In this document: one piece after another, positions 1 to 64,000 of the stretch
Position numbering within the stretch: the first letter of the stretch is position 1
How the letters are laid out: every line of letters begins with the position of its first letter
Assembly: GCA_023954745.1 (NCBI GenBank)
Contig: JAGSHC010000004.1
Span: 1-64,000, forward strand
Direction of reading: 5' to 3'
Source: Deltaproteobacteria bacterium
GTDB lineage: Bacteria > Myxococcota_A > UBA796 > UBA9615
Length of the DNA stretch: 64,000 bases
Translations under genes and position numbers: made by a program
Notes under the pieces: generated by a model
What the model saw: only the letters and a program-made list of their open reading frames with translations
What the model was told of the DNA's origin: nothing
The model's database searches: none

Positions 1-2046
1 GACGGGCTCGACAACGACACCGAGGGCAACGGCGACAGCGACGGCGACGGGATCCCCGACTGGGCCGACCCCGACTCCGACAACGACGGCATCCCCGACG
101 GCGAAGACGACGACGTCGATGGCGACGGAATCCCCAACGACGAAGAGGGCTGGGGCGACGCAGACGGCGACGGCATCCCCAACGCCTACGACGACGACTC
201 CGATGGCGACGGCATCCCCGACGTGATCGAGGGCAACGGCGACCCGGACGGCGACGGCATCCCCAACTTCCTGGACGACGACTCCGACGGTGACGGCGAG
301 CTCGACGAGAACGAGGGCTGGGAGGACATCGACGGCGACGGCATCCCCAACTTCCTCGACACCGACTCCGACGGAGACGGCATCGAGGACGGGAACGATC
401 CCGACGTCGACGGCGACGGCATCAGCAACGCCGAAGAGGGCACCGACGACCCGGACGGCGACGGCCTCCCCAACTACTACGACACCGACTCCGACGGCGA
501 CGGCATCCCCGACCTCGTCGAGGGCACCGACGACCCGGACGGCGACGGCGTCCCCAACTACCTCGATGACGACTCGGACGGCGACGGCATCCCCGACGCC
601 GACGAGGGCTACGACGACATCGACGGCGACGGCATCCCGAACTTCCTCGACGAAGACTCCGACGGCGACGGAATCCCCGACGGCGAGGACGACGACTACG
701 ACGGCGACGGAATCCCCAACGACGAGGAGACCGGCGACTCGGACGGTGACGGCATCCCGGACGCCTACGACCCCGACTCCGACAACGACGGCATCCCGGA
801 CGGCGACGAGATCGACGACGGCACCGACCCGACGGACCCCGACACCGACGGTGACGGCTGGACGGACGGCGCCGAGCTCCAGTGCGGCAGCGACCCGCTC
901 GACCCCCTCGACACCTGCGACGGATACAACGGCGGCGAGATTCCCGGCGGCGAGATCAGCGACGTGGTGGTGACCTACGAGACCCAGATTCAGCTGGGCG
1001 ACGTGATGTTCATCCTCGACGAGACGGGCTCGATGCAGGGCACGCTCGACAACGTGAAGGGCAACTTCGGCCAGGTGGTGACCGAGGTCCAGACCCTCAT
1101 CCCCGACCTGACCTTCGGCGTGGCGAGCTACGACGACTACAACTACGGCTCGATGGGGTCCGGCGGAGACCGGCCCTTCCACCACCGTCAGCAGCAGACG
1201 AGCAACGTCAGCCTCGCCCAGAACGCGCTGAACAGCCTGTACGCGGGCGGCGGCTACGACTGGCCCGAGTCCACGGTGGAGGCCCTCTACCAGGCGGCCA
1301 CTGGCGCGGGCTACGACCAGAACTGCAACGGCTCCTACGACGCCGGCACCGACGTGCTGCCCTTCATGGCGAGTGCCACGGATCGCTTCGGCGGCACCGC
1401 AGGCCAGCGCTTCAGCGGCAGCACGCAGGGCACGGGAACCCTCGGCGGCAACGGCTTCCGCCAGGGGGCTGTGCCGATCCTCGTCTACGCGACGGACGCC
1501 AACGTGCGCAACGCCTTCGTGCCTTACGGCGAAGGCCCGAACCAGTGCCCCGGCATGGATGCGGTGGCACCTCTGCTGAACACGGCTCTGGAGTCCATCG
1601 ACGCGAAGGCCATCGGCATCGCGGCGCGGACGACGGACGCAATGGGCGCCATGACGGAGATCGCGCAGTCCACGGGCTCCTGGCTCGACCTCAACGGAAG
1701 CGGGTCCCCGGACTCCAACGAGTGGATGGTGTGGAGCAGCAACAGCTACAACATCGTCGACCAGGTGGTGGACGGCATCGAGGAGTTCACGGCCAACGTG
1801 GAGTACGACCTCTCCATCGTGACCGAAGCGCCTCCCGGCACCTCGGTGGTCGCCTCCCCCTCGGTGATGTACGACGTGCCTGCCCTGAACTCGGTGGACT
1901 TCACCCTCACCCTGACGCCCGATGCGGCCACGGGCGCCTCGATGTTCTCGGACACAATCTTCGTGGTCCCGACGACCCTGTACGGCGACGGCACCGTGAT
2001 CCTGGCCCAGTGGGACCTCATCTTCGTGGTCACCTCGTCCCCTTGA
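1..2046 (+). CDS. Secreted TSP3-repeat (Ca-binding DGDGIPD/N) protein with C-terminal VWA domain; 5' end cut by window edge
   Basis: Frame 1 open from base 1; long array of [16 protein letters not shown] repeats followed by [11 protein letters not shown] (MIDAS DxTxS) VWA-like segment; stop TGA at 2044-2046. Confidence 0.85.
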
Positions 2047-2051
2047 GTCCC

Positions 2052-2069
2052 CCGGGGACTTTTCCCCGG
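2052..2069 (+). terminator. Hairpin downstream of the TSP3/VWA gene
   Basis: CCGGGGA-CTTT-TCCCCGG 7-bp perfect stem just after the stop codon; no clear U-tract. Confidence 0.3.
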
Positions 2070-2129
2070 AGCCCGGATTGGTAGACTCCATGACCCCGGA
2101 CGCCGCCCAGGCGCCGGATCGAGGAGTGC

Positions 2130-2543
2130 ATGTCCAAGACACGTCCATCGAGCAACACCAAGCGGGCCGTTCTCACCGAGCTGCTCGCCGTGGGGGGCCA
2201 GACCGCGAAGATCGTGGTGGATCCCAACCAGCTCGGTGAGGCTTCGATCCACGGGTTCCCCGATTTCATCGTGGAGCGGTACCCGGCTGGCATCCCCCTC
2301 GACCTGAACCCGCGCTGGCCGCTGGATCTGGACCTCGACGGAGACCGCGGCGGAGTGCGAGTAAGCCTCTCCTTTCGCGGTGTGGTCTATCGCTGCCGCG
2401 TCCCCTGGAAGGCCATCGCCATCATCGGCGTGGGCTTCGGCGGGGTGACCTGGGAGCACGAGGCTGAGGAGCCTCCCGAGCCGCCCGAAGAGGAAGACCG
2501 CAAGGAGCTCCGCACGACGGGCCACCTGCGCGTCGTCAAGTAA
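2130..2543 (+). CDS. SspB-like (ClpXP adaptor / stringent starvation protein B family) small protein
   Basis: 137 aa; GGVRVSLSFRGVVYRCRVPWKAIAII resembles the SspB core (FGG..RGVSVPVAAVLAI pattern) with acidic tail and short C-terminal basic motif LRVVK. Confidence 0.5.
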   Translation: MSKTRPSSNTKRAVLTELLAVGGQTAKIVVDPNQLGEASIHGFPDFIVERYPAGIPLDLNPRWPLDLDLDGDRGGVRVSLSFRGVVYRCRVPWKAIAIIGVGFGGVTWEHEAEEPPEPPEEEDRKELRTTGHLRVVK

Positions 2544-2802
2544 GGGCCCCGCCGACCCCCTGTCCGACCTGGCCCGCCGCCGCAAGTCAGGTTCTCCCCA
2601 ATGTGCCCCAAATCCTGAGCAACTCCTGGGTTCCCTGCCGGGTATTGTCCTCGACAGATGGTGCACCACTCGTGGAGCCCGTCATCACGGCGCGTCGGGG
2701 CGCGCCCGGGGTGTGGGCGCGGGGTCGGCGTTGGCCGGCCCCGCTGCTCTTCCATCCCCCCTCTCCCAAAGAAGCAGCCCGCCTCTGTAGCCCGCCGCTC
2801 TG

Positions 2803-6690
<3,888 letters not shown>

Positions 6691-6745
6691 GAGCGCGCCG
6701 CGCACCGGACCGGGAACTCCCCTCGCTCATCGGGGTCCCACATGC

Positions 6746-7549
6746 ATGCACCGCCTGTTTGCCCTGTTCCTCCTCGTCGGATGCACTGCGCAGTCCGCGC
6801 CGACGCCGCCTGGCTCGCTCCCCGGTACCCGGTTCACGTCCGCCGGTGCCCTACCCGACGATGACCTCGCGACCGCCCTGCTCGCCGAGGACGCCCCGAA
6901 GCCACTGAGCGACCGTCCTCGCTCCCGCTCCTACGCGGAGGTGGAGGGAGACATCGAGGCGCGACGAAAGGAGCTCGGACGGGAGTGGATGAACGCACCA
7001 GCCGCCGACAAGGTCTCCGTGCGCGACGAAGCGCGCGACTACCTCGCGAGGACCATCCGCCAGGACCTCATCCCGCCCTGGTACGGGACCCCGTGGGAGT
7101 TCTATGGAACCTCCCAGACCCCTGGGGAGGGCAGCATCGCCTGCGGCTACTTCGTCAGCACGGTGCTTCAGGACGCCGGCCTCCGGGTGGCGCGGGTCCA
7201 ACTGGCGCAGCAGGCCAGCGAGCACATCGTGCGCACCTTCGCCGACCGTGGGGAGGTGGCGTACACCTACGGCCGCGCCCCGCTCGAGGTCGTCCGTGAC
7301 GTGAAGAAGCGGGGGGCGGGCCTCTACTCCATCGGCCTCGACTACCACGTCGGCCTGCTGTCCTGGGATGGCGAGGGGCCCGTGGAGATGTGCCACAGCT
7401 CGGTGCTGGCCCCGGGCACAGTGATCTGCGAGGACGCAGTGCAGGCGGAGGCGATGCTGTCCCACGTGCACGTGCTCGGTCCGGTCCTCAGCGACCGGGT
7501 CGTGGAGGCGTGGATCAAGGGAAAGGGCGTGCCGACTGCGCTGCCGTGA
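6746..7549 (+). CDS. Lipoprotein with putative Cys/His (NlpC/P60-like or papain-like) domain
   Basis: Signal peptide with lipobox LLVGC; IACGYFVSTVLQDAG... YHVGLLSWD segments resemble a Cys...His amidase/peptidase fold. Confidence 0.5.
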   Translation: MHRLFALFLLVGCTAQSAPTPPGSLPGTRFTSAGALPDDDLATALLAEDAPKPLSDRPRSRSYAEVEGDIEARRKELGREWMNAPAADKVSVRDEARDYLARTIRQDLIPPWYGTPWEFYGTSQTPGEGSIACGYFVSTVLQDAGLRVARVQLAQQASEHIVRTFADRGEVAYTYGRAPLEVVRDVKKRGAGLYSIGLDYHVGLLSWDGEGPVEMCHSSVLAPGTVICEDAVQAEAMLSHVHVLGPVLSDRVVEAWIKGKGVPTALP

Positions 7550-7570
7550 AGGCCCGGGGGGCGCGCGGCT

Positions 7571-9211
7571 CTACTCGTACACCACCAGCCAGGAGGTCAT
7601 CCTGATGTTGCCCGAGTCGTCAGGAATGGCGCCGTTGTTGAACAAGCCGCGGTAGCTGATGGTGGCGTCGCTGCCGGGGGTCACCGAGTCCGTCACGTCG
7701 AACACGACGGGCTGCACCTCCTGCCCGGGGCACCAGCCGCCGCGACCGAACCACCAGGTGCCGCTCTGGTTGGGGACCACGCCCTGGTCCACCGCATCGC
7801 GGCAGAAGGTGTCGTTCCCAATGGTGTCGTGCTCGTGGAAGAACACGTCGCTGCCGATGGTCCACTCGTGCTGGTGGTTGCAGAACTCGGCGCAGTTGTT
7901 CGTGGCGCCACCGTGGCCCGTGATGAGCGCCCAGATCTCCACCTTCTGCGCGGTGGCGGGGATGGTCGCAGTGATGTCTTCCCGGTCGTCGTTGTAGGCG
8001 CTGTTGAAGCCCTTGCCGTCCCAGAGCCGGGTGGTCGCACCCGACGGCCGCATCCCCTTGCCCTGGTTGGAGAAGCGGAAGTCCATCTCCGTCAGGTAGG
8101 CCTGAGGGTTCCACGAGGGGCTGATGTCGTAGCGCACCTCGACGGTGCCCTCGGGAAACTGGGACAGCAGCGGGGTCGCGTCCACCAGGTAGCGGCCGGC
8201 GCGGTGGTACGTGGTGATGAAGCGCGCCACTTCGACCCAACCACCCTCTTCGGTGCCTGCCGGGCGCATGTAGATGTGGCTGAGGTAGTCCCAGGCCCCA
8301 CAGTTGCTGGTCTCCTGGTCCACCTGGTCCGGGCACCACATCTGCAGGTCGATCTCCAGCGTGTCGAAAGCCTCCAAGGCCGCTCCCGTCGGGAAGTCCA
8401 CCTCGGCGAAGGCCTGAAGCCCCAACACCTCGCCGGAGAACGCCTTGACGATGGTCACGTCGGTCTGCGCATCGAGGTAGTCCTGCCGGGTGGCCTCGTA
8501 GTTGTAGTACCGGTTCTCGAACGCGATGCTCGACAGGTTGTTCTCCCAGGGCCAGGCGCCGGCGTTCTGGAGCGCACTACTGAACCGCTCCACGTCCGCG
8601 AGGCTTCCGATCTCCCGAACCCGCTGGAAGCGGTCGATGGTGAAGCCGTCCCGGCCGGCGTTCATGGCTCCGGGGATCCAGTCCTCCCGAGCTCCGGCGC
8701 GACCGCGCACCACGTGCAAGTGCTCGCGCCACCAGGCGGCGTCCTCTTCATCGAGTTCCTCGAGGTCCTCCTCGATGCGCTCAGCCATGGTCTCGAGGGC
8801 AGGGCCCGCCAGGCTGTTGCTCGCCTCGGTGCTGATGAAGAAGTAGTGCACGTTGCGGGCGGACTGCTCGATGATGCCGAGCACGCCGTCGTTCTCCCAC
8901 AGGGGCGAGTTGTCCAGCTGGGACAGGGCGAAGCTGTCGGGGATGAAGGTGTAGCTGTCGCAGCCCGTCCACTGCTCCGACAGCGTCCACTCTGTCCGAT
9001 CGATGAGCTCGATGGTGAAGTCGTTGGCGAGCTTCCACCGGGTGGAACCGAAGTCTCCGTCGGTCTGGAACGCGCGTTCGGGGAGCTCCAGGGCCTCGCA
9101 GTAGGTCGGCGGCGCGGGGGTGGGCTCGGGCTCGGGCTCGGGCTCAGCGGCCGGGCATCCGAGGAGCAGGCCGAGAGAGAGGAGAGGAGCGAACCGGTGG
9201 AGTCGAGTCAT
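7571..9211 (-). CDS. PNGase F-like (peptide-N-glycosidase F-related) lipoprotein
   Basis: Lipobox LLLGC then (EP)n linker; WCP...SNCGAWDYLSHIYM, ARFITTYHR, LITGHGGATNNCAEFCNHQH, GVVPNQSGTWWFGRGGWCPGQEVQPVVFDVTD match PNGase F signature segments. Start reassigned to MTRLHRF at 9211. Confidence 0.82.
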   Translation of the reverse strand: MTRLHRFAPLLSLGLLLGCPAAEPEPEPEPTPAPPTYCEALELPERAFQTDGDFGSTRWKLANDFTIELIDRTEWTLSEQWTGCDSYTFIPDSFALSQLDNSPLWENDGVLGIIEQSARNVHYFFISTEASNSLAGPALETMAERIEEDLEELDEEDAAWWREHLHVVRGRAGAREDWIPGAMNAGRDGFTIDRFQRVREIGSLADVERFSSALQNAGAWPWENNLSSIAFENRYYNYEATRQDYLDAQTDVTIVKAFSGEVLGLQAFAEVDFPTGAALEAFDTLEIDLQMWCPDQVDQETSNCGAWDYLSHIYMRPAGTEEGGWVEVARFITTYHRAGRYLVDATPLLSQFPEGTVEVRYDISPSWNPQAYLTEMDFRFSNQGKGMRPSGATTRLWDGKGFNSAYNDDREDITATIPATAQKVEIWALITGHGGATNNCAEFCNHQHEWTIGSDVFFHEHDTIGNDTFCRDAVDQGVVPNQSGTWWFGRGGWCPGQEVQPVVFDVTDSVTPGSDATISYRGLFNNGAIPDDSGNIRMTSWLVVYE

Positions 9212-9400
9212 GGAAGCTGTCCTTCTGGTGGGTCCGAAGTATGGCGGCTCGGCGCCCGGGAGGCTGGATTCCGATCGTGGACAGATCGGCGTCGACCACA
9301 TTGGCTCGATCCCTGCGCAGCATCAAGGGGCAAGGGAGACACCATGAGGCCCCGACCTGGAGCTCCGAGGGCCAACGTTTCTGCGTGCTAGAACCGACCC

Positions 9401-10708
9401 GTGCGGACCCGCCACACCCCCTGGCTCACCTCCCTGATCACGAGCCTCCTCAGTCTCGCAGGATGCCCCGTCACACCGGGGGAAGAGCCTCCGACGGAGC
9501 AGCCCGGGCCCCAGCTCGGAGAGCCTCTCGGCCTCGCGCTGCCTCGGACGGGCATCGGTCCCTCGGAGCTGGCGGTGGTCGTGAACACCGATGACCCGCT
9601 CTCCGCCTCCATCGCGGATGCGTACATGGAGGCTCGCGGGATCCCCCCCGAGAACCGGGTCGAGCTCGCTCTGGGCGGGTCGCCCAACCTCTCCCGCGAG
9701 GTGTTCATCGAGCGCAAGGCGGAGCTCGATGGTGCGCTCGGCGACGACATCCAGGCCATCGCCCTCACCTCCATGAGCCCGCAGACCGTGGACTGCATGG
9801 CGACGAGCGCGGCGTTCGCGCTGGGGTTCGATACGCGCTGGTGCCAGCCGGGTCCGCCGTGCAACCCCACCGCCCTCGCCGACACCTACGACAGCGACAG
9901 CACCACCCCCTGGCTCGACCATGGGGTGCGGCCGACCATGATCCTCGCCGCTCAGGACCTCGCCTGGGCCCAGAGCCTCATCGACAGGGGCGTCGCCGCC
10001 GACGGGACCATGCCCCGGGGGAGCGGCTTCTTCGTGCGCACGACAGACTCCGCGCGCAGCACCCGCTGGCAGGCGATGCAGCAGGCAGCGACCGACTGGG
10101 GAGAGGAGCTCGACCTCAGCTACATCGACAATGCGGACGGCGAGGGCAGCAACCTCATCGAGGACGAGGACGACATCCTCTTCTATCTGACGGGTCTGGT
10201 CGCTGTGGATGGCATCACGAGCAACACGTTTCGTCCCGGCGCCCTGGCTGACCACCTCACGTCCTTCGGAGGACAGATCCCGGAGTCGTCCCAGATGAGC
10301 GCGTTGCGGTGGCTCGAGGGTGGCGCCACGGCGAGCTACGGGACGCCCATCGAACCCTGCAACTTCGCGACGAAGTTCCCGGACCCGGAGGTGCTCGTGC
10401 CGCGGTATCTGGCGGGTCGCACGGCGGTGGAGGCCTACTGGAGCTCGGTGTGGATGCCCGGCGAGGGCAACTTCCTCGGAGAGCCCCTGGCGCGACCGTT
10501 CGCCGGCGCGCAGACGACCTACGAGGACGGTCTGTGGACCATCGTCACCACGAACCTGACCCCCGACCAGCGCTACCAGCTCCAGGTCGCCACGGCCCCC
10601 GACGGGCCCTGGGAGGAGGTGTTTCGAGTGGAGTTTCCCACCCTCGGCTTTCACACCGTCGAGGTGCCCGACCCCATCGTGGGCTGGTACCGCTTCGCTG
10701 AGGACTGA
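9401..10708 (+). CDS. TIGR03790-family lipoprotein
   Basis: GTG start; lipobox SLAGC; ELAVVVNTDDPLSASIADAYMEARGIPPENRV typical of TIGR03790. Confidence 0.75.
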   Translation: MRTRHTPWLTSLITSLLSLAGCPVTPGEEPPTEQPGPQLGEPLGLALPRTGIGPSELAVVVNTDDPLSASIADAYMEARGIPPENRVELALGGSPNLSREVFIERKAELDGALGDDIQAIALTSMSPQTVDCMATSAAFALGFDTRWCQPGPPCNPTALADTYDSDSTTPWLDHGVRPTMILAAQDLAWAQSLIDRGVAADGTMPRGSGFFVRTTDSARSTRWQAMQQAATDWGEELDLSYIDNADGEGSNLIEDEDDILFYLTGLVAVDGITSNTFRPGALADHLTSFGGQIPESSQMSALRWLEGGATASYGTPIEPCNFATKFPDPEVLVPRYLAGRTAVEAYWSSVWMPGEGNFLGEPLARPFAGAQTTYEDGLWTIVTTNLTPDQRYQLQVATAPDGPWEEVFRVEFPTLGFHTVEVPDPIVGWYRFAED

Positions 10709-10711
10709 GGC

Positions 10712-13700
10712 CTACTTGGGGGGCACCAGACCCGGCTCGCTGTCGAGGTCGTCCTCCGGCTGCTCGACCTGAGGAAGCGCAGGCGGCGACGGCGCGGACG
10801 CTGCCGGAGCGTCGCCTGCCGCCGCGGGCTTTCTGTTCCACTTCCACCAGCCCGGTGCGGTCCAGAGACCACCGACGCTGAACTGCTCCCATCCCCAGCG
10901 AAGCCACTTGAGCAGCCGCGAGGCGAGCCACAGAGCCCAGAGCAGCATCGCCACACGCCAGCACCACACCGGCAGCCAGAGCACGCCTGGCGTGGGCAAG
11001 GTGGAGCCGCTGACGTCTGCGAACCAGTGCAGGGACTGACCGTACGACCCCGCGCCGCGCACGCCGAGATCGGGATCGGTCACGAGCCCCTCGTAGATGG
11101 CGCCGTAGAGGATGCCGAGGGAGATGGCCGTCATTCCCAGGAGCGTGAGCTGAGCGAAGTCGTGCATCCACCAGGAGTCCGGCTTCTTGCGGCCTCGGAA
11201 GGAGAGCGCCACCAGCCACAGCACCAGGAACACCGTCACCGCCGGCGGAATCTGGGTCAGACCGAGCCCCAGGAGGAACCAGTCGTGCCCTCGCAGCGGG
11301 GTCGGGGCGAACTTCGCGAGGAGGAACGCCGCGAGGATCAGCACCAGCAGGTACTGCCACACCGTCACCACCGGGCCCCAGCGAGGACCCCAGGCCCAGA
11401 GCACCCAGCGGTGGTCGGGCAGATCCCACGTGATCTCCACGTTGGACGCGCTCTCGCCTACGTCCACGGCCGGAGCCGTCGCCATCACCCCCCCCGCCGC
11501 ATCCTCGCTCCACCGCACCTGGACCTGGTGCGCACCGGGCTCCACCGCGAAGACCAACCGGTCGCCATCCGGCTGGGCGGGGTGGTCTCGACCGTCGAGC
11601 TGGAAGCTGCGCAGGGTGGCGCCTGCAGGCAGCGTCACCGCGTGCTCGCCGCCCTGACTCGAGCGCAGGGTCACCTGGAGGGTCGACTCCAGGAGTCGTC
11701 GCCCAGACGTGAGCGAGAGCTTGACGTTGTCCAGAGTGGTCGTGACACCCTCGGCCGGCGGCGGCCGCTCCAGCGTCAACGTCAGCGACTCACCAGGCCA
11801 GGGATCCCAGCGCGGCAGCCAGCGCCCCTCAGCGAGGTGTCGGGTCGGAGCGAGGCCGTCGGCCTTGCAGCTCCAGATGGGCGAGCAGTCCAGCGACCAC
11901 ACCTCGGTCCAGGGGCGGTCCTCCGGCGAAGTGAGGATCAGGGTCTCCGCTTCGGCGAGGGTGCTGTCCCAGCGACGCACGGTCTCGCCGGGCTCCAGGG
12001 CCACGATGGCCACTCCGTCCTCCACGGGGATGCCGGACGAGGTCACCGACTCCCCGGGAAGCAAGGGGACCCGGGCGATGACGGCGCGGGTGCCGCCGCC
12101 CAGACGATGCAGCTCGTTGTGGGCGAGCCAGGGAACCCCGAGGTCCAGCTCGCGACGCACCTGGAGCCACGGCGTCAGCTCGGCCTCCTCCTGTCCGTCG
12201 CCGCCGGCCACCTCCTCGAGGGAGCGCGCGCGGGACAGCTGCACCGAGCCGGGAGGCGGAGCATCGGGGCGGTATCCGGCGATGGTCCAGCCGTCACCGG
12301 AGAAGGAGAGCACCTTCGGCGCCGCGGAGAACTGGAGGCCCACCTCGTCGCGGGCGGGACCGCTCATGACGACGGTGTGCACGCCCTCGGGCAGACGGAT
12401 GGAGAGGAAGCCATCGGGGCTTCGGCGCAGGGCGATGACATCAGCGCCATCGAGCTGGACTCGGGCCGGGGTCCAGGCGGAGTCGGGGCCCGGGAGGCGC
12501 CAGGCGGTCAGAGCGTCGGCGTGCACTTCGGCTTCGAGGCGCAGTCCACCGTCCGCGGCTCGGATGGAGAGGTCGACCAGCTGCGCGCAGTTTGGCTCGC
12601 AGGGGGGCCGGGCGGTCAGTCGGTCCCGGAGGTCCGTCAGCATCTCCTCGCTCGGGAAGCCCTGCTGAGCCTGGGCTTCGGACGGCGTCCCGACGAACAG
12701 TCCACCGACTCCGAGGAGGAGCAGCGCCGAGGCCACCGCGGGCGTCGACGCGGGGGCGGCTACCTCGGTCCTCGTGCGCCGCGGGTCGGCCAGGAGGAGG
12801 AGCAGCAGGATGGTGCCCAGGACCCGGAGGATCCCCAGGGCGCCGTTCACCAGCGGACCCGTCAGGTAGAGGTGCACCTCGTGGCCCGCGGACACCGGAC
12901 CGTTCCAGTTGAGGCGCACCGAGGTCCACGACCACTGGGGGAGGCCCTTGCCGGTCTGCACCACCGCCTGGGGATCGAGGCGCGCCGCGCGCTTCTGCTG
13001 CTTGCCTCCGTAGCTGGAGGACGACTTGGTGCTCACATTTCCACGCCGATGGAGCTTCTTCCGAGCCTGGGGGATGTTCGCTTGCTCCTCGATGCGGATG
13101 TCCGACTCGTCCAGGGTCGCTTTCTGCTCGAACTCCACCGGTGCGGCCGCAGGCACGTTCTCGTTGGCTGCGAAGTCGAGGCCGCCCTTGCTGTGGCCAT
13201 ACCCACCGCTGTAGCCGTCCATGGGTCCGCTGGCGTAGTTGTCGAGCTGGGGGAAGAGCGCCGACTGCGACGCGCTCCACGAGAACACCACCGCCTGGGT
13301 GGCGAGGACGAGGACGAACGCCCACCGGGCGAGGTTCGTCACCTTGCGGAAGGTGCCCTCGGGCAAGGCCCGCAACCGCCCCAGGGGCACCAGCAGCAGG
13401 ATCCACTCGCCCCGGAGGGCTCCATCCTCCTGCCAGCACAACAACAGCAGCACGAGGGTGAGGGCGCCCCAGCCCCGGCCCGCGAGCCGCCCCACCGCCA
13501 GCGCGATGAGCAGGACGAGGAAGAGGTCCATGAGGGTCCAGTCCTCGATCCAGGCGCCGTAGGCGTCGTCGACTCCCGAGGCTGCCACCAGCGTCCACCC
13601 CGGCGGGAGCTGCAGGTTCGCGCTCAGGCTCTGCGCGTCGCGGTCCCACCCCACGGCGGGCAGGGCCCCCCCGCGGGACCAGGTGGAGGTGGAGGTCATG

Positions 13701-14926
13701 TTGAGGGAGCCGTCGCGTACCTCGACCCCGCCGCGGGCGTCGGAGCCCACGGTGATGAGCTGGTCCTGGCCCGCCACAGTGGCCCGCCCGAGGGCGCCGG
13801 GGGACAGCATCTCGATGCGTCCGCCCTCGAAGATGCTGCCGTTGATGGTGTCCCGCACCGCGAACTCGCCTCCGTCCAGGGACAGCCACAGCTGGCGATT
13901 CACCGTCAGCCGGTCCGGGGGAGGCTGGGCCTCTCCGCGCCGCAGCTCCACGAACTCGAGGGTCGTCCCCTTGGCCACGCGCCAGGCCGGCAGCGTCCGC
14001 CAGTCCGAGGGCAACGACGTGCGCGCCGGGTCCACACCAGGAGCTCCATCGACCCGCACTGAGCGGACGGCAGGAGCGGCCCGGAAGACCCACGTCTCCT
14101 CGTCAGGCCAAGGGCTCTCCGCCTGGGGCGCCGCGAGGTTCGCGACGGGACCCAACGAGCGCCCCTTCACCGTGAGCTCCCACTCCCCTGGCCGCAGCTG
14201 CACCTGCAGTGTTCCGTCGCTGTCCAGACGGGCGGGCAGGCTGCTCGACAGGAAGGTGGCCTCGGTGCCCGCCAGGAGTGGGGTCCCCAGCGACACCTCG
14301 CGCGACCGACCCGACACTCGCAGCTTCATGCGAGTGGTCACGATGACCGGGACGCCGTCGTCGATGCGTCGATGCACCTCCAGCGCCAGCCGGTCCTCTT
14401 CCGCCTCTTCGGAGCCGCCTCCCTGAAGCCAGAGCAATCCGTCCTTGTCGCGCCGAGGGTTGGGCACGGGGCTGCCGCGCAGGGTCAAGTCCACCAGGCC
14501 GATGCCCGCCGGAACCGGCAGAGACTCGGGCAGGCGACTCCAGGAGAACTGCCCGGTGACCCGGTGCGTGCCCGCGGGCAGCTGGACCGACGGCATGCCG
14601 CCGCGACCGAGGGAGACCGCGCTCGAGCCGCTCTTCACACCCCGCGGCCAGTGGGTGGTGTCCCCGGGCAGCGGAAGCGTGATCTCCGCGTCGGCCCTCA
14701 CATCGAGCACGAAGCGGCCGCCAGACTCGTCGAGCACCAGCTCGAGCCGCCCCGGCCAGGCGCACACGGGGCTCCCGCCCACGTGGGTGCACGCGGCGCT
14801 CTCCTTGCCGTGCAACACCCAGCCGACCCAGGGATCCAGCGGCTCGGGGACATCTGGCGCGGCGACGGCCGGGAGGCTCACCAGCGAGAGAGCGAGGAGA
14901 GCGAGGATTCGAATCGTCAATGGCAT
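10712..14926 (-). CDS. Very large exported/multi-pass membrane protein of unknown function
   Basis: ~1400 aa ORF with signal peptide (MPLTIRILALLALSLVSLPAVAA), two blocks of TM helices, beta-rich segments, Pro/Ala-rich acidic C-terminus ending DSEPGLVPPK. Confidence 0.8.
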   Translation of the reverse strand: MPLTIRILALLALSLVSLPAVAAPDVPEPLDPWVGWVLHGKESAACTHVGGSPVCAWPGRLELVLDESGGRFVLDVRADAEITLPLPGDTTHWPRGVKSGSSAVSLGRGGMPSVQLPAGTHRVTGQFSWSRLPESLPVPAGIGLVDLTLRGSPVPNPRRDKDGLLWLQGGGSEEAEEDRLALEVHRRIDDGVPVIVTTRMKLRVSGRSREVSLGTPLLAGTEATFLSSSLPARLDSDGTLQVQLRPGEWELTVKGRSLGPVANLAAPQAESPWPDEETWVFRAAPAVRSVRVDGAPGVDPARTSLPSDWRTLPAWRVAKGTTLEFVELRRGEAQPPPDRLTVNRQLWLSLDGGEFAVRDTINGSIFEGGRIEMLSPGALGRATVAGQDQLITVGSDARGGVEVRDGSLNMTSTSTWSRGGALPAVGWDRDAQSLSANLQLPPGWTLVAASGVDDAYGAWIEDWTLMDLFLVLLIALAVGRLAGRGWGALTLVLLLLCWQEDGALRGEWILLLVPLGRLRALPEGTFRKVTNLARWAFVLVLATQAVVFSWSASQSALFPQLDNYASGPMDGYSGGYGHSKGGLDFAANENVPAAAPVEFEQKATLDESDIRIEEQANIPQARKKLHRRGNVSTKSSSSYGGKQQKRAARLDPQAVVQTGKGLPQWSWTSVRLNWNGPVSAGHEVHLYLTGPLVNGALGILRVLGTILLLLLLADPRRTRTEVAAPASTPAVASALLLLGVGGLFVGTPSEAQAQQGFPSEEMLTDLRDRLTARPPCEPNCAQLVDLSIRAADGGLRLEAEVHADALTAWRLPGPDSAWTPARVQLDGADVIALRRSPDGFLSIRLPEGVHTVVMSGPARDEVGLQFSAAPKVLSFSGDGWTIAGYRPDAPPPGSVQLSRARSLEEVAGGDGQEEAELTPWLQVRRELDLGVPWLAHNELHRLGGGTRAVIARVPLLPGESVTSSGIPVEDGVAIVALEPGETVRRWDSTLAEAETLILTSPEDRPWTEVWSLDCSPIWSCKADGLAPTRHLAEGRWLPRWDPWPGESLTLTLERPPPAEGVTTTLDNVKLSLTSGRRLLESTLQVTLRSSQGGEHAVTLPAGATLRSFQLDGRDHPAQPDGDRLVFAVEPGAHQVQVRWSEDAAGGVMATAPAVDVGESASNVEITWDLPDHRWVLWAWGPRWGPVVTVWQYLLVLILAAFLLAKFAPTPLRGHDWFLLGLGLTQIPPAVTVFLVLWLVALSFRGRKKPDSWWMHDFAQLTLLGMTAISLGILYGAIYEGLVTDPDLGVRGAGSYGQSLHWFADVSGSTLPTPGVLWLPVWCWRVAMLLWALWLASRLLKWLRWGWEQFSVGGLWTAPGWWKWNRKPAAAGDAPAASAPSPPALPQVEQPEDDLDSEPGLVPPK

Positions 14927-15034
14927 GAAGTGTCCCGGGCGGTGCAACGCAGGGATGGACAGCGAGACGTACGATCAGTTCCCGCTCACCCCCAGTTCGC
15001 GCGAGTTTACGCGTGGCACCTCGGAGAGACCCTC

Positions 15035-15490
15035 ATGGCCCACGAAAGCTCCCGTCGCACCTTCCTGTCTGTCGTCGCCGCGGGCTCTGCCGTCACCTGT
15101 CTCGGCGGCTTGTCCGGCTGTGCAGCCGCTGGCCCCACCGGCCAGATCGCGGCGGGAAACATCTCCGCCATCGCCGAGGGCGAGAGCGTGGCCATCGCAG
15201 GCCAGATGGTCGCCCTGTTCCGCGACGCAAACGGGTTGTGGGCCGTCACCACCATCTGCACGCACCTCCAGTGCGACATGCAGGAGCAAGGCACCGTGAG
15301 CCCGTCGGAGCTCAGCTGCGACTGCCACGCGTCCACCTTCACGCCGGACGGCGACCGCGTTTCGGGCCCGGCAAACCGCGCCCTCGACAACTTCGAGGTG
15401 CTCATCGACGAAGCGACCGGCGACATCACCATCGACGCCGATGTCGTGGTCGACGCGGCCACCCGCACTGCGGCGCCCGCCATCACCTGA
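15035..15490 (+). CDS. Rieske [2Fe-2S] protein with Tat-like/lipoprotein signal
   Basis: SRRTFLSVVAAG...LSGC signal; CTHLQC and CDCHAS boxes equivalent to the bc1-type CTHLGC/CPCHGS boxes. Confidence 0.9.
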   Translation: MAHESSRRTFLSVVAAGSAVTCLGGLSGCAAAGPTGQIAAGNISAIAEGESVAIAGQMVALFRDANGLWAVTTICTHLQCDMQEQGTVSPSELSCDCHASTFTPDGDRVSGPANRALDNFEVLIDEATGDITIDADVVVDAATRTAAPAIT

Positions 15491-15575
15491 GGGTGATCCC
15501 CGTGAGTACGGCGATTCTCGATCGCTTTGCAGCGGGTACCCAGGCGGGCGCACCGCTGGGCTAGCCTTGCCCCGC

Positions 15576-15875
15576 ATGATCGAGCGGCTCGTCCTCCTCT
15601 CACTACGTCCCGACTTCGCCACGCCCGACGGGCGCGCCGAGGTGGTCGCCCGCGCTGAGGAGGTCATCGCGACCCTCCCTCAGGTCCTCGAGGTTGCCGG
15701 CAGCGCGGCCGCGGACGAGCGCACCGCTGGCGCCTGGGATGTGTGCCTGCGCATCCACTTCGCCAGTCTCGACGACGTCGCCGCCTACCTCCCCGAGGCA
15801 AAGCACCGCGCGCTGGTGGATGACTTTCTCACCCCCCGCATCGACGCTCTCAAGGCCTTCAACTTCGAACGGTGA
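15576..15875 (+). CDS. Dabb-like (stress-responsive alpha/beta-barrel) small protein
   Basis: 99 aa; MIERLVLLSLRPDFATPDGRAEVVARAEEVIATLPQV...YLPEAKHRALVDDFLTPRI pattern of Dabb domains. Confidence 0.65.
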   Translation: MIERLVLLSLRPDFATPDGRAEVVARAEEVIATLPQVLEVAGSAAADERTAGAWDVCLRIHFASLDDVAAYLPEAKHRALVDDFLTPRIDALKAFNFER

Positions 15876-17032
15876 CGACCTTGCCTCGACATCTCTCCCT
15901 CCTGTTGCTCGCTCCCGCGCTCCTCTTCTTGGGCTGTGTCGACACGCTCCAGCCATGCGACTTCGACGGCCTGACGGGCTCGGTGGGCAACTGCGCGCTC
16001 CCCGAGGGGGACTGCTTCATGGACCTGGACGAGGACGGGATCGCAGCCCGTTATCCGAACGAGACTCGCTCCCCCGGAGTGGAGTGCGACGACGAGGATT
16101 CGGTGACTGAGGGTCAGTACGGCGACTGCGACGACACCGACGACAACAACTTCCCCGGCAATCCCGAGGTCTGCGACGGCCTCGACAACGACTGCTCGGG
16201 ACTGCCCAACTTCGACGTCGAAGAAGCCGAACTGGACACCGACACCGGGCGTCCGCGATGCGCCGCCGGGGCTCGAGTCCAGGTGTTCCTGCGCGGAGGG
16301 GGTTCACTCGCCGGCGCCGACCTGAGCGCGCGCTCCAGCTCTCTGGAGATCGATCCCGGGACGCCGCTGACCGGCGAGCTCCGGCTCCGGGCGTTCTTCT
16401 CGTTGGACGGCGAAGCGGAGCTCTCGGCCGTGGCCGTCGCCTCCTGGGAGGACCCCGAGAACTACGACGAGGAGCACCCCATCCTCATCAGCGATCCCTT
16501 TGGCGGCGCGCCCGCAGAGATCGACATCGACTGCGAGCCCTTCGAGGAGCGGGGGTACTGCGACATCAGCGTCACGTCCTTCGGGGGGCTCTCGGCCCCG
16601 GCCGCCGGCGCCGAGCGCACCGAGTACCTGACCATCGCCGCCGCGACCGAGACTGGCGCTCCCCATCTCGCGGCGCTCAGCTCCCCCAACTACTGCTGCG
16701 AGGGACCGGACTGCCAGTCGGGGGGGCCGCAGGAGGGCCCTCCCTGCGATGAGGTCTATGCCCACCAGGTCGAGTTCGAGGGCGACATCATCACGGACGG
16801 GGACTTGCGAGACCTCACCGAGCTCGACCTCGGCGGATGCAGCTCCTTCGGGGCGGCGCGCGTGCAGGAGCTCGCCGAGGCGTACGGCGGGAGCGACGGT
16901 CCACCGGGTGGGCCGCCAGAGCGGTGCAGCGTCATCGAGTCGGAGGACTGTCTCCCCTTCTATCGGCCGAAGCCCATCGGCTGCCAGATCATCCCCATCA
17001 CCTTCGAGGGCACTGAGGAGGCGAAACGATGA
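15872..17032 (+). CDS. Lipoprotein with MopE-like putative metal-binding motif
   Basis: Lipobox LFLGC; GDCDDTDDNNFPGNPEVCDGLDNDC motif; GTGA overlap with upstream stop. Confidence 0.75.
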   Translation: MTTLPRHLSLLLLAPALLFLGCVDTLQPCDFDGLTGSVGNCALPEGDCFMDLDEDGIAARYPNETRSPGVECDDEDSVTEGQYGDCDDTDDNNFPGNPEVCDGLDNDCSGLPNFDVEEAELDTDTGRPRCAAGARVQVFLRGGGSLAGADLSARSSSLEIDPGTPLTGELRLRAFFSLDGEAELSAVAVASWEDPENYDEEHPILISDPFGGAPAEIDIDCEPFEERGYCDISVTSFGGLSAPAAGAERTEYLTIAAATETGAPHLAALSSPNYCCEGPDCQSGGPQEGPPCDEVYAHQVEFEGDIITDGDLRDLTELDLGGCSSFGAARVQELAEAYGGSDGPPGGPPERCSVIESEDCLPFYRPKPIGCQIIPITFEGTEEAKR

Positions 17033-18360
17033 GCCGCTTTGCCTTGCTCCTGCTCCTCCTCTTCCCTGCCTCAGCCGTGGCCGCCGACGCCGCCACCGTC
17101 GTCGTGCACGACCTGGATCCGACCACCGTCGAGAGCACCTGGCTCCAGCAGAACGGCCTGGCCGAGCAGCCCCGGTTCGTCTCGATCGGCGAGGTGTTTC
17201 CCGAAGACGCTCCGGTGATCTTGCTCGGTGGGGTCGACGTGACCACCTGCCCGGACGAGAGCGCCCGCGGCAAGACGCTCGCCACCATGAACGAGCAGGT
17301 CATCGACAGCTTCACGGACATGGAGTACGTGGCGGCGGCCGCGGCGGTGGAGCGCACCGCGACGGTGCTGTCCTGCCTGACGGACGTTCCCTCCGTGGAG
17401 AGCCTGGGTCAGCACCACTTCCTCCGCGGCATCGTCGCCTACGAGGCCATCGGGCCGGATGCGGCCAGCGACCGCTTCGAGGAGGCCTTGCTCGTCTCCC
17501 CGTTCCTTCAGTGGGACGAGCTGTACCCGCCCACCGTGCGTCCCTCCTTCGAGGCCGCGGTGAAGAGCGCCATCTCCGCCGAGCGAGCGTTCGTGTCCGT
17601 CTCGGGGCGCATCCTCGACGAAGGCGAGCTCTGGTTGGATGGCCTCGCCCTGGACAAGCGCACCCGGACGACCACGCTCTATGCCGGGACCCACCTCGTG
17701 CAGTGGAAGCCCACGGACGGGGAGCTTCTTGCCTGGAGCGTCGTCGCTGAGCCGGGGGAGAGCCTGGTGCTGGTCCACCGGACGGACGCGGTCGAGCAGG
17801 TGCTGTCGGGCCGGGCGGACCCCGAGGTCGCCAACTACACCCGCTCCCAGGTGCTGGCACCGGTCGAACAGGGCGCCGGCGGCTCTCTCATCGCCGCAGA
17901 AGAGGACGAGATCCTCCTCTTTCATCGGTACGACGCTGCGGGTGGGGTCTGGCAGCTCGCCGATGTGCGGGACCTTCTGGAGTACCGCAAGAGTGGGCGT
18001 CGACTGCAGAGCGCCGGGACGGCGATGACCATCGGTGGGTTGATCGTAGGGATCACTGGCGCGGTCCTCGGCGGCGCGACCACCGGACGCGCCAACAAGA
18101 TCAAGGAGGACATCCGGGCAACGACCCGGCTGGACCCGGAGAGCGACGACTACGAGGGCATCATCGAGGACTACGGCTCGATGCAGGGCTACTACAACGG
18201 GTGGACCGCCGACTACGCGACCGTGCAGCAGGTGAACAACAGCGCTGGCGTGCTCTCGTTCACCGGACTGGGGCTCGCCATCGCGGGGATTCCCCTGCAG
18301 ATCATCGGGAACAAGCAGGCAAAGGCCCACGGCGTCGGCAAGCGGAAGAAGAAGAACTAG
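17029..18360 (+). CDS. Exported hypothetical protein with C-terminal TM segments
   Basis: 443 aa; signal peptide, ATGA overlap with preceding gene, two hydrophobic segments near the C-terminus. Confidence 0.75.
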   Translation: MSRFALLLLLLFPASAVAADAATVVVHDLDPTTVESTWLQQNGLAEQPRFVSIGEVFPEDAPVILLGGVDVTTCPDESARGKTLATMNEQVIDSFTDMEYVAAAAAVERTATVLSCLTDVPSVESLGQHHFLRGIVAYEAIGPDAASDRFEEALLVSPFLQWDELYPPTVRPSFEAAVKSAISAERAFVSVSGRILDEGELWLDGLALDKRTRTTTLYAGTHLVQWKPTDGELLAWSVVAEPGESLVLVHRTDAVEQVLSGRADPEVANYTRSQVLAPVEQGAGGSLIAAEEDEILLFHRYDAAGGVWQLADVRDLLEYRKSGRRLQSAGTAMTIGGLIVGITGAVLGGATTGRANKIKEDIRATTRLDPESDDYEGIIEDYGSMQGYYNGWTADYATVQQVNNSAGVLSFTGLGLAIAGIPLQIIGNKQAKAHGVGKRKKKN

Positions 18361-18369
18361 CCGCTGCCG

Positions 18370-18385
18370 CCGTTCCAGGGAACGG
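18370..18385. terminator. Hairpin between convergent genes (possible bidirectional terminator)
   Basis: CCGTTCC-AG-GGAACGG perfect 7-bp inverted repeat in the 34-bp gap between convergent stops. Confidence 0.4.
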
Positions 18386-18394
18386 AGCCGCCCC

Positions 18395-19756
18395 TCACCG
18401 CCCGACCGGCGCCGTCTCTTCCAGCGTCGTCACGAGCTTTGCGTGGTGGCGCTGCAGAGCGATGCCGGCGTCTGCGAGGAACTTCGTGGGCAGCACACCC
18501 CCGCAGAAGATCAGCACCGCGTCATTGGGTAGGACCTCGCCGGTCGCGCTGTTGGCCTCAGCCCCCGCGCCCACCAACACGACCCGGTCGGCGCCAATGT
18601 CAGCCACCTCGGTCAGGGTGCGCATCTTGACGTGGCCAGCCGCCACCGACGCCGCGAGCTTCTCCTGGTTCTTCTGCTTCGCCCGGACGATGTGCTCCTT
18701 GCGGTAGCTCAAGGTCACCCGGCAGCCCTCCTCCGCACCGAGGGTGATGGCTGCCTCCACCGCTGAGTCGCCTCCGCCCACCACCAGAACGTGCTTGTGG
18801 CGGTACTGCTCGGGCTCCAGCAGGCGGTAGGAGACCTTCTCGCGGTCCTCCCCGGTCACGCCGAGCTTGCGGGGGGTTCCCCGCCGACCGACACACAACA
18901 GAACGGCGCTGGAGTGCAGGGTGCGCTCGCCGGTGATCACCTCGAAGCGCCCGTCCTCGAGACGCTGCACCGATGTGACCGGCTCTCCCTCGGAGACGTC
19001 GAGCCCCGCATCGTCGATGGCCGCGCCGAGCTCCTCGATGAGGGTCTCCTTGCTGATGGTCCCGCTCTTTCGGCGCTTCTGGCCCGGCAGCCGGTAGCCG
19101 TGAGCCATGACGATCTTGCCGCGGGGGTAGTGCCGAATGGCTCCGCCGAAGACGTCCTGCTCCAAGATCACGACGTTGGCATGGGCCTTCTTGGCCTCGA
19201 GGCCTGCGGCGACCCCGGCAGGACCCGCGCCCACGATGATGAGGTCAAGGCCCTCGGACGTGGCCTTGCGCCCAGACAGCGCCTGCCTCGTGGCCTGCGT
19301 TCCCTGCTCGATGGCATTGGCGATGAGGCCCATGCCCCCGAGCTCGCCGGCCACGAAGAGTCCTGGCACGTCGGTCTGGAAGTCGGGCCCCACCTTGGGC
19401 AGGTCCACGCCGCGCTTCTCACTGCCGAACACCAACTCGATGGCGCTGCGCGGACAGGCCGTGGCGCAGGCTCCGTGCCCAATGCAGGCGGTGGCGTTGG
19501 CGAGCCGCGCTTGCCCGCCGACGATGGCGAGGACGGCGTGCTCGGGGCAGGCCGCCAGACACGCGCCCGAGCCCATGCACTTCGCCTCGTCGACCCAGGG
19601 CCGTATGCTCACCGGCTCGTGCCGGCCTGCGGCCTTCGCCGCCGCCAGCTCGGCCATGGCCTCGCGCTCCTCCTTGCGGAAGGCGAACCACGCGGGGAGC
19701 ACGAACACCACGAGAATCGCTCCCACCGCGATGAGATACGGCATCGCCTCGTTCAT
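18395..19756 (-). CDS. Membrane-tethered FAD/NAD(P)-dependent oxidoreductase with two N-terminal Fe-S motifs
   Basis: N-terminal TM helix; CMGSGACLAACPE and CIGHGACATACPR; LIIVGAGPAGVAAG and VLVVGGGDSAVEAAI dinucleotide-binding motifs. Confidence 0.88.
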   Translation of the reverse strand: MNEAMPYLIAVGAILVVFVLPAWFAFRKEEREAMAELAAAKAAGRHEPVSIRPWVDEAKCMGSGACLAACPEHAVLAIVGGQARLANATACIGHGACATACPRSAIELVFGSEKRGVDLPKVGPDFQTDVPGLFVAGELGGMGLIANAIEQGTQATRQALSGRKATSEGLDLIIVGAGPAGVAAGLEAKKAHANVVILEQDVFGGAIRHYPRGKIVMAHGYRLPGQKRRKSGTISKETLIEELGAAIDDAGLDVSEGEPVTSVQRLEDGRFEVITGERTLHSSAVLLCVGRRGTPRKLGVTGEDREKVSYRLLEPEQYRHKHVLVVGGGDSAVEAAITLGAEEGCRVTLSYRKEHIVRAKQKNQEKLAASVAAGHVKMRTLTEVADIGADRVVLVGAGAEANSATGEVLPNDAVLIFCGGVLPTKFLADAGIALQRHHAKLVTTLEETAPVGR

Positions 19757-20667
19757 GGTGTGCCTCCCCAGGCGGCGAGCAGGTCCCCGACCTCCTTGAG
19801 GCTCCCACCGAACACCACGGCCCCCGCGACGTGCACGAGCACGATGACGTACATGGCTCCGGCGAGGGGCCGATGGAAGAGGTGCCAGTAGCGGAGGAGG
19901 CGCCGGGCGACCTGACTCAGTTCGAGGCCGCGGATGAGCCTGATCTGCCGGAACAGGAGCTCCCTGACGCTGCGCTCCACGTCCGAGGGCAGAGAGGCGG
20001 CGGTCAGAGCGGCCCGGATCCGTCGGCGGCGCTGTCGGTACAGGCCGAGACCGCGGGCGACGTCAGCCAGAGAGGTCGCCTCGATCTCCATCTCCTTCAA
20101 CTCCAACATCAGGGAGCCCAGCTCCTCGACGCTCGCGTCCGCCGTAGACAACACCAGGCTCCCGTGGAGGTCTGCCAGCTCAGCTCGGGCTTGTTGAAGC
20201 CCGAGCGCCCCCCCACCCGTTGCCCGCGGGAGCAGCCCGTAGACGTAGCGGCCGAACGTGCCGCTCAGGGCGACCAGGGTCATGCACCAGAACCCCACGG
20301 CGATGAGTCCGGTGGGCCAGGTCAGGCCCGCGTGGAGGAGGATGAAGATCGGACCAAAGACGCCGCAGATGATGTGAAAGCGCAGCCAACCGGCCATGGA
20401 GCCCAGCCAGTGCCACCCCATCAGCTTCTTGCGCAGCGTGTAGAGGTTCATGACCACCATGAGGGTGGTGCCGAGCAGACCGATGGTCACGCCCCATCCG
20501 TGACCCGCCGACAGCAGCGGGTCGAGCTCGTCCAGCCCTCGTTCGTAGCGGGGCAGCAGGTAGTACGACCGACCGAGCCAGAGGGTCGCCAAGGCCAGCA
20601 CGGCGAGTCCTCCCGCGAACATCGCGGTGGCCGAGGTCGCGAGCAGGCGACGGAGGGCGCCGATCAA
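19753..20667 (-). CDS. Multi-pass membrane protein, b-type cytochrome-like
   Basis: Several TM helices with intramembrane His (GWHWLG, LRFHIICG, LLHAGL, WHLFHRPLAG, LVHVAGAV); 4-bp overlaps with flanking genes. Confidence 0.72.
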   Translation of the reverse strand: MIGALRRLLATSATAMFAGGLAVLALATLWLGRSYYLLPRYERGLDELDPLLSAGHGWGVTIGLLGTTLMVVMNLYTLRKKLMGWHWLGSMAGWLRFHIICGVFGPIFILLHAGLTWPTGLIAVGFWCMTLVALSGTFGRYVYGLLPRATGGGALGLQQARAELADLHGSLVLSTADASVEELGSLMLELKEMEIEATSLADVARGLGLYRQRRRRIRAALTAASLPSDVERSVRELLFRQIRLIRGLELSQVARRLLRYWHLFHRPLAGAMYVIVLVHVAGAVVFGGSLKEVGDLLAAWGGTP

Positions 20668-22004
20668 CGTCCCACCTTCACGAGCCAGCTCGCGCGGAGG
20701 AGCACGGTGTGGGCGGCGTTCCAGCGGTCGAGGTCGAGGTCATTGTCGAAACGGTACCCCGCCGCGACGGTCACGCCGATGGGGGTGAGTACATCGAGCC
20801 ACAGGTCCGTGGCGACGGTAGGCACCACGGTGCCGTGTTCATTGGCTCCGACCCACATGCGCACCTCGGCCTCGATGGAGAGCGGCCCCGACGGATCGGG
20901 GGCGAGCCAACCCCGCAGGCCCAGCTCGGCGCGCCAGCGCCCCGACCACCTCAGGGCACCACCGGTGGCGAGCAGATCGAGCCGTCCCCCGCCGAGGGAG
21001 TAGGCGCCACCTTCGAGGGTGACCCGTGCCGAGCGCTCCCGCTCCACGGTGCGGTGGTTGTAGCGAGCGCGCAGCGCAAAGCGCAGGGGCACCTCACCCA
21101 CGAGGGGCTTGAGTTGGACCGAGCCGAGGATCTGGTGGGTCGGGCCGTCGGTGGCCAGGTCCCAGGGGGTGGGAGCCGTGGGCGCGGCCCCGGTGGTGCG
21201 CTGCCACCACCGCACCAGCGATGGGTCCCGCTGCACACCCTGAAGCCAGCTGTGCCCCGCGTGCATGGACCAGCCGACCCGCACCCGCAGCACCTTGACG
21301 GGAGTGAAGGTCGTCCCCAGGCCGAGCTCCGAGAAGCGCACGGGGGCGCCCTGCCCGCCCGCTTCGATCTCCATGCGCCCCGCGACGTCGATGAGCTTCT
21401 TGAACTCGAAGCGCCCCGTGAGGCGACCCGCGAGACGGTCGATGCCCTGGGCCCCGCCGCCGACCTCGCCCACGAAGCCGACCTGCACCATGCGACCGCG
21501 CCAGCGGAGGATCGGTCCACCACCGAAGCGCGGTGCAGGGGACGTGGTCCAGATGTCCGGCATCTCGCCCAGCCAGCCTCCCACCTCGAAGAAGCCCTTG
21601 GGCCGCGCGAGGAACTGCACCCCGTCCACGAGGCGCCAGCCACCGTCGATGACCGCGCTGCGACCGAGCTCCGCGCGCCACTTGGGCGTCTCCAACCGGA
21701 CGCCGAGGGCACGGATGCGCAGCCGGTCCACCGAGCCCGTCGCGGGACGGAGGCCGACCCGGCCCGCGAACAGCACCGAGGTGGTGATGCCCGTGGTCTC
21801 GTTGGGGATCACCAGGCGCAGGCGGTCCGAGAGGGTCAACTCAAAGCCAGGCCCACCGTGGTGTGGAATGTCGATGAGCGCGCCGATGCTCAGGCGATTG
21901 CGCAGCCGGATGGGGCTGTCGGCGGCGTCTGCGCTCCAGGCGGGGGCTGGCGCGAAGAGAGCGACGAGCAGGAGGCAGAGCGTGAGCTTTGTTGGCACTC
22001 CCAT
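20664..22004 (-). CDS. Predicted outer-membrane beta-barrel protein
   Basis: Signal peptide MGVPTKLTLCLLLVALFAPAPAWS; alternating amphipathic strands throughout; sits between multiheme cytochrome and membrane cytochrome genes. Confidence 0.65.
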   Translation of the reverse strand: MGVPTKLTLCLLLVALFAPAPAWSADAADSPIRLRNRLSIGALIDIPHHGGPGFELTLSDRLRLVIPNETTGITTSVLFAGRVGLRPATGSVDRLRIRALGVRLETPKWRAELGRSAVIDGGWRLVDGVQFLARPKGFFEVGGWLGEMPDIWTTSPAPRFGGGPILRWRGRMVQVGFVGEVGGGAQGIDRLAGRLTGRFEFKKLIDVAGRMEIEAGGQGAPVRFSELGLGTTFTPVKVLRVRVGWSMHAGHSWLQGVQRDPSLVRWWQRTTGAAPTAPTPWDLATDGPTHQILGSVQLKPLVGEVPLRFALRARYNHRTVERERSARVTLEGGAYSLGGGRLDLLATGGALRWSGRWRAELGLRGWLAPDPSGPLSIEAEVRMWVGANEHGTVVPTVATDLWLDVLTPIGVTVAAGYRFDNDLDLDRWNAAHTVLLRASWLVKVGR

Positions 22005-22006
22005 CG

Positions 22007-22699
22007 CTAGTCCTCTTCGCCGTTGGGGTGGCAACTGAGGCAAGCACCCGACTCATAGACGTACCCCGCGACCTCACCGAGGTGCTCGTCAGCCATGTCG
22101 GCCTGACGGTGCGCGTGGCAGTCGGTGCAGGTGAACGCCGTGTAGTTCCCGGTGCTCGCCTGGGGGTGGCAGTCCCCGCAGGCGGAGACGCCCTCGTGAG
22201 GGGTGGGGAAGAACTCGCGGTGGTCGAACTCGGCGTCGAACCAGTCGCTGGTGTTGTGGCAGTCCTCACAGGCGCCAGCGAAGTGCTCCTCGGGGCGCGC
22301 GTGGCAGGACTCACACGTCGTGCTGATGTCGCCGAAGTCGTTCTCGTTGAGGTGGCAGTCGAGACAAGGCACGTTGTCGTGACCGAGCTCCAGCGGGAAG
22401 AAGTCGTGGTCCACAATGGCGCCGACGTCCCAGCCCATCTCGTTGTGGCAGTCGATGCAGTCCTGTCCTGGGTAGTGCTCCAGGGACAGGCGCTCGTCTT
22501 CGTGGCAGCCGCCGCAGGTGGTCGAGATCGTGTTCTCGACCGAGCTGCCGTGGCAGCCCGTGCACGTTGCGTCCTCATGGGTCAGGTGCTGGCCCCGCAA
22601 CGGCCAGTGCACAAACTCCTCGTACACGGGCGCCTTGCAGCTCGACGCCACCAGCAGCACCACGGTCACGGCAACGATCAGCAGGGGGAGCGGCTTCAT
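22007..22699 (-). CDS. Nonaheme c-type cytochrome, lipoprotein
   Basis: Nine CxxCH motifs (CTGCH, CGGCH, CIDCH, CLDCH, CESCH, CEDCH, CGDCH, CTDCH, CLSCH); lipobox VASSC. Confidence 0.92.
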   Translation of the reverse strand: MKPLPLLIVAVTVVLLVASSCKAPVYEEFVHWPLRGQHLTHEDATCTGCHGSSVENTISTTCGGCHEDERLSLEHYPGQDCIDCHNEMGWDVGAIVDHDFFPLELGHDNVPCLDCHLNENDFGDISTTCESCHARPEEHFAGACEDCHNTSDWFDAEFDHREFFPTPHEGVSACGDCHPQASTGNYTAFTCTDCHAHRQADMADEHLGEVAGYVYESGACLSCHPNGEED

Positions 22700-24753
22700 T
22701 CGAGCTCTCCGTGGGGGAAGTTCGCGTCTTCCCACGTGTAGGGGCGATGGCAGGTGTCGCAGTCGCGGGTCAGCGGGTCTCTGTGGAGGGCGTCACCCGG
22801 CGCATCGAACGTGTGGCAGGAGCCGCAATCCGCCGGCGTACCGGGGTATCCCGCCGCGTGGCAGTCGTCGCAGCCGGCCACCCGGTGGGACCCACGGAGG
22901 GCGAAGCCGGTCTGAGCGTGGCGGAACGTCGTGCGCATCCAGTCCTTCTCCTCGTGACACGTGCCGCACTGGGTGCCGAGCAGACCTCGGTGGGGGTCGT
23001 CGTCGAGGTGGCAGTCGATGCACTCGGGGCCGGCGGTCGATGACGGCTCGGCGGGGCCGTGGCAGTCGTCGCAGGGAAGCACGCTGTGCATGCCGAGCAG
23101 GGCGAAGCCGGTGGAGGCGTGTCCCTCTCGGCCCAGCGTCGCGTCGCGCCAGTCCGTGGGCTTGTGGCAGTCCGCGCAGACCCCCTCGTAGTGGTTGGGC
23201 GGCACGTCGTCTTCGTGGCAGCTCTCGCACGCTGTCTCGGCCTGGTCGAAGCGCGGACCTTCGCCTACGTGGCAGTCCTCGCACTCGGCCTGGGCGTGCT
23301 TGGCGATGAGCGGCCAGCCCGTGGAGTCGTGGTCGAAGGGGAGCGGCGGCTCCCACGCGTTCTCGTCGTGGCAGGTGGTGCAGGCCAGCTCGGCGACGCT
23401 CTCGTCGTGGGGGTTGTCGTCGCTGTGGCAGTCGCGGCAGGTGGCGTAGTCGAGCCCCTCGAGGACCTTCTCTTCGCCCTCCCCGTGGCACTCGGCGCAC
23501 TGCACCTCGACGTGGGCGCCCACCAGCGCGAACTGGGTGCGGGCGTGGTCGAAGGCGTCGACGTCCCACAGGCCGTCGGTGACGTGGCAGTCCTGGCACG
23601 CGTCGGGGGCGAAGCGCGCGTCGTGGCGGTCTTCGTGGCAGTCGGCGCAGTCCGCGAAGGGCAGGCCGGCGAAGGTGGCAGCTGGGCCTTCGCCATGGCA
23701 GTCCTCGCAGGTGACCTCCTGGTGCGCGTTCCGCAGCGGGTAGTTGGTCTCGTCGTGGTCGATGACCATGCCCTCGAACCCGTCGGCCACCTGCTGATGG
23801 CAGCTGTCGCAATCGCGAGGCTCGAACTGGCCTTCGTGCACGTCCTCGTGGCAGGTGGAGCAGCGCTCGTGGGGCAGCGGGGCGTACTGGGCCTTGGCGC
23901 CCTTGCCGTGGCAGGACGCGCAGGACACGTCGTTGTGCACGCCCACGAGGGCGAACTGGGTGCGCTTGTCGTGGTCCCAGGGCCGCACGTTCCAGTCGGG
24001 CTTGCGGTCGGTGTGGCAGTCGGTGCACTGCTGCTTGGCGAACTGCTTGCGGTGCGGGTCGTCGTGGCAGTCGGTGCAGAGCTCGGCCACGGTGGGCACG
24101 AACTTCGTCTCCTTGTGGCAGGAGTCGCACTCGACGTCGTCGTGGGCGTCGTGCAGCGGGTAGTCGGCCTGCTTGCTGTCGTTGTGGTCGAAGATGCTCA
24201 GAGCGATGGGCAGGGCGTCCCAGTCGTCGGCGTCGTGGCAGGTGCGGCAGTTGTTCAGCAGCTCCCGGGTGCTGGCGCCAGCGCCGTGGGGCTCGTCGTG
24301 GCAGGACTCACAGCTCGACTCGAGGCCCGTGTAGTCCTCCGGCGCGTCCTGGTGGCACTCGTTGCACTCCAGCGGCTTGTGTTCGCCGGTCAGGGCAAAC
24401 CCGGTGCTCTGGTGGTTGAAGGTCTCCTCGCTCAGCTGGACGAGCTCGAAGTCGCGGCCCTTGTGATCACCGTGGCAAGAGGCGCACTCGTCACCCAGAT
24501 TCGCGTGAAAACCCGTGCGGGTCTGCACCTGGTCCTCGACGCGCTCGTGGCAAGCCATGCAGCGGGCCGGAGTCACGCCGGCGCCGGGCTCGTGGCACGA
24601 GGTGCACTTGAGGATGGTGTCGAGGTCGGCGTGGTCCTCGGCCAGCGGCCCCGGGCTGACGAAGCCACCAAGCCCCTGCGCCCCAGCGAGGGCCGGGGAG
24701 AGGGTGAGGAGAGCGCAGACGAGGAGGAGGAGCCGCTTCATGGGGTCAGCCAT
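22696..24753 (-). CDS. 27-heme c-type cytochrome built of tandem triheme modules
   Basis: 27 CxxCH motifs counted by eye; signal peptide MKRLLLLVCALLTLSPALAGA; repeated unit [DH..T.FAL.G.H....C..CH-n-C..CH.D.H-n-C..CH]. Start 24753 or 24741. Confidence 0.93.
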   Translation of the reverse strand: MADPMKRLLLLVCALLTLSPALAGAQGLGGFVSPGPLAEDHADLDTILKCTSCHEPGAGVTPARCMACHERVEDQVQTRTGFHANLGDECASCHGDHKGRDFELVQLSEETFNHQSTGFALTGEHKPLECNECHQDAPEDYTGLESSCESCHDEPHGAGASTRELLNNCRTCHDADDWDALPIALSIFDHNDSKQADYPLHDAHDDVECDSCHKETKFVPTVAELCTDCHDDPHRKQFAKQQCTDCHTDRKPDWNVRPWDHDKRTQFALVGVHNDVSCASCHGKGAKAQYAPLPHERCSTCHEDVHEGQFEPRDCDSCHQQVADGFEGMVIDHDETNYPLRNAHQEVTCEDCHGEGPAATFAGLPFADCADCHEDRHDARFAPDACQDCHVTDGLWDVDAFDHARTQFALVGAHVEVQCAECHGEGEEKVLEGLDYATCRDCHSDDNPHDESVAELACTTCHDENAWEPPLPFDHDSTGWPLIAKHAQAECEDCHVGEGPRFDQAETACESCHEDDVPPNHYEGVCADCHKPTDWRDATLGREGHASTGFALLGMHSVLPCDDCHGPAEPSSTAGPECIDCHLDDDPHRGLLGTQCGTCHEEKDWMRTTFRHAQTGFALRGSHRVAGCDDCHAAGYPGTPADCGSCHTFDAPGDALHRDPLTRDCDTCHRPYTWEDANFPHGELE

Positions 24754-25399
24754 CGTCTCCGCTCTCGGAGTCCACGGAGCCCGTGGTCGCGACGTTGGCC
24801 TCGAAGACGGCGAGGATGTCGGAGTTGTAGACGCTGTCGATCTCGATGACCCCCTCTGCGTTCGGGGTGCCTTGGTCTGGGTCGACCCCATCCAACCAGA
24901 CATCGAGGTCGAAGAGGAGGAAGAGCTGGTTGAGGGTGTCCGCCTGTAGGGCGACGTCGCTCTCCACCTCGAACTCCCACTGCTGGGAGCTCTCGATGAC
25001 GAAGTCCTGCCCGCCGGTGCTCACTCCCTCGATGCGGATCGACGGGCCGCTGGCCGGTTCGGACTCGACCTCGAGGGTGCAGACGGAGTCGATGGAGAGG
25101 TCGATGGTGCCGAGGTCGGTGCCGAGGAGCAGGTCGGTGGTGAAGTCGCCCTCGTAGTCCGTCTCGCTGTCTTCGCCTCCGCCGGCGCAGGGCTCCATCT
25201 CCACTTCGGTGAGGAACAACTGCGCGCTGCTCAGATCCGCTACCTCGCGAGCCGAGGTGATGAGCGCTCCTTCGCCAGCGACGGTGAGCGCTGCCTGGAA
25301 GGCATTGCCGCTGTCGGTGCCGTTGCCGCCGGGAGGAGCGCAGCCGGCGATGAGGAAGCACAAGAGAGCAAAGGAGGGCAGCCGGATCGGGTCACTCAT
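24746..25399 (-). CDS. Lipoprotein, DUF4382-like beta-rich domain (tentative)
   Basis: Lipobox LIAGC; SSAQLFLTEVEMEPC ... LDLSIDSVCTLEVESE-like strands; 8-bp overlaps with both neighbours. Confidence 0.65.
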   Translation of the reverse strand: MSDPIRLPSFALLCFLIAGCAPPGGNGTDSGNAFQAALTVAGEGALITSAREVADLSSAQLFLTEVEMEPCAGGGEDSETDYEGDFTTDLLLGTDLGTIDLSIDSVCTLEVESEPASGPSIRIEGVSTGGQDFVIESSQQWEFEVESDVALQADTLNQLFLLFDLDVWLDGVDPDQGTPNAEGVIEIDSVYNSDILAVFEANVATTGSVDSESGDDG

Positions 25400-26255
25400 C
25401 GGAGTCTCCTGTCGGAGCGCTGGGGTAGCTGGTCACAGGAAAGAGCTGAAACGCAAAGTGATGCACGGCCTGATCGCCATGGGCCGCACCGTCGAGTTGC
25501 AAGACCTCCTGCCGGAGCTCGAACAGCCGCTGCTTGAGGTGCCTGACCTGGGACTCGGTGAGACGCAGAGTCACGCCGCCCACCTCGCGCTCCGGGAGCG
25601 GCACCTGGTCCATGGCCTCCTCGGCGCGGCGGAGCATCTGCTGATGAAAGCGGCGCAAGGAGAGGAGACGGAGCTCTGGGCCCGTGGTGAGCAGTGGGGT
25701 CTCCTGCTGGAGGCGGCCGTCCGCGTCCCGGCCGAGCATGCCGAGGTCCTGAAGCAGCGCCAGGGCCTCTGATGCCTCGCTCGGCTTGATGTGGGGACGC
25801 ATCTGATGCGCGATCCACTGCGGGTCCTCGCGAAAGTCGCTCCGGGCCACCAACTCTCGGATGGGGATGCAGTACCAACGCGCGTAGTAGTCGTACTGAG
25901 AGCGCTGCAACTTCTGCGTCTCGCGATAGGGCGGCAGTGCGCTGAGCACGTCGTACCACTGAGACCGCTCCTCGGTAGAAGCGGCCTGGTTCATGCGGAC
26001 GAGGGCCCGGAAGTACTTCGCCTCCTGCGGGCCCAGCTCGAAGGCCTTGGCGCAGCGACTGGCGGTGTCGTCGGACAGGTTCCGGTCACCATCGATGACG
26101 TGCTTGAGGTAGCTCGGCGAGCCGAAGCCCGCCTTTCGGCTGAACCATCGGTACGAATAGCTTCGACTCTGCGCACGCAGGTGCTCCCAGGCGTCGCGCA
26201 GCCAGGCGCGGTACTCCAGGTAGTCGTAGATTCGTGGGAGGTCGTGAGTACGCAT
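25392..26255 (-). CDS. TIGR02147 / DUF4423-family protein (putative HTH regulator)
   Basis: IYDYLEYRAWLRDAWEHLRA...YSYRWFSRKAGFGSPSYLKHVIDGDRNLS and EREVGGVTLRLTESQ...LKQRLFELRQEVLQL are typical of TIGR02147 proteins. Confidence 0.85.
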   Translation of the reverse strand: MRTHDLPRIYDYLEYRAWLRDAWEHLRAQSRSYSYRWFSRKAGFGSPSYLKHVIDGDRNLSDDTASRCAKAFELGPQEAKYFRALVRMNQAASTEERSQWYDVLSALPPYRETQKLQRSQYDYYARWYCIPIRELVARSDFREDPQWIAHQMRPHIKPSEASEALALLQDLGMLGRDADGRLQQETPLLTTGPELRLLSLRRFHQQMLRRAEEAMDQVPLPEREVGGVTLRLTESQVRHLKQRLFELRQEVLQLDGAAHGDQAVHHFAFQLFPVTSYPSAPTGDSDE

Positions 26256-26434
26256 CGTCCAGAAACACTATGCCCAAGAACACATCCAGGCACTGCTTTT
26301 CATGGATTAAGTGTACGCCGGTGAGTACGCGCGATCGCCAACGGGGTGAGTACACGAAAGTGCCAGCTGGCACAGGGGCGGCGATCTGTACTTTGCCAGA
26401 GGCACTCTGCCGCCACCCGTACCGGGGTGAGTAC
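26244..26434. promoter_or_regulatory. Cluster of four GTGAGTAC direct repeats plus a 14-bp palindrome upstream of the TIGR02147/cytochrome operon
   Basis: GTGAGTAC at 26244-26251, 26321-26328, 26346-26353, 26427-26434; palindrome GTGCCAGCTGGCAC at 26360-26373. Confidence 0.55.
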
Positions 26435-26517
26435 GGCCGTGACATAGGCCCGTCATAGGGATTTGGGAGATCGCGCGGGATGTTGGTGACCCCGACGAAC
26501 GCCTCCGGAGGCCCGCC

Positions 26518-26913
26518 ATGTACGACACGACCATGACCCTGAACCTGTCCTCGCTCCACCGCGGCCGCTCGCAGCGCACAGGAGGCATGGCCCTCCTCTC
26601 CGCGCTTCTCTTCGCGGCCAGCCTCGCAGTCGTGACCTTCGGGGCGGGCTGTGACGCCGTGGCACAGCAGCCGGCGGAGCCGGCACCCTCCACGGTGGAC
26701 GCGGACTCGGACGGAGTCACCGCCAACCTGGACTGTGACGACGAGAACGCCGCCGTGCGTCCCGGGGCCGTCGAGACCTGCGACGGAGTGGACACCGACT
26801 GCGACCCGCTGACGGAGCCCGCGGGGGCCGAGGTGGACATCGACGGCGACGGGGTCCCAAGCTGCAACGACTGCGATGACACCGACGCCGCGGTGGCCGC
26901 CACCTGCGAGTAG
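26518..26913 (+). CDS. Small lipoprotein with MopE-like metal-binding motifs
   Basis: Lipobox FGAGC; DSDGVTANLDCDDENAAVRPGAVETCDGVDTDC and DIDGDGVPSCNDCDDTDAAV. Confidence 0.72.
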   Translation: MYDTTMTLNLSSLHRGRSQRTGGMALLSALLFAASLAVVTFGAGCDAVAQQPAEPAPSTVDADSDGVTANLDCDDENAAVRPGAVETCDGVDTDCDPLTEPAGAEVDIDGDGVPSCNDCDDTDAAVAATCE

Positions 26914-26947
26914 TCGCGCGAGAGCCCGCGACGAGGGTTTCGACCCC

Positions 26948-26965
26948 GCCGAATGAAGATTCGGC
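26948..26965 (+). terminator. Hairpin downstream of the small MopE-like gene
   Basis: GCCGAAT-GAAG-ATTCGGC perfect 7-bp stem with tetraloop, about 35 bp after the stop; no U-tract. Confidence 0.4.
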
Positions 26966-27116
26966 CCTCCCCGCCCGTCCCTTCCTGGGACCGGCCGTTC
27001 CGGGTGCACCCGCGCGTCATCCACGGCGCTCCGCCGTGCCCTCGGACCCCGATGCCCATGTGCTAACAAGGCGCCGCTTCACTCCTCGGGGGTGACACCG
27101 GGGCTCGGAGGTTCTC

Positions 27117-27587
27117 ATGCAAGGTGTTCTTCTCATCGTCGCAGTCGTGTGCGTGCTCGTCTTCGTGCTCGCCGTCGTCAAGAAGATGCTCAAGGTGGCC
27201 GCCATCACCGGCGCGTTCCTGCTCATGGGATTCGTCGCCTTCGTGATGCTGGAGGACGCTGACCCCGACGCCGCCGCCAAGGTCGAGAAGGTCGCCACCA
27301 AGGTGGGCGAGGTCGCCGGCAAGGCAGCCGAGAAGACCGCCGAGGTCGCCAAGCCCATCGCCGAGAAGACCGTCGATGCCGCCAAGCCTCTCGCCAAGAA
27401 GGCCGCCGACGCCGCCAAGCCCGTCGCCGAGAAGGCCGCCAAGGCTGCCGCCGCCAAGACCGCCGAAGTGGCAGGCAAGGTGGCCGACGAGGTGAAGGAG
27501 CAGGTCAAGGAGGGCGTGAAGGACGCCATCTTCGGCTCCGACGACGACGACTCCGCACAAGAGGAAGACGCCGCCGAAGGCAAGTAG
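27117..27587 (+). CDS. Membrane-anchored Ala/Lys-rich LEA/apolipoprotein-like helical repeat protein
   Basis: Two N-terminal hydrophobic segments; KVEKVATKVGEVAGKAAEKTAEVAKPIAEKTVDAAKPLAKKAADAAKP quasi-repeats; acidic tail DDDDSAQEEDAAEGK. Confidence 0.75.
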   Translation: MQGVLLIVAVVCVLVFVLAVVKKMLKVAAITGAFLLMGFVAFVMLEDADPDAAAKVEKVATKVGEVAGKAAEKTAEVAKPIAEKTVDAAKPLAKKAADAAKPVAEKAAKAAAAKTAEVAGKVADEVKEQVKEGVKDAIFGSDDDDSAQEEDAAEGK

Positions 27588-27597
27588 ACTCGGCGCC

Positions 27598-28581
27598 GTG
27601 CCCGGCCCCATCAACTACCTGCTCCTCGCCCTCCTCGGCGTCGCCCAGCTCTGGGCGGTCACCGCCATCCTCCTCGGTGGAGGAAGCGCGGGCGACCCAT
27701 CCCTCCTACGCGTTCTCCTCGCCGTGGCCTACGTCACCTGCCTCGCGGCCGCGGCTTGGAAGGCCCCTCACCTCACCGCCCTCGGGACCGCCGCCGCCCT
27801 CTTCGTCCTCGTCGGCGGCTGGTACTCCACCATCACCCCGTCCCACGAACGTCAGTGGAGCGAGGACCAGTCCCGCCTCGCCCACCCCGAGATCCACGGC
27901 GACATCCTCACCATCGCCGACCTCCGCGACTTCCGGTACCGCTCCGAGTCCGACTGGGATGCCCGCTGGCGCGACGCCACCTACGACCTCCGCCAACTGA
28001 AGCGCGGCTGGTTCATCGTCGAACACTTCAGCGAGTTCGAAGGTGCGGCTCACGCCATGGCGACCTTCGAGTTCGATGGGGGCCAGTTCCTCGCCGTCTC
28101 TGTGGAGATCCGCAAGGAGCAAGGGGAGAGTTACTCCCCCCTCCGCGGCCTCTTCCGCCAGTACGAGGTGATGTACGTCGTCGCCGACGAGCGCGATGCG
28201 CTGCAGCTACGCACCAACTACCGACCAGACAGCGACCTCTACCTCTACGAAGTCGACGCCGGCCCCGAGGCCACCCGCGCCTTCCTCGAGGACATGATGG
28301 CCCGCGCCGCCCGCATCGCTGCCGAGCCGGCCTTCTACAACTCCCTCGTGGACACCTGCGCCAGCAACCTCGCCACCCACCTGACCCGGGTCTCCGAGGA
28401 GTCCATCTCGCCCCTGAGTCCACGGGTCCTGCTTCCGGGCTACAGCCACCAGCTCGCCTGGGACCTCAAGCTCCTCGGCGACGACCCCCTCGAAGAGCTC
28501 AAGGCGGCCGCACGCACGCGACCCCGCGCCGCGGCGGCAAAGGACTCTGAGGACTACTCGCTGCGGATTCGCGGGCTCTGA
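27598..28581 (+). CDS. DUF4105 (Lnb N-terminal periplasmic domain-like) membrane protein
   Basis: RDFRYRSESDWDARWRDATYDLRQL ... FDGGQFLAVSVEIRKEQGESYSPLRGLFRQYEVMYVVADERDALQLRTNYR; N-terminal TM helices. Confidence 0.85.
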   Translation: MPGPINYLLLALLGVAQLWAVTAILLGGGSAGDPSLLRVLLAVAYVTCLAAAAWKAPHLTALGTAAALFVLVGGWYSTITPSHERQWSEDQSRLAHPEIHGDILTIADLRDFRYRSESDWDARWRDATYDLRQLKRGWFIVEHFSEFEGAAHAMATFEFDGGQFLAVSVEIRKEQGESYSPLRGLFRQYEVMYVVADERDALQLRTNYRPDSDLYLYEVDAGPEATRAFLEDMMARAARIAAEPAFYNSLVDTCASNLATHLTRVSEESISPLSPRVLLPGYSHQLAWDLKLLGDDPLEELKAAARTRPRAAAAKDSEDYSLRIRGL

Positions 28582-28672
28582 CCAAGTCAGGCTTCGGTCA
28601 AGTCCTGTCGCCGTTCCGCCGATGCAGGCACCATGGAAGGGAGCAGAAATCTGTCTGCCGCCGGGAGTCGCC

Positions 28673-30250
28673 GTGCGTACCACCAGCCTCGTCGTTTTGC
28701 TTTCTCTGCTCGGGGCCCTCTCGGGTTGCGCGGCGGCGGGGACCATCACCGCGGGCGATGGGCAGTCCCGGACCCTGGGGCAACCCCCGGACGACGATGA
28801 CGATGACAGCGTCGCCAACGATGACGACGTGGTGGGCGACGACGACGACAGCACGCCGCCCGGTGACGACGACGACAGCGTGCCCGTCGGAGACCTCGCC
28901 ACTGGCATCGACATCACGAAGGTCACGCTGAATCAGTCGGTGCAGGTCTCGCTCATGGAGAACGAGGACGCGCCCAACAACCTGCCCCTCGTGGCCGGCC
29001 GGCGAGGCCTGATGCGCATCCACCTGGAGCCGCAGTCCGACTGGGAGCCTCGCAACATCATCGCGGCGCTCTCCTGGGACACCGGCCAGGACGACTTGCC
29101 AGCCCTCGCCATGCAGGACGTGCTGCTCCCGCTCGGCGCCTCCGAAGACGGCGTCCGCAACAGCACCTTCGAGTTCCTCGTCCCGGACGAGTACGTCGTC
29201 AACGGTGCGGCCTGGAGCATCGAGCTGCTCGAAGAAGACGACGGCTCCGGCCCCGGGAACAGCGACCGGGCGCGGTGGCCTCGCGACCAGGGGATGCAGC
29301 AGTTCCTCGCCTACAACACCGGCCCGGTACGCATCCTCGTGGTGCCCATCCAGTACGACGCGGACGGCTCCGGGCGACTGCCCGACACCTCTCCCAGCCA
29401 GCTCGGCATCCTCAGCGAGTGGATGTACCGCATCTACCCCACGTCTGAGATCGAGATCGTCGTGGATGAGCCCTTCGAGCTCAGCTACTCCATCTCCCCC
29501 GGAGGGAACGGTTGGGGTGACCTGCTGGGCGACATGACGGACCTGCGGTCGGAGAGGAATGTCCCCAGCGACACCTACATCTACGGCATGTTCCGTCCCA
29601 CGGACAACGCAGGACAGTTCTGCGGGGGTGGCTGCGTGGCAGGCCTCTCCTGGCGCACCGACAGCCCCAACGATGTCTACGGCCGCGCCTCCATTGGGCT
29701 CGGGTTCAGCGGCGAAGGCGCCGCGGGCACCATGATTCACGAGATCGGCCACGCGCATGGACGAGCCCACGCTCCCTGCGGGCTCAGCAACCCCGACCCC
29801 AACTACCCGCACTCCGACGGGACCCTGGGCGTGTGGGGCTGGGACCCCCTCAGCGACGCGATGCGCAGCCCCACGGAGTACCGCGACATGATGGGGTACT
29901 GCACTCCGCGGTGGGTCAGCGACTACACGTGGCAGGCCCTGCGCAGCCGCATCAGCTACGTGAACGCCAACTTCGAGTGGGTGGAGGCGCCGCCGGAGCT
30001 CCCGTGGCGCCTGGTCGTGGTGGGGGTCGACGGGACCCCCAACCTGCGCGGCACGATTCCAGTCATGGGCACGCCGTCGGGCGACCCGGTGCCTGTGGGC
30101 CTGCTGGACGCCTCGGGTAACGTCCTCGCGACGGTGCAGGGACGCTACGGCGCCTTCGACCACATCCCCGGGGGCACGCTGCTCGTGCCGGAGCCGGCGG
30201 ACTCCGTGGTTGCCCTGCGCGTGGATGGGGAGGTCCTGCCGCTTCCCTGA
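28673..30250 (+). CDS. Poly-Asp lipoprotein with metzincin-type zinc metalloprotease domain
   Basis: Lipobox LSGC; Asp linker; HEIGHAHGRAH (HExGHxxGxxH) followed by DMMGYC Met-turn-like motif. Confidence 0.82.
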   Translation: MRTTSLVVLLSLLGALSGCAAAGTITAGDGQSRTLGQPPDDDDDDSVANDDDVVGDDDDSTPPGDDDDSVPVGDLATGIDITKVTLNQSVQVSLMENEDAPNNLPLVAGRRGLMRIHLEPQSDWEPRNIIAALSWDTGQDDLPALAMQDVLLPLGASEDGVRNSTFEFLVPDEYVVNGAAWSIELLEEDDGSGPGNSDRARWPRDQGMQQFLAYNTGPVRILVVPIQYDADGSGRLPDTSPSQLGILSEWMYRIYPTSEIEIVVDEPFELSYSISPGGNGWGDLLGDMTDLRSERNVPSDTYIYGMFRPTDNAGQFCGGGCVAGLSWRTDSPNDVYGRASIGLGFSGEGAAGTMIHEIGHAHGRAHAPCGLSNPDPNYPHSDGTLGVWGWDPLSDAMRSPTEYRDMMGYCTPRWVSDYTWQALRSRISYVNANFEWVEAPPELPWRLVVVGVDGTPNLRGTIPVMGTPSGDPVPVGLLDASGNVLATVQGRYGAFDHIPGGTLLVPEPADSVVALRVDGEVLPLP

Positions 30251-30263
30251 ACTGAGGGAACCG

Positions 30264-30923
30264 ATGCCGCGACTGCTCCTCCTGCTGCTTCTTGCTCTCC
30301 TCATCGGCTGCCCGTCTGGGACCGATGACGACGACGCGACGTCCGACGACGACGACGCGACGTCCGACGACGACGACGCGACGTCCGACGACGATGACTC
30401 GGGCGACGACGATGACGCGACGCCCGACGATGACGACTCGTCCGACGATGACGACTCGGGCGATGATGACGACTCGGGCGACGACGACGACTCAGGCGAC
30501 GACGACGACGCCACCTCGGACGACGACGACTCGGGCGACGACGACGACTCGGGCGACGACGACGACTCGGCCCCGTCCACCTGCGCAGACCGCACCGGCG
30601 GCGCCGTCATCACGATTCAGACCGGCGCCGACACCTTCACCTGGTGGTCCACCAACAGCCCCTTCATCGACGACGTGATCAACGCCGTCGGCACGAACGG
30701 GTGGTTCTTCTTCCTGTCGAACCCCATCAACGGCACCGACTGCGACCCGCAGTGGAGCTTCTACGTGGACCCCCAGATGGGCTCCCTCGGGAACTCGGCG
30801 CCGTTCAACCCCGTCTGCATCGCCACCGCGAGCCAGGTGAACGCAAACATCGCCTACTACCAGTCCCAAGGGGCCGGCTGGTGTCCGCAGGCAGGCATCG
30901 TCTCGGTGATCGACCAGCGCTGA
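30264..30923 (+). CDS. Lipoprotein with long (DDDD[AT/S])n linker
   Basis: Lipobox LLIGC; 82-aa tandem DDDDATS/DDDDSG array then a short globular domain. Confidence 0.8.
   Translation: MPRLLLLLLLALLIGCPSGTDDDDATSDDDDATSDDDDATSDDDDSGDDDDATPDDDDSSDDDDSGDDDDSGDDDDSGDDDDATSDDDDSGDDDDSGDDDDSAPSTCADRTGGAVITIQTGADTFTWWSTNSPFIDDVINAVGTNGWFFFLSNPINGTDCDPQWSFYVDPQMGSLGNSAPFNPVCIATASQVNANIAYYQSQGAGWCPQAGIVSVIDQR
30324..30569 (+). repeat. In-frame minisatellite encoding DDDDATS/DDDDSG
   Basis: Tandem gacgacgacgac-(gcgacgtcc/tcgggc) units, 18 and 21 bp. Confidence 0.9.
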
Positions 30924-30971
30924 GGCGCGCCGAGAACGCCGCTGCCAGGCGCCAGACGCCCTTCGCGTCCG

Positions 30972-33095
30972 CTACTGCGGAACCAGCGGCGGCACGACGA
31001 ACCAGGCGCTGACCTGGTCGAGGATGGCTCCGTTGCCGCGCAGGGTGACCTGGGCCTGGTAGGTCTGGATGGCCGCGGTCTGCACGACCCACTCGTTGTT
31101 GGCCGCCACGAGGTCCCAGCAGAGGCCGACGCCGGGCGTCGCCGCGGGGAAGAAGTCGTTCCAGCCGTCGGCGTCGGAGTCGTTCGCCGTCTCCGGCGCG
31201 CAGTCCGTGACGCCGTCGCCGTTGATGTCGACGTTGCTCTGGTTCACCTCGATGTGGTCGATGAACAGCAGCGCGTCACCGGAGTCTCCAGGCATGTCAA
31301 CCACCTCGATGGTCGCCTCGAGGGGCACCTGACCGATGATCTCCTGCAGCGCGGAGGTCACCGAGGTGGACACCGAGGCGTTGCTCCCCGACCGCACGAA
31401 GGGGTTCCCCATGCTGTCGAGGGAGCCGGCGGCGTTGGCGACCGAGGTCAGGTCCGCCAGACCCTCGTGCCCGACGTCCGCATCCACGCCGACGTAGTTG
31501 ATGTCGAGGCTCTGCAGCGCCGAGCCCGCCGTGTTCGCGGTGAACGAGGGGTGGTTGTACTCATCCATCTCGTCGGTGATCTGCACCAGGATCCGCACCG
31601 AGTCCGCGCGGAACCCCGGGCAGTTGGACACGGTGCCGGCGCAGCCCGTGATGCGGTTGCTCGGGCAGGCGCTCGGGGTGGCGATGCACTGCGCTGCCTG
31701 GAAGAGCGTCTCGTCGGCGCCGTAGTTCCCGACGGAGGTGGGCAGGACCCCCTGGACCGCCGACGCGTTGCTCGTCACCGACTGGAGGTTCGTGATGGGA
31801 TACGAGGATCCCGAGCCGCCATACACCCCGGCGCCGGACCAGAAGCTCGGCACGCAGCCATAGATCTGCGGGTCATCGATGCAGGTGAGGCCGAGACCGC
31901 ACACCTGGTCCGAGGCGCAGTTGGAGTCCTCGGTGCACGCGCCGAAGGAGTCGCAGGTGAGGTCGTTGATGATGTTGACCACGGCGCTGCGCATGGCGCT
32001 CATCTCGTCGCCCATCGAGCACGTCTTGTCGATGAGGAAGTAGACGTCCGCTTCCTGGTAGTTCGTCGTGATGTCCACGGTGCCCACGGCGGGATCGATG
32101 GGGGAGCGCGCGGGGCTAACGAACACGAGGTCGCCGTTGTTGGCGGGGTTGTCGTTGCCGTCGAGCGGGTTGGTCCCCAGGGCCGACTCGATGAGGTCCG
32201 AGCTGCCGTCTCCGTCGGAGTCGTCGGACGTCACGTCGGTCCCAATGCCGACTTCGAACTCGTCGGACAGGCCGTCGTTGTCGCTGTCGGTGTCCAGGGC
32301 ATCGATGAGCGTGTCGCCATCGGAGTCCACATCGCCCTCAGTGGCGTCGGGGATTCCATCGGCGTCGGAGTCGAGGTCCGCGTAGTTGGGCACCCCATCG
32401 CCGTCCTGGTCGCCGCCGCCTTCGGTGGCGTCGAGGATGCCGTCGGCGTCGGAGTCGAGGTCGAGGTAGTCCGACGTGCCGTCCAGGTCGCTGTCGGTGA
32501 TGCCTTCGACCTTGTCGGAAATGCCGTCGCCGTCGCTGTCGTCGTCCTGGAAGTTGGGAATTCCGTCGCCGTCGGGGTCGTCCTGGCCCTCGAGGCTGTC
32601 CGGGATGTTGTCGCCATCAGCGTCTTCGTCCTGGAAGTCGGGAATCTCGTCCTCGTCGGTGTCGACGGGGGGCGTGTTGATGTTCCCGTCGCCGGCCTCG
32701 GTCAGGTCGTCGATGCCGTCGTTGTCGGAGTCGAGGTCACGGAAGTCGGCGGTGCCATCCCCGTCCGTGTCCACCGGAGCGGTGTCGGGGTTGTCGTCCC
32801 CCGCCTCGTCGAAGTCGTGAATTCCGTCGTTGTCCGCATCGGTGTCTTCGGCGTCAATGGTGCCGTCCCCGTCCGTGTCGATGGCGTCGTCGAGGTCCTC
32901 GTCGTCGTTGAGGATGGTGTCGCCATCGAGGTCCGTAGGGCTGGGCTGCGTGGCGTCGTCGTCATCGCCCATGGCCGAGTCGTCGTCATCGTCGTCAGCG
33001 CCTCCGCCGCCGCCTCCGCGGCTGAGCACGTTGCAGGCCGGCAGCGCGAAGAGGAGGGCAAGCAGGAAAGCGAACAGACGAACACGCACAAGCAT
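30972..33095 (-). CDS. Lipoprotein with Asp linker, TSP3 array and C-terminal VWA domain
   Basis: Start reassigned to MLVRVRLF at 33095; lipobox [25 protein letters not shown] repeats; [11 protein letters not shown] (MIDAS-like). Confidence 0.85.
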
Positions 33096-33249
33096 GGGCA
33101 CTCCGGACCGGAGCCGGGCTCCAGAAGGTGGCCCATCCTGCCAGATGTGTCCGCGCTGAAAAGGGGTCTTCTGGGCGCGTTGAGGAGTTGTGACACAAGG
33201 TGACAGGCAGGGCGGCTCCACCCGTCGCACTGCGCCCCACCTGACCCCC

Positions 33250-34077
33250 TCAGCGCCTGCGCCGCTTCGCCTTGCGCTCAGCGGCCCGGGCGCGGGCGTC
33301 TTTGCCGAAGCGCACGGCCGGGTCCTGCTTGTAGAACAGCGCCAACTGCTCGTAGAGCGCCCCGTGGCGATGCTTGAGCTGCCTCGGACGCTCGAAGAAG
33401 AACTCCGTGGCCACCGCGAAGAACTCCGCTGCGTTGGTCGCCCCATAGGCGTCGAGCAAGGTGGGCTCGTCATTCTCGAGGTCGTCGATGAGTTGGCGGT
33501 ACTCCTCGCCCAGCACCGCTGCCCAGCGGCGGTACATGGCCCGCTCCGGCAACAGCGGTGCTCCCTGGGACGAGGTCTCCTCGGAGTCGAGCTGGTGGGC
33601 GAACTCGTGGAAGACCACGTTTTGTCCGTCGCCGACGCCCACTGCCCCGCCAACGACCGCATCCCAGGCGAGCACCAGCGTGCCCGCTCCCCACGACTCT
33701 CCCAGTCGCACCTGGCGACCCACGTCCACCGTGCCGTCGGCGTTGTGGGTCTCGCCCCGGCTGACGAAGGGTGACGGGTAGACCACGACGCTCTTTAGCC
33801 GCGGGTACACGGCGCTGCCCTCCTGGCCGAGCAGGAGCAGGCACGCCTGGGCCGCGATGGTCAGCCGGACCTCGTCGTCCACCTCGAAGCCACCGGCGCC
33901 CTCGAACTGCTTCTCGCCGAGGAAGATCTGCATCAGGTCGTACAGCCGCTCGCGCTCGCCGTCGGAGAGCATGCGCACGTGGGGCACGTTCTCGTCGATG
34001 AGCGACTCCCAGTGGTCTGGGGTCGGCTCCCCCGCCAGGCGCTCGTGACGACGCCTTCGGAATCCGAAGAGGTCCAA
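33250..34077 (-). CDS. M90 (MtfA-like) zinc peptidase
   Basis: [36 protein letters not shown]-type segment; likely TTG start at 34077, directly downstream of msrB. Confidence 0.82.
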
Positions 34078-34081
34078 CGAA

Positions 34082-34501
34082 CTACTGCTTCGGGTCGAGC
34101 TTGATGGACGCGGAGTTGATGCAGTAGCGCAGGCCGTTGGGCCCGGGACCGTCATTGAAGACGTGGCCCAGGTGGCCCCCGCAGGTCCGGCAGACCGTCT
34201 CGACCCTCACCATCCCGTAGCTGGTGTCGCGGTGCTCTTCGATGACGTCCTCATCCATGGGCGCCGTGAAGGACGGCCAGCCGCAACCCGAGTCGTACTT
34301 CTCCTCAGACGTGAAGAGCTCCTCCCCGCAGCCAGCGCAGGCGTAGGTGCCGGCAGTCTTCGTGTTGTAGTACTTGCCGGTAAAGGCTCGCTCGGTGCCC
34401 TTGTTCCTCAGGATCTGGAACTCCTCGGGGGTCAGGCGCGCGCGCCACTCCTCTTCCGTGAGGGTGCGGGGGTCGGTGGTCGGGGCGTTGGTGTCGGACA
34501 T
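34082..34501 (-). CDS. msrB: Peptide-methionine (R)-S-oxide reductase
   Basis: [49 protein letters not shown]. Confidence 0.96.
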
Positions 34502-34522
34502 GGGGTTCTCCTGGGAGACGGA

Positions 34523-34538
34523 AATGTAGCGCTACATT
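34523..34538. promoter_or_regulatory. 16-bp perfect palindrome in a divergent promoter region
   Basis: AATGTAGCGCTACATT between divergent msrB (34501) and amidotransferase (34545) starts. Confidence 0.5.
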
Positions 34539-34544
34539 CCTCTC

Positions 34545-35255
34545 ATGCCGCGCATCGCCATTCTGAAGACCGGAAGCACCCGACTCCTCGACTCTGTCGC
34601 CCGACGCGGCGGCGACTACGAGAGCTGGTTCGCTGAGACCATCATTCCCCTGGGCGTCGAGGTCGACGTCATCGACGCGGTGAGCGGCACCCTGCCGGCC
34701 ACTGGCGATTGGGATGGCCTCGTCATCACTGGAAGCCCTGCGTCGGTGCACGACGAGGAGCCCTGGAGCGAGGCCGCCGCGAAGTGGGTGGCGGCTCGGG
34801 TGCGGGAGGGCGTGCCCACGTTGGGGGTCTGTTACGGCCACCAGCTGCTTGCTCACGCCCTGGGCGGCGCCACGGGTCCTGCCGCCGTACCCGAAATCGG
34901 GCAGTTCGAGGTGCAGATCACCGCCGAGGACCCTTTGTTTCGGGGGCTTCCCGCCGTCTGGCCCAGCTTCCTCATCCACTACAACGAGGTCACGAAGCTG
35001 CCCGAGGGCGCCCGCGTGTTGGCGCACTCTCCCCGGTGCGATGTGCAGGCCTTCGCCATCGGAGAGCACGTGCGTGCCGTGCAATGGCACCCGGAGTTCG
35101 ACGCCATCGCGGTGCGGGAGGCCATCGAGCAAGATGCGGACGCCCTGGCCAGGTGGGGTGAGGACGCAGACACGCTCATCGCAGGGGTCGAGGAGCTGCC
35201 CGAGGGGCCGAAGATCGTGGAGAACTTCGTGCGCGAGTTCGTGCTGGACCGATAG
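34545..35255 (+). CDS. Class-I glutamine amidotransferase (GMP synthase-like)
   Basis: GVCYGHQLLA nucleophile motif and VQWHPEF. Confidence 0.92.
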   Translation: MPRIAILKTGSTRLLDSVARRGGDYESWFAETIIPLGVEVDVIDAVSGTLPATGDWDGLVITGSPASVHDEEPWSEAAAKWVAARVREGVPTLGVCYGHQLLAHALGGATGPAAVPEIGQFEVQITAEDPLFRGLPAVWPSFLIHYNEVTKLPEGARVLAHSPRCDVQAFAIGEHVRAVQWHPEFDAIAVREAIEQDADALARWGEDADTLIAGVEELPEGPKIVENFVREFVLDR

Positions 35256-35375
35256 GCCACGTTCAAGGACAGACCAGTTGTAGGGACCGTCAGAATCCCG
35301 AAGGGTCCAGCCAGAGACGCGCGCTGATAGGGTCACCTCAGCGTTGGGAAACCTCCCAGCCTGGAGTTCCCGACG

Positions 35376-36098
35376 ATGCGCCAGACCTACCTGTTCCTCC
35401 TTGCTGCCTTCCTCCTGCTGCCCGCCTGCCCCGTCGCCAATGACGACGACTCGGCGGCCAGCGACGACGACGACGCGGCAAACGACGACGACAACGCAAA
35501 CGACGACGACGCCGCAAACGACGACGACGCCGCGAACGACGACGACGCCGCAAACGACGACGACGCGGCCGACGACGACGACTCGGCCGGCGACGACGAC
35601 GACTCCTCGGGCGACGACGATGACTCCGGCGTTGACTGGCTGTGGACCGCCGAAGAAGGAGAGTGGGACGTCGGCGCCATCAACTTCACGAACAACGACT
35701 GCAACATCCAGACATCGATGATGCCGACGAGCTGGGACCTGGTGAACACTAGCTTCACCGGCCCACCGTGGAAGCTGTCGACCTTTGACTGGGTCGCGCC
35801 GTTCACCAACAACACCCCGGTGCAGGAATGCGCGGTGCAGTGGGGGAGCAAGACCGCACCGCCCCTGGACTTCATCTGCTCGGACCCCACCTGGGGGGAG
35901 GTGATCCCCAGCTTCCCCGTGAACATCGACTACGGCTGGGAGGTGGACGGGACGTTCCTCAGCGCGACAGAGGCCACACTGACCGTCAACACCGCCCTCG
36001 CCTGTTTCAGCGGCGAGTGCGCGGCGTTCGAGCAGGCCATGGGGATCTCCCTGCCCTGCAACACGACCTACACGGCGACGCTCACCTACGGCCCCTGA
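35376..36098 (+). CDS. Lipoprotein with (DDDAAN)n linker
   Basis: Lipobox LLPAC; 63-aa Asp-rich array followed by a Trp-rich globular domain. Confidence 0.8.
   Translation: MRQTYLFLLAAFLLLPACPVANDDDSAASDDDDAANDDDNANDDDAANDDDAANDDDAANDDDAADDDDSAGDDDDSSGDDDDSGVDWLWTAEEGEWDVGAINFTNNDCNIQTSMMPTSWDLVNTSFTGPPWKLSTFDWVAPFTNNTPVQECAVQWGSKTAPPLDFICSDPTWGEVIPSFPVNIDYGWEVDGTFLSATEATLTVNTALACFSGECAAFEQAMGISLPCNTTYTATLTYGP
35442..35630 (+). repeat. In-frame minisatellite encoding DDDAAN/DDDDSG
   Basis: Tandem gacgacgacgccgc(a/g)aac 18-bp units. Confidence 0.85.
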
Positions 36099-36101
36099 GG
36101 C

Positions 36102-36629
36102 TCAGCTCTCCATCAACCGCGGCATCAGCTCCACGAAGTTGCAGGGCCGGAAGCGGCTGTCGAGCTGCAGGTTGAGGATGCCGTCCCAGGCGTCCTTGCA
36201 CGCCCCCGTGCTGCCGGGCAGGGCGAAGAGGTAGGTGCCGTTGGAGACCCCACCTGTGGCCCGGCTCTGAATGGTGCTGGTCCCGATGTTCTGAAAGCTC
36301 AACCAGCGGAAGAGCTCGCCGAAGCCAGGGATCTCCTTGTCGTACACCGCATGGAAGGCCTCCGGTGTCGTGTCGCGGCCCGTGACCCCGGTCCCACCGG
36401 TGCTGATGACGACGTCCACGCTGGCATCCGCAACCCAGGTGCGGAGCTGGGCCTCGATGAGGGTCACCTCGTCCTTCACGATTTCCCGCGCAGCGAGCAC
36501 GTGCCCCGCCTCGGTCAGCCTCTGGACAAGGGTGTCCCCGGAACGGTCGTCGGCCAGGGAGCGGGTGTCGGACACGGTGAGCACGGCAATGCGAACGGGC
36601 AGGAAGGCCCGCGTCTCGTCGATGGGCAA
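36102..36629 (-). CDS. moaB: MoaB/MogA-family molybdenum cofactor biosynthesis protein
   Basis: [65 protein letters not shown]. Confidence 0.93.
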
Positions 36630-36630
36630 G

Positions 36631-39600
36631 TCAGGCCTCGGCGGTTGGGGGAGCGGGCGGAGTGCTGTCCGGCTCGTCGTCGGTCAGCTCCTCGTCGTCC
36701 AGGGCGGCGAGGGCTGTAGCGAGGTCCTCTTGCGCGGCATCGCGCTGGGCCTCGAGCTCCTTGAGGGTTGCAGCGGCGTCGTCGAGAGCGACCTGCAGGC
36801 CCGCGCGCTGGGACTGGGCGGCGTCGAGCTCGCGGCTCTTCTTGTCCGCGTCGGCGGAGAGCGAACGGACGGCGTAGTCCTTCTGCTCCACCTGCACCGT
36901 CAGCTCCCCGATCCGCAGCTGATGCGCGTCGCGCTCAGCCTGCGCCTCGGCGAGCTTCGCCCCGGCAACGCCCAACTCGCGCTCCTTCTTCGCCAGCTCA
37001 CTCTTGAGTGAGGTCGCGACGTACGCGGCTTCCTCGAGCTCCGCCGACAGTTGGCCGCGCTCACCTGCCACGGCCTCGAGCCGCGCCTCGGCGGCCCCCA
37101 GGGCTCGCTGCGCTTCGGTCTTTGCGCGCCCGAGGAGGTTGAGAAACCGACCCTCCAGCGCGCTGCGCAGCCGTTCGGCCTCCGCAAGGGCGAGGTCTCG
37201 CTTCTCGACCTCCCGCTCTCGGAACGCGTCGAGGCGAGCGCGCTCGGCGCCGAACTCGGCCTCCTTCCTGGAGAACACCCGCTGGGCCTGGGCGGCCCGC
37301 TCGTCGAGCTCCCGCGCGTGGGCGACCCTGCTCGATGCCAGCTCCCGCCCATGCTGCGCCTTCAGCTCGCGGTGGTTCACCGCGTGGATCGCCTCGAGCT
37401 CCCGCACGCTCTCGGTGTGCGCTGCGTCGCGGTCACTCAAGGACCGCGCGAGTTCTGCCGCCAACTCCCGCCGGGCCCGCGCGTGCTCCTCGGACTTCTT
37501 CTGGAGCTCCGCCGCCGCACGGTCGCGTTCCACGGCCAGCGTGCGCTCCGCTTCGCTCGCGCGGCTGGTGGCTGCCCGCACCTCGGTCGCCAGCCGGGCA
37601 TTCACCTCCTCGGCGCGAGCCTGACGGGTCAGGAGCCGCCGGAGCGACTCCTCCGCCGCCGCCTGCGCTCGGGAGATCTCCGCCGCCGCCTCTGCCACTT
37701 GCTCGTCGAGCTGCCTCCGCGCGTGCACCGCACCGGACGCCAGCTCTTCCCGCTTCTTCCTCAAGTCGCGTTCGAGGCTCACCACCTTGTTCTCGAGCCG
37801 AGCGAGGGACTCCCTGGTCACGCCGTGCCGGAGCTGCTCGTCCTCGAGTCTCGCCGCCGCGGTCTCTGCCAGGACACGAGTCCTCTCCTTCTCCTCGTCC
37901 AGTGACCGGCGACTCCGCGTCTCGGAGGCCTGCAGGGCCTTGCGCGCGGACGCCTCTGCCTTCCGACTTCGCTCCAGCGCCTCAGCCTCCGCGTCCTCGA
38001 GCTGCTCGGTCAGCTCCGCGAGCGCTCCATCCCGCGTCTCGAGCTCTCGCTTCGCCGAGCTCAGCTCTCCGCGCGTCGACCGAAGACGGTCATCGAGCGA
38101 GCGCAGACTCTCGTTGAGGCTGAGCACGTCGCCGTCGCGCTCCTCGAAGCGCGCCTGCAGGTCCGCGTTTTGCTTCGTGAGCTCCGCGACCGCCTTCTTG
38201 AGCTTCGCCGCCGTCGTCTTGGTCTTGGCGAGGGAGGTGTCGCGCTTCTTGATGTCCAGATCCCGGCGGTCCAGCTCCCGCTGAAGCTCCGCCGCCTCGC
38301 GAAGAGACCCATCCTGCTCCTCCTGGAGGTACGCCACCGTCTCGGTGCGGAAGCGGCTGACCTCCTCGAGGGACGCAGTGAGGCGGTCGACCGTTCCCAG
38401 CAGCTGCCGAATCTTCGCGTCCTGCGCCTGCACCTCCTCGGACTTCTTGTCGAGCTCGGTGGTCTGACGCTCCGCCACGGTCCGCAACCTGCGCGCGTCC
38501 TCGTGCTCCTCCCACAGATCTGCCTGGGTGCGCGCGAGGGTGGCGAAGAGGGTCTCCCCATGGGTGCGCCGCACCGGCCGCTCGACGGCCTTGATCAGCT
38601 CCGCGCCCGTCTTCGTCCAGGCGTAGCGGTCCCGGGCCAGAGCCTGAGCCGCCGCCGACGCCTCGCCGACGAGCTTGGGGTTGGTGGCCAGCTTGCGGAC
38701 CAGACGCTGCAGGGACTTGAGGTCCCCCGGCTCGACGAGCCAACCCGCGCCGTACTCCTCGACGTCGCGCGCGATGACCTGCCCGGGTGAGGTGATGAGG
38801 GGCAAACCGCAGCGCAGATAGTCCACCTGGCGGAAGCTGAGGTTCAGCTCGCGCTCGGGGTTTGGGGCCATGAGATCGAAGGCCACCGACCCGCGGCGGT
38901 ACTGCTCCCACAGCTCGTCGATGGGCACCATCCCCGCCAGCTCGAGCCGCTCGTGGTCCTTGGGCAGAGCCTCCGTCGGGTCCTGGTACTGCTCGGTGTC
39001 GCTGCGGATTCCGTAGCGGCCGCCGAACAGCCGGACCTTCCCCACACCGATGACGTCGAGGCAACCGAGCAGATCCTGGAGCCCACCGGTGAGGTCGGCC
39101 CAGGGCCAGAACACGCCCCCCGCCAGGAACGTCAGCTCGGCAGGCTTCACGAAGGGCGGGCTGTCGGGCGGGCAGGAGATCGGCACGACCCCGCCTGCAT
39201 CCTTCGTGCAGTCCACGCCAGCGAGGGCGAGCAGCGGCAGATGGAAGTACTTCTGGCGCTCGTTGCTGAACAGGAAGTTGTCCGCCCTCTGCAGAGCGTC
39301 CAGCACCCTCACGGCTTCGCGGGTGTCTGCGGCGCCTGCCTGGAACTGCTGCTCCAACAAGCGCGGGGCAAAGAGGTCGAGGATGACCGTCCAACGCCCG
39401 TCCTGGATGTAGCGCGCGTCCTCGAGGGACTCCACGAGCACCACATCGGGGTCGACCTTGGCCACCGCTCCTTGGAGCTCGTGTGGCTCGGTGAAGGCCA
39501 ACGGGTTGCCAGGAGCCCCGACCGGTCCCCCCACCGGGGCCAGACCCACGACGGGAGTCCAGGCCCCGTCGGAGCTGGGAACCCAGTCGGGCGGCATCAC

Positions 39601-39930
39601 GTCGGCCGAGTCTGGGGCCATGCCGATGGCCGCGGGCGCGGGCCCGAGCACGGCATCGAGAGCTGCGGTGGCGGGCGTGCGCCGGCGCGCGCGGTCGCCA
39701 GGAGGCTTCACCGGCCCGGTCACCGACGTCAGGAGCAGGGGCCCCCCGGGTGCCGTGCGGATCGAGCGCGTCTTGAGGTCTTCGGGGAGGTCCTCGTGGC
39801 GGGTGCAGTAGATGACTTCATGCCCGGCGGCCCGCAGGGCCTCACCGTTGGCGAAGGCCCTCAGACCCGATCCCACCACCGTGCGACCTGCGGTGGGAGC
39901 CATGCCGTGAAAGACGACGAGGACCTTCAA
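36631..39930 (-). CDS. GT4-like glycosyltransferase fused to a long coiled coil
   Basis: [12 protein letters not shown]...; [34 protein letters not shown]; then about 600 aa of heptad-rich E/R/A/L sequence. Probable TTG start at 39930. Confidence 0.75.
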
Positions 39931-40009
39931 GCAGCCTCCAGTCACCCGTGGACGCCGCTGGATCGCGGCCTCGCCCGTCAATCAGGATAGCAGGGCCCCC
40001 GCCGAGCCC

Positions 40010-40843
40010 TCAGGTTCGCGACCGGGTGGCCCGGCCCGCCCCCCGAGACACCCGACGTCGGAGCAGCGGAAGCAGCAAGAGAAGCGCGAGACCCCAGCCT
40101 CCCCTCCCCTCCCCCGTCGAGCAACTGCAGCCGCTGCTCAATCCAGCGACCGCGTCGCCCGAGCCAGCGTCCGGGTTCAGGGCGATCTGGCCGGGCAGCG
40201 CCAGCGCTCCCGCGTCGCGCTCGGGCAGGTCCACGAGGCCCGAACCGTCGAGGTCGTCGAAGAGCGCCGACTCCTCCACCACGGCGTCCACGAGCACCGC
40301 ATGGGCGGGGGACTCGGTCGTGATGGTGGTGAGAGCGCCGTCGAGCAAGCCCAGGGCGGCGGGGTTGAGCCAGTCGGGCGACGCGAGCTCCAGAGCCAAG
40401 GCGGTGTCCTCATCGACGGCCAGGGCGGTGTCGACCACGACGAGCTCGACGTCCCCGAGCAGCACGGTGGCCTCCATCGTCCCCGCCTCGACCCCGTCTT
40501 CCCAGCTGGCCTCCAGGGCCGCGTCCCCGCTGAAGCGCACGACGACCCCGCACCAGGCTCCCGCGGGAATCGAGACCGATAGGGGCGCGAGCGCAAGGTC
40601 GGTGGTGCCCCCCACCGGCGTCGTCACATCCGTCCCGGAACACGCCGCAAAGCCCACCCACTGCACCGGAAGCTCGGCCTTCGTGATGTTGAAACCATCG
40701 GCGGCGGCGAGGGACATGGCCACCACCCCGGGGTTCCCCACGGCGATGCCCTCGTGGGTGTCGTCCGCCGGGTCCGTGACGCACGCGGCGAGGAGCGTGC
40801 AGAGGGCCAGGGCGCCCCAGAGAGGTTGGCGGGAGCGGGTCAC
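40010..40843 (-). CDS. Lipoprotein (DUF4382-like domain, tentative) with MYXO-CTERM-like tail
   Basis: Lipobox LLAAC; FNITKAELPVQWVGFAAC; C-terminus SSGCSCSTGEGRGGWGLALLLLLPLLRRR. Confidence 0.68.
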   Translation of the reverse strand: MTRSRQPLWGALALCTLLAACVTDPADDTHEGIAVGNPGVVAMSLAAADGFNITKAELPVQWVGFAACSGTDVTTPVGGTTDLALAPLSVSIPAGAWCGVVVRFSGDAALEASWEDGVEAGTMEATVLLGDVELVVVDTALAVDEDTALALELASPDWLNPAALGLLDGALTTITTESPAHAVLVDAVVEESALFDDLDGSGLVDLPERDAGALALPGQIALNPDAGSGDAVAGLSSGCSCSTGEGRGGWGLALLLLLPLLRRRVSRGAGRATRSRT

Positions 40844-41709
40844 GACGAGGCTCCCGGGTCGAGGGGCGGTTCGGACAGCGGGAAGAGGGCGAAGTGCGCC
40901 TGATACACCTGCTCGCGGTCACCGTCGGCGCCATCGCAGAGGTCGAGGATGCGCTCTTGGAAGGCGTCGAACTCCCGCTTGAGGACCGGCACGAGGGCCC
41001 GGGGAATGCAGGCGGTGACAGCGCAGAGGTGTCGCTCCTCGCGGGTGGATCCGGTGATGGATCCGCGGGCCAGGTCGAGCATGCCGTCGTGGTAGTTGCG
41101 CGCGGCGAGGCCGGCCACCTCGTGGGGGGTGGCGAGACTCACGTCCACCGGGTGAGTCGCGCCGGTGTCGGTCTGCGCGAGCATGCCCAGCGAGAAGAGC
41201 AGATCCAGCGCGCTCTTCGCCTGGGTCCTCGTGATCCTGGGGCGGAGGGAGCGGGCGATCCAAGCCGGGTCGGCCTCGAAGTCGTCCCGCCGGGCGAGCT
41301 CGTGCAACGCCGAGTGGTACCAGCGCGAGATCACCTCGAAGCCCTTCCCCTCGAGCGACCGGGCCTCGCGAAAGCGGCGTGACGCCGAGATGTGCTGCCA
41401 CGCCTCGTTCTGCTCGTCGGCGGTGCTCGCCTGCCCGAGGTCCACGAGGTGCCCGAAGAAGCGAGACTCTTCCGCCGAGAGCCCCATGGCGCGGACGAAC
41501 CCCTGCACGTTGGCGGGGCTGAGGTTGCGCTTTCCCTGAGCCACGAGGAGCAGCAGGGACGGGTTCTTGTGGCCGGCCTTGCGGGCGAAGAGGCGGTGGG
41601 AGTAGCGAGGATTGCTCGCCTTCTTCGCCTCGAACCAGTCGGCGAGGAACCGACGAAAGTCCAGATAGCCATAGATGGTCGAAGCGCCTGGCACGAACCA
41701 TGGATACAC
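40840..41709 (-). CDS. TIGR02147 / DUF4423-family protein (putative HTH regulator)
   Basis: IYGYLDFRRFLADWFEAKKASNPRYSHRLFARKAGHKNPSLLLLVAQGKRNLS; GTGA overlap with downstream lipoprotein. Confidence 0.85.
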   Translation of the reverse strand: MYPWFVPGASTIYGYLDFRRFLADWFEAKKASNPRYSHRLFARKAGHKNPSLLLLVAQGKRNLSPANVQGFVRAMGLSAEESRFFGHLVDLGQASTADEQNEAWQHISASRRFREARSLEGKGFEVISRWYHSALHELARRDDFEADPAWIARSLRPRITRTQAKSALDLLFSLGMLAQTDTGATHPVDVSLATPHEVAGLAARNYHDGMLDLARGSITGSTREERHLCAVTACIPRALVPVLKREFDAFQERILDLCDGADGDREQVYQAHFALFPLSEPPLDPGASS

Positions 41710-41828
41710 CTGAGCACCCAGACAGACAACACGATAACCAAATGAAACAAGGGTGAATCACAGAGAGCGTATCCACACTAAATACGAAACCACGGCTAGT
41801 GATCGGCTCATGTGTGGATACACCTCAG
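41701..41828. promoter_or_regulatory. TGGATACACCTsAG direct repeat and GTATCCACAC/GTGTGGATAC inverted repeat in a divergent intergenic region
   Basis: TGGATACACCTGAG 41701-41714; GTATCCACAC 41769-41778; GTGTGGATAC 41812-41821, continuing as TGGATACACCTCAG 41815-41828. Confidence 0.55.
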
Positions 41829-41863
41829 ATCCCCCTCTAGGGTCTGGATCGGAGGAACGAACC

Positions 41864-43078
41864 ATGACTCGACGCACCCCATCCCTTCTGCTCGTCGCCG
41901 CCGCGGCCGCCAGCCTCGCCATGTCCCCCGCCATCGCTTCGGCCTGCGGAGGCTTCTTCTGTGACGCGGTCATCGACCCCGTGGTGCAGACGGCCGAGCG
42001 CGTGCTCTTCCGCGTGAACGACGACGACACCATCACGAGCGTCATCGAGATCCAGTTCGAGGGAGAGCCCACCGACTTCGCGTGGGTCCTGCCCCTCTCC
42101 GAGGCCATCGACCCCCAGAGCGTCAGCACCGCCCCGGCTGGACTGTTCGACGCGCTGGAAGAGCTGACGGCGCCTCGCTTCTTCACGTCGGACGCCATGG
42201 CCGGGGCCGACGCCGCCTCCTTGGGGATGAGCAACGGGTGCAGCTGTGGAGGCCCCTATTACGACGACTTCTGGGGCGACAGCTTCGTGGGGCCCGACTT
42301 CTCGGGGATCGACGTGGTCGGACGCTCCGTGGCGGGTCCCTACGCCATCGAGATCATCACCGCCGACGACGCGGGCGCCCTGCTCCAGTGGCTCCAGTTC
42401 AACGGCTACCAGATCCCGAGCACCGCCCAGGAGCCCATCGCCGCCTACGTGAACTCCGGTGGCGCCTTCCTCGGCGTGAAGCTGAACCCGGACGTGCCCG
42501 CGGGGCCCATCGATGCATTGGAAATCACCTTCCCAGGCACCGAGCCCATGCTCCCCCTCCTGCTCACCTCGGTGGCGGCGGTGGAGAACATGGACGTCAC
42601 CACCTACGTGCTCGCCGAGGAGCGCTACGCCCCGGACAACTATGTGGATCACGACTTCGACTGGTCCCGGGTCGAATGGACCGGTGTCGCCGACACGGAC
42701 TACGAAGCGCGACTGCCCGCCGAAGTGGACGCCCTCGGCGGCCGGGCCTTCGTGACCGAGTTTGCGGGGGCCACCGAGCTCCTGCCCCTGGAGGACGGCC
42801 CCCTCGGCAAGTCCCTCGACGAGCAGCCGACGCCCATCCAGGCTGCCTCGGAGCTTCTGCGCACCGGGCGCTACATCAGCCGCTTTCGCACCGTCATCTC
42901 CCCCACCGAGATGACCGAGGACCCCGTCTGGGTCCCGGCCCCCGACCTCGGTGACGTCAGCAACCAGCACGTGCTCGGCGCCAACACGACGGCCACCGCA
43001 CGCCTGCCAATCACCGGCAGCCTGCCCCTCTGGTTGTTCGCCGCCTTGGGGTTGGGGTTCCTGCGTCGACGGGCGTGA
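41864..43078 (+). CDS. DUF2330-family exported protein
   Basis: ACGGFFCDAVIDPVVQTAERVLFRVNDDDTITSVIEIQFEGEPTDFAWVLPL; C-terminal TM plus RRR anchor; GGAGG upstream. Confidence 0.88.
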   Translation: MTRRTPSLLLVAAAAASLAMSPAIASACGGFFCDAVIDPVVQTAERVLFRVNDDDTITSVIEIQFEGEPTDFAWVLPLSEAIDPQSVSTAPAGLFDALEELTAPRFFTSDAMAGADAASLGMSNGCSCGGPYYDDFWGDSFVGPDFSGIDVVGRSVAGPYAIEIITADDAGALLQWLQFNGYQIPSTAQEPIAAYVNSGGAFLGVKLNPDVPAGPIDALEITFPGTEPMLPLLLTSVAAVENMDVTTYVLAEERYAPDNYVDHDFDWSRVEWTGVADTDYEARLPAEVDALGGRAFVTEFAGATELLPLEDGPLGKSLDEQPTPIQAASELLRTGRYISRFRTVISPTEMTEDPVWVPAPDLGDVSNQHVLGANTTATARLPITGSLPLWLFAALGLGFLRRRA

Positions 43079-43198
43079 TTCCAGGCCTCCAGGCCGCCCC
43101 CGGGTTGTGACTCGTCGATCTGTGGTCAATGCTCCGCCCCGGAGCGCTCTTCCGAGGCTTGTTCTCGGGTCCCGCGTCTCCTGGCTGATGAGGATGAC

Positions 43199-46024
43199 GT
43201 GACCGCACACACCCCTGGTTCTGGCTCCCCTGAAACCCTCGACCAGTTGCTCACCGGGCTCACCGGCGAGAACCGCGCATACATCGAGGACCTCTACGCC
43301 GACTGGGTCGAGTCCCCCGTCACGGTGAACCCCGAGTGGCGCGGCATCTTCGAGCGCATGGGTCCGCCGACGGGCGTGACCCGGCGCGAGGACGTCATCG
43401 GCCCGGCGCCCAACCGGCGCAGCATCTTCGGAGGCCGAGAGGCCGCCGCCACCGCCCATCGGGCAGAGCACACGCGCAAGAACGCGGCGGTGTTGCAGCT
43501 CATCAGCAACTACCGGCGCATCGGCCACCTCGCGGCCGACCTCGACCCGCTGGGCTTGCGCGAGCGCGCGCGTCTCCCGCAGCTGGGCCTCGCCTACCAC
43601 GGTCTCTCGGACGACGACCTCGAGACCACCTTCCACGTGGGACGCCTCGCCGGCCCCACATATCAGACGCTGCGCGAGGTGGTGGAGCGGTGCGAGCGGA
43701 TCTACTGCCGCTCCGTCGCGATCGAGTACGCCTACATCCGCGATGAGGCCCGTCGACGCTGGCTCGAGCGCCGCATCGAAGAGGCCGAGAGCCAGGTGGA
43801 GCTGGATCGGCCCACCGCCCTGCGCGTGCTCGAGAAGATGGGCGCCGCAGACCATCTCGAGACCTTCATCCAGACGAAGTACCTGGGACAGAAGCGCTTC
43901 TCCGTCGAAGGCGGCGAGGCGGTCATCCCGCTGCTGGACCTCATCATCGACACTGCGGCCGAGCTCGGCGCGCGGGAGACGGTCATCGGCATGGCTCATC
44001 GCGGGCGCCTCAACGTGCTCGCGAACATCCTTGGCAAGAGCGCCCAGGACATCTTCGAAGAGTTCGACGACGCCGGGGAAGCGCACGACGAGTCCGCGTC
44101 CGGCGACGTGAAGTACCACCTGGGCTTCAGCTCCGACACGACCACCGCGAGCGGGCACCCCATGCACCTCTCGCTCGCGTTCAACCCGTCGCACCTCGAG
44201 TTCGTGGCGCCGGTGGTCATGGGCCAGGTGCGCGCGAAGCAGGACCACTTCAAGGACACCGAGCGCAAGCGCGCGCTGCCCATCGTCATTCACGGGGATG
44301 CGGCCATCGCCGGGCAGGGCGTGTCCGTGGAGACCATCAACCTCGGGCGCCTCGATGGCTACGCCGTGGGCGGGTCCATTCACGTCATCATCAACAACCA
44401 GATCGGCTTCACGACCCCGCCCGAGTCGTCGCGGAGCTCCGCCCACTGCACCGACGTGGCGAAGGTCATCCTGCCGCCGGTCCTGCACGTGAACGCCGAC
44501 GACCTCGGCGCCGTCGCCTTCACCGCGCGCCTCGCGGGGGAGTACCGGCAGACCTTCGGTGAGGACATCTTCATCGACCTGTGGTGCTACCGAAAGTACG
44601 GCCACAACGAGGGCGACGAGCCCGCCTTCACCAACCCGGTGATGGTCCAGGCCATCAAGCGCCGCAAGACGCCGCTCCAGAAGTTCGTGGAGCAGGCCGT
44701 CGCCAAGGGCGTGCTCACCAAGCAGGACCTGGACGAGGTGGGCGGACGCATCCGCGCCGAGCTCCAGCAGGCCCTGGACGCCGCCCGCAGCGACGACAAC
44801 CGGGAGGGCCTCGCGGGCCTGTGGAAGGGAATGCACCACGGGTACGACCCGGCGGCCCTGGACCGGAAGACCTCGGTGCCCGCCGAGCGCCTCGTGGAAC
44901 TCACGAAGGCGCTGGGAGCCATGCCGGAGTCCCACGCCGCCCACCGCAAGATCAAGAAGGTCTACACCGACCGCGTCCGCATGATCGAGGGCGAGATCGG
45001 CATCGACTGGGGCCTCGGTGAGACCCTCGCCTTCGCCACCCTCCTGCGCGAGGGATACGCCGTGCGGATCTCGGGCCAGGACGCAGGGCGCGGCACCTTC
45101 GCCCACCGCCACTCGGTGGTCCACGACCAGAACACCGGCGCGGACTGGGTTCCCTTGAACCACCTCGGCGCAAAGCAGGCCGCTTTCGAGGTCATCGACA
45201 GCCCCCTCAGCGAGGCGGCGGTCCTCGGCTTCGACTACGGCTACTCCCTCGTGCGGCCCGACGCCCTGGCGATCTGGGAGGCCCAGTTCGGCGACTTCGC
45301 CAACGGCGCTCAGGTGCTCATCGACCAGTTCGTGTGCAGCTCCGAGGCGAAGTGGGGCCGCAGCTCTGGCCTCGTCATGCTCCTCCCCCACGGGTACGAG
45401 GGCATGGGTCCCGAGCACAGCTCCGCGCGGCTGGAGCGCTTCCTCCAGCTGAGCGGGGACGAGAACTGGCGGGTGATGAACCTCACGACGCCGGCGCAGA
45501 TCTTCCACGCGCTGCGCGGACAGCTCCATCGGAACTACCGCAAGCCGCTGGTGGTGATGACGCCGAAGTCCCTGCTGAAGCACCGCAAGGCGGTCTCGAC
45601 CCTCTCCGACTTCACGGACGGCGGCTTCAAGCCCGTCATCGACGACTCCCGGGTCAGCGACCGCAGCAAGGTGGAGCGCGTCGTGCTCTGCAGCGGCAAG
45701 GTCTACTACGAGCTGGTGCAGCGTCTGGACGACCTCGGGGAGCAGCGCATCGCGGTGCTGCGCGTCGAGCAGCTGTACCCCCTGCCCGAGGTGGAGCTGA
45801 AGGCCGCCCTCGCCGAGTACCCCGCGAACGCGGACCTCGTCTGGTGCCAGGAGGAGCCCCGCAACATGGGCGCCTGGCAGCACATGATGGAGTGCGTGGA
45901 GGTGAGCACGGAGCGCCGCCCCCGCTACATCGGTCGGAGGCGCTCGGCGTCCCCGGCCACCGGCAGCAAGAAGGTCCACAAGAAAGAGCAGAGCGCCCTG
46001 GTCGAAGAGGCCACCACGCTCTGA
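43199..46024 (+). CDS. sucA: 2-oxoglutarate dehydrogenase E1 component
   Basis: Full-length ODH E1: KRFSVEGGEAVIPLLD, MAHRGRLNVLANILGK, HGDAAIAGQGV, NNQIGFTT, SGQDAGRGTFAHRH. GTG start. Confidence 0.96.
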   Translation: MTAHTPGSGSPETLDQLLTGLTGENRAYIEDLYADWVESPVTVNPEWRGIFERMGPPTGVTRREDVIGPAPNRRSIFGGREAAATAHRAEHTRKNAAVLQLISNYRRIGHLAADLDPLGLRERARLPQLGLAYHGLSDDDLETTFHVGRLAGPTYQTLREVVERCERIYCRSVAIEYAYIRDEARRRWLERRIEEAESQVELDRPTALRVLEKMGAADHLETFIQTKYLGQKRFSVEGGEAVIPLLDLIIDTAAELGARETVIGMAHRGRLNVLANILGKSAQDIFEEFDDAGEAHDESASGDVKYHLGFSSDTTTASGHPMHLSLAFNPSHLEFVAPVVMGQVRAKQDHFKDTERKRALPIVIHGDAAIAGQGVSVETINLGRLDGYAVGGSIHVIINNQIGFTTPPESSRSSAHCTDVAKVILPPVLHVNADDLGAVAFTARLAGEYRQTFGEDIFIDLWCYRKYGHNEGDEPAFTNPVMVQAIKRRKTPLQKFVEQAVAKGVLTKQDLDEVGGRIRAELQQALDAARSDDNREGLAGLWKGMHHGYDPAALDRKTSVPAERLVELTKALGAMPESHAAHRKIKKVYTDRVRMIEGEIGIDWGLGETLAFATLLREGYAVRISGQDAGRGTFAHRHSVVHDQNTGADWVPLNHLGAKQAAFEVIDSPLSEAAVLGFDYGYSLVRPDALAIWEAQFGDFANGAQVLIDQFVCSSEAKWGRSSGLVMLLPHGYEGMGPEHSSARLERFLQLSGDENWRVMNLTTPAQIFHALRGQLHRNYRKPLVVMTPKSLLKHRKAVSTLSDFTDGGFKPVIDDSRVSDRSKVERVVLCSGKVYYELVQRLDDLGEQRIAVLRVEQLYPLPEVELKAALAEYPANADLVWCQEEPRNMGAWQHMMECVEVSTERRPRYIGRRRSASPATGSKKVHKKEQSALVEEATTL

Positions 46025-46127
46025 GTTCCCTGCGGGGGCTCGACCCTCGCGCCCTTTCCTGGAGGACTGCCCGACGACGGGCTAGCCTCCCGTCCCCCCG
46101 CACACCGCGGACCGAGGTTTCAAAGAC

Positions 46128-47372
46128 ATGGCTGACATCGTCATCCCCGAGGTGGGTGAGTCCATCACCGAAGGCACGCTGAGCACCTGGTACGTCAAGG
46201 TCGGCGACGCCATCGCCGTGGACCAGCCGATCTTCGAGCTCGAGACGGACAAGATCACCACCGACGTGCCCTCCCCCGTGGGGGGCGTCGTCACCGAGCT
46301 CCTCGCCGCGGACGGCGAAGACGTCATGATCGGAGCCGTCGTGGCCCGCGTCGACGAGTCGGCGAAGGTGGAAGCGGCTCCTGCGGCCGAGGCTGCTCCC
46401 GCTCCGGCGGTTGAGGCCGCCCCGGCGGCGGAGGCTGCTCCGGCTCCGGCCGCCCCGAGCTCCGACATGCCCCTGCCCCCGGCCACCCGTCGGATGGTGG
46501 AGGAGCACGGAGTGGACGCGAGCCAAGTGACCGGTTCGGGCGTCCGCGGCCAGATCCTCAAGGAGGACGTGCAGGCCTACCTCGCCACGGACCACGCCGG
46601 CACCATGGCCTCGATCCCTGCCGTCTCCGGGGTCCGTTCCACCGTGCCGCCGGTCGCCTCGACCAGCACCGGCCGATCCACCCGTCGTGTCCCGATGACC
46701 CGCCTGCGCCGCCGTATTGCCCAGCGCCTCAAGGAGGTCCAGAACACCTCGGCCATCCTCACCACCTTCAACGAGGTGGACATGAAGCCGGTGATGGACC
46801 TGCGCAGCAAGTACAAGCAGGCGTTCATCGACAAGCACGGCAACAAGCTCGGGTTCATGAGCTTCTTCGTGAAGGCCGCCATCGAGGCCCTCAAGGAGTT
46901 CCCGGCCGTGAACGGGACCATCGACGGCGACGACATCGTCTACAACGAGTTCTACGACGTCGGCATCGCTGTCTCCAGCAAGCGCGGCCTCGTGGTCCCC
47001 GTCCTGCGAGACGCCGACCGCCTCAGCTTCGCCGAGATCGAGAAGGGCATCGGCGCCCTCGCCGGCGCCGCCCGGGACGGGGCTCTGACCCTGGACCAGC
47101 TCTCCGGTGGCACGTTCACGATCACCAACGGTGGCACCTTCGGCTCCATGCTGAGCACGCCCATCCTGAACGCGCCCCAGAGCGCCATCCTCGGCATGCA
47201 CAACATCGTGAAGCGGCCCTGGGTCGTGGGGGACTCCATCGAGGTGCGGCCGATCATGTATCTGGCGCTGTCCTACGACCACCGCATCATCGACGGGTCA
47301 CAGGCCGTGCGCTTCCTCGTGAAGATCAAGCAGGTCCTCGAAGATCCCGCCCGCCTCCTCCTCGAGGTCTGA
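46128..47372 (+). CDS. sucB: Dihydrolipoamide succinyltransferase (ODH E2)
   Basis: [12 protein letters not shown] lipoyl domain; Ala/Pro linker; C-terminal [16 protein letters not shown] active-site motif. Confidence 0.95.
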
Positions 47373-47376
47373 GCTC

Positions 47377-48780
47377 ATGAGCAACTCCTTCGACGTCGTC
47401 ATCATCGGCACGGGCCCTGGCGGGTACGTGTGCGCCATCCGCTGCGCCCAGCTCGGTCTCAAGACCGCCGTCGTGGAGCGGTGGCCCACCTTCGGGGGCA
47501 CGTGCCTCAACGTGGGCTGCATCCCCAGCAAGGCGCTCCTCGAGAGCAGCGAGCTCTTCCACCGCGCGGAGGTCGAGTTCAAGAAGCACGGCATCGCCGT
47601 GGACCCCACCATCGACCTCGCGACCATGCACAAGCGCAAGGACCGCGTGGTGGCCTCCAACACCCGTGGCGTGGCCGGGCTGTTCAAGAAGAACGGCGTG
47701 ATCGCGTTCCATGGCCTCGGCAGCATCACCGGCGCCGGACAGGTGACCGTCACCCCCGATGAGGGAGACGCCACCGTGCTCACGGCGGAGCACATCGTCA
47801 TCGCGACGGGCTCCGAGCCCTCGAGCATCCCTGGGGTCGACCTCGACGGCGCGCGCGTCGTGACGTCGACGGAGGCGCTCACGTTCGACGCCGTCCCCGA
47901 GCGCCTCGCGGTCATCGGCGCCGGCGTCATCGGCATGGAGATGGGCTCGGTCTGGAACCGGCTCGGGGCCAAGGTGACGGTCTTCGAGTACCAGGACCGG
48001 CTGTTCCCCTTCGCCGACAAGGACGTGTCGAAGGCGGCGATGAAGTCGTTCCGCAAGCAGAAGTTCGCCTTCAACCTCGGCGTGGCGGTGCAGCGCACCG
48101 AGCTCATGGACGACGGCGTGAAGGTCATCTTCAAGGCCAAGGGCGCGGACGAAGAGCAGGAGTTCGTAGCTGACAAGGTGCTCGTCGCGGTGGGGCGTCG
48201 TCCCAACACGGACGGGCTCGGCGCTGACGTCATGGGCGTCGCCCTCGACAAGCGCGGCTACGTGACCATCGACTCCCACTGGCGCACGAACGTCCCTGGC
48301 ATCTACGCCATCGGGGACGTGGTGGGTGGTCTGATGTTGGCCCACAAGGCCGAGGACGAGGGCATCGCCCTGGCCGAGCAGATCGCGGGCAAGCCCGGGC
48401 ACGTCAACTACGACGCGATCCCCAGCGTGATCTACACCGCGCCGGAGATCGCCTCAGTGGGCAAGACCCAGGAAGAGCTCGAGGCCGCGGGGGTGGCCTT
48501 CAAGTCGGGTCAGTTCCCCTTCCTCGCGAACGGCCGCGCGAAGGCCATGGAGCAGAAGGAGGGGTTCGTGAAGATCCTCGCCGACGCCACCACCGACCGA
48601 ATCCTCGGCGTGCACATGATCGGGCCCGTCGTGGGAGAGCTCATCGCGGAGATGGTGCTCGCCATGGAGTTCGGCGCCACGGCCGAGGACATCGCGCGCA
48701 CATGCCATGCGCACCCCACCCTGAGCGAGGTCGTGCGCGAAGCAGCGCTCGACACGATCGGTCGCGTCATCCACTTCTAG
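47377..48780 (+). CDS. lpdA: Dihydrolipoyl dehydrogenase (E3)
   Basis: GGTCLNVGCIPSKALL redox disulfide, VVIIGTGPGGYVCAIR, C-terminal HAHPTLSEVVREAAL. Confidence 0.96.
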   Translation: MSNSFDVVIIGTGPGGYVCAIRCAQLGLKTAVVERWPTFGGTCLNVGCIPSKALLESSELFHRAEVEFKKHGIAVDPTIDLATMHKRKDRVVASNTRGVAGLFKKNGVIAFHGLGSITGAGQVTVTPDEGDATVLTAEHIVIATGSEPSSIPGVDLDGARVVTSTEALTFDAVPERLAVIGAGVIGMEMGSVWNRLGAKVTVFEYQDRLFPFADKDVSKAAMKSFRKQKFAFNLGVAVQRTELMDDGVKVIFKAKGADEEQEFVADKVLVAVGRRPNTDGLGADVMGVALDKRGYVTIDSHWRTNVPGIYAIGDVVGGLMLAHKAEDEGIALAEQIAGKPGHVNYDAIPSVIYTAPEIASVGKTQEELEAAGVAFKSGQFPFLANGRAKAMEQKEGFVKILADATTDRILGVHMIGPVVGELIAEMVLAMEFGATAEDIARTCHAHPTLSEVVREAALDTIGRVIHF

Positions 48781-48791
48781 AGAGCGAGTCC

Positions 48792-49646
48792 TCAGTTCCA
48801 GTTCCCGAGGACGGTGCCCTGGAGTTGGGGGGTCCCGGGGGTGACCGTGCCCTGGAACTGCAGGATGGTGTAGGGCGTGGTCCAGACCGTGATCTCGTCC
48901 TGCAGACCCCAGTCGCCGTAGACGGTCGTGATGTGGCACAGCTCGAAGAAGTTCGACGCGCCACCCACGTTGCCGACGCCGCCGAGGATGTGGGCGCCAC
49001 CGAAGTTGTGGTTGTCCGTCCACCAGGCGTAGCTCACCAGCTCCTGCAGCTCGGTCCAGCCGGCGAAGGGCGCGCCCGCCAGGGTGGTCCCGTCGTAGTA
49101 ATCGCACCGGGTGTTCCGGTAGTTGATGGTCGAGCCGCCGCCCAGGTCCACCTCCACCTCGTGGAACCAGGTGGTGCTTGCGTCGTTGCCGGTCAACGTG
49201 CCCTGCGGGTACTGGGCCGCCGCGGCCACCTGGGTGTCGGCTAGCGAGGCGCTGCAAGGGTCCCACCAGAGCGCGTTGGCCCCGGGATCACTCCAGTAGC
49301 CGGCCGGCACCTTCGGGCCCCCGTAGACAGCGGCAAGGACGGCGCTCTCCGCGAAGGCCTCGGCGCAGAACGTGGGCTCGACGCCGTCGTCGTCGTCGGC
49401 CACGTCGTCGTCGTCCATGGAGTCGTCGTCGTCTGCCACGTCGTCGTCGTCCATGGAGTCGTCGTCGTCCATGGAGTCGTCGTCGTCCATGGAGTCGTCG
49501 TCGTCCATGGAGTCGTCGTCGTCCATGGAGTCGTCGTCGTTGGACACGTCGTCGTCGTTGGACACGTCATCGTCGTTTCCCAGGGTCGGCGGGCAACCCA
49601 CGGAAAAGAAGGCAAGGACCAAGAGAGCGACCAGCGAGCGATCCAT
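48792..49646 (-). CDS. Lipoprotein with (DDDDSM)n linker
   Basis: Lipobox FSVGC; 64-aa Asp repeat; globular C-terminal domain. Confidence 0.82.
   Translation of the reverse strand: MDRSLVALLVLAFFSVGCPPTLGNDDDVSNDDDVSNDDDSMDDDDSMDDDDSMDDDDSMDDDDSMDDDDVADDDDSMDDDDVADDDDGVEPTFCAEAFAESAVLAAVYGGPKVPAGYWSDPGANALWWDPCSASLADTQVAAAAQYPQGTLTGNDASTTWFHEVEVDLGGGSTINYRNTRCDYYDGTTLAGAPFAGWTELQELVSYAWWTDNHNFGGAHILGGVGNVGGASNFFELCHITTVYGDWGLQDEITVWTTPYTILQFQGTVTPGTPQLQGTVLGNWN
49383..49574 (-). repeat. In-frame 18-bp minisatellite encoding DDDDSM
   Basis: Tandem catggagtcgtcgtcgtc units on the + strand. Confidence 0.9.
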
Positions 49647-49844
49647 CGTTCCTCCCGTCGAAACCGGTTCAAGTCTTCCCCGTCAGCGCCGACGAAGAAA
49701 GAGTCGTCCGGTCCGGAGCCGATCCTGGACCGGTGGGTTGACACCATCGGGCAGCCCCAAGGCCCCACGCTGGAGGAGACCCGCCGCACCATCTCTGGGG
49801 CGCCAATGCCCACCACCGAAGAAGAGGCAGACTGAGCGAGCCCT

Positions 49845-50582
49845 CTACTTGACGGGGACTGCCTTGACCTTGGGCTTGCCGTTCTCCGTCACGACCTTGA
49901 ATCGCACATCGCGCACGCCGTACTTCGCCTTGATGTTGGCTGCGTGCTTCCCGAGGGTGGCTTCGAGCGCCGCCCGGTTCACGTTGCCCTTCTGACCGGT
50001 GCCCTTCCGCGCCCGGATGTAGGCGTCGAAGAGGCCATCGGAGCCGAGAGCGTGTGCACTCCGGGCCCCGGGCTTCCCAGCGGTGCGGGGGGCGGCGACC
50101 TTGCGGCCGGGGGCGCGGACGGTCTTGTCCACCTCCTCCTCGCCGCGGGCACGGCGCACTGTGGCGGCGGCGGCCTCGGGATCCTCCCCGCGCATCAAGG
50201 CCCGGATTTCGGCCCTCACCTCCTCGGCGGACTTGGTCGGTGCCTTGTTCTTCTGCTTTGCAGCTTCGCGCTTGTCGGCGAGCCAGCGCTGCTTGGGGTA
50301 GGTGCCGTCCTCGATCTGCTTCGTGGTCTTGAGCCAGCGAAGAGACAAGGTGTTGAAGCGCGTCCGCAGCACCCGGAGCTTGAACTGCACCCGGGTGTTG
50401 GTGATGTGCAGCTCCTGGAACTCGTGGATCGTCCGCTTGATCTCGCGGAACTTCTCCTGCGGCGGCCGCCGCAAGACACCCATGAAGTACATCTCGTACT
50501 CGTTCTTGGTCATCTGGATGAGGGTCTCGAGCTTCTCGAGCGCCTGCAGCACGGACCTTGTCTCGCGGTCTGGTCTAGCCAT
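49845..50582 (-). CDS. Protein with MXAN_5187 C-terminal-like domain (tentative)
   Basis: Charged coiled N-terminus; LFDAYIRARKGTGQKGNVNRAALEATLGKHAANIKAKYGVRDVRFKVVTENGKPKVKAVPVK. Confidence 0.5.
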   Translation of the reverse strand: MARPDRETRSVLQALEKLETLIQMTKNEYEMYFMGVLRRPPQEKFREIKRTIHEFQELHITNTRVQFKLRVLRTRFNTLSLRWLKTTKQIEDGTYPKQRWLADKREAAKQKNKAPTKSAEEVRAEIRALMRGEDPEAAAATVRRARGEEEVDKTVRAPGRKVAAPRTAGKPGARSAHALGSDGLFDAYIRARKGTGQKGNVNRAALEATLGKHAANIKAKYGVRDVRFKVVTENGKPKVKAVPVK

Positions 50583-50594
50583 GGTCGAACCAGA

Positions 50595-51533
50595 CTACTC
50601 CGGGTCGGGGGGCTGATCCAGGCGCGCGGCCAGCGATGCCGAGACGGGCTCCTCCCCAGACCGCCGGGCCTCGAGACCCGGCAACGCACCGTCCACCACC
50701 GGACCGCGGGCATTCAGCATCTCCGCGAGCACTGCGTCCGCGGCGTCGTCGTCCTCCATGGCGAGCTGAGCGAGAGCCTCGGCCACCAGGCGGTGCGGCC
50801 AGTGCACGCTTCCCCGCTCGACGGGGCCGAGCATGTGCAGCGCCGCCTCGAGGGCGAACCTCCGGTCCTGCTCTCCCACGCTGCGCAGGCCGACACGAAT
50901 CTGCACCACCGCGATGCCCACCCGCGCCGCCTCCTGCTCCTCCTCGCTCCCCAGGGCCAGGACCTGCTGCCAGGCGATGCGGGCACCGCGTTCGTCCCCC
51001 AGGGCGAGTCGAATGGGCCCCTCCCAGAGGTAGGGCGCCACCTCGCGGGGGGCACTCGAGGAGGCGGACTCCAGACGCTCGGCCAGGGCCTCGAAGGACC
51101 CGCGGGCCTCGGTACTGATGCCCGGGCCCTCCACGGGGTCCCCTTCGCGGGGAGGACCGAAGGCGGGGGCAGCCAGCAAAGGCAGCGACAGCCCGCGCAA
51201 GACCTTGTCCGCCACCTTCCCGACGGAGTCAGCCTCCACCCGCGCTCCGCGCGCCGGGGCCACGACGACGGCGCGGTAGGCGAAGCCCCCGAGAGTCAGC
51301 AGGAGCAGGAGCACGAAGAACCGGGACAGCCGCGGTCGGCGTCGGTCCCCCTTGCGGCGGGGCTTCGCGCTCGGGTCCCGACGGCCGGGCTCCGAGCGGA
51401 ACCGACGACGCTCCGTCCGTCGACGGTCGTCCGCCCGCTTCTCCGAGGCCTCCAATGGAAGCTCCTCGCCCACATCCTCGATGGGATCGAGGGCATCGGT
51501 GTCTGCGGGGTCTTGCTCGTCCTCGCTGCTCAC
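50595..51533 (-). CDS. Membrane protein: Arg-rich cytoplasmic head, one TM, TPR-like periplasmic domain
   Basis: RRKGDRRRPRLSRFFVLLLLLTLGGFAYRAVVV and helical-pair C-terminal region. Confidence 0.65.
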   Translation of the reverse strand: MSSEDEQDPADTDALDPIEDVGEELPLEASEKRADDRRRTERRRFRSEPGRRDPSAKPRRKGDRRRPRLSRFFVLLLLLTLGGFAYRAVVVAPARGARVEADSVGKVADKVLRGLSLPLLAAPAFGPPREGDPVEGPGISTEARGSFEALAERLESASSSAPREVAPYLWEGPIRLALGDERGARIAWQQVLALGSEEEQEAARVGIAVVQIRVGLRSVGEQDRRFALEAALHMLGPVERGSVHWPHRLVAEALAQLAMEDDDAADAVLAEMLNARGPVVDGALPGLEARRSGEEPVSASLAARLDQPPDPE

Positions 51534-51566
51534 CGTCGCATCGTGACACGGAGCCGGGGGCGACGG

Positions 51567-52376
51567 TCAGCCGCAGATGGTCTCAGTCCCCCGGTTTGCC
51601 TTGAGGATGGTCACGCAATCCTTGGGGCGCTTCTGCCGGTCCTCCTGGAGGTCCTTTACGGCGCTCTCGTCGAACCAGGTCGTGCGGGTCAGGCCCTGAG
51701 CCACCGAGACGTCCTTGTCCCGATGAAGCGTCAGGGTCACCTCCCCCTGCTTCTCCGCGAAGATGAGCATCTCGGCCTCCTTGGCGTTCACCACCACGGT
51801 CACGGTGCCCGCCCGCGAGCCCCGTGGGGGACTGCCCGCCCGTTGGGCGCCATCGGCCATCGTGCCTCCCACGGCGGCCACGGCGACGTTCTGAAGCAGC
51901 GTGCGCGTCTCCACGACGTGGTCCGGTGTGGACCACGTCACCACGATGTCGACCCGGTCCCCCGGCTTGAGCAAGCCCCCAAAGGTCGACACGTTGTCCA
52001 CGCGCAGCGCCAGTCCGCGCAGCGACGCAGGAATGCGTTGGCTGAGCTTGTTCAGCTCCTCGTCCGCGGCCCAGTCTGTGTGCAGGATGGCCTGACCCGC
52101 CTTCACGGTGATTCCCAGCGTCTGGCCCACGACCACGGAGGCCGACGAAGCAGGCACCGCACGAGGCGGCATGTACCGCTCCGGGTAGGGAACGAGCTGC
52201 ACGTCGCCCTCGGCGAGCACGGACCCCACGGGGAGGTCTCTCACGGCGACCACGATGCTCGTCCCCTCGCCATAGAAGCCCAGGTCACGGGCGATGCGTG
52301 CCTTCCATGCCTGCATCAGCACAATGGCCAGGAGGGCGAGGCAGCCGGAGAGGAGAAGGATCGATCGACGTTTCAT
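51567..52376 (-). CDS. cpaB: Flp pilus assembly protein CpaB-like
   Basis: DLPVGSVLAEGDVQLVPYPERYMP; LLKPGDRVDIVVTW; TVTVVVNAKEAEMLIFAEKQGEVTLTLH. Confidence 0.85.
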   Translation of the reverse strand: MKRRSILLLSGCLALLAIVLMQAWKARIARDLGFYGEGTSIVVAVRDLPVGSVLAEGDVQLVPYPERYMPPRAVPASSASVVVGQTLGITVKAGQAILHTDWAADEELNKLSQRIPASLRGLALRVDNVSTFGGLLKPGDRVDIVVTWSTPDHVVETRTLLQNVAVAAVGGTMADGAQRAGSPPRGSRAGTVTVVVNAKEAEMLIFAEKQGEVTLTLHRDKDVSVAQGLTRTTWFDESAVKDLQEDRQKRPKDCVTILKANRGTETICG

Positions 52377-52513
52377 GGCGTTCCCTTCGCGCGCCGCAAC
52401 ATGGGCGCAACATCTAGTCACGACGGTACCGACGGGTTCTCAACATCTCCGTCACAAGTTGGGAACAGCCGCAGAGACCCCCTCGGGGGCGACCCTGGGA
52501 TATCCTCCGCGCC

Positions 52514-55486
52514 GTGAACGCACCCTTTTCGCCCACCGACGCCGCCGCCGAAGACTCCTTGCTCGAAGCGCTGCGCGCCGCCGTGGGCCAGGGCTTCGTG
52601 GTCACCTCCGAAGCCGACACCTTCGCCTACCGCCGCGACCTCTGGCCGCGCCTGACCGTGACCGCCCGGGATGGACTGCCGGAGGTCTCGCCCCTTGCGG
52701 TGGTGCGCCCCGCGGACGAGGCCGAGGTGGAGGCGGTGGTGGCCGCCCTCGCCGAGCACGACTGCCCCATCGTCGCCTATGGCGCCGGCTCGGGAGTGTG
52801 CGGTGGAGCCGCGCCCCTGTTCGGCGGCGTCGTGGTGGACCTCAAGCGCCTCGATGACCTCTCCCCCGTGGACGAGCACACGATGCAGGTCGACGTGGGC
52901 CCCGGGCTCATCCTCCAGACCATGGAGGAGCGCCTCAACGACGCCGGCTGGACCCTGGGGCACTTCCCCTCGTCCATCTACTGCTGCTCCATTGGGGGTT
53001 GCGTGGCAGCCCGAGGCGCCGGCCAGCTGTCGTCCCGGTACGGGAAGATCGAGGACATGGTCACCGGCCTGCGGGTCGTGACCCCGGGGCTCGGCACGGT
53101 GGGCACGGGCTCCCTCGACCCCTCGGGACCTCGCGCCGACTACTCGCCCCTCTTCGTCGGAAGCGAGGGCACCCTCGGCCTCATCACCAGCATGCGCCTG
53201 CGGGTGCACCCGCTCCCCAAGGCGATGGTGCTCCGGGGGGTGCAGTTTCCCAGCGTCGAAGCGGGCATCGCGGCGTTCCGGGAGATCCTCCAGATGGGCC
53301 TGCGCCCGTCCGTGATGCGGCTCTACGACCCGCTCGACACCTGGATGGCGATGCAGAAGGGCAACGACCCCGGCCAGGGCCCTGCCCCTCGGCCGGGCGG
53401 CGGAACGCCCCTCGATGTGCAGTCCGAGTCCCCGCGCGAGAACGCAGCGGAGCCCACGGAGGCGCCCCCCGAGGACGCAGGCACCGCACGGCTCTTCGGC
53501 ATGGTGCTCTCCCCGGGCTCCATCGCGGACGAGGCCCTGTCGCGGCTCGAACGCCTGCCGGGTCTCGGACGCTTCGCCCGCGACCGCCGAACCAGCGGAG
53601 AGCGCCGAGGTGGCACCGGACGCGGCGGAGGACGCCGGGCCACCGACGGGCCCCAGGGAGTGCGCGGAATGCTCGTGCGGACGCTGGCGGCACGGCTCAT
53701 GGGTGACGAGGCCGCGCTCTCCTTGAAGCCCGAGAACCTCCCCATGGACCGGCTGCTCGCGTATGCGGCGCCCCTGAACCGCGCCATCGACCTGCTCCCA
53801 GGGCGCTCTCTGGCCATCCTCGGCTTCGAAGGAGACGACGAGGTCGCGCGGGGCCAGCTCGAGGCTGCGATCCTCGCCGCGGGGCGCCTGGGGGGCAAGG
53901 ACCTCGGCCCCGGTCCCGGCGAGCGCTGGTTCCGCACCCGCTACCACGTGTCCTTCAAGCTGCCGAAGCTGCTCCAGAGCGGCGCCTGGGCCGACACCAT
54001 GGAGACGGCGGCTGGCTGGACGAAGGTCATGGAGCTCTATCAGGCGGTGCGTCGGGCAGCGGCGCCTCACGCCCTCGTGATGGCCCACTTCAGCCACGCC
54101 TACCACGAGGGGTGCAGCATCTACTTCACCCTGGCGGGCCACGCGAGCACCCCCGAGGAGCGCCTCGCGCAATACGACCAGGTGTGGCGGGCCGTCCTCA
54201 CCGCCGCCGAGGGCACGGGCGCGACCATCACCCACCACCACGGGGTGGGCTTCCTCAAGCGGCAGCTGATGGACCGGGAGCACGGCGACGGGCGGGCCCT
54301 CTTCGACGCGAGCAAGCGGGCCCTGGACCCTCGAGGCGTGTTGAATCCAGGGAAGCTCTTCCCGCCCGAGAAGCCCGCGCCGGGACCCATCGAAGAGGCG
54401 CCTCCAGCGAAGCACCTCGTCGTGCACGCCCACGAAGACGGCGTCATCGAGGCAGGCACTGACTGGCTCGGCGTGGACCTCGCGTCGGAGCTCCACTTGC
54501 GCGGGCACTTCCTGCCTCCCCTGGGGCGCGCGTTCCTCGAGAACACCGTGGAGGACTGGGTTCGCTCGGGAGCCCACGCCGCATACGTCGCGGTGCACGG
54601 TGCCTGGGAGCATCCCCTTCAGGGGGTGAGCGGGCGGCTGCCGGATGGTCGACGGTGGCGAAGCGGGCGCCTCCCACGCTCCGCGGCAGGCCCTTCTTGG
54701 CTCCCCTTCGGTCAGGTCGGCGACGAACTCATCGCCGACACGCTGACGTTCCGCACCCTGACCCCGCCGCCCATGCGGCACGTCGGCTTCCTCTTCGAGC
54801 ACATGGACGACGCCATCGCCGCCACTCGCGACGCCCTGCGAGGAGCCGTGCGCCCGTTGGGCGGGACCATCTACCGGGGCAAGGAACCCCGCGGGTTTCG
54901 CCAGTGCTTCAGCCGAGCCCCTCGTCCGCGCGAAGGCGGCGTGGTGTACCTCGCCTTCGGCTGGCCCGACGGCTTCCCTCAGGGGATCGATGCGGTGATC
55001 GCGTCTCTGACGGGAGCGGGTGGCCAGCCGCTGCCCGACGAAGACGGCCTCGCCTGGTGGGAAGACCATTGGGGCCAACCCCAACGGGAAGGCGCCAGCA
55101 CTCTGCCCAACAACGGCCCCGCCGCGGACGAAGCTCTCATCGGCCGCTGCTCCGCCATCGTGCCCTGGGGCCGTGCCCAGACCCTCCTCCGCGCGGTGGA
55201 GACGCTCACCGGCGGACCGACGGACGCTGTTGGAGTCGTCGAGGCGCCCCTGGAGACTGGCTGCACGGTGCGCTGGCGGTTCTTCAGCAGCCGCCCCCAG
55301 CAACCCACGAGCCACCTCGTGCTGCACCAGCTCCGCCAGACCATCGCGAGCTTCGGAGCGCGTATCGAGGAGCTCGACTTCCCCAACGTGGAGGACGCTC
55401 CTCCCGGGGCCTTCGACTCCACCCCCGAGGCCCCCTCGGACTTCGAGCGGCTCTCCGAGTCGCTGCTCCGTGAGGTGACCGCATGA
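52514..55486 (+). CDS. FAD-linked oxidase (GlcD-like) fused to a second GlcE-like region
   Basis: PIVAYGAGSGVCGGAAPLFGGVVVDLKRL; YCCSIGGCVAARGAGQLSSRYGKIEDMV; GSEGTLGLIT; HHHGVGFLKR; extra ~370-aa C-terminal domain. GTG start. Confidence 0.88.
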   Translation: MNAPFSPTDAAAEDSLLEALRAAVGQGFVVTSEADTFAYRRDLWPRLTVTARDGLPEVSPLAVVRPADEAEVEAVVAALAEHDCPIVAYGAGSGVCGGAAPLFGGVVVDLKRLDDLSPVDEHTMQVDVGPGLILQTMEERLNDAGWTLGHFPSSIYCCSIGGCVAARGAGQLSSRYGKIEDMVTGLRVVTPGLGTVGTGSLDPSGPRADYSPLFVGSEGTLGLITSMRLRVHPLPKAMVLRGVQFPSVEAGIAAFREILQMGLRPSVMRLYDPLDTWMAMQKGNDPGQGPAPRPGGGTPLDVQSESPRENAAEPTEAPPEDAGTARLFGMVLSPGSIADEALSRLERLPGLGRFARDRRTSGERRGGTGRGGGRRATDGPQGVRGMLVRTLAARLMGDEAALSLKPENLPMDRLLAYAAPLNRAIDLLPGRSLAILGFEGDDEVARGQLEAAILAAGRLGGKDLGPGPGERWFRTRYHVSFKLPKLLQSGAWADTMETAAGWTKVMELYQAVRRAAAPHALVMAHFSHAYHEGCSIYFTLAGHASTPEERLAQYDQVWRAVLTAAEGTGATITHHHGVGFLKRQLMDREHGDGRALFDASKRALDPRGVLNPGKLFPPEKPAPGPIEEAPPAKHLVVHAHEDGVIEAGTDWLGVDLASELHLRGHFLPPLGRAFLENTVEDWVRSGAHAAYVAVHGAWEHPLQGVSGRLPDGRRWRSGRLPRSAAGPSWLPFGQVGDELIADTLTFRTLTPPPMRHVGFLFEHMDDAIAATRDALRGAVRPLGGTIYRGKEPRGFRQCFSRAPRPREGGVVYLAFGWPDGFPQGIDAVIASLTGAGGQPLPDEDGLAWWEDHWGQPQREGASTLPNNGPAADEALIGRCSAIVPWGRAQTLLRAVETLTGGPTDAVGVVEAPLETGCTVRWRFFSSRPQQPTSHLVLHQLRQTIASFGARIEELDFPNVEDAPPGAFDSTPEAPSDFERLSESLLREVTA

Positions 55487-56667
55487 CCGACCCGTCCCTG
55501 TGCGCCCTCTGCCCCCGCCTGTGTCGCTACGCGTGTCCCGTCGCGCAGGGGACGGCCGACGAGGGTGCGACGCCCACCTCCATGGCGCAGGCCTGGCGCG
55601 CCGCGAAGGCGGGAGACCTGCCCTGGAAGGCCGCGGCCGACGTGCTGTCGCGGTGCACCGGCTGCATGGCCTGCAAGGCACCCTGCGAGCTCGAGCAAGA
55701 CGTGCCGTCGTACCTGTACGAGGCCCGCGCCGAGGCGTGGACCAACGGGGCGGTGCCCGACGGCGCCGCCCTGATGCATCGCCGCTACCTCGACAGCGGC
55801 AATCCATTCGGCGCCGACCTCACGTCCTCGCTGCGGGAGCACGGCGACGACGACGACTTCGAGCGCAAGGGCCGGGTGCTCTTCTGGCCGGGGTGCCGCT
55901 CGCTGCATGAGCAGCCGGACCTGGTCGCTGGGCTGATGCCCATCTTCAGGGCGTTGGGGGCCGACCACGTCAGCTTGCCCGCGCGGAAGGAGACCCCCTG
56001 CTGCGGTGCGCCGCTGCGAGCAATCGGAGACGATGCGGGCTTCCAGGTCGCCATCGCGGCCAACCAGCAGTACTTCAACCGGCAACGCACCTGGATCACC
56101 CCGTCGGGGGAGTGCCTCAATGCAGTGCGCGAGGGGTATCCGTCCACCGGGAACGCAATCACTGCCGAGGTCCTCCACCTGTCCGAGTTCCTGCTGTTCT
56201 TCGCCGAGCAGCTGGCGGACCTGGGACACGCGGCCTACGTGCATCGCGCGGAGAACGGGCTGCCTGCGCCACAGGTTGTCGTCTTCGACAGCTGCGGAGT
56301 CGGGCGCCGAGCCGGGCGGGGGGACGCCATCTACGGCGTGCTCGAGGCAGCGCTGGGCTCTGCCCCGCCGTCCTTCGCGCCCTCCCCCGGACGCACGGTC
56401 TGCTGCGGCGCTGGCGACTTCCACGACCTCCGTCGGCCGGACGCCGCAGCGCAGACAGCGGACTGGGCCGCCGCGCAAGGCGTTGCACCCCCCGGCTCCT
56501 GGCTCGTCACCACGGACGCTGGCTGCATGGGCTCCCTGCGCGGACGCCTCCCGGGAGTCGAGGTGTACGACCTGGTCGGCTTCCTCGTGGCCTGGCTCGG
56601 ACCCGTAGTGACCACTGGCGCCAAGGCCAGCACCCCTGCGCCGTCGGGCCTCAAGGCCAACGGTTGA
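55483..56667 (+). CDS. (Fe-S)-binding CCG-domain protein (GlcF/HdrD-like)
   Basis: CALCPRLCRYACPV and CTGCMACKAPCE clusters; FWPGCRSL...ETPCCGAPL and VFDSCGV...TVCCGAGD; ATGA overlap with upstream FAD oxidase. Confidence 0.9.
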   Translation: MTDPSLCALCPRLCRYACPVAQGTADEGATPTSMAQAWRAAKAGDLPWKAAADVLSRCTGCMACKAPCELEQDVPSYLYEARAEAWTNGAVPDGAALMHRRYLDSGNPFGADLTSSLREHGDDDDFERKGRVLFWPGCRSLHEQPDLVAGLMPIFRALGADHVSLPARKETPCCGAPLRAIGDDAGFQVAIAANQQYFNRQRTWITPSGECLNAVREGYPSTGNAITAEVLHLSEFLLFFAEQLADLGHAAYVHRAENGLPAPQVVVFDSCGVGRRAGRGDAIYGVLEAALGSAPPSFAPSPGRTVCCGAGDFHDLRRPDAAAQTADWAAAQGVAPPGSWLVTTDAGCMGSLRGRLPGVEVYDLVGFLVAWLGPVVTTGAKASTPAPSGLKANG

Positions 56668-56674
56668 CGCGCCC

Positions 56675-57103
56675 TTGAGCAAGCAACCCAGTCCTGCCTT
56701 CGGCATCGTCGTCGGCCTCGCGGCCGCCTTCGCGGTGTGGGCCGTGTTGTGGCTGAGCACCGCCCGCACGGACTCGCAGCTCGAGCGCGCCTGCAAGGCG
56801 CTCATCGAAGGCGCAGACCTCGAGGAGATCGTCGTGGAGCTGGGTCGAGAGGGGTATCGCCCCGGCTGCTCCCTCGAGTCCTCCCCGGAGGGAGCTCCGC
56901 GCGATCCGGGGGGTGGCCTGCCGTGCACGACCGTGACCGTCGGCTCGCTGGTGGACTTCCCCTACCTGTGCGAAGGCGCCGACTGCTCTCTGTACTGGCG
57001 AATCAACGACGTGGCGTGCCTCGTGGAGCTCGACGCGGCGGCGCTGACGTTGGAGAGCGCAGCGTTCATGACCCTCGGAGCCCGCGCAGCTGGCGTCGAG
57101 TAG
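56675..57103 (+). CDS. Small membrane-anchored/exported hypothetical protein
   Basis: 142 aa, TTG start, N-terminal TM, six Cys. Confidence 0.6.
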   Translation: MSKQPSPAFGIVVGLAAAFAVWAVLWLSTARTDSQLERACKALIEGADLEEIVVELGREGYRPGCSLESSPEGAPRDPGGGLPCTTVTVGSLVDFPYLCEGADCSLYWRINDVACLVELDAAALTLESAAFMTLGARAAGVE

Positions 57104-57147
57104 CACGAGTCGAGCGCCCATCGAGCCGGTCTCGCGAGGCAGCTCTT

Positions 57148-57942
57148 CTAGTAGATCGCCGTGAAGCCCAGGATCCCGCCGGGAACGAACACCGGCGTCG
57201 CATCTCCGGGTGCCTGACCCGCGACGAGGGACGTCGTCGGAGCGGCCCAGGGAGTCGCAGCCGCAATGCCGCGGAAGCGGGGGGCGCGGTCGCTGAAGTA
57301 GCCCTTCTCGGCCACCTCGTTGCGGGCTCTCCACTTGCGGGCCACCTGGTCGTCCAGCCCGGTGCGGAACGCGTCGATCCCCAAGAGGAACGCACCATTG
57401 AGCACGAGCGACGTCGCCAGGCCTTGCGTCACGCTCGCGCCCTGAGCTGGCGCCACGAGGAGGACGATGCCGATCCCCAGGCTCGCGCCGTCCGCCGCGA
57501 GGCCAATGGCCCGATTGATGGCCAGGCGCGTCAGGCGGTCGGCCTCTTGCGTGCGGTAGAGCCGCCGCTCCATCTCCGAGGCTTCGCCGAGGGCAGGCCG
57601 AACCTGCTGCCACCTCCGCATCGCCGACTCGGTGCTCGTGGCCGACGAGATGAGGGTCGCCGCCCCCCAGAGCGTGAAGGTCAGGCCCGAGAAGAGGTCC
57701 TGGCGAGTGAACTGCTCGATGCCCAAGACAATGGACGTGGTTCCAAAGATGCCAGCGCCGATGTTCGCGCCCAGGTGCATCCCGAGGTGGGCATCGAGGA
57801 GCTCGAGGTCCGGGTCCTCCAGCTCGATCTCCGCATCACCCTCCTCCAGGAAGTAGCCATCTGCCCTCGCGAGGGATGGAGTCGTCAGCGACCACAGCAG
57901 GGTCGCCGAGGCGAGGAGAAGACGGAAGCGCACGGGGCACAC
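57148..57942 (-). CDS. Membrane protein of unknown function
   Basis: Signal peptide VRFRLLLASATLLWSLTTPSLA plus several hydrophobic segments. Confidence 0.7.
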   Translation of the reverse strand: MCPVRFRLLLASATLLWSLTTPSLARADGYFLEEGDAEIELEDPDLELLDAHLGMHLGANIGAGIFGTTSIVLGIEQFTRQDLFSGLTFTLWGAATLISSATSTESAMRRWQQVRPALGEASEMERRLYRTQEADRLTRLAINRAIGLAADGASLGIGIVLLVAPAQGASVTQGLATSLVLNGAFLLGIDAFRTGLDDQVARKWRARNEVAEKGYFSDRAPRFRGIAAATPWAAPTTSLVAGQAPGDATPVFVPGGILGFTAIY

Positions 57943-58060
57943 TGTAGCCTCCGTTCGGTTGATGCAAGGGCGTTGTGGGGGGGCGTTCTCCCGCGCGACG
58001 CACGGGTCGCTCTAGGTCGGGTATCGTTCCGGCCGGCCAGAAAAGGAGCACGAAACGTTC

Positions 58061-58519
58061 ATGGGCATTCTCTTCGACACGCTGACGACAGACCCCGAAA
58101 AGCGCGCACAGGTCGTGCGCGACGCCGAGAAGGTGTTGGACGCCGAGGTGTCCGACAAGCGTGGGCTCTCCGGCACGCTGGTGAAGGGCACCTTCAAGGT
58201 GGTGAAGAACCTCCAGCCCGGATTCGTGCCGCGCGCGGTGGACGACCTCCTGAACGACTTCGTGCGCTCGCTCGAGCCGATCTGGGAGACCTGGGCCGCC
58301 CTGGAAGACGACCAGTCCTGCAAGGAGTACTTCGTCAACAACTCCGATGCAGTGGCTGATGCGCTGCTCGGCATCACCGACGGCCGCGCCGAGAACACCC
58401 GCCACAAGCCCTTGAAGAAGGCCTACATGAAGCTCCGCCCGAAGGGGAAAGAACACGTGGTCGCCTCCATGCCCCGCGTGGGCGCGCTCATCGAGCGGCA
58501 CACCTCCGAACTGGTCTGA
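58061..58519 (+). CDS. DUF6918-like small protein
   Basis: LTTDPEKRAQVVRDAEKVLDAEVSDKRGLSGTLVKGTFKVVKNLQPGFVPRAVDDLLNDFV. Confidence 0.65.
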   Translation: MGILFDTLTTDPEKRAQVVRDAEKVLDAEVSDKRGLSGTLVKGTFKVVKNLQPGFVPRAVDDLLNDFVRSLEPIWETWAALEDDQSCKEYFVNNSDAVADALLGITDGRAENTRHKPLKKAYMKLRPKGKEHVVASMPRVGALIERHTSELV

Positions 58520-58626
58520 GCCGGCAGCGCCGGGACGCCGCCCTCGGGGCAGCGGTCCTCCTCGCCCTGGGGAGTCTGGCCTGGCTGGCGAGTCGTGCGG
58601 ACAACGCGATCACGGCAGGAGGCGCC

Positions 58627-59142
58627 GTGGCCGATGCGGTGCGCGCCGCGCGGGATGCCCGAGGAATCGTCACGCCCTCACCGGACTCCTCCGCCCTCCC
58701 CATCTTCGATGCCCCGTGCGAAGGCATCCGGGTCCGGGGTGCAGACGACCTGGGTGACCCCGAGTTTGCAGGCAGCACCTACGTGATCTGCCACCTGGCG
58801 GGCGGCGACATGATTGGACTGCGCGAAGACCTGCCGACGAGCCACCCCACGGCCGGGGTCTACCCGTTCCCCGGGGCGCTGCTCGCGGGAGGCCCCCTGG
58901 GACGAAGCCAAGGCGTGCTGCTGTACCTCGACGACGGCGCCCTTCGGTGGACTACGAGCCACCGGACGGCACGCGAGCTGAGCCGGGGCGCTCTCCTCCG
59001 TGGGTTGTTGGGACGGGGGCCGGAGTCTGAGAGCGCGATTCCCAGGCTGGCCTTCGGCCACGCGGCTTGGGGCCCGGGGCAGCTCGAGGCAGAGATCGCC
59101 GCCGGGGCCTGGAAGCTCGTCGCCCCTCAGTCCAGCCGATAG
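58627..59142 (+). CDS. Divergent YqgE/AlgH-like protein (true start possibly upstream at a non-canonical codon)
   Basis: LAGGPLGRSQGVLLYLDDGALRWTTSHRTARELSRG and LAFGHAAWGPGQLEAEIAAGAWKLVAP match the AlgH core; TM-like sequence continues in frame upstream of the GTG. Confidence 0.6.
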   Translation: MADAVRAARDARGIVTPSPDSSALPIFDAPCEGIRVRGADDLGDPEFAGSTYVICHLAGGDMIGLREDLPTSHPTAGVYPFPGALLAGGPLGRSQGVLLYLDDGALRWTTSHRTARELSRGALLRGLLGRGPESESAIPRLAFGHAAWGPGQLEAEIAAGAWKLVAPQSSR

Positions 59143-60632
59143 AGCTTGAACTCCACGCGGCGGTTCTGCTCACGGCCCGCCTCGGTGTCGTTGCTCGCGA
59201 CGGGCTGGCTCTCGCCGTAGCCCTTGGCTCGCAGTCGATCCGAGTCGACGCCTCGCGAGATGAGGTACTCCCGCACCGTCTCCGTGCGTGACTGACTCAG
59301 GCGCAGGTTGTAGTCGTCGTCGCCTTCGCTGCTCGCGTGTCCCTGGATCTCGACGCCGAGGTCCGGGTAGCGGTTGAGCACCCGCGCAGCCTTGTCGAGG
59401 ACCGGCTTGCTCTTCCTCAGCAGCTGCGAGCTGGCGACCTTGAACTGGATGGACGGGATGGCGCCCGCGAACTCGGCGAGGTCGTCCGGAATCTCGTCGG
59501 GGCAGCCGTCGCGGTCGAGGTAGCTATTGAAGGTCTCCGGCGCGTTGGTGCACCCGTCGTCGGGATCGAGGAATCCGTCGCCGTCGTTGTCGAGCTCCGG
59601 GCAACCGTCGTTGTCCTCGTAGCCGTCTTCGTCCTCGGGCTTGTCGCGGCACTGGTCGACGTCGTCGGCGATGCCGTCCTTGTCGTTGTCGGTGTCGGGA
59701 CAGCCATCCTTGTCTTCGAAGCCGTCCTTGTCCTCGGGGTCGAGGCGACACTCGTCGTACTCGTCCTCGATCCCATCCTTGTCGTCGTCCAGGTCGGGAC
59801 AGCCGTCTTCGTCCTCGAAGTTGTCAATGTCTTCGGCGACCTCGGGGCAGGCGTCCTTCCGGTTCGGAATGCCGTCGCGGTCCTTGTCGGGGCCGGTGCC
59901 GCCACCAAAGGCGACCCAGATCCCGCCGCCCAGCTCCAGATGATTGAAGTTTCCCGTGTAGTTGGGACGTCCATCGTCGTTCAGCGCCTCCAGGGTCGGC
60001 ACGCCGTCCTGGAAGTCGGCCGGACCAAAGGAGACCTTGTACCGGGCGTCGAGGCGCAACCCGAACTGGAAGCCCAGTCGAGGATCCGCCGTCTCGACGA
60101 GGATGAACTTCGCGCCGCCACCGATGGAGAAGAGGAAGTCGCCGTCTGCGCTGCGGTAGGAGTAGGGGTCGTCCTGGGGACGCTCGGAGTAGGGGTCGCG
60201 CACCGGCTCGTCGGTTGCGGGGCCCAGCCCCTTCGCGTAGACCGGCCGCACGTTGTAGTGCTGGAAGCCCGCACCCACTGCGAAGTAGGGAGACACGAAG
60301 GGGAACGGCGCCGAGAGCACGACGTCGTGGTGGTTGTTGATGTAGATGGCCTTGCGGAAGGTGTCGTCGGTGCTCGTCTGGAGCACCTCGAAGGTGGCCT
60401 CGTAGGCGATGAAGCTGGTGAAGTTGATGCCGAAGCGCCCGCCGAGGTTCAGCCCATCGTTGAGGTTCTCGAGCTTGACGGTCTCGTCCTCGGAGAACCC
60501 GCCGCGAGACATGAAGCTGTAGTACCCCGCGTGGAAGTCGAGCTCGACGGAGCGCGGGAGGACCTGCCCCTGGGCCAGAGACGGCAGGGAGCCGAGGACG
60601 GCCAGCAGCACGAGGAACAGGTTGGTGCGCAT
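59127..60632 (-). CDS. OmpA-family outer-membrane protein with TSP3 repeats
   Basis: Signal peptide; beta-barrel N-terminus; DRDGIPNRKDACPEV...DEDGCPD repeats; IQFKVASSQLLRKSKPVLDKAARVLNRYPDLGVEIQGHASSEGDDDYNLRLSQSRTETVREYL. Confidence 0.94.
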   Translation of the reverse strand: MRTNLFLVLLAVLGSLPSLAQGQVLPRSVELDFHAGYYSFMSRGGFSEDETVKLENLNDGLNLGGRFGINFTSFIAYEATFEVLQTSTDDTFRKAIYINNHHDVVLSAPFPFVSPYFAVGAGFQHYNVRPVYAKGLGPATDEPVRDPYSERPQDDPYSYRSADGDFLFSIGGGAKFILVETADPRLGFQFGLRLDARYKVSFGPADFQDGVPTLEALNDDGRPNYTGNFNHLELGGGIWVAFGGGTGPDKDRDGIPNRKDACPEVAEDIDNFEDEDGCPDLDDDKDGIEDEYDECRLDPEDKDGFEDKDGCPDTDNDKDGIADDVDQCRDKPEDEDGYEDNDGCPELDNDGDGFLDPDDGCTNAPETFNSYLDRDGCPDEIPDDLAEFAGAIPSIQFKVASSQLLRKSKPVLDKAARVLNRYPDLGVEIQGHASSEGDDDYNLRLSQSRTETVREYLISRGVDSDRLRAKGYGESQPVASNDTEAGREQNRRVEFKLYRLD

Positions 60633-60636
60633 GGGT

Positions 60637-62958
60637 CTACTTCTTTCCGAAGCGGCCGAAGAGCCCCTTGAGCCCCTTGCCTTCATCAGGAGCCTTGGCG
60701 CCGCCACCCTTGATCATCTCGTCGACACGCTTGTACTCCCGCAGGGCCTCGGGGTTGTCGGCCTTGATCTTCAGCGACTTGCGTAGCCACATCCGGGCGT
60801 TGTTCCAGTCCTTGCGCATGATCGCGATCTTGGCCATCAGATGCGGCAGGTCGGCGACCATCGGCTTCTCGGAGATGGCCTGCTTGAGCATGTCCTCGCC
60901 ACCGAGAGCCTTCTCGTAGTCCGCCGCCTGATTGGCCCGGAAGAGCGCGTACCCGAGCCAGCCGCGGTACTCGGCCTCCTCGTCGTACATCGCGACCGCT
61001 TCCTCGAACTTCTCGACCGCGGCGACCGCCTTGCCCTGGTTGATGAGCCTGATCCCATTCTTGTAGGCGCCTTCGGCCCCGAGGATCTGCTGCACCCTCT
61101 CCATGGCGAGCTCGTTCTCGTCCTTCTCGCCGCGGATGTACTTGGAGACATACTTCTCGCGCGCTTCGTCGTCGTCGAGGGTCTCGTACGCCTCGGACAC
61201 TCTGGTGAACACGGCCTCGGCGAGGCGGGAGTACACCTCGCCTTCGTCGACGAGGGTGTCGGGGTGGAAGCGGCGGGCCATCTTGAAGTAGGCCTTCTTG
61301 ATCATGCCGGCGGTGGCTTCTTCGCTCAGCTCGAAGACCTCGAAGTAGTTCTGGCTCTCCAGCTCCTTGAGCATCTCCCGGAGGCCGCGCACGCGGTCTT
61401 TCTCCTTCGTGGGCAGGTCGTGCCACTCCTCGGGCTCGATCAGCGGGCCGGGCCCTGGCGGCGGGCCATCGCCGACCACCGGCTGCGGAGCCACTGGAGC
61501 CATGCCGCGGGGCGGCTTGACCGGGCGTCCGCCAGCTCTGGGCTTGACTCCTCGAGGGGGCGCGACCGGGCGGCGCTGCGACGCACCCGACACCCCCACG
61601 TCCTCGAAGAGGCCCGCGAGGCCACTGGTGCGCCCCGGTGTCTTCGTCGCCGGGGACGACGCGTGACGGGGCGCCGAAGGGGGCGCCGGAGCACGGCCCG
61701 CAGGGCTGGAGACGCGATGACGGCCCCCAGCTCCCCCGAGCTCCTCCCGGCGGCCACCTCCGACGTGCACGGTGCGAGAGACGGCACCCGCCGCCCCTCC
61801 ACCGCCGCGGAAGCCAATGGACGACAGGTCCACGCCGAGATCGCTTCGCCCTCCGGCGGGCGAGGCAGCAGCAGGCGTCGGGTACGACGGGGCCCCAGGA
61901 GCGGCGAAGGAAGGAGCCGGCGGAGGCGTGGGGTCCACGGGAAGCGGCTCGAGACGGGGGCTGGGAGGGGGAGGAGTCACGACCGGAATCGGCGGGACCG
62001 TGACCTCGTCCTCTGCGGCGGTGTACTCGCCTGACTCCGAGAGCCATCGAGCGATGTCCAGGTTCGCGCCGCCAGCGCCCCGCGCAGGGGCTACCGAGGG
62101 AGCCGAGGGAGCCGAGGGAGCCGGGCCCCGGGGGGGGGGCGGTGCGACGGAGCCTCCACCCACGTCGATCTCGATGGAGTCGAGGTCGAAGCCCATGGCG
62201 TCCTCGGGCTCGGGCGCAGGCGCCTCCGGGGCCGCAGGCACCATCTCCACCATTCCCGAGCGCTGGAGGAGGAAGACGAGGCGCAGCGCTTCTTCCTCAG
62301 GAAGCCCGGCCGCGCCGATGGCGTCCCGCACCGTGCGCTTGGACCGGAGGAGCTCCCAGAGTCGCGCGCGTGCAGGGTTGAGGCGGAAGTCCTCGATGGG
62401 AAACGGCAGCTCGGCCACCGAATCGGCGTGGAAGTCGAGGTACACCTCGATGTACCGACGGACCTCCTCCAGGGGCATCCGCTTCCACACCCCTTGAGCC
62501 AGCACGGGGGGCAGCGAGACCTCCATCAGGGTCTCCGGGGGAACCGCATCGGAGCTCTCCACCAGGACGCGGTACCCGCCCTCGGACCAGCTGAACGCCT
62601 GAGTGAGCAGCAGGGAGGCCCAAGCTCCCAGCTCTCGCGCCACGTCTGGGGTGGGCAAGATGCGGTCGCGCAGAATCGCCTGGGCGGCGGTCATTCCGTC
62701 GGTAGCGGCCACCTGGAGGACCGACTCCGCGACCGACCTCTGGAGCTTCTTCCGACGGACCAGGAACTCGGTGAAGCTCTCCTTGGCGTTGGTCGTGGTG
62801 AAGGCCACCAGGCTGCCGTCGCGGAAGTAGAAGCGGCGCGTCGTGCTTCCCCGGGACAGCTCGACGAAGATCGGAGCGTTGCTGCTTCGAGCGAGCAGGA
62901 GGATGTCGATGAGCGGAAGGTCGCCGAGGCTTCCTTCCTGTAGGACGGTCTCGCTCAT
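60637..62958 (-). CDS. DUF4388 + DnaJ (J-domain) + TPR-like protein
   Basis: N-terminal GSLGDLPLIDILLLARSSN...FYFRDGSLVAF; J domain NYFEVFELSEEATAGMIKKAYFKMARRFHPDTL; helical repeat C-terminus. Confidence 0.88.
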   Translation of the reverse strand: MSETVLQEGSLGDLPLIDILLLARSSNAPIFVELSRGSTTRRFYFRDGSLVAFTTTNAKESFTEFLVRRKKLQRSVAESVLQVAATDGMTAAQAILRDRILPTPDVARELGAWASLLLTQAFSWSEGGYRVLVESSDAVPPETLMEVSLPPVLAQGVWKRMPLEEVRRYIEVYLDFHADSVAELPFPIEDFRLNPARARLWELLRSKRTVRDAIGAAGLPEEEALRLVFLLQRSGMVEMVPAAPEAPAPEPEDAMGFDLDSIEIDVGGGSVAPPPPRGPAPSAPSAPSVAPARGAGGANLDIARWLSESGEYTAAEDEVTVPPIPVVTPPPPSPRLEPLPVDPTPPPAPSFAAPGAPSYPTPAAASPAGGRSDLGVDLSSIGFRGGGGAAGAVSRTVHVGGGRREELGGAGGRHRVSSPAGRAPAPPSAPRHASSPATKTPGRTSGLAGLFEDVGVSGASQRRPVAPPRGVKPRAGGRPVKPPRGMAPVAPQPVVGDGPPPGPGPLIEPEEWHDLPTKEKDRVRGLREMLKELESQNYFEVFELSEEATAGMIKKAYFKMARRFHPDTLVDEGEVYSRLAEAVFTRVSEAYETLDDDEAREKYVSKYIRGEKDENELAMERVQQILGAEGAYKNGIRLINQGKAVAAVEKFEEAVAMYDEEAEYRGWLGYALFRANQAADYEKALGGEDMLKQAISEKPMVADLPHLMAKIAIMRKDWNNARMWLRKSLKIKADNPEALREYKRVDEMIKGGGAKAPDEGKGLKGLFGRFGKK

Positions 62959-63036
62959 CGGCTGTCACACTCCTCAGGCCCTGGCGGGGTCTAGTTTTAC
63001 CATCTGGGGGCAACCCTGCGGGCTGACGTAGGGAAC

Positions 63037-64000
63037 CTACGGCGCAGACGCGAGCCAGGACTCGGTGACTCTGGCCACCTCGACTCGGCGTCGAGCCACC
63101 TCGTCGCCCAGCGCTTCGGCGGACTCGAAGCCCAGCGCACTGGCGAGGCGTCGGGTGTCTGGGTGGTCCAGGTCGAGGTGCGCGGCCCCGGTCCCCGCCC
63201 TCAGCCGGAGCGAGCTCTCCACGCGCCGGAGAAACCCGTAGTGATTGGTCAGGGTCACTCCATCGCCGGGCTGTACATCGTCGAGAAGGGCGATTGCGGC
63301 CAGTGGATCGGCCTGGGACGCGACCTCGTCGGTCCCGCGGAGCTGACGGCACGCCACCGCGAACTCGATGTCCGTGAGTCCGCCCGGGCCCAACTTCAGG
63401 TCGAGGACCCGCGGCCGCTCGGCGGACAGCTCGGCGAGCTGCCGACGCCGCATGGTCCGCGCCTCCTCCGCCAGCCGTTGATCCTTGGTGGGTCTCCGCG
63501 CGACGAGCAAGGCTCCCTCGACCTCCTCACGGAAGTCGGGGTTCGACGCCCACACCACCCGGGACCTCGCGAGCATCAGCCGCTCCCACGGCGCAGCCCG
63601 CTGGGCGTACCACTCCCGAAGGCCATGCAGGGACGTGCACAGCGGCCCGCCCTGTCCTCCGGGACGGAGCCGGATGTCGACCTCGTAGCAACGCCCCTCG
63701 CGGGTGGGCGCGGTGAGCGCGGTGATGACGCGCTGCACGTGCCTGGCTCCATAGGTCCGACCGTCCAGCGCCCGCCGTCCGTCGCTCTCCCCATGGGAGC
63801 GCGACACGAACACGAGATCGAGATCCGAGCCGTAGGTCATCCATCCCGACCCGAACGACCCGAGGCCCACGATGGCGCGAGGGACCTCCTCCCCCGACGC
63901 GTCGCGCAGGACGCCGTGGCGAGCGCGCATGGCGGTGGTCGCCAGTTGCTCCGCGCCAGCGACGAGGGCCTCGGCCAAGGCCACCAGGTGAGCGCAGGGG
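63037..64000 (-). CDS. glnE: Glutamine-synthetase adenylyltransferase (partial, 5' end beyond window)
   Basis: GLGSFGSGWMTYGSDLDLVFV; YEVDIRLRPGGQGGPL; LGPGGLTDIEFAV; frame open to the window edge. Confidence 0.9.
   Translation of the reverse strand, partial: PCAHLVALAEALVAGAEQLATTAMRARHGVLRDASGEEVPRAIVGLGSFGSGWMTYGSDLDLVFVSRSHGESDGRRALDGRTYGARHVQRVITALTAPTREGRCYEVDIRLRPGGQGGPLCTSLHGLREWYAQRAAPWERLMLARSRVVWASNPDFREEVEGALLVARRPTKDQRLAEEARTMRRRQLAELSAERPRVLDLKLGPGGLTDIEFAVACRQLRGTDEVASQADPLAAIALLDDVQPGDGVTLTNHYGFLRRVESSLRLRAGTGAAHLDLDHPDTRRLASALGFESAEALGDEVARRRVEVARVTESWLASAP

Follow-up and report, generated by a model that had tools for sequence, protein, structure and literature searches.

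A seven-gene operon in a Deltaproteobacteria bacterium encodes a predicted PCC3-type electron conduit with a putative flavoprotein component

Introduction

Do seven genes (here g1–g7) packed head to tail in the genome of a Deltaproteobacteria bacterium (Myxococcota) encode a route for electrons across both membranes, and, if so, of which kind and from which donor? The genes lie in a window of 64,000 nucleotides, the whole stretch of DNA analyzed here (contig JAGSHC010000004.1, assembly GCA_023954745.1). The most pertinent known system is porin-cytochrome complex 3 (PCC3; He et al., 2017; PMC5566968), e.g., Slit_1446-1449 of Sideroxydans lithotrophicus ES-1, which was first reported from Alpha-, Beta- and Gammaproteobacteria. 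It comprises a porin, periplasmic and extracellular multiheme cytochromes and a ~300-aa inner-membrane protein with five transmembrane helices, two WX3HX13H motifs and an SGXXG motif (PMC5566968), and its periplasmic cytochrome carries about 21–27 hemes (PMC10734462). PCC3 is widespread and includes some of the largest known multiheme cytochromes; most discussion casts it as a potential iron oxidase. PMC12442390 describes its electron exchange with the outside as untested in any organism. Here we argue that the cluster is likely a complete trans-envelope conduit of the PCC3 type with a dedicated cytoplasmic flavoprotein, a function predicted from its components.

Results and Discussion

Organization of the operon

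The genes form a single minus-strand operon (Table 1), with coordinates and all six junctions as given in a preliminary description of this DNA: in the order g1 to g7, overlaps of 8, 8 and 4 bp are followed by a gap of 2 bp and two further overlaps of 4 bp, and g6 starts with TTG. That description had made its reading depend on conservation of gene order in relatives. The full g1–g7 order is repeated in a genome of the same family (L037/L152) and the g3–g7 order in one of the same class (L039), and other phyla have equivalent gene kinds, but rearranged. Because these orders and rearranged sets recur, a chance arrangement can be excluded.

Table 1. Coordinates and assignments of the features of the operon and its upstream region.
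Feature	Position	Strand	Assignment	Basis or remark
g1–g7 operon	18395-26255	−		seven genes head to tail
GTACTCAC repeats	26244..26434 (copies at 26427, 26346, 26321, 26244)	−	four repeats, candidate operator	upstream of/at g1
g1	25392..26255	−	TIGR02147/DUF4423 protein, putative regulator; accessory, lineage-specific	family match, copy in L037
g2	24746..25399	−	lipoprotein; accessory, lineage-specific	lipobox LIAGC
g3	22696..24753	−	27-CxxCH cytochrome with signal peptide; PCC3 periplasmic cytochrome	motif count, homologs
g4	22007..22699	−	9-CxxCH lipoprotein cytochrome; PCC3 "extracellular" cytochrome	motif count, lipobox, counterparts
g5	20664..22004	−	outer-membrane beta-barrel, 22 strands predicted; PCC3 porin	structure model, fold matches
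g6	19753..20667	−	five-helix membrane protein; PCC3 inner-membrane protein, probable di-heme cytochrome b	motifs, profiles
g7	18395..19756	−	anchor helix, ferredoxin domain and FAD/NAD(P) domain; proposed fifth PCC3 component	fold, co-occurrence, fusions

Four genes fit PCC3

A recount of CxxCH motifs returned the 27 (g3, 685 aa) and nine (g4, 230 aa) noted earlier. The heme number of g3, whose predicted site is periplasmic, falls within the published PCC3 range of 21–27 and is shared by five homologs (L037, L039, L040, L147 and L148); a sequence search of the PDB with g3 gave no match. The lipoprotein g4 (lipobox LLVASSC) lies just under the published range of 10–85 hemes for the extracellular PCC3 cytochrome, and its counterparts in L039, L147 and L148 have 8–12. 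The preliminary description had also staked its reading on g5 being an outer-membrane barrel, and here the structural evidence agrees: the g5 model is a 22-stranded barrel (mean pLDDT 77, pTM 0.71), and in a fold search of the PDB almost every one of its 50 best matches is an outer-membrane beta-barrel protein. A direct profile match of g5 to Beta- and Gammaproteobacterial PCC3 porins was not significant, but a stepwise profile link joins it to other PCC3 barrels, including those of Sideroxydans and Gallionella.

The inner-membrane protein g6 (300 aa, five helices) carries both WX3HX13H motifs and, as SGTFG, the SGXXG motif, and it matches its Sideroxydans and Gallionella counterparts in profile comparisons (1e-53 and 2e-58, respectively). 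Its two invariant His pairs, H98/H112 and H265/H279, each 14 residues apart, lie in TM3 and TM5. With this putative heme binding, g6 is probably a di-heme cytochrome b, and it may also exchange electrons with quinones. Against Pfam, g6 had no match up to E = 0.1, PF01794 included.

Judged by sequence, then, g3–g6 fit PCC3, a named kind with a putative function. We therefore rejected a new, unnamed conduit, and in this the preliminary description, which had assigned the set to no named system, needs correction. The set is, as that description had it, of neither the MtrCAB nor the OmcB type. While MtrCAB/MtoAB and the Geobacter OmbB-OmaB-OmcB/pcc systems (PMC4245776) also combine a barrel with periplasmic and surface multiheme cytochromes, theirs have 10/10 or 8/12 hemes rather than 27 and 9. 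The pcc clusters of Anaeromyxobacter consist of two genes with 12–14 hemes, and the periplasmic cytochrome of Geobacter and Anaeromyxobacter pcc has 8–14 against the 27 of g3. Heme number and the score against the DmsE/MtrA-type family model (25.2 bits vs. a cut-off of 192.2) exclude all of these.

The likeness to PCC3 extends to the porin, the periplasmic multiheme cytochrome and the homologous inner-membrane protein with its motifs, and may include the lipoprotein/extracellular multiheme cytochrome. The present cluster nonetheless differs in having a flavoprotein gene in the operon, beyond the published four-gene definition; in its small barrel (22 predicted strands vs. up to 42); in the nine hemes of its putative surface cytochrome (vs. 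10 or more); in having all genes on one strand; and in a host that belongs to none of the groups first reported (Alpha-, Beta- and Gammaproteobacteria).

A capacitor role has been discussed for heme-rich proteins (PMC10734462; PMC11495043), and the cytochromes might accordingly store periplasmic electrons, or supply a periplasmic reductase, while the barrel has another purpose. Yet the set comes with a barrel and a second large cytochrome in different phyla, and g4 has a lipoprotein signal, so that a cluster offering no route to the outside seems highly improbable.

The flavoprotein g7 and its tie to g6

The last gene had been described as a membrane-tethered FAD/Fe-S oxidoreductase, and g7 indeed combines a single helix at the N terminus with two ferredoxin motifs and a fold of the FAD/NAD(P) type. 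In its ferredoxin domain a CxxHxxC motif is conserved, i.e., a nearly invariant His replaces a cluster cysteine. The flavoprotein part is apparently a circularly permuted thioredoxin-reductase-like fold, with the FAD-binding C-terminal piece at the front. The nearest named families (YpdA, thioredoxin reductase and ferredoxin-NADP reductase) share this fold, but g7 scores far under the thioredoxin reductase and YpdA cut-offs and differs in its apparent permutation, its fused ferredoxin and its anchor helix. It also has no CxxC in the flavoprotein part in any of 106 homologs, and because of this absence we rejected a disulfide reductase.

The tie to g6 is close. Across many phyla g7 lies within 5 kb of g6 at 70 of 80 g7 loci; g6 is present in 53 of the 57 genomes of the phylum with a full-length g7; and of the 33 genomes in the Sideroxydans family that carry g6, 32 have g7 as well. 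From related loci, a g7 homolog would be expected beside Slit_1446, the PCC3 inner-membrane protein of Sideroxydans lithotrophicus ES-1. Relatives carry g6–g7 fusions in both orders, and, given the predicted N-in/C-out topology of the five-helix g6, both agree with a flavoprotein in the cytoplasm. Where a genome holds two or three copies of g6, there is often one g7; some PCC3 copies may therefore work in its absence. At L058, genes for cytochrome c maturation (ccm) adjoin g7.

Could g7 simply be an ordinary relative of thioredoxin or bacillithiol reductases that sits beside a conduit by happenstance? Its closest named families would suit such an origin, but the missing CxxC, the extra ferredoxin domain and the co-occurrence and fusion with g6 make this scarcely credible. 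As a PCC3 component, g7 is instead what looks new: the published complex has four genes, and the searched passages of the PCC3 literature mention neither a flavoprotein partner nor Myxococcota. The protein is also unusual in itself, in its apparently permuted fold and in the near-invariant His at a cluster-cysteine position.

Proposed electron route

We propose that NAD(P)H would reduce the FAD of g7 and, through it, the two g7 Fe-S clusters, from which electrons would pass to the inner-side and then the outer-side heme b of g6, onward to g3 as a 27-heme periplasmic wire, and finally through the g5 barrel and the nine-heme g4 to an acceptor outside. So arranged, the conduit would resemble an NADPH oxidase or ferric reductase extended across both membranes, and would discharge reducing power at the surface of the cell. 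Shared with those enzymes (FRD, PF01794) would be a flavoprotein that takes electrons from NAD(P)H in the cytoplasm and passes them to two b hemes, together with the two HX13H pairs predicted to bind heme and the fused forms in relatives; in contrast, g6 lacks a PF01794 match, g7 is of the thioredoxin-reductase type with Fe-S motifs, and from g6 electrons would go on to a multiheme cytochrome c.

While the conduit parts (g3–g7) are each identified by sequence, homology or a model, the electron path through them is one that we infer. The route sketched in the preliminary description fits the His pairs of g6, the fusions in both orders and the real barrel; NAD(P)H as donor, the outward direction, the acceptor and the surface exposure of g4 are inferred. 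Specifically, g7 probably links the conduit to the cell's NAD(P)H, whose use is suggested by its fold.

The published model (PMC5566968) runs the other way: an outside donor, e.g., Fe(II), would deliver electrons through g6 to the quinone pool. On this view g7 would be a side branch for the production of NAD(P)H or reduced ferredoxin. PCC3 is found in iron oxidizers such as Sideroxydans and Leptothrix, and some genomes have extra g6 copies without g7, as this model would allow. However, the g6–g7 fusions and tight co-occurrence imply that g7 is more than a side branch, reduction of NAD(P)+ with iron-level electrons would be uphill, against the membrane potential, and many carriers fall in groups (Saprospiraceae, Flavobacteriaceae) for which iron oxidation is not known. 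We thus regard this model as unlikely here.

More tentatively, and with rather less confidence than would make it our expectation, PCC3 in general may be an NAD(P)H-driven trans-envelope electron exporter that balances the cell's redox state or carries out reduction at the surface, and not a system for Fe(II) oxidation, with g7 and the di-heme cytochrome b as an NADPH-oxidase-like unit discharging via 20–30 hemes and a barrel in Bacteroidota, Ignavibacteria, Proteobacteria, Myxococcota and others. The survey finds PCC3 far outside the Proteobacteria from which it was first reported (PMC5566968). A g7-type flavoprotein, with its conservation across phyla and its fusion to the cytochrome b in either order, would give PCC3 the cytoplasmic end it has lacked and lets its direction and electron source be tested with purified proteins. 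The NAD(P)H link, if true, would change ideas on what PCC3 does.

An accessory cassette at the head of the operon

Although all seven genes had been described as an operon for a candidate conduit, only g3–g7 remain in that role. The first gene is the TIGR02147 protein it was taken for (235 bits vs. a cut-off of 50), a family of which we found no mention in the literature searched, and a copy with 64% identity heads the cluster in L037; homologs of g2 occur in 7 of 67 genomes of the class. The two genes are absent from the conserved core and stand at the cluster head in close relatives only, and g1/g2-type pairing is also present elsewhere in the same genome, for which reason we rejected them as core conduit parts. 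By sequence comparison they are a lineage-specific regulator/lipoprotein cassette.

A sigma-70 promoter scan found none. The operon may be regulated by g1 via the GTACTCAC repeats, a putative operator whose last copy (26244) overlaps the first codons of g1. L037 preserves, upstream of its g1, the spacings of 25 and 77 bp between copies, and the pair spaced 25 bp occurs once in the 7.1-Mb genome.

Gene Layout and Assignment to PCC3

The seven genes g1–g7 lie on the minus strand from 26255 down to 18395, as the preliminary description had placed them. The junctions it listed (overlaps of 8, 8 and 4 bp, a gap of 2 bp, then overlaps of 4 and 4 bp), its CxxCH counts for the cytochromes g3 (27) and g4 (nine) and its TIGR02147 identity for g1 (a TIGR02147/DUF4423 family match) all hold. 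Family searches place g3 and g4 in class III/c7-type cytochrome families and find 4Fe-4S and pyridine-nucleotide-oxidoreductase domains in g7; g5 and g6 have no match in Pfam or NCBIfam. Two plus-strand genes neighbor the cluster (Table).

The five-helix membrane protein g6, a probable di-heme cytochrome b, carries W94-x3-H98-x13-H112, W261-x3-H265-x13-H279 and SGTFG at 135–139, and both WX3HX13H motifs recur in 67 of 72 homologs from named loci. Its profile, built from window-phylum relatives only, matches counterparts in Sideroxydans (L132, 1e-53) and Gallionella (L072, 2e-58). Against this profile, the one named Myxococcales locus, L105, scores 308 bits vs. 110–207 bits for the other named loci among those listed, which agrees with the putative Myxococcota placement of the genome in the preliminary description. 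Direct profile comparison of the window barrel (g5) with betaproteobacterial barrels gave no significant match; stepwise, the window family links to further barrels from the same phylum (E = 5.7e-7), these to Bacteroidota barrels (2e-10), these to gammaproteobacterial barrels (4.9e-9) and these to betaproteobacterial ones (4.5e-99). Given the g6 motifs, the g6 profile matches and these barrel links, we file the cluster, on sequence grounds, as porin-cytochrome complex 3 (PCC3; He et al., 2017; PMC5566968), surface cytochrome heme number apart: the nine hemes of g4, the putative surface cytochrome, fall slightly under the published range. PCC3 is an already known kind of complex, with a putative function. 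Passages from open-licence PCC3 papers mention no flavoprotein partner, fusions or permuted fold, and no PCC3 in Myxococcota or Bacteroidota; these may have been described elsewhere. Very large cytochromes adjoin the set in four loci (L065, L069, L082, L073), with CxxCH counts of 67 in Thiodiazotropha-type symbionts and 74 in an Azonexaceae MAG.

The g5 A3 model (seven sequences) has 22 antiparallel strands across residues 33–444 and a helical loop of low prediction quality at 250–286, and its Foldseek matches in the PDB are OprD/Occ porins, chitoporins, MOMP and usher pores. The β-barrel nature predicted for g5, set beforehand as a test, is borne out by model and matches alike; since TM-scores are moderate (0.3–0.5), the strand count and the size of the pore should be read as rough values.

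Coordinates of individual features
Feature	Location	Strand
MopE-type copper-binding-motif protein	window 15875–17032	plus
Lnb N-terminal-domain protein	window 27598–28581	plus
TIGR02147 gene overlapping lipoprotein gene, second pair	window 40010–41709	minus
TIGR02147 and lipoprotein gene, another pair	contig C481 (L003)	
g7-profile match in ~700–800-aa protein, example	G078:C2:5701–6636	
g7-profile match in ~700–800-aa protein, example	G049:C63:83259–84257	
Extended g7	L056 1561–5502	
Long protein ending in g6-like domain	L042 5634–7850	
Long protein ending in g6-like domain	L048 7430–10405	
Sel1/ankyrin-repeat-like protein	L086 11287–13278	
Sel1/ankyrin-repeat-like protein	L047 3085–4704	
Sel1/ankyrin-repeat-like protein	L055 12142–14463	

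Conservation and the Probable g1–g2 Cassette

Within the phylum, g6 matches occur in 77 of 284 genomes and g7-profile matches (E ≤ 1e-40) in 84 of 269. Of 57 genomes that match g7 strongly (E ≤ 1e-100), 53 also have g6 (Fisher P = 2e-32, with the universe set to 269, the two genome samples differing slightly and related genomes not being independent). The gene order is intact from g1 to g7 in a same-family genome (L037/L152), and g3–g7 are retained in a same-class genome (L039). Parts are present with g6–g7 on the opposite strand in L147 and L148 and in changed order in L040; in farther relatives, g6 adjoins a cytochrome with 15–27 or more hemes. The window's own genome (481 contigs, 7.1 Mb) holds a second PCC3-like copy, divided by a contig break between C76 (L150; 26-heme cytochrome and barrel N-part) and C86 (L041; barrel C-part, g6 and g7).

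Four copies of GTACTCAC lie at the 5′ end of the cluster; spacings of 25 and 77 bp are kept in L037, and the 25-bp-spaced pair occurs once in the own genome. As the copy nearest g1 lies within the g1 coding start, its conservation may be coding. GTACTCAC was not found in L148, where a TIGR02147 gene also adjoins a 27-heme gene. The obvious candidate binder would be g1. Further TIGR02147 genes that overlap a lipoprotein gene lie elsewhere in the own genome (Table), a pairing that seems to recur as a cassette; given these pairs, g1–g2 looks like a lineage-specific cassette added to PCC3.

Pairing of g7 with g6 and Proposed Electron Path

A g7-profile scan of named genomes, with the best 80 loci retained, reached Gamma-, Beta-, Alpha- and Deltaproteobacteria, Bacteroidetes, Ignavibacteria, Zixibacteria, Nitrospirae and others. 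In these 80 loci, g6 lies within 5 kb of g7 in 70, a cytochrome with at least 15 hemes within 9 kb in 65, and two large cytochromes are present in 56; some of the remaining loci are on short contigs or close to contig ends. Because g7 was the starting point, the scan gauges the dedication of g7 to PCC3, not the share of PCC3 with g7. The reverse comparison, over 80 genomes of the family to which the Sideroxydans genome belongs, finds g6 in 33, g7 in 34 and both in 32 (P = 8e-19); 28 of 35 g7 genes lie at most 2.5 kb from a g6, and genomes with several g6 often have a single g7.

The two are fused in one protein at nine fetched loci from eight genomes, in the order g6–g7 (L164, L166–L170) or g7–g6 (L165, L020/L050). 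Among fetched loci the former order is limited to one family (f13), so perhaps a single event, and the latter comes from two other families. Predicted g6 topology is five helices, N-in and C-out, and g6–g7 fusions retain an extra helix between the parts, which would keep the flavoprotein cytoplasmic in both orders. By the same topology, H98/H265 would hold the inner-side heme and H112/H279 the outer-side heme. Cytoplasmic NAD(P)H would be oxidized and electrons would leave the cell along the membrane potential; in the opposite direction, outside iron would reduce NAD(P)+ against it. For that reason we prefer export, with moderate confidence. As acceptors, Fe(III), humics, oxygen and a partner cell are all candidates, none of them favored by these data.

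Anatomy of g7

Across 106 g7 homologs, six cysteines never vary (C60, C66, C70, C91, C97 and C101). Position 63 holds Ser in 52, Cys in 40, Thr in 10 and Ala in 4, and the flavoprotein part lacks CxxC throughout. Position 94 is His in 105, which makes the second ferredoxin motif CxxHxxC. Similar motifs occur in some actinobacterial ferredoxins. Candidate cluster types are 3Fe-4S and His-ligated 4Fe-4S.

Residues ~115–165, ahead of the first Rossmann motif, correspond to the piece that is C-terminal in thioredoxin reductases and binds FAD there. Shifting this piece to the end of a test sequence extended the TIGR01292 match from 2–251 to 2–295 of 300 positions (83.9 to 100.6 bits) and raised YpdA from 128.5 to 140 bits. 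The g7 model (pLDDT 87) matches YpdA, FNR and TrxR structures over ~280 columns, with E down to 6e-21. Together, sequence and model support a circular permutation well, if not conclusively. R352 (105/106) and R358 (104/106) could be putative contacts for the NADPH 2′-phosphate.

Other architectures were seen (Table). Proteins of ~700–800 aa match the g7 profile from position ~119 onward, with the permuted flavoprotein part and displaced FAD piece but no matching ferredoxin part. One g7 continues, in a single long open frame, for ~850 aa beyond its C-terminus; by eye, this extension is first proline-rich and then TPR-like. In two loci, a g6-like domain closes a long protein that has several 4Fe-4S motifs and an N-terminal part that is, by eye, of cyclic-nucleotide-binding type, a putative alternative input module. 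In several loci, a signal-peptide protein that is Sel1/ankyrin-repeat-like by eye adjoins g7.
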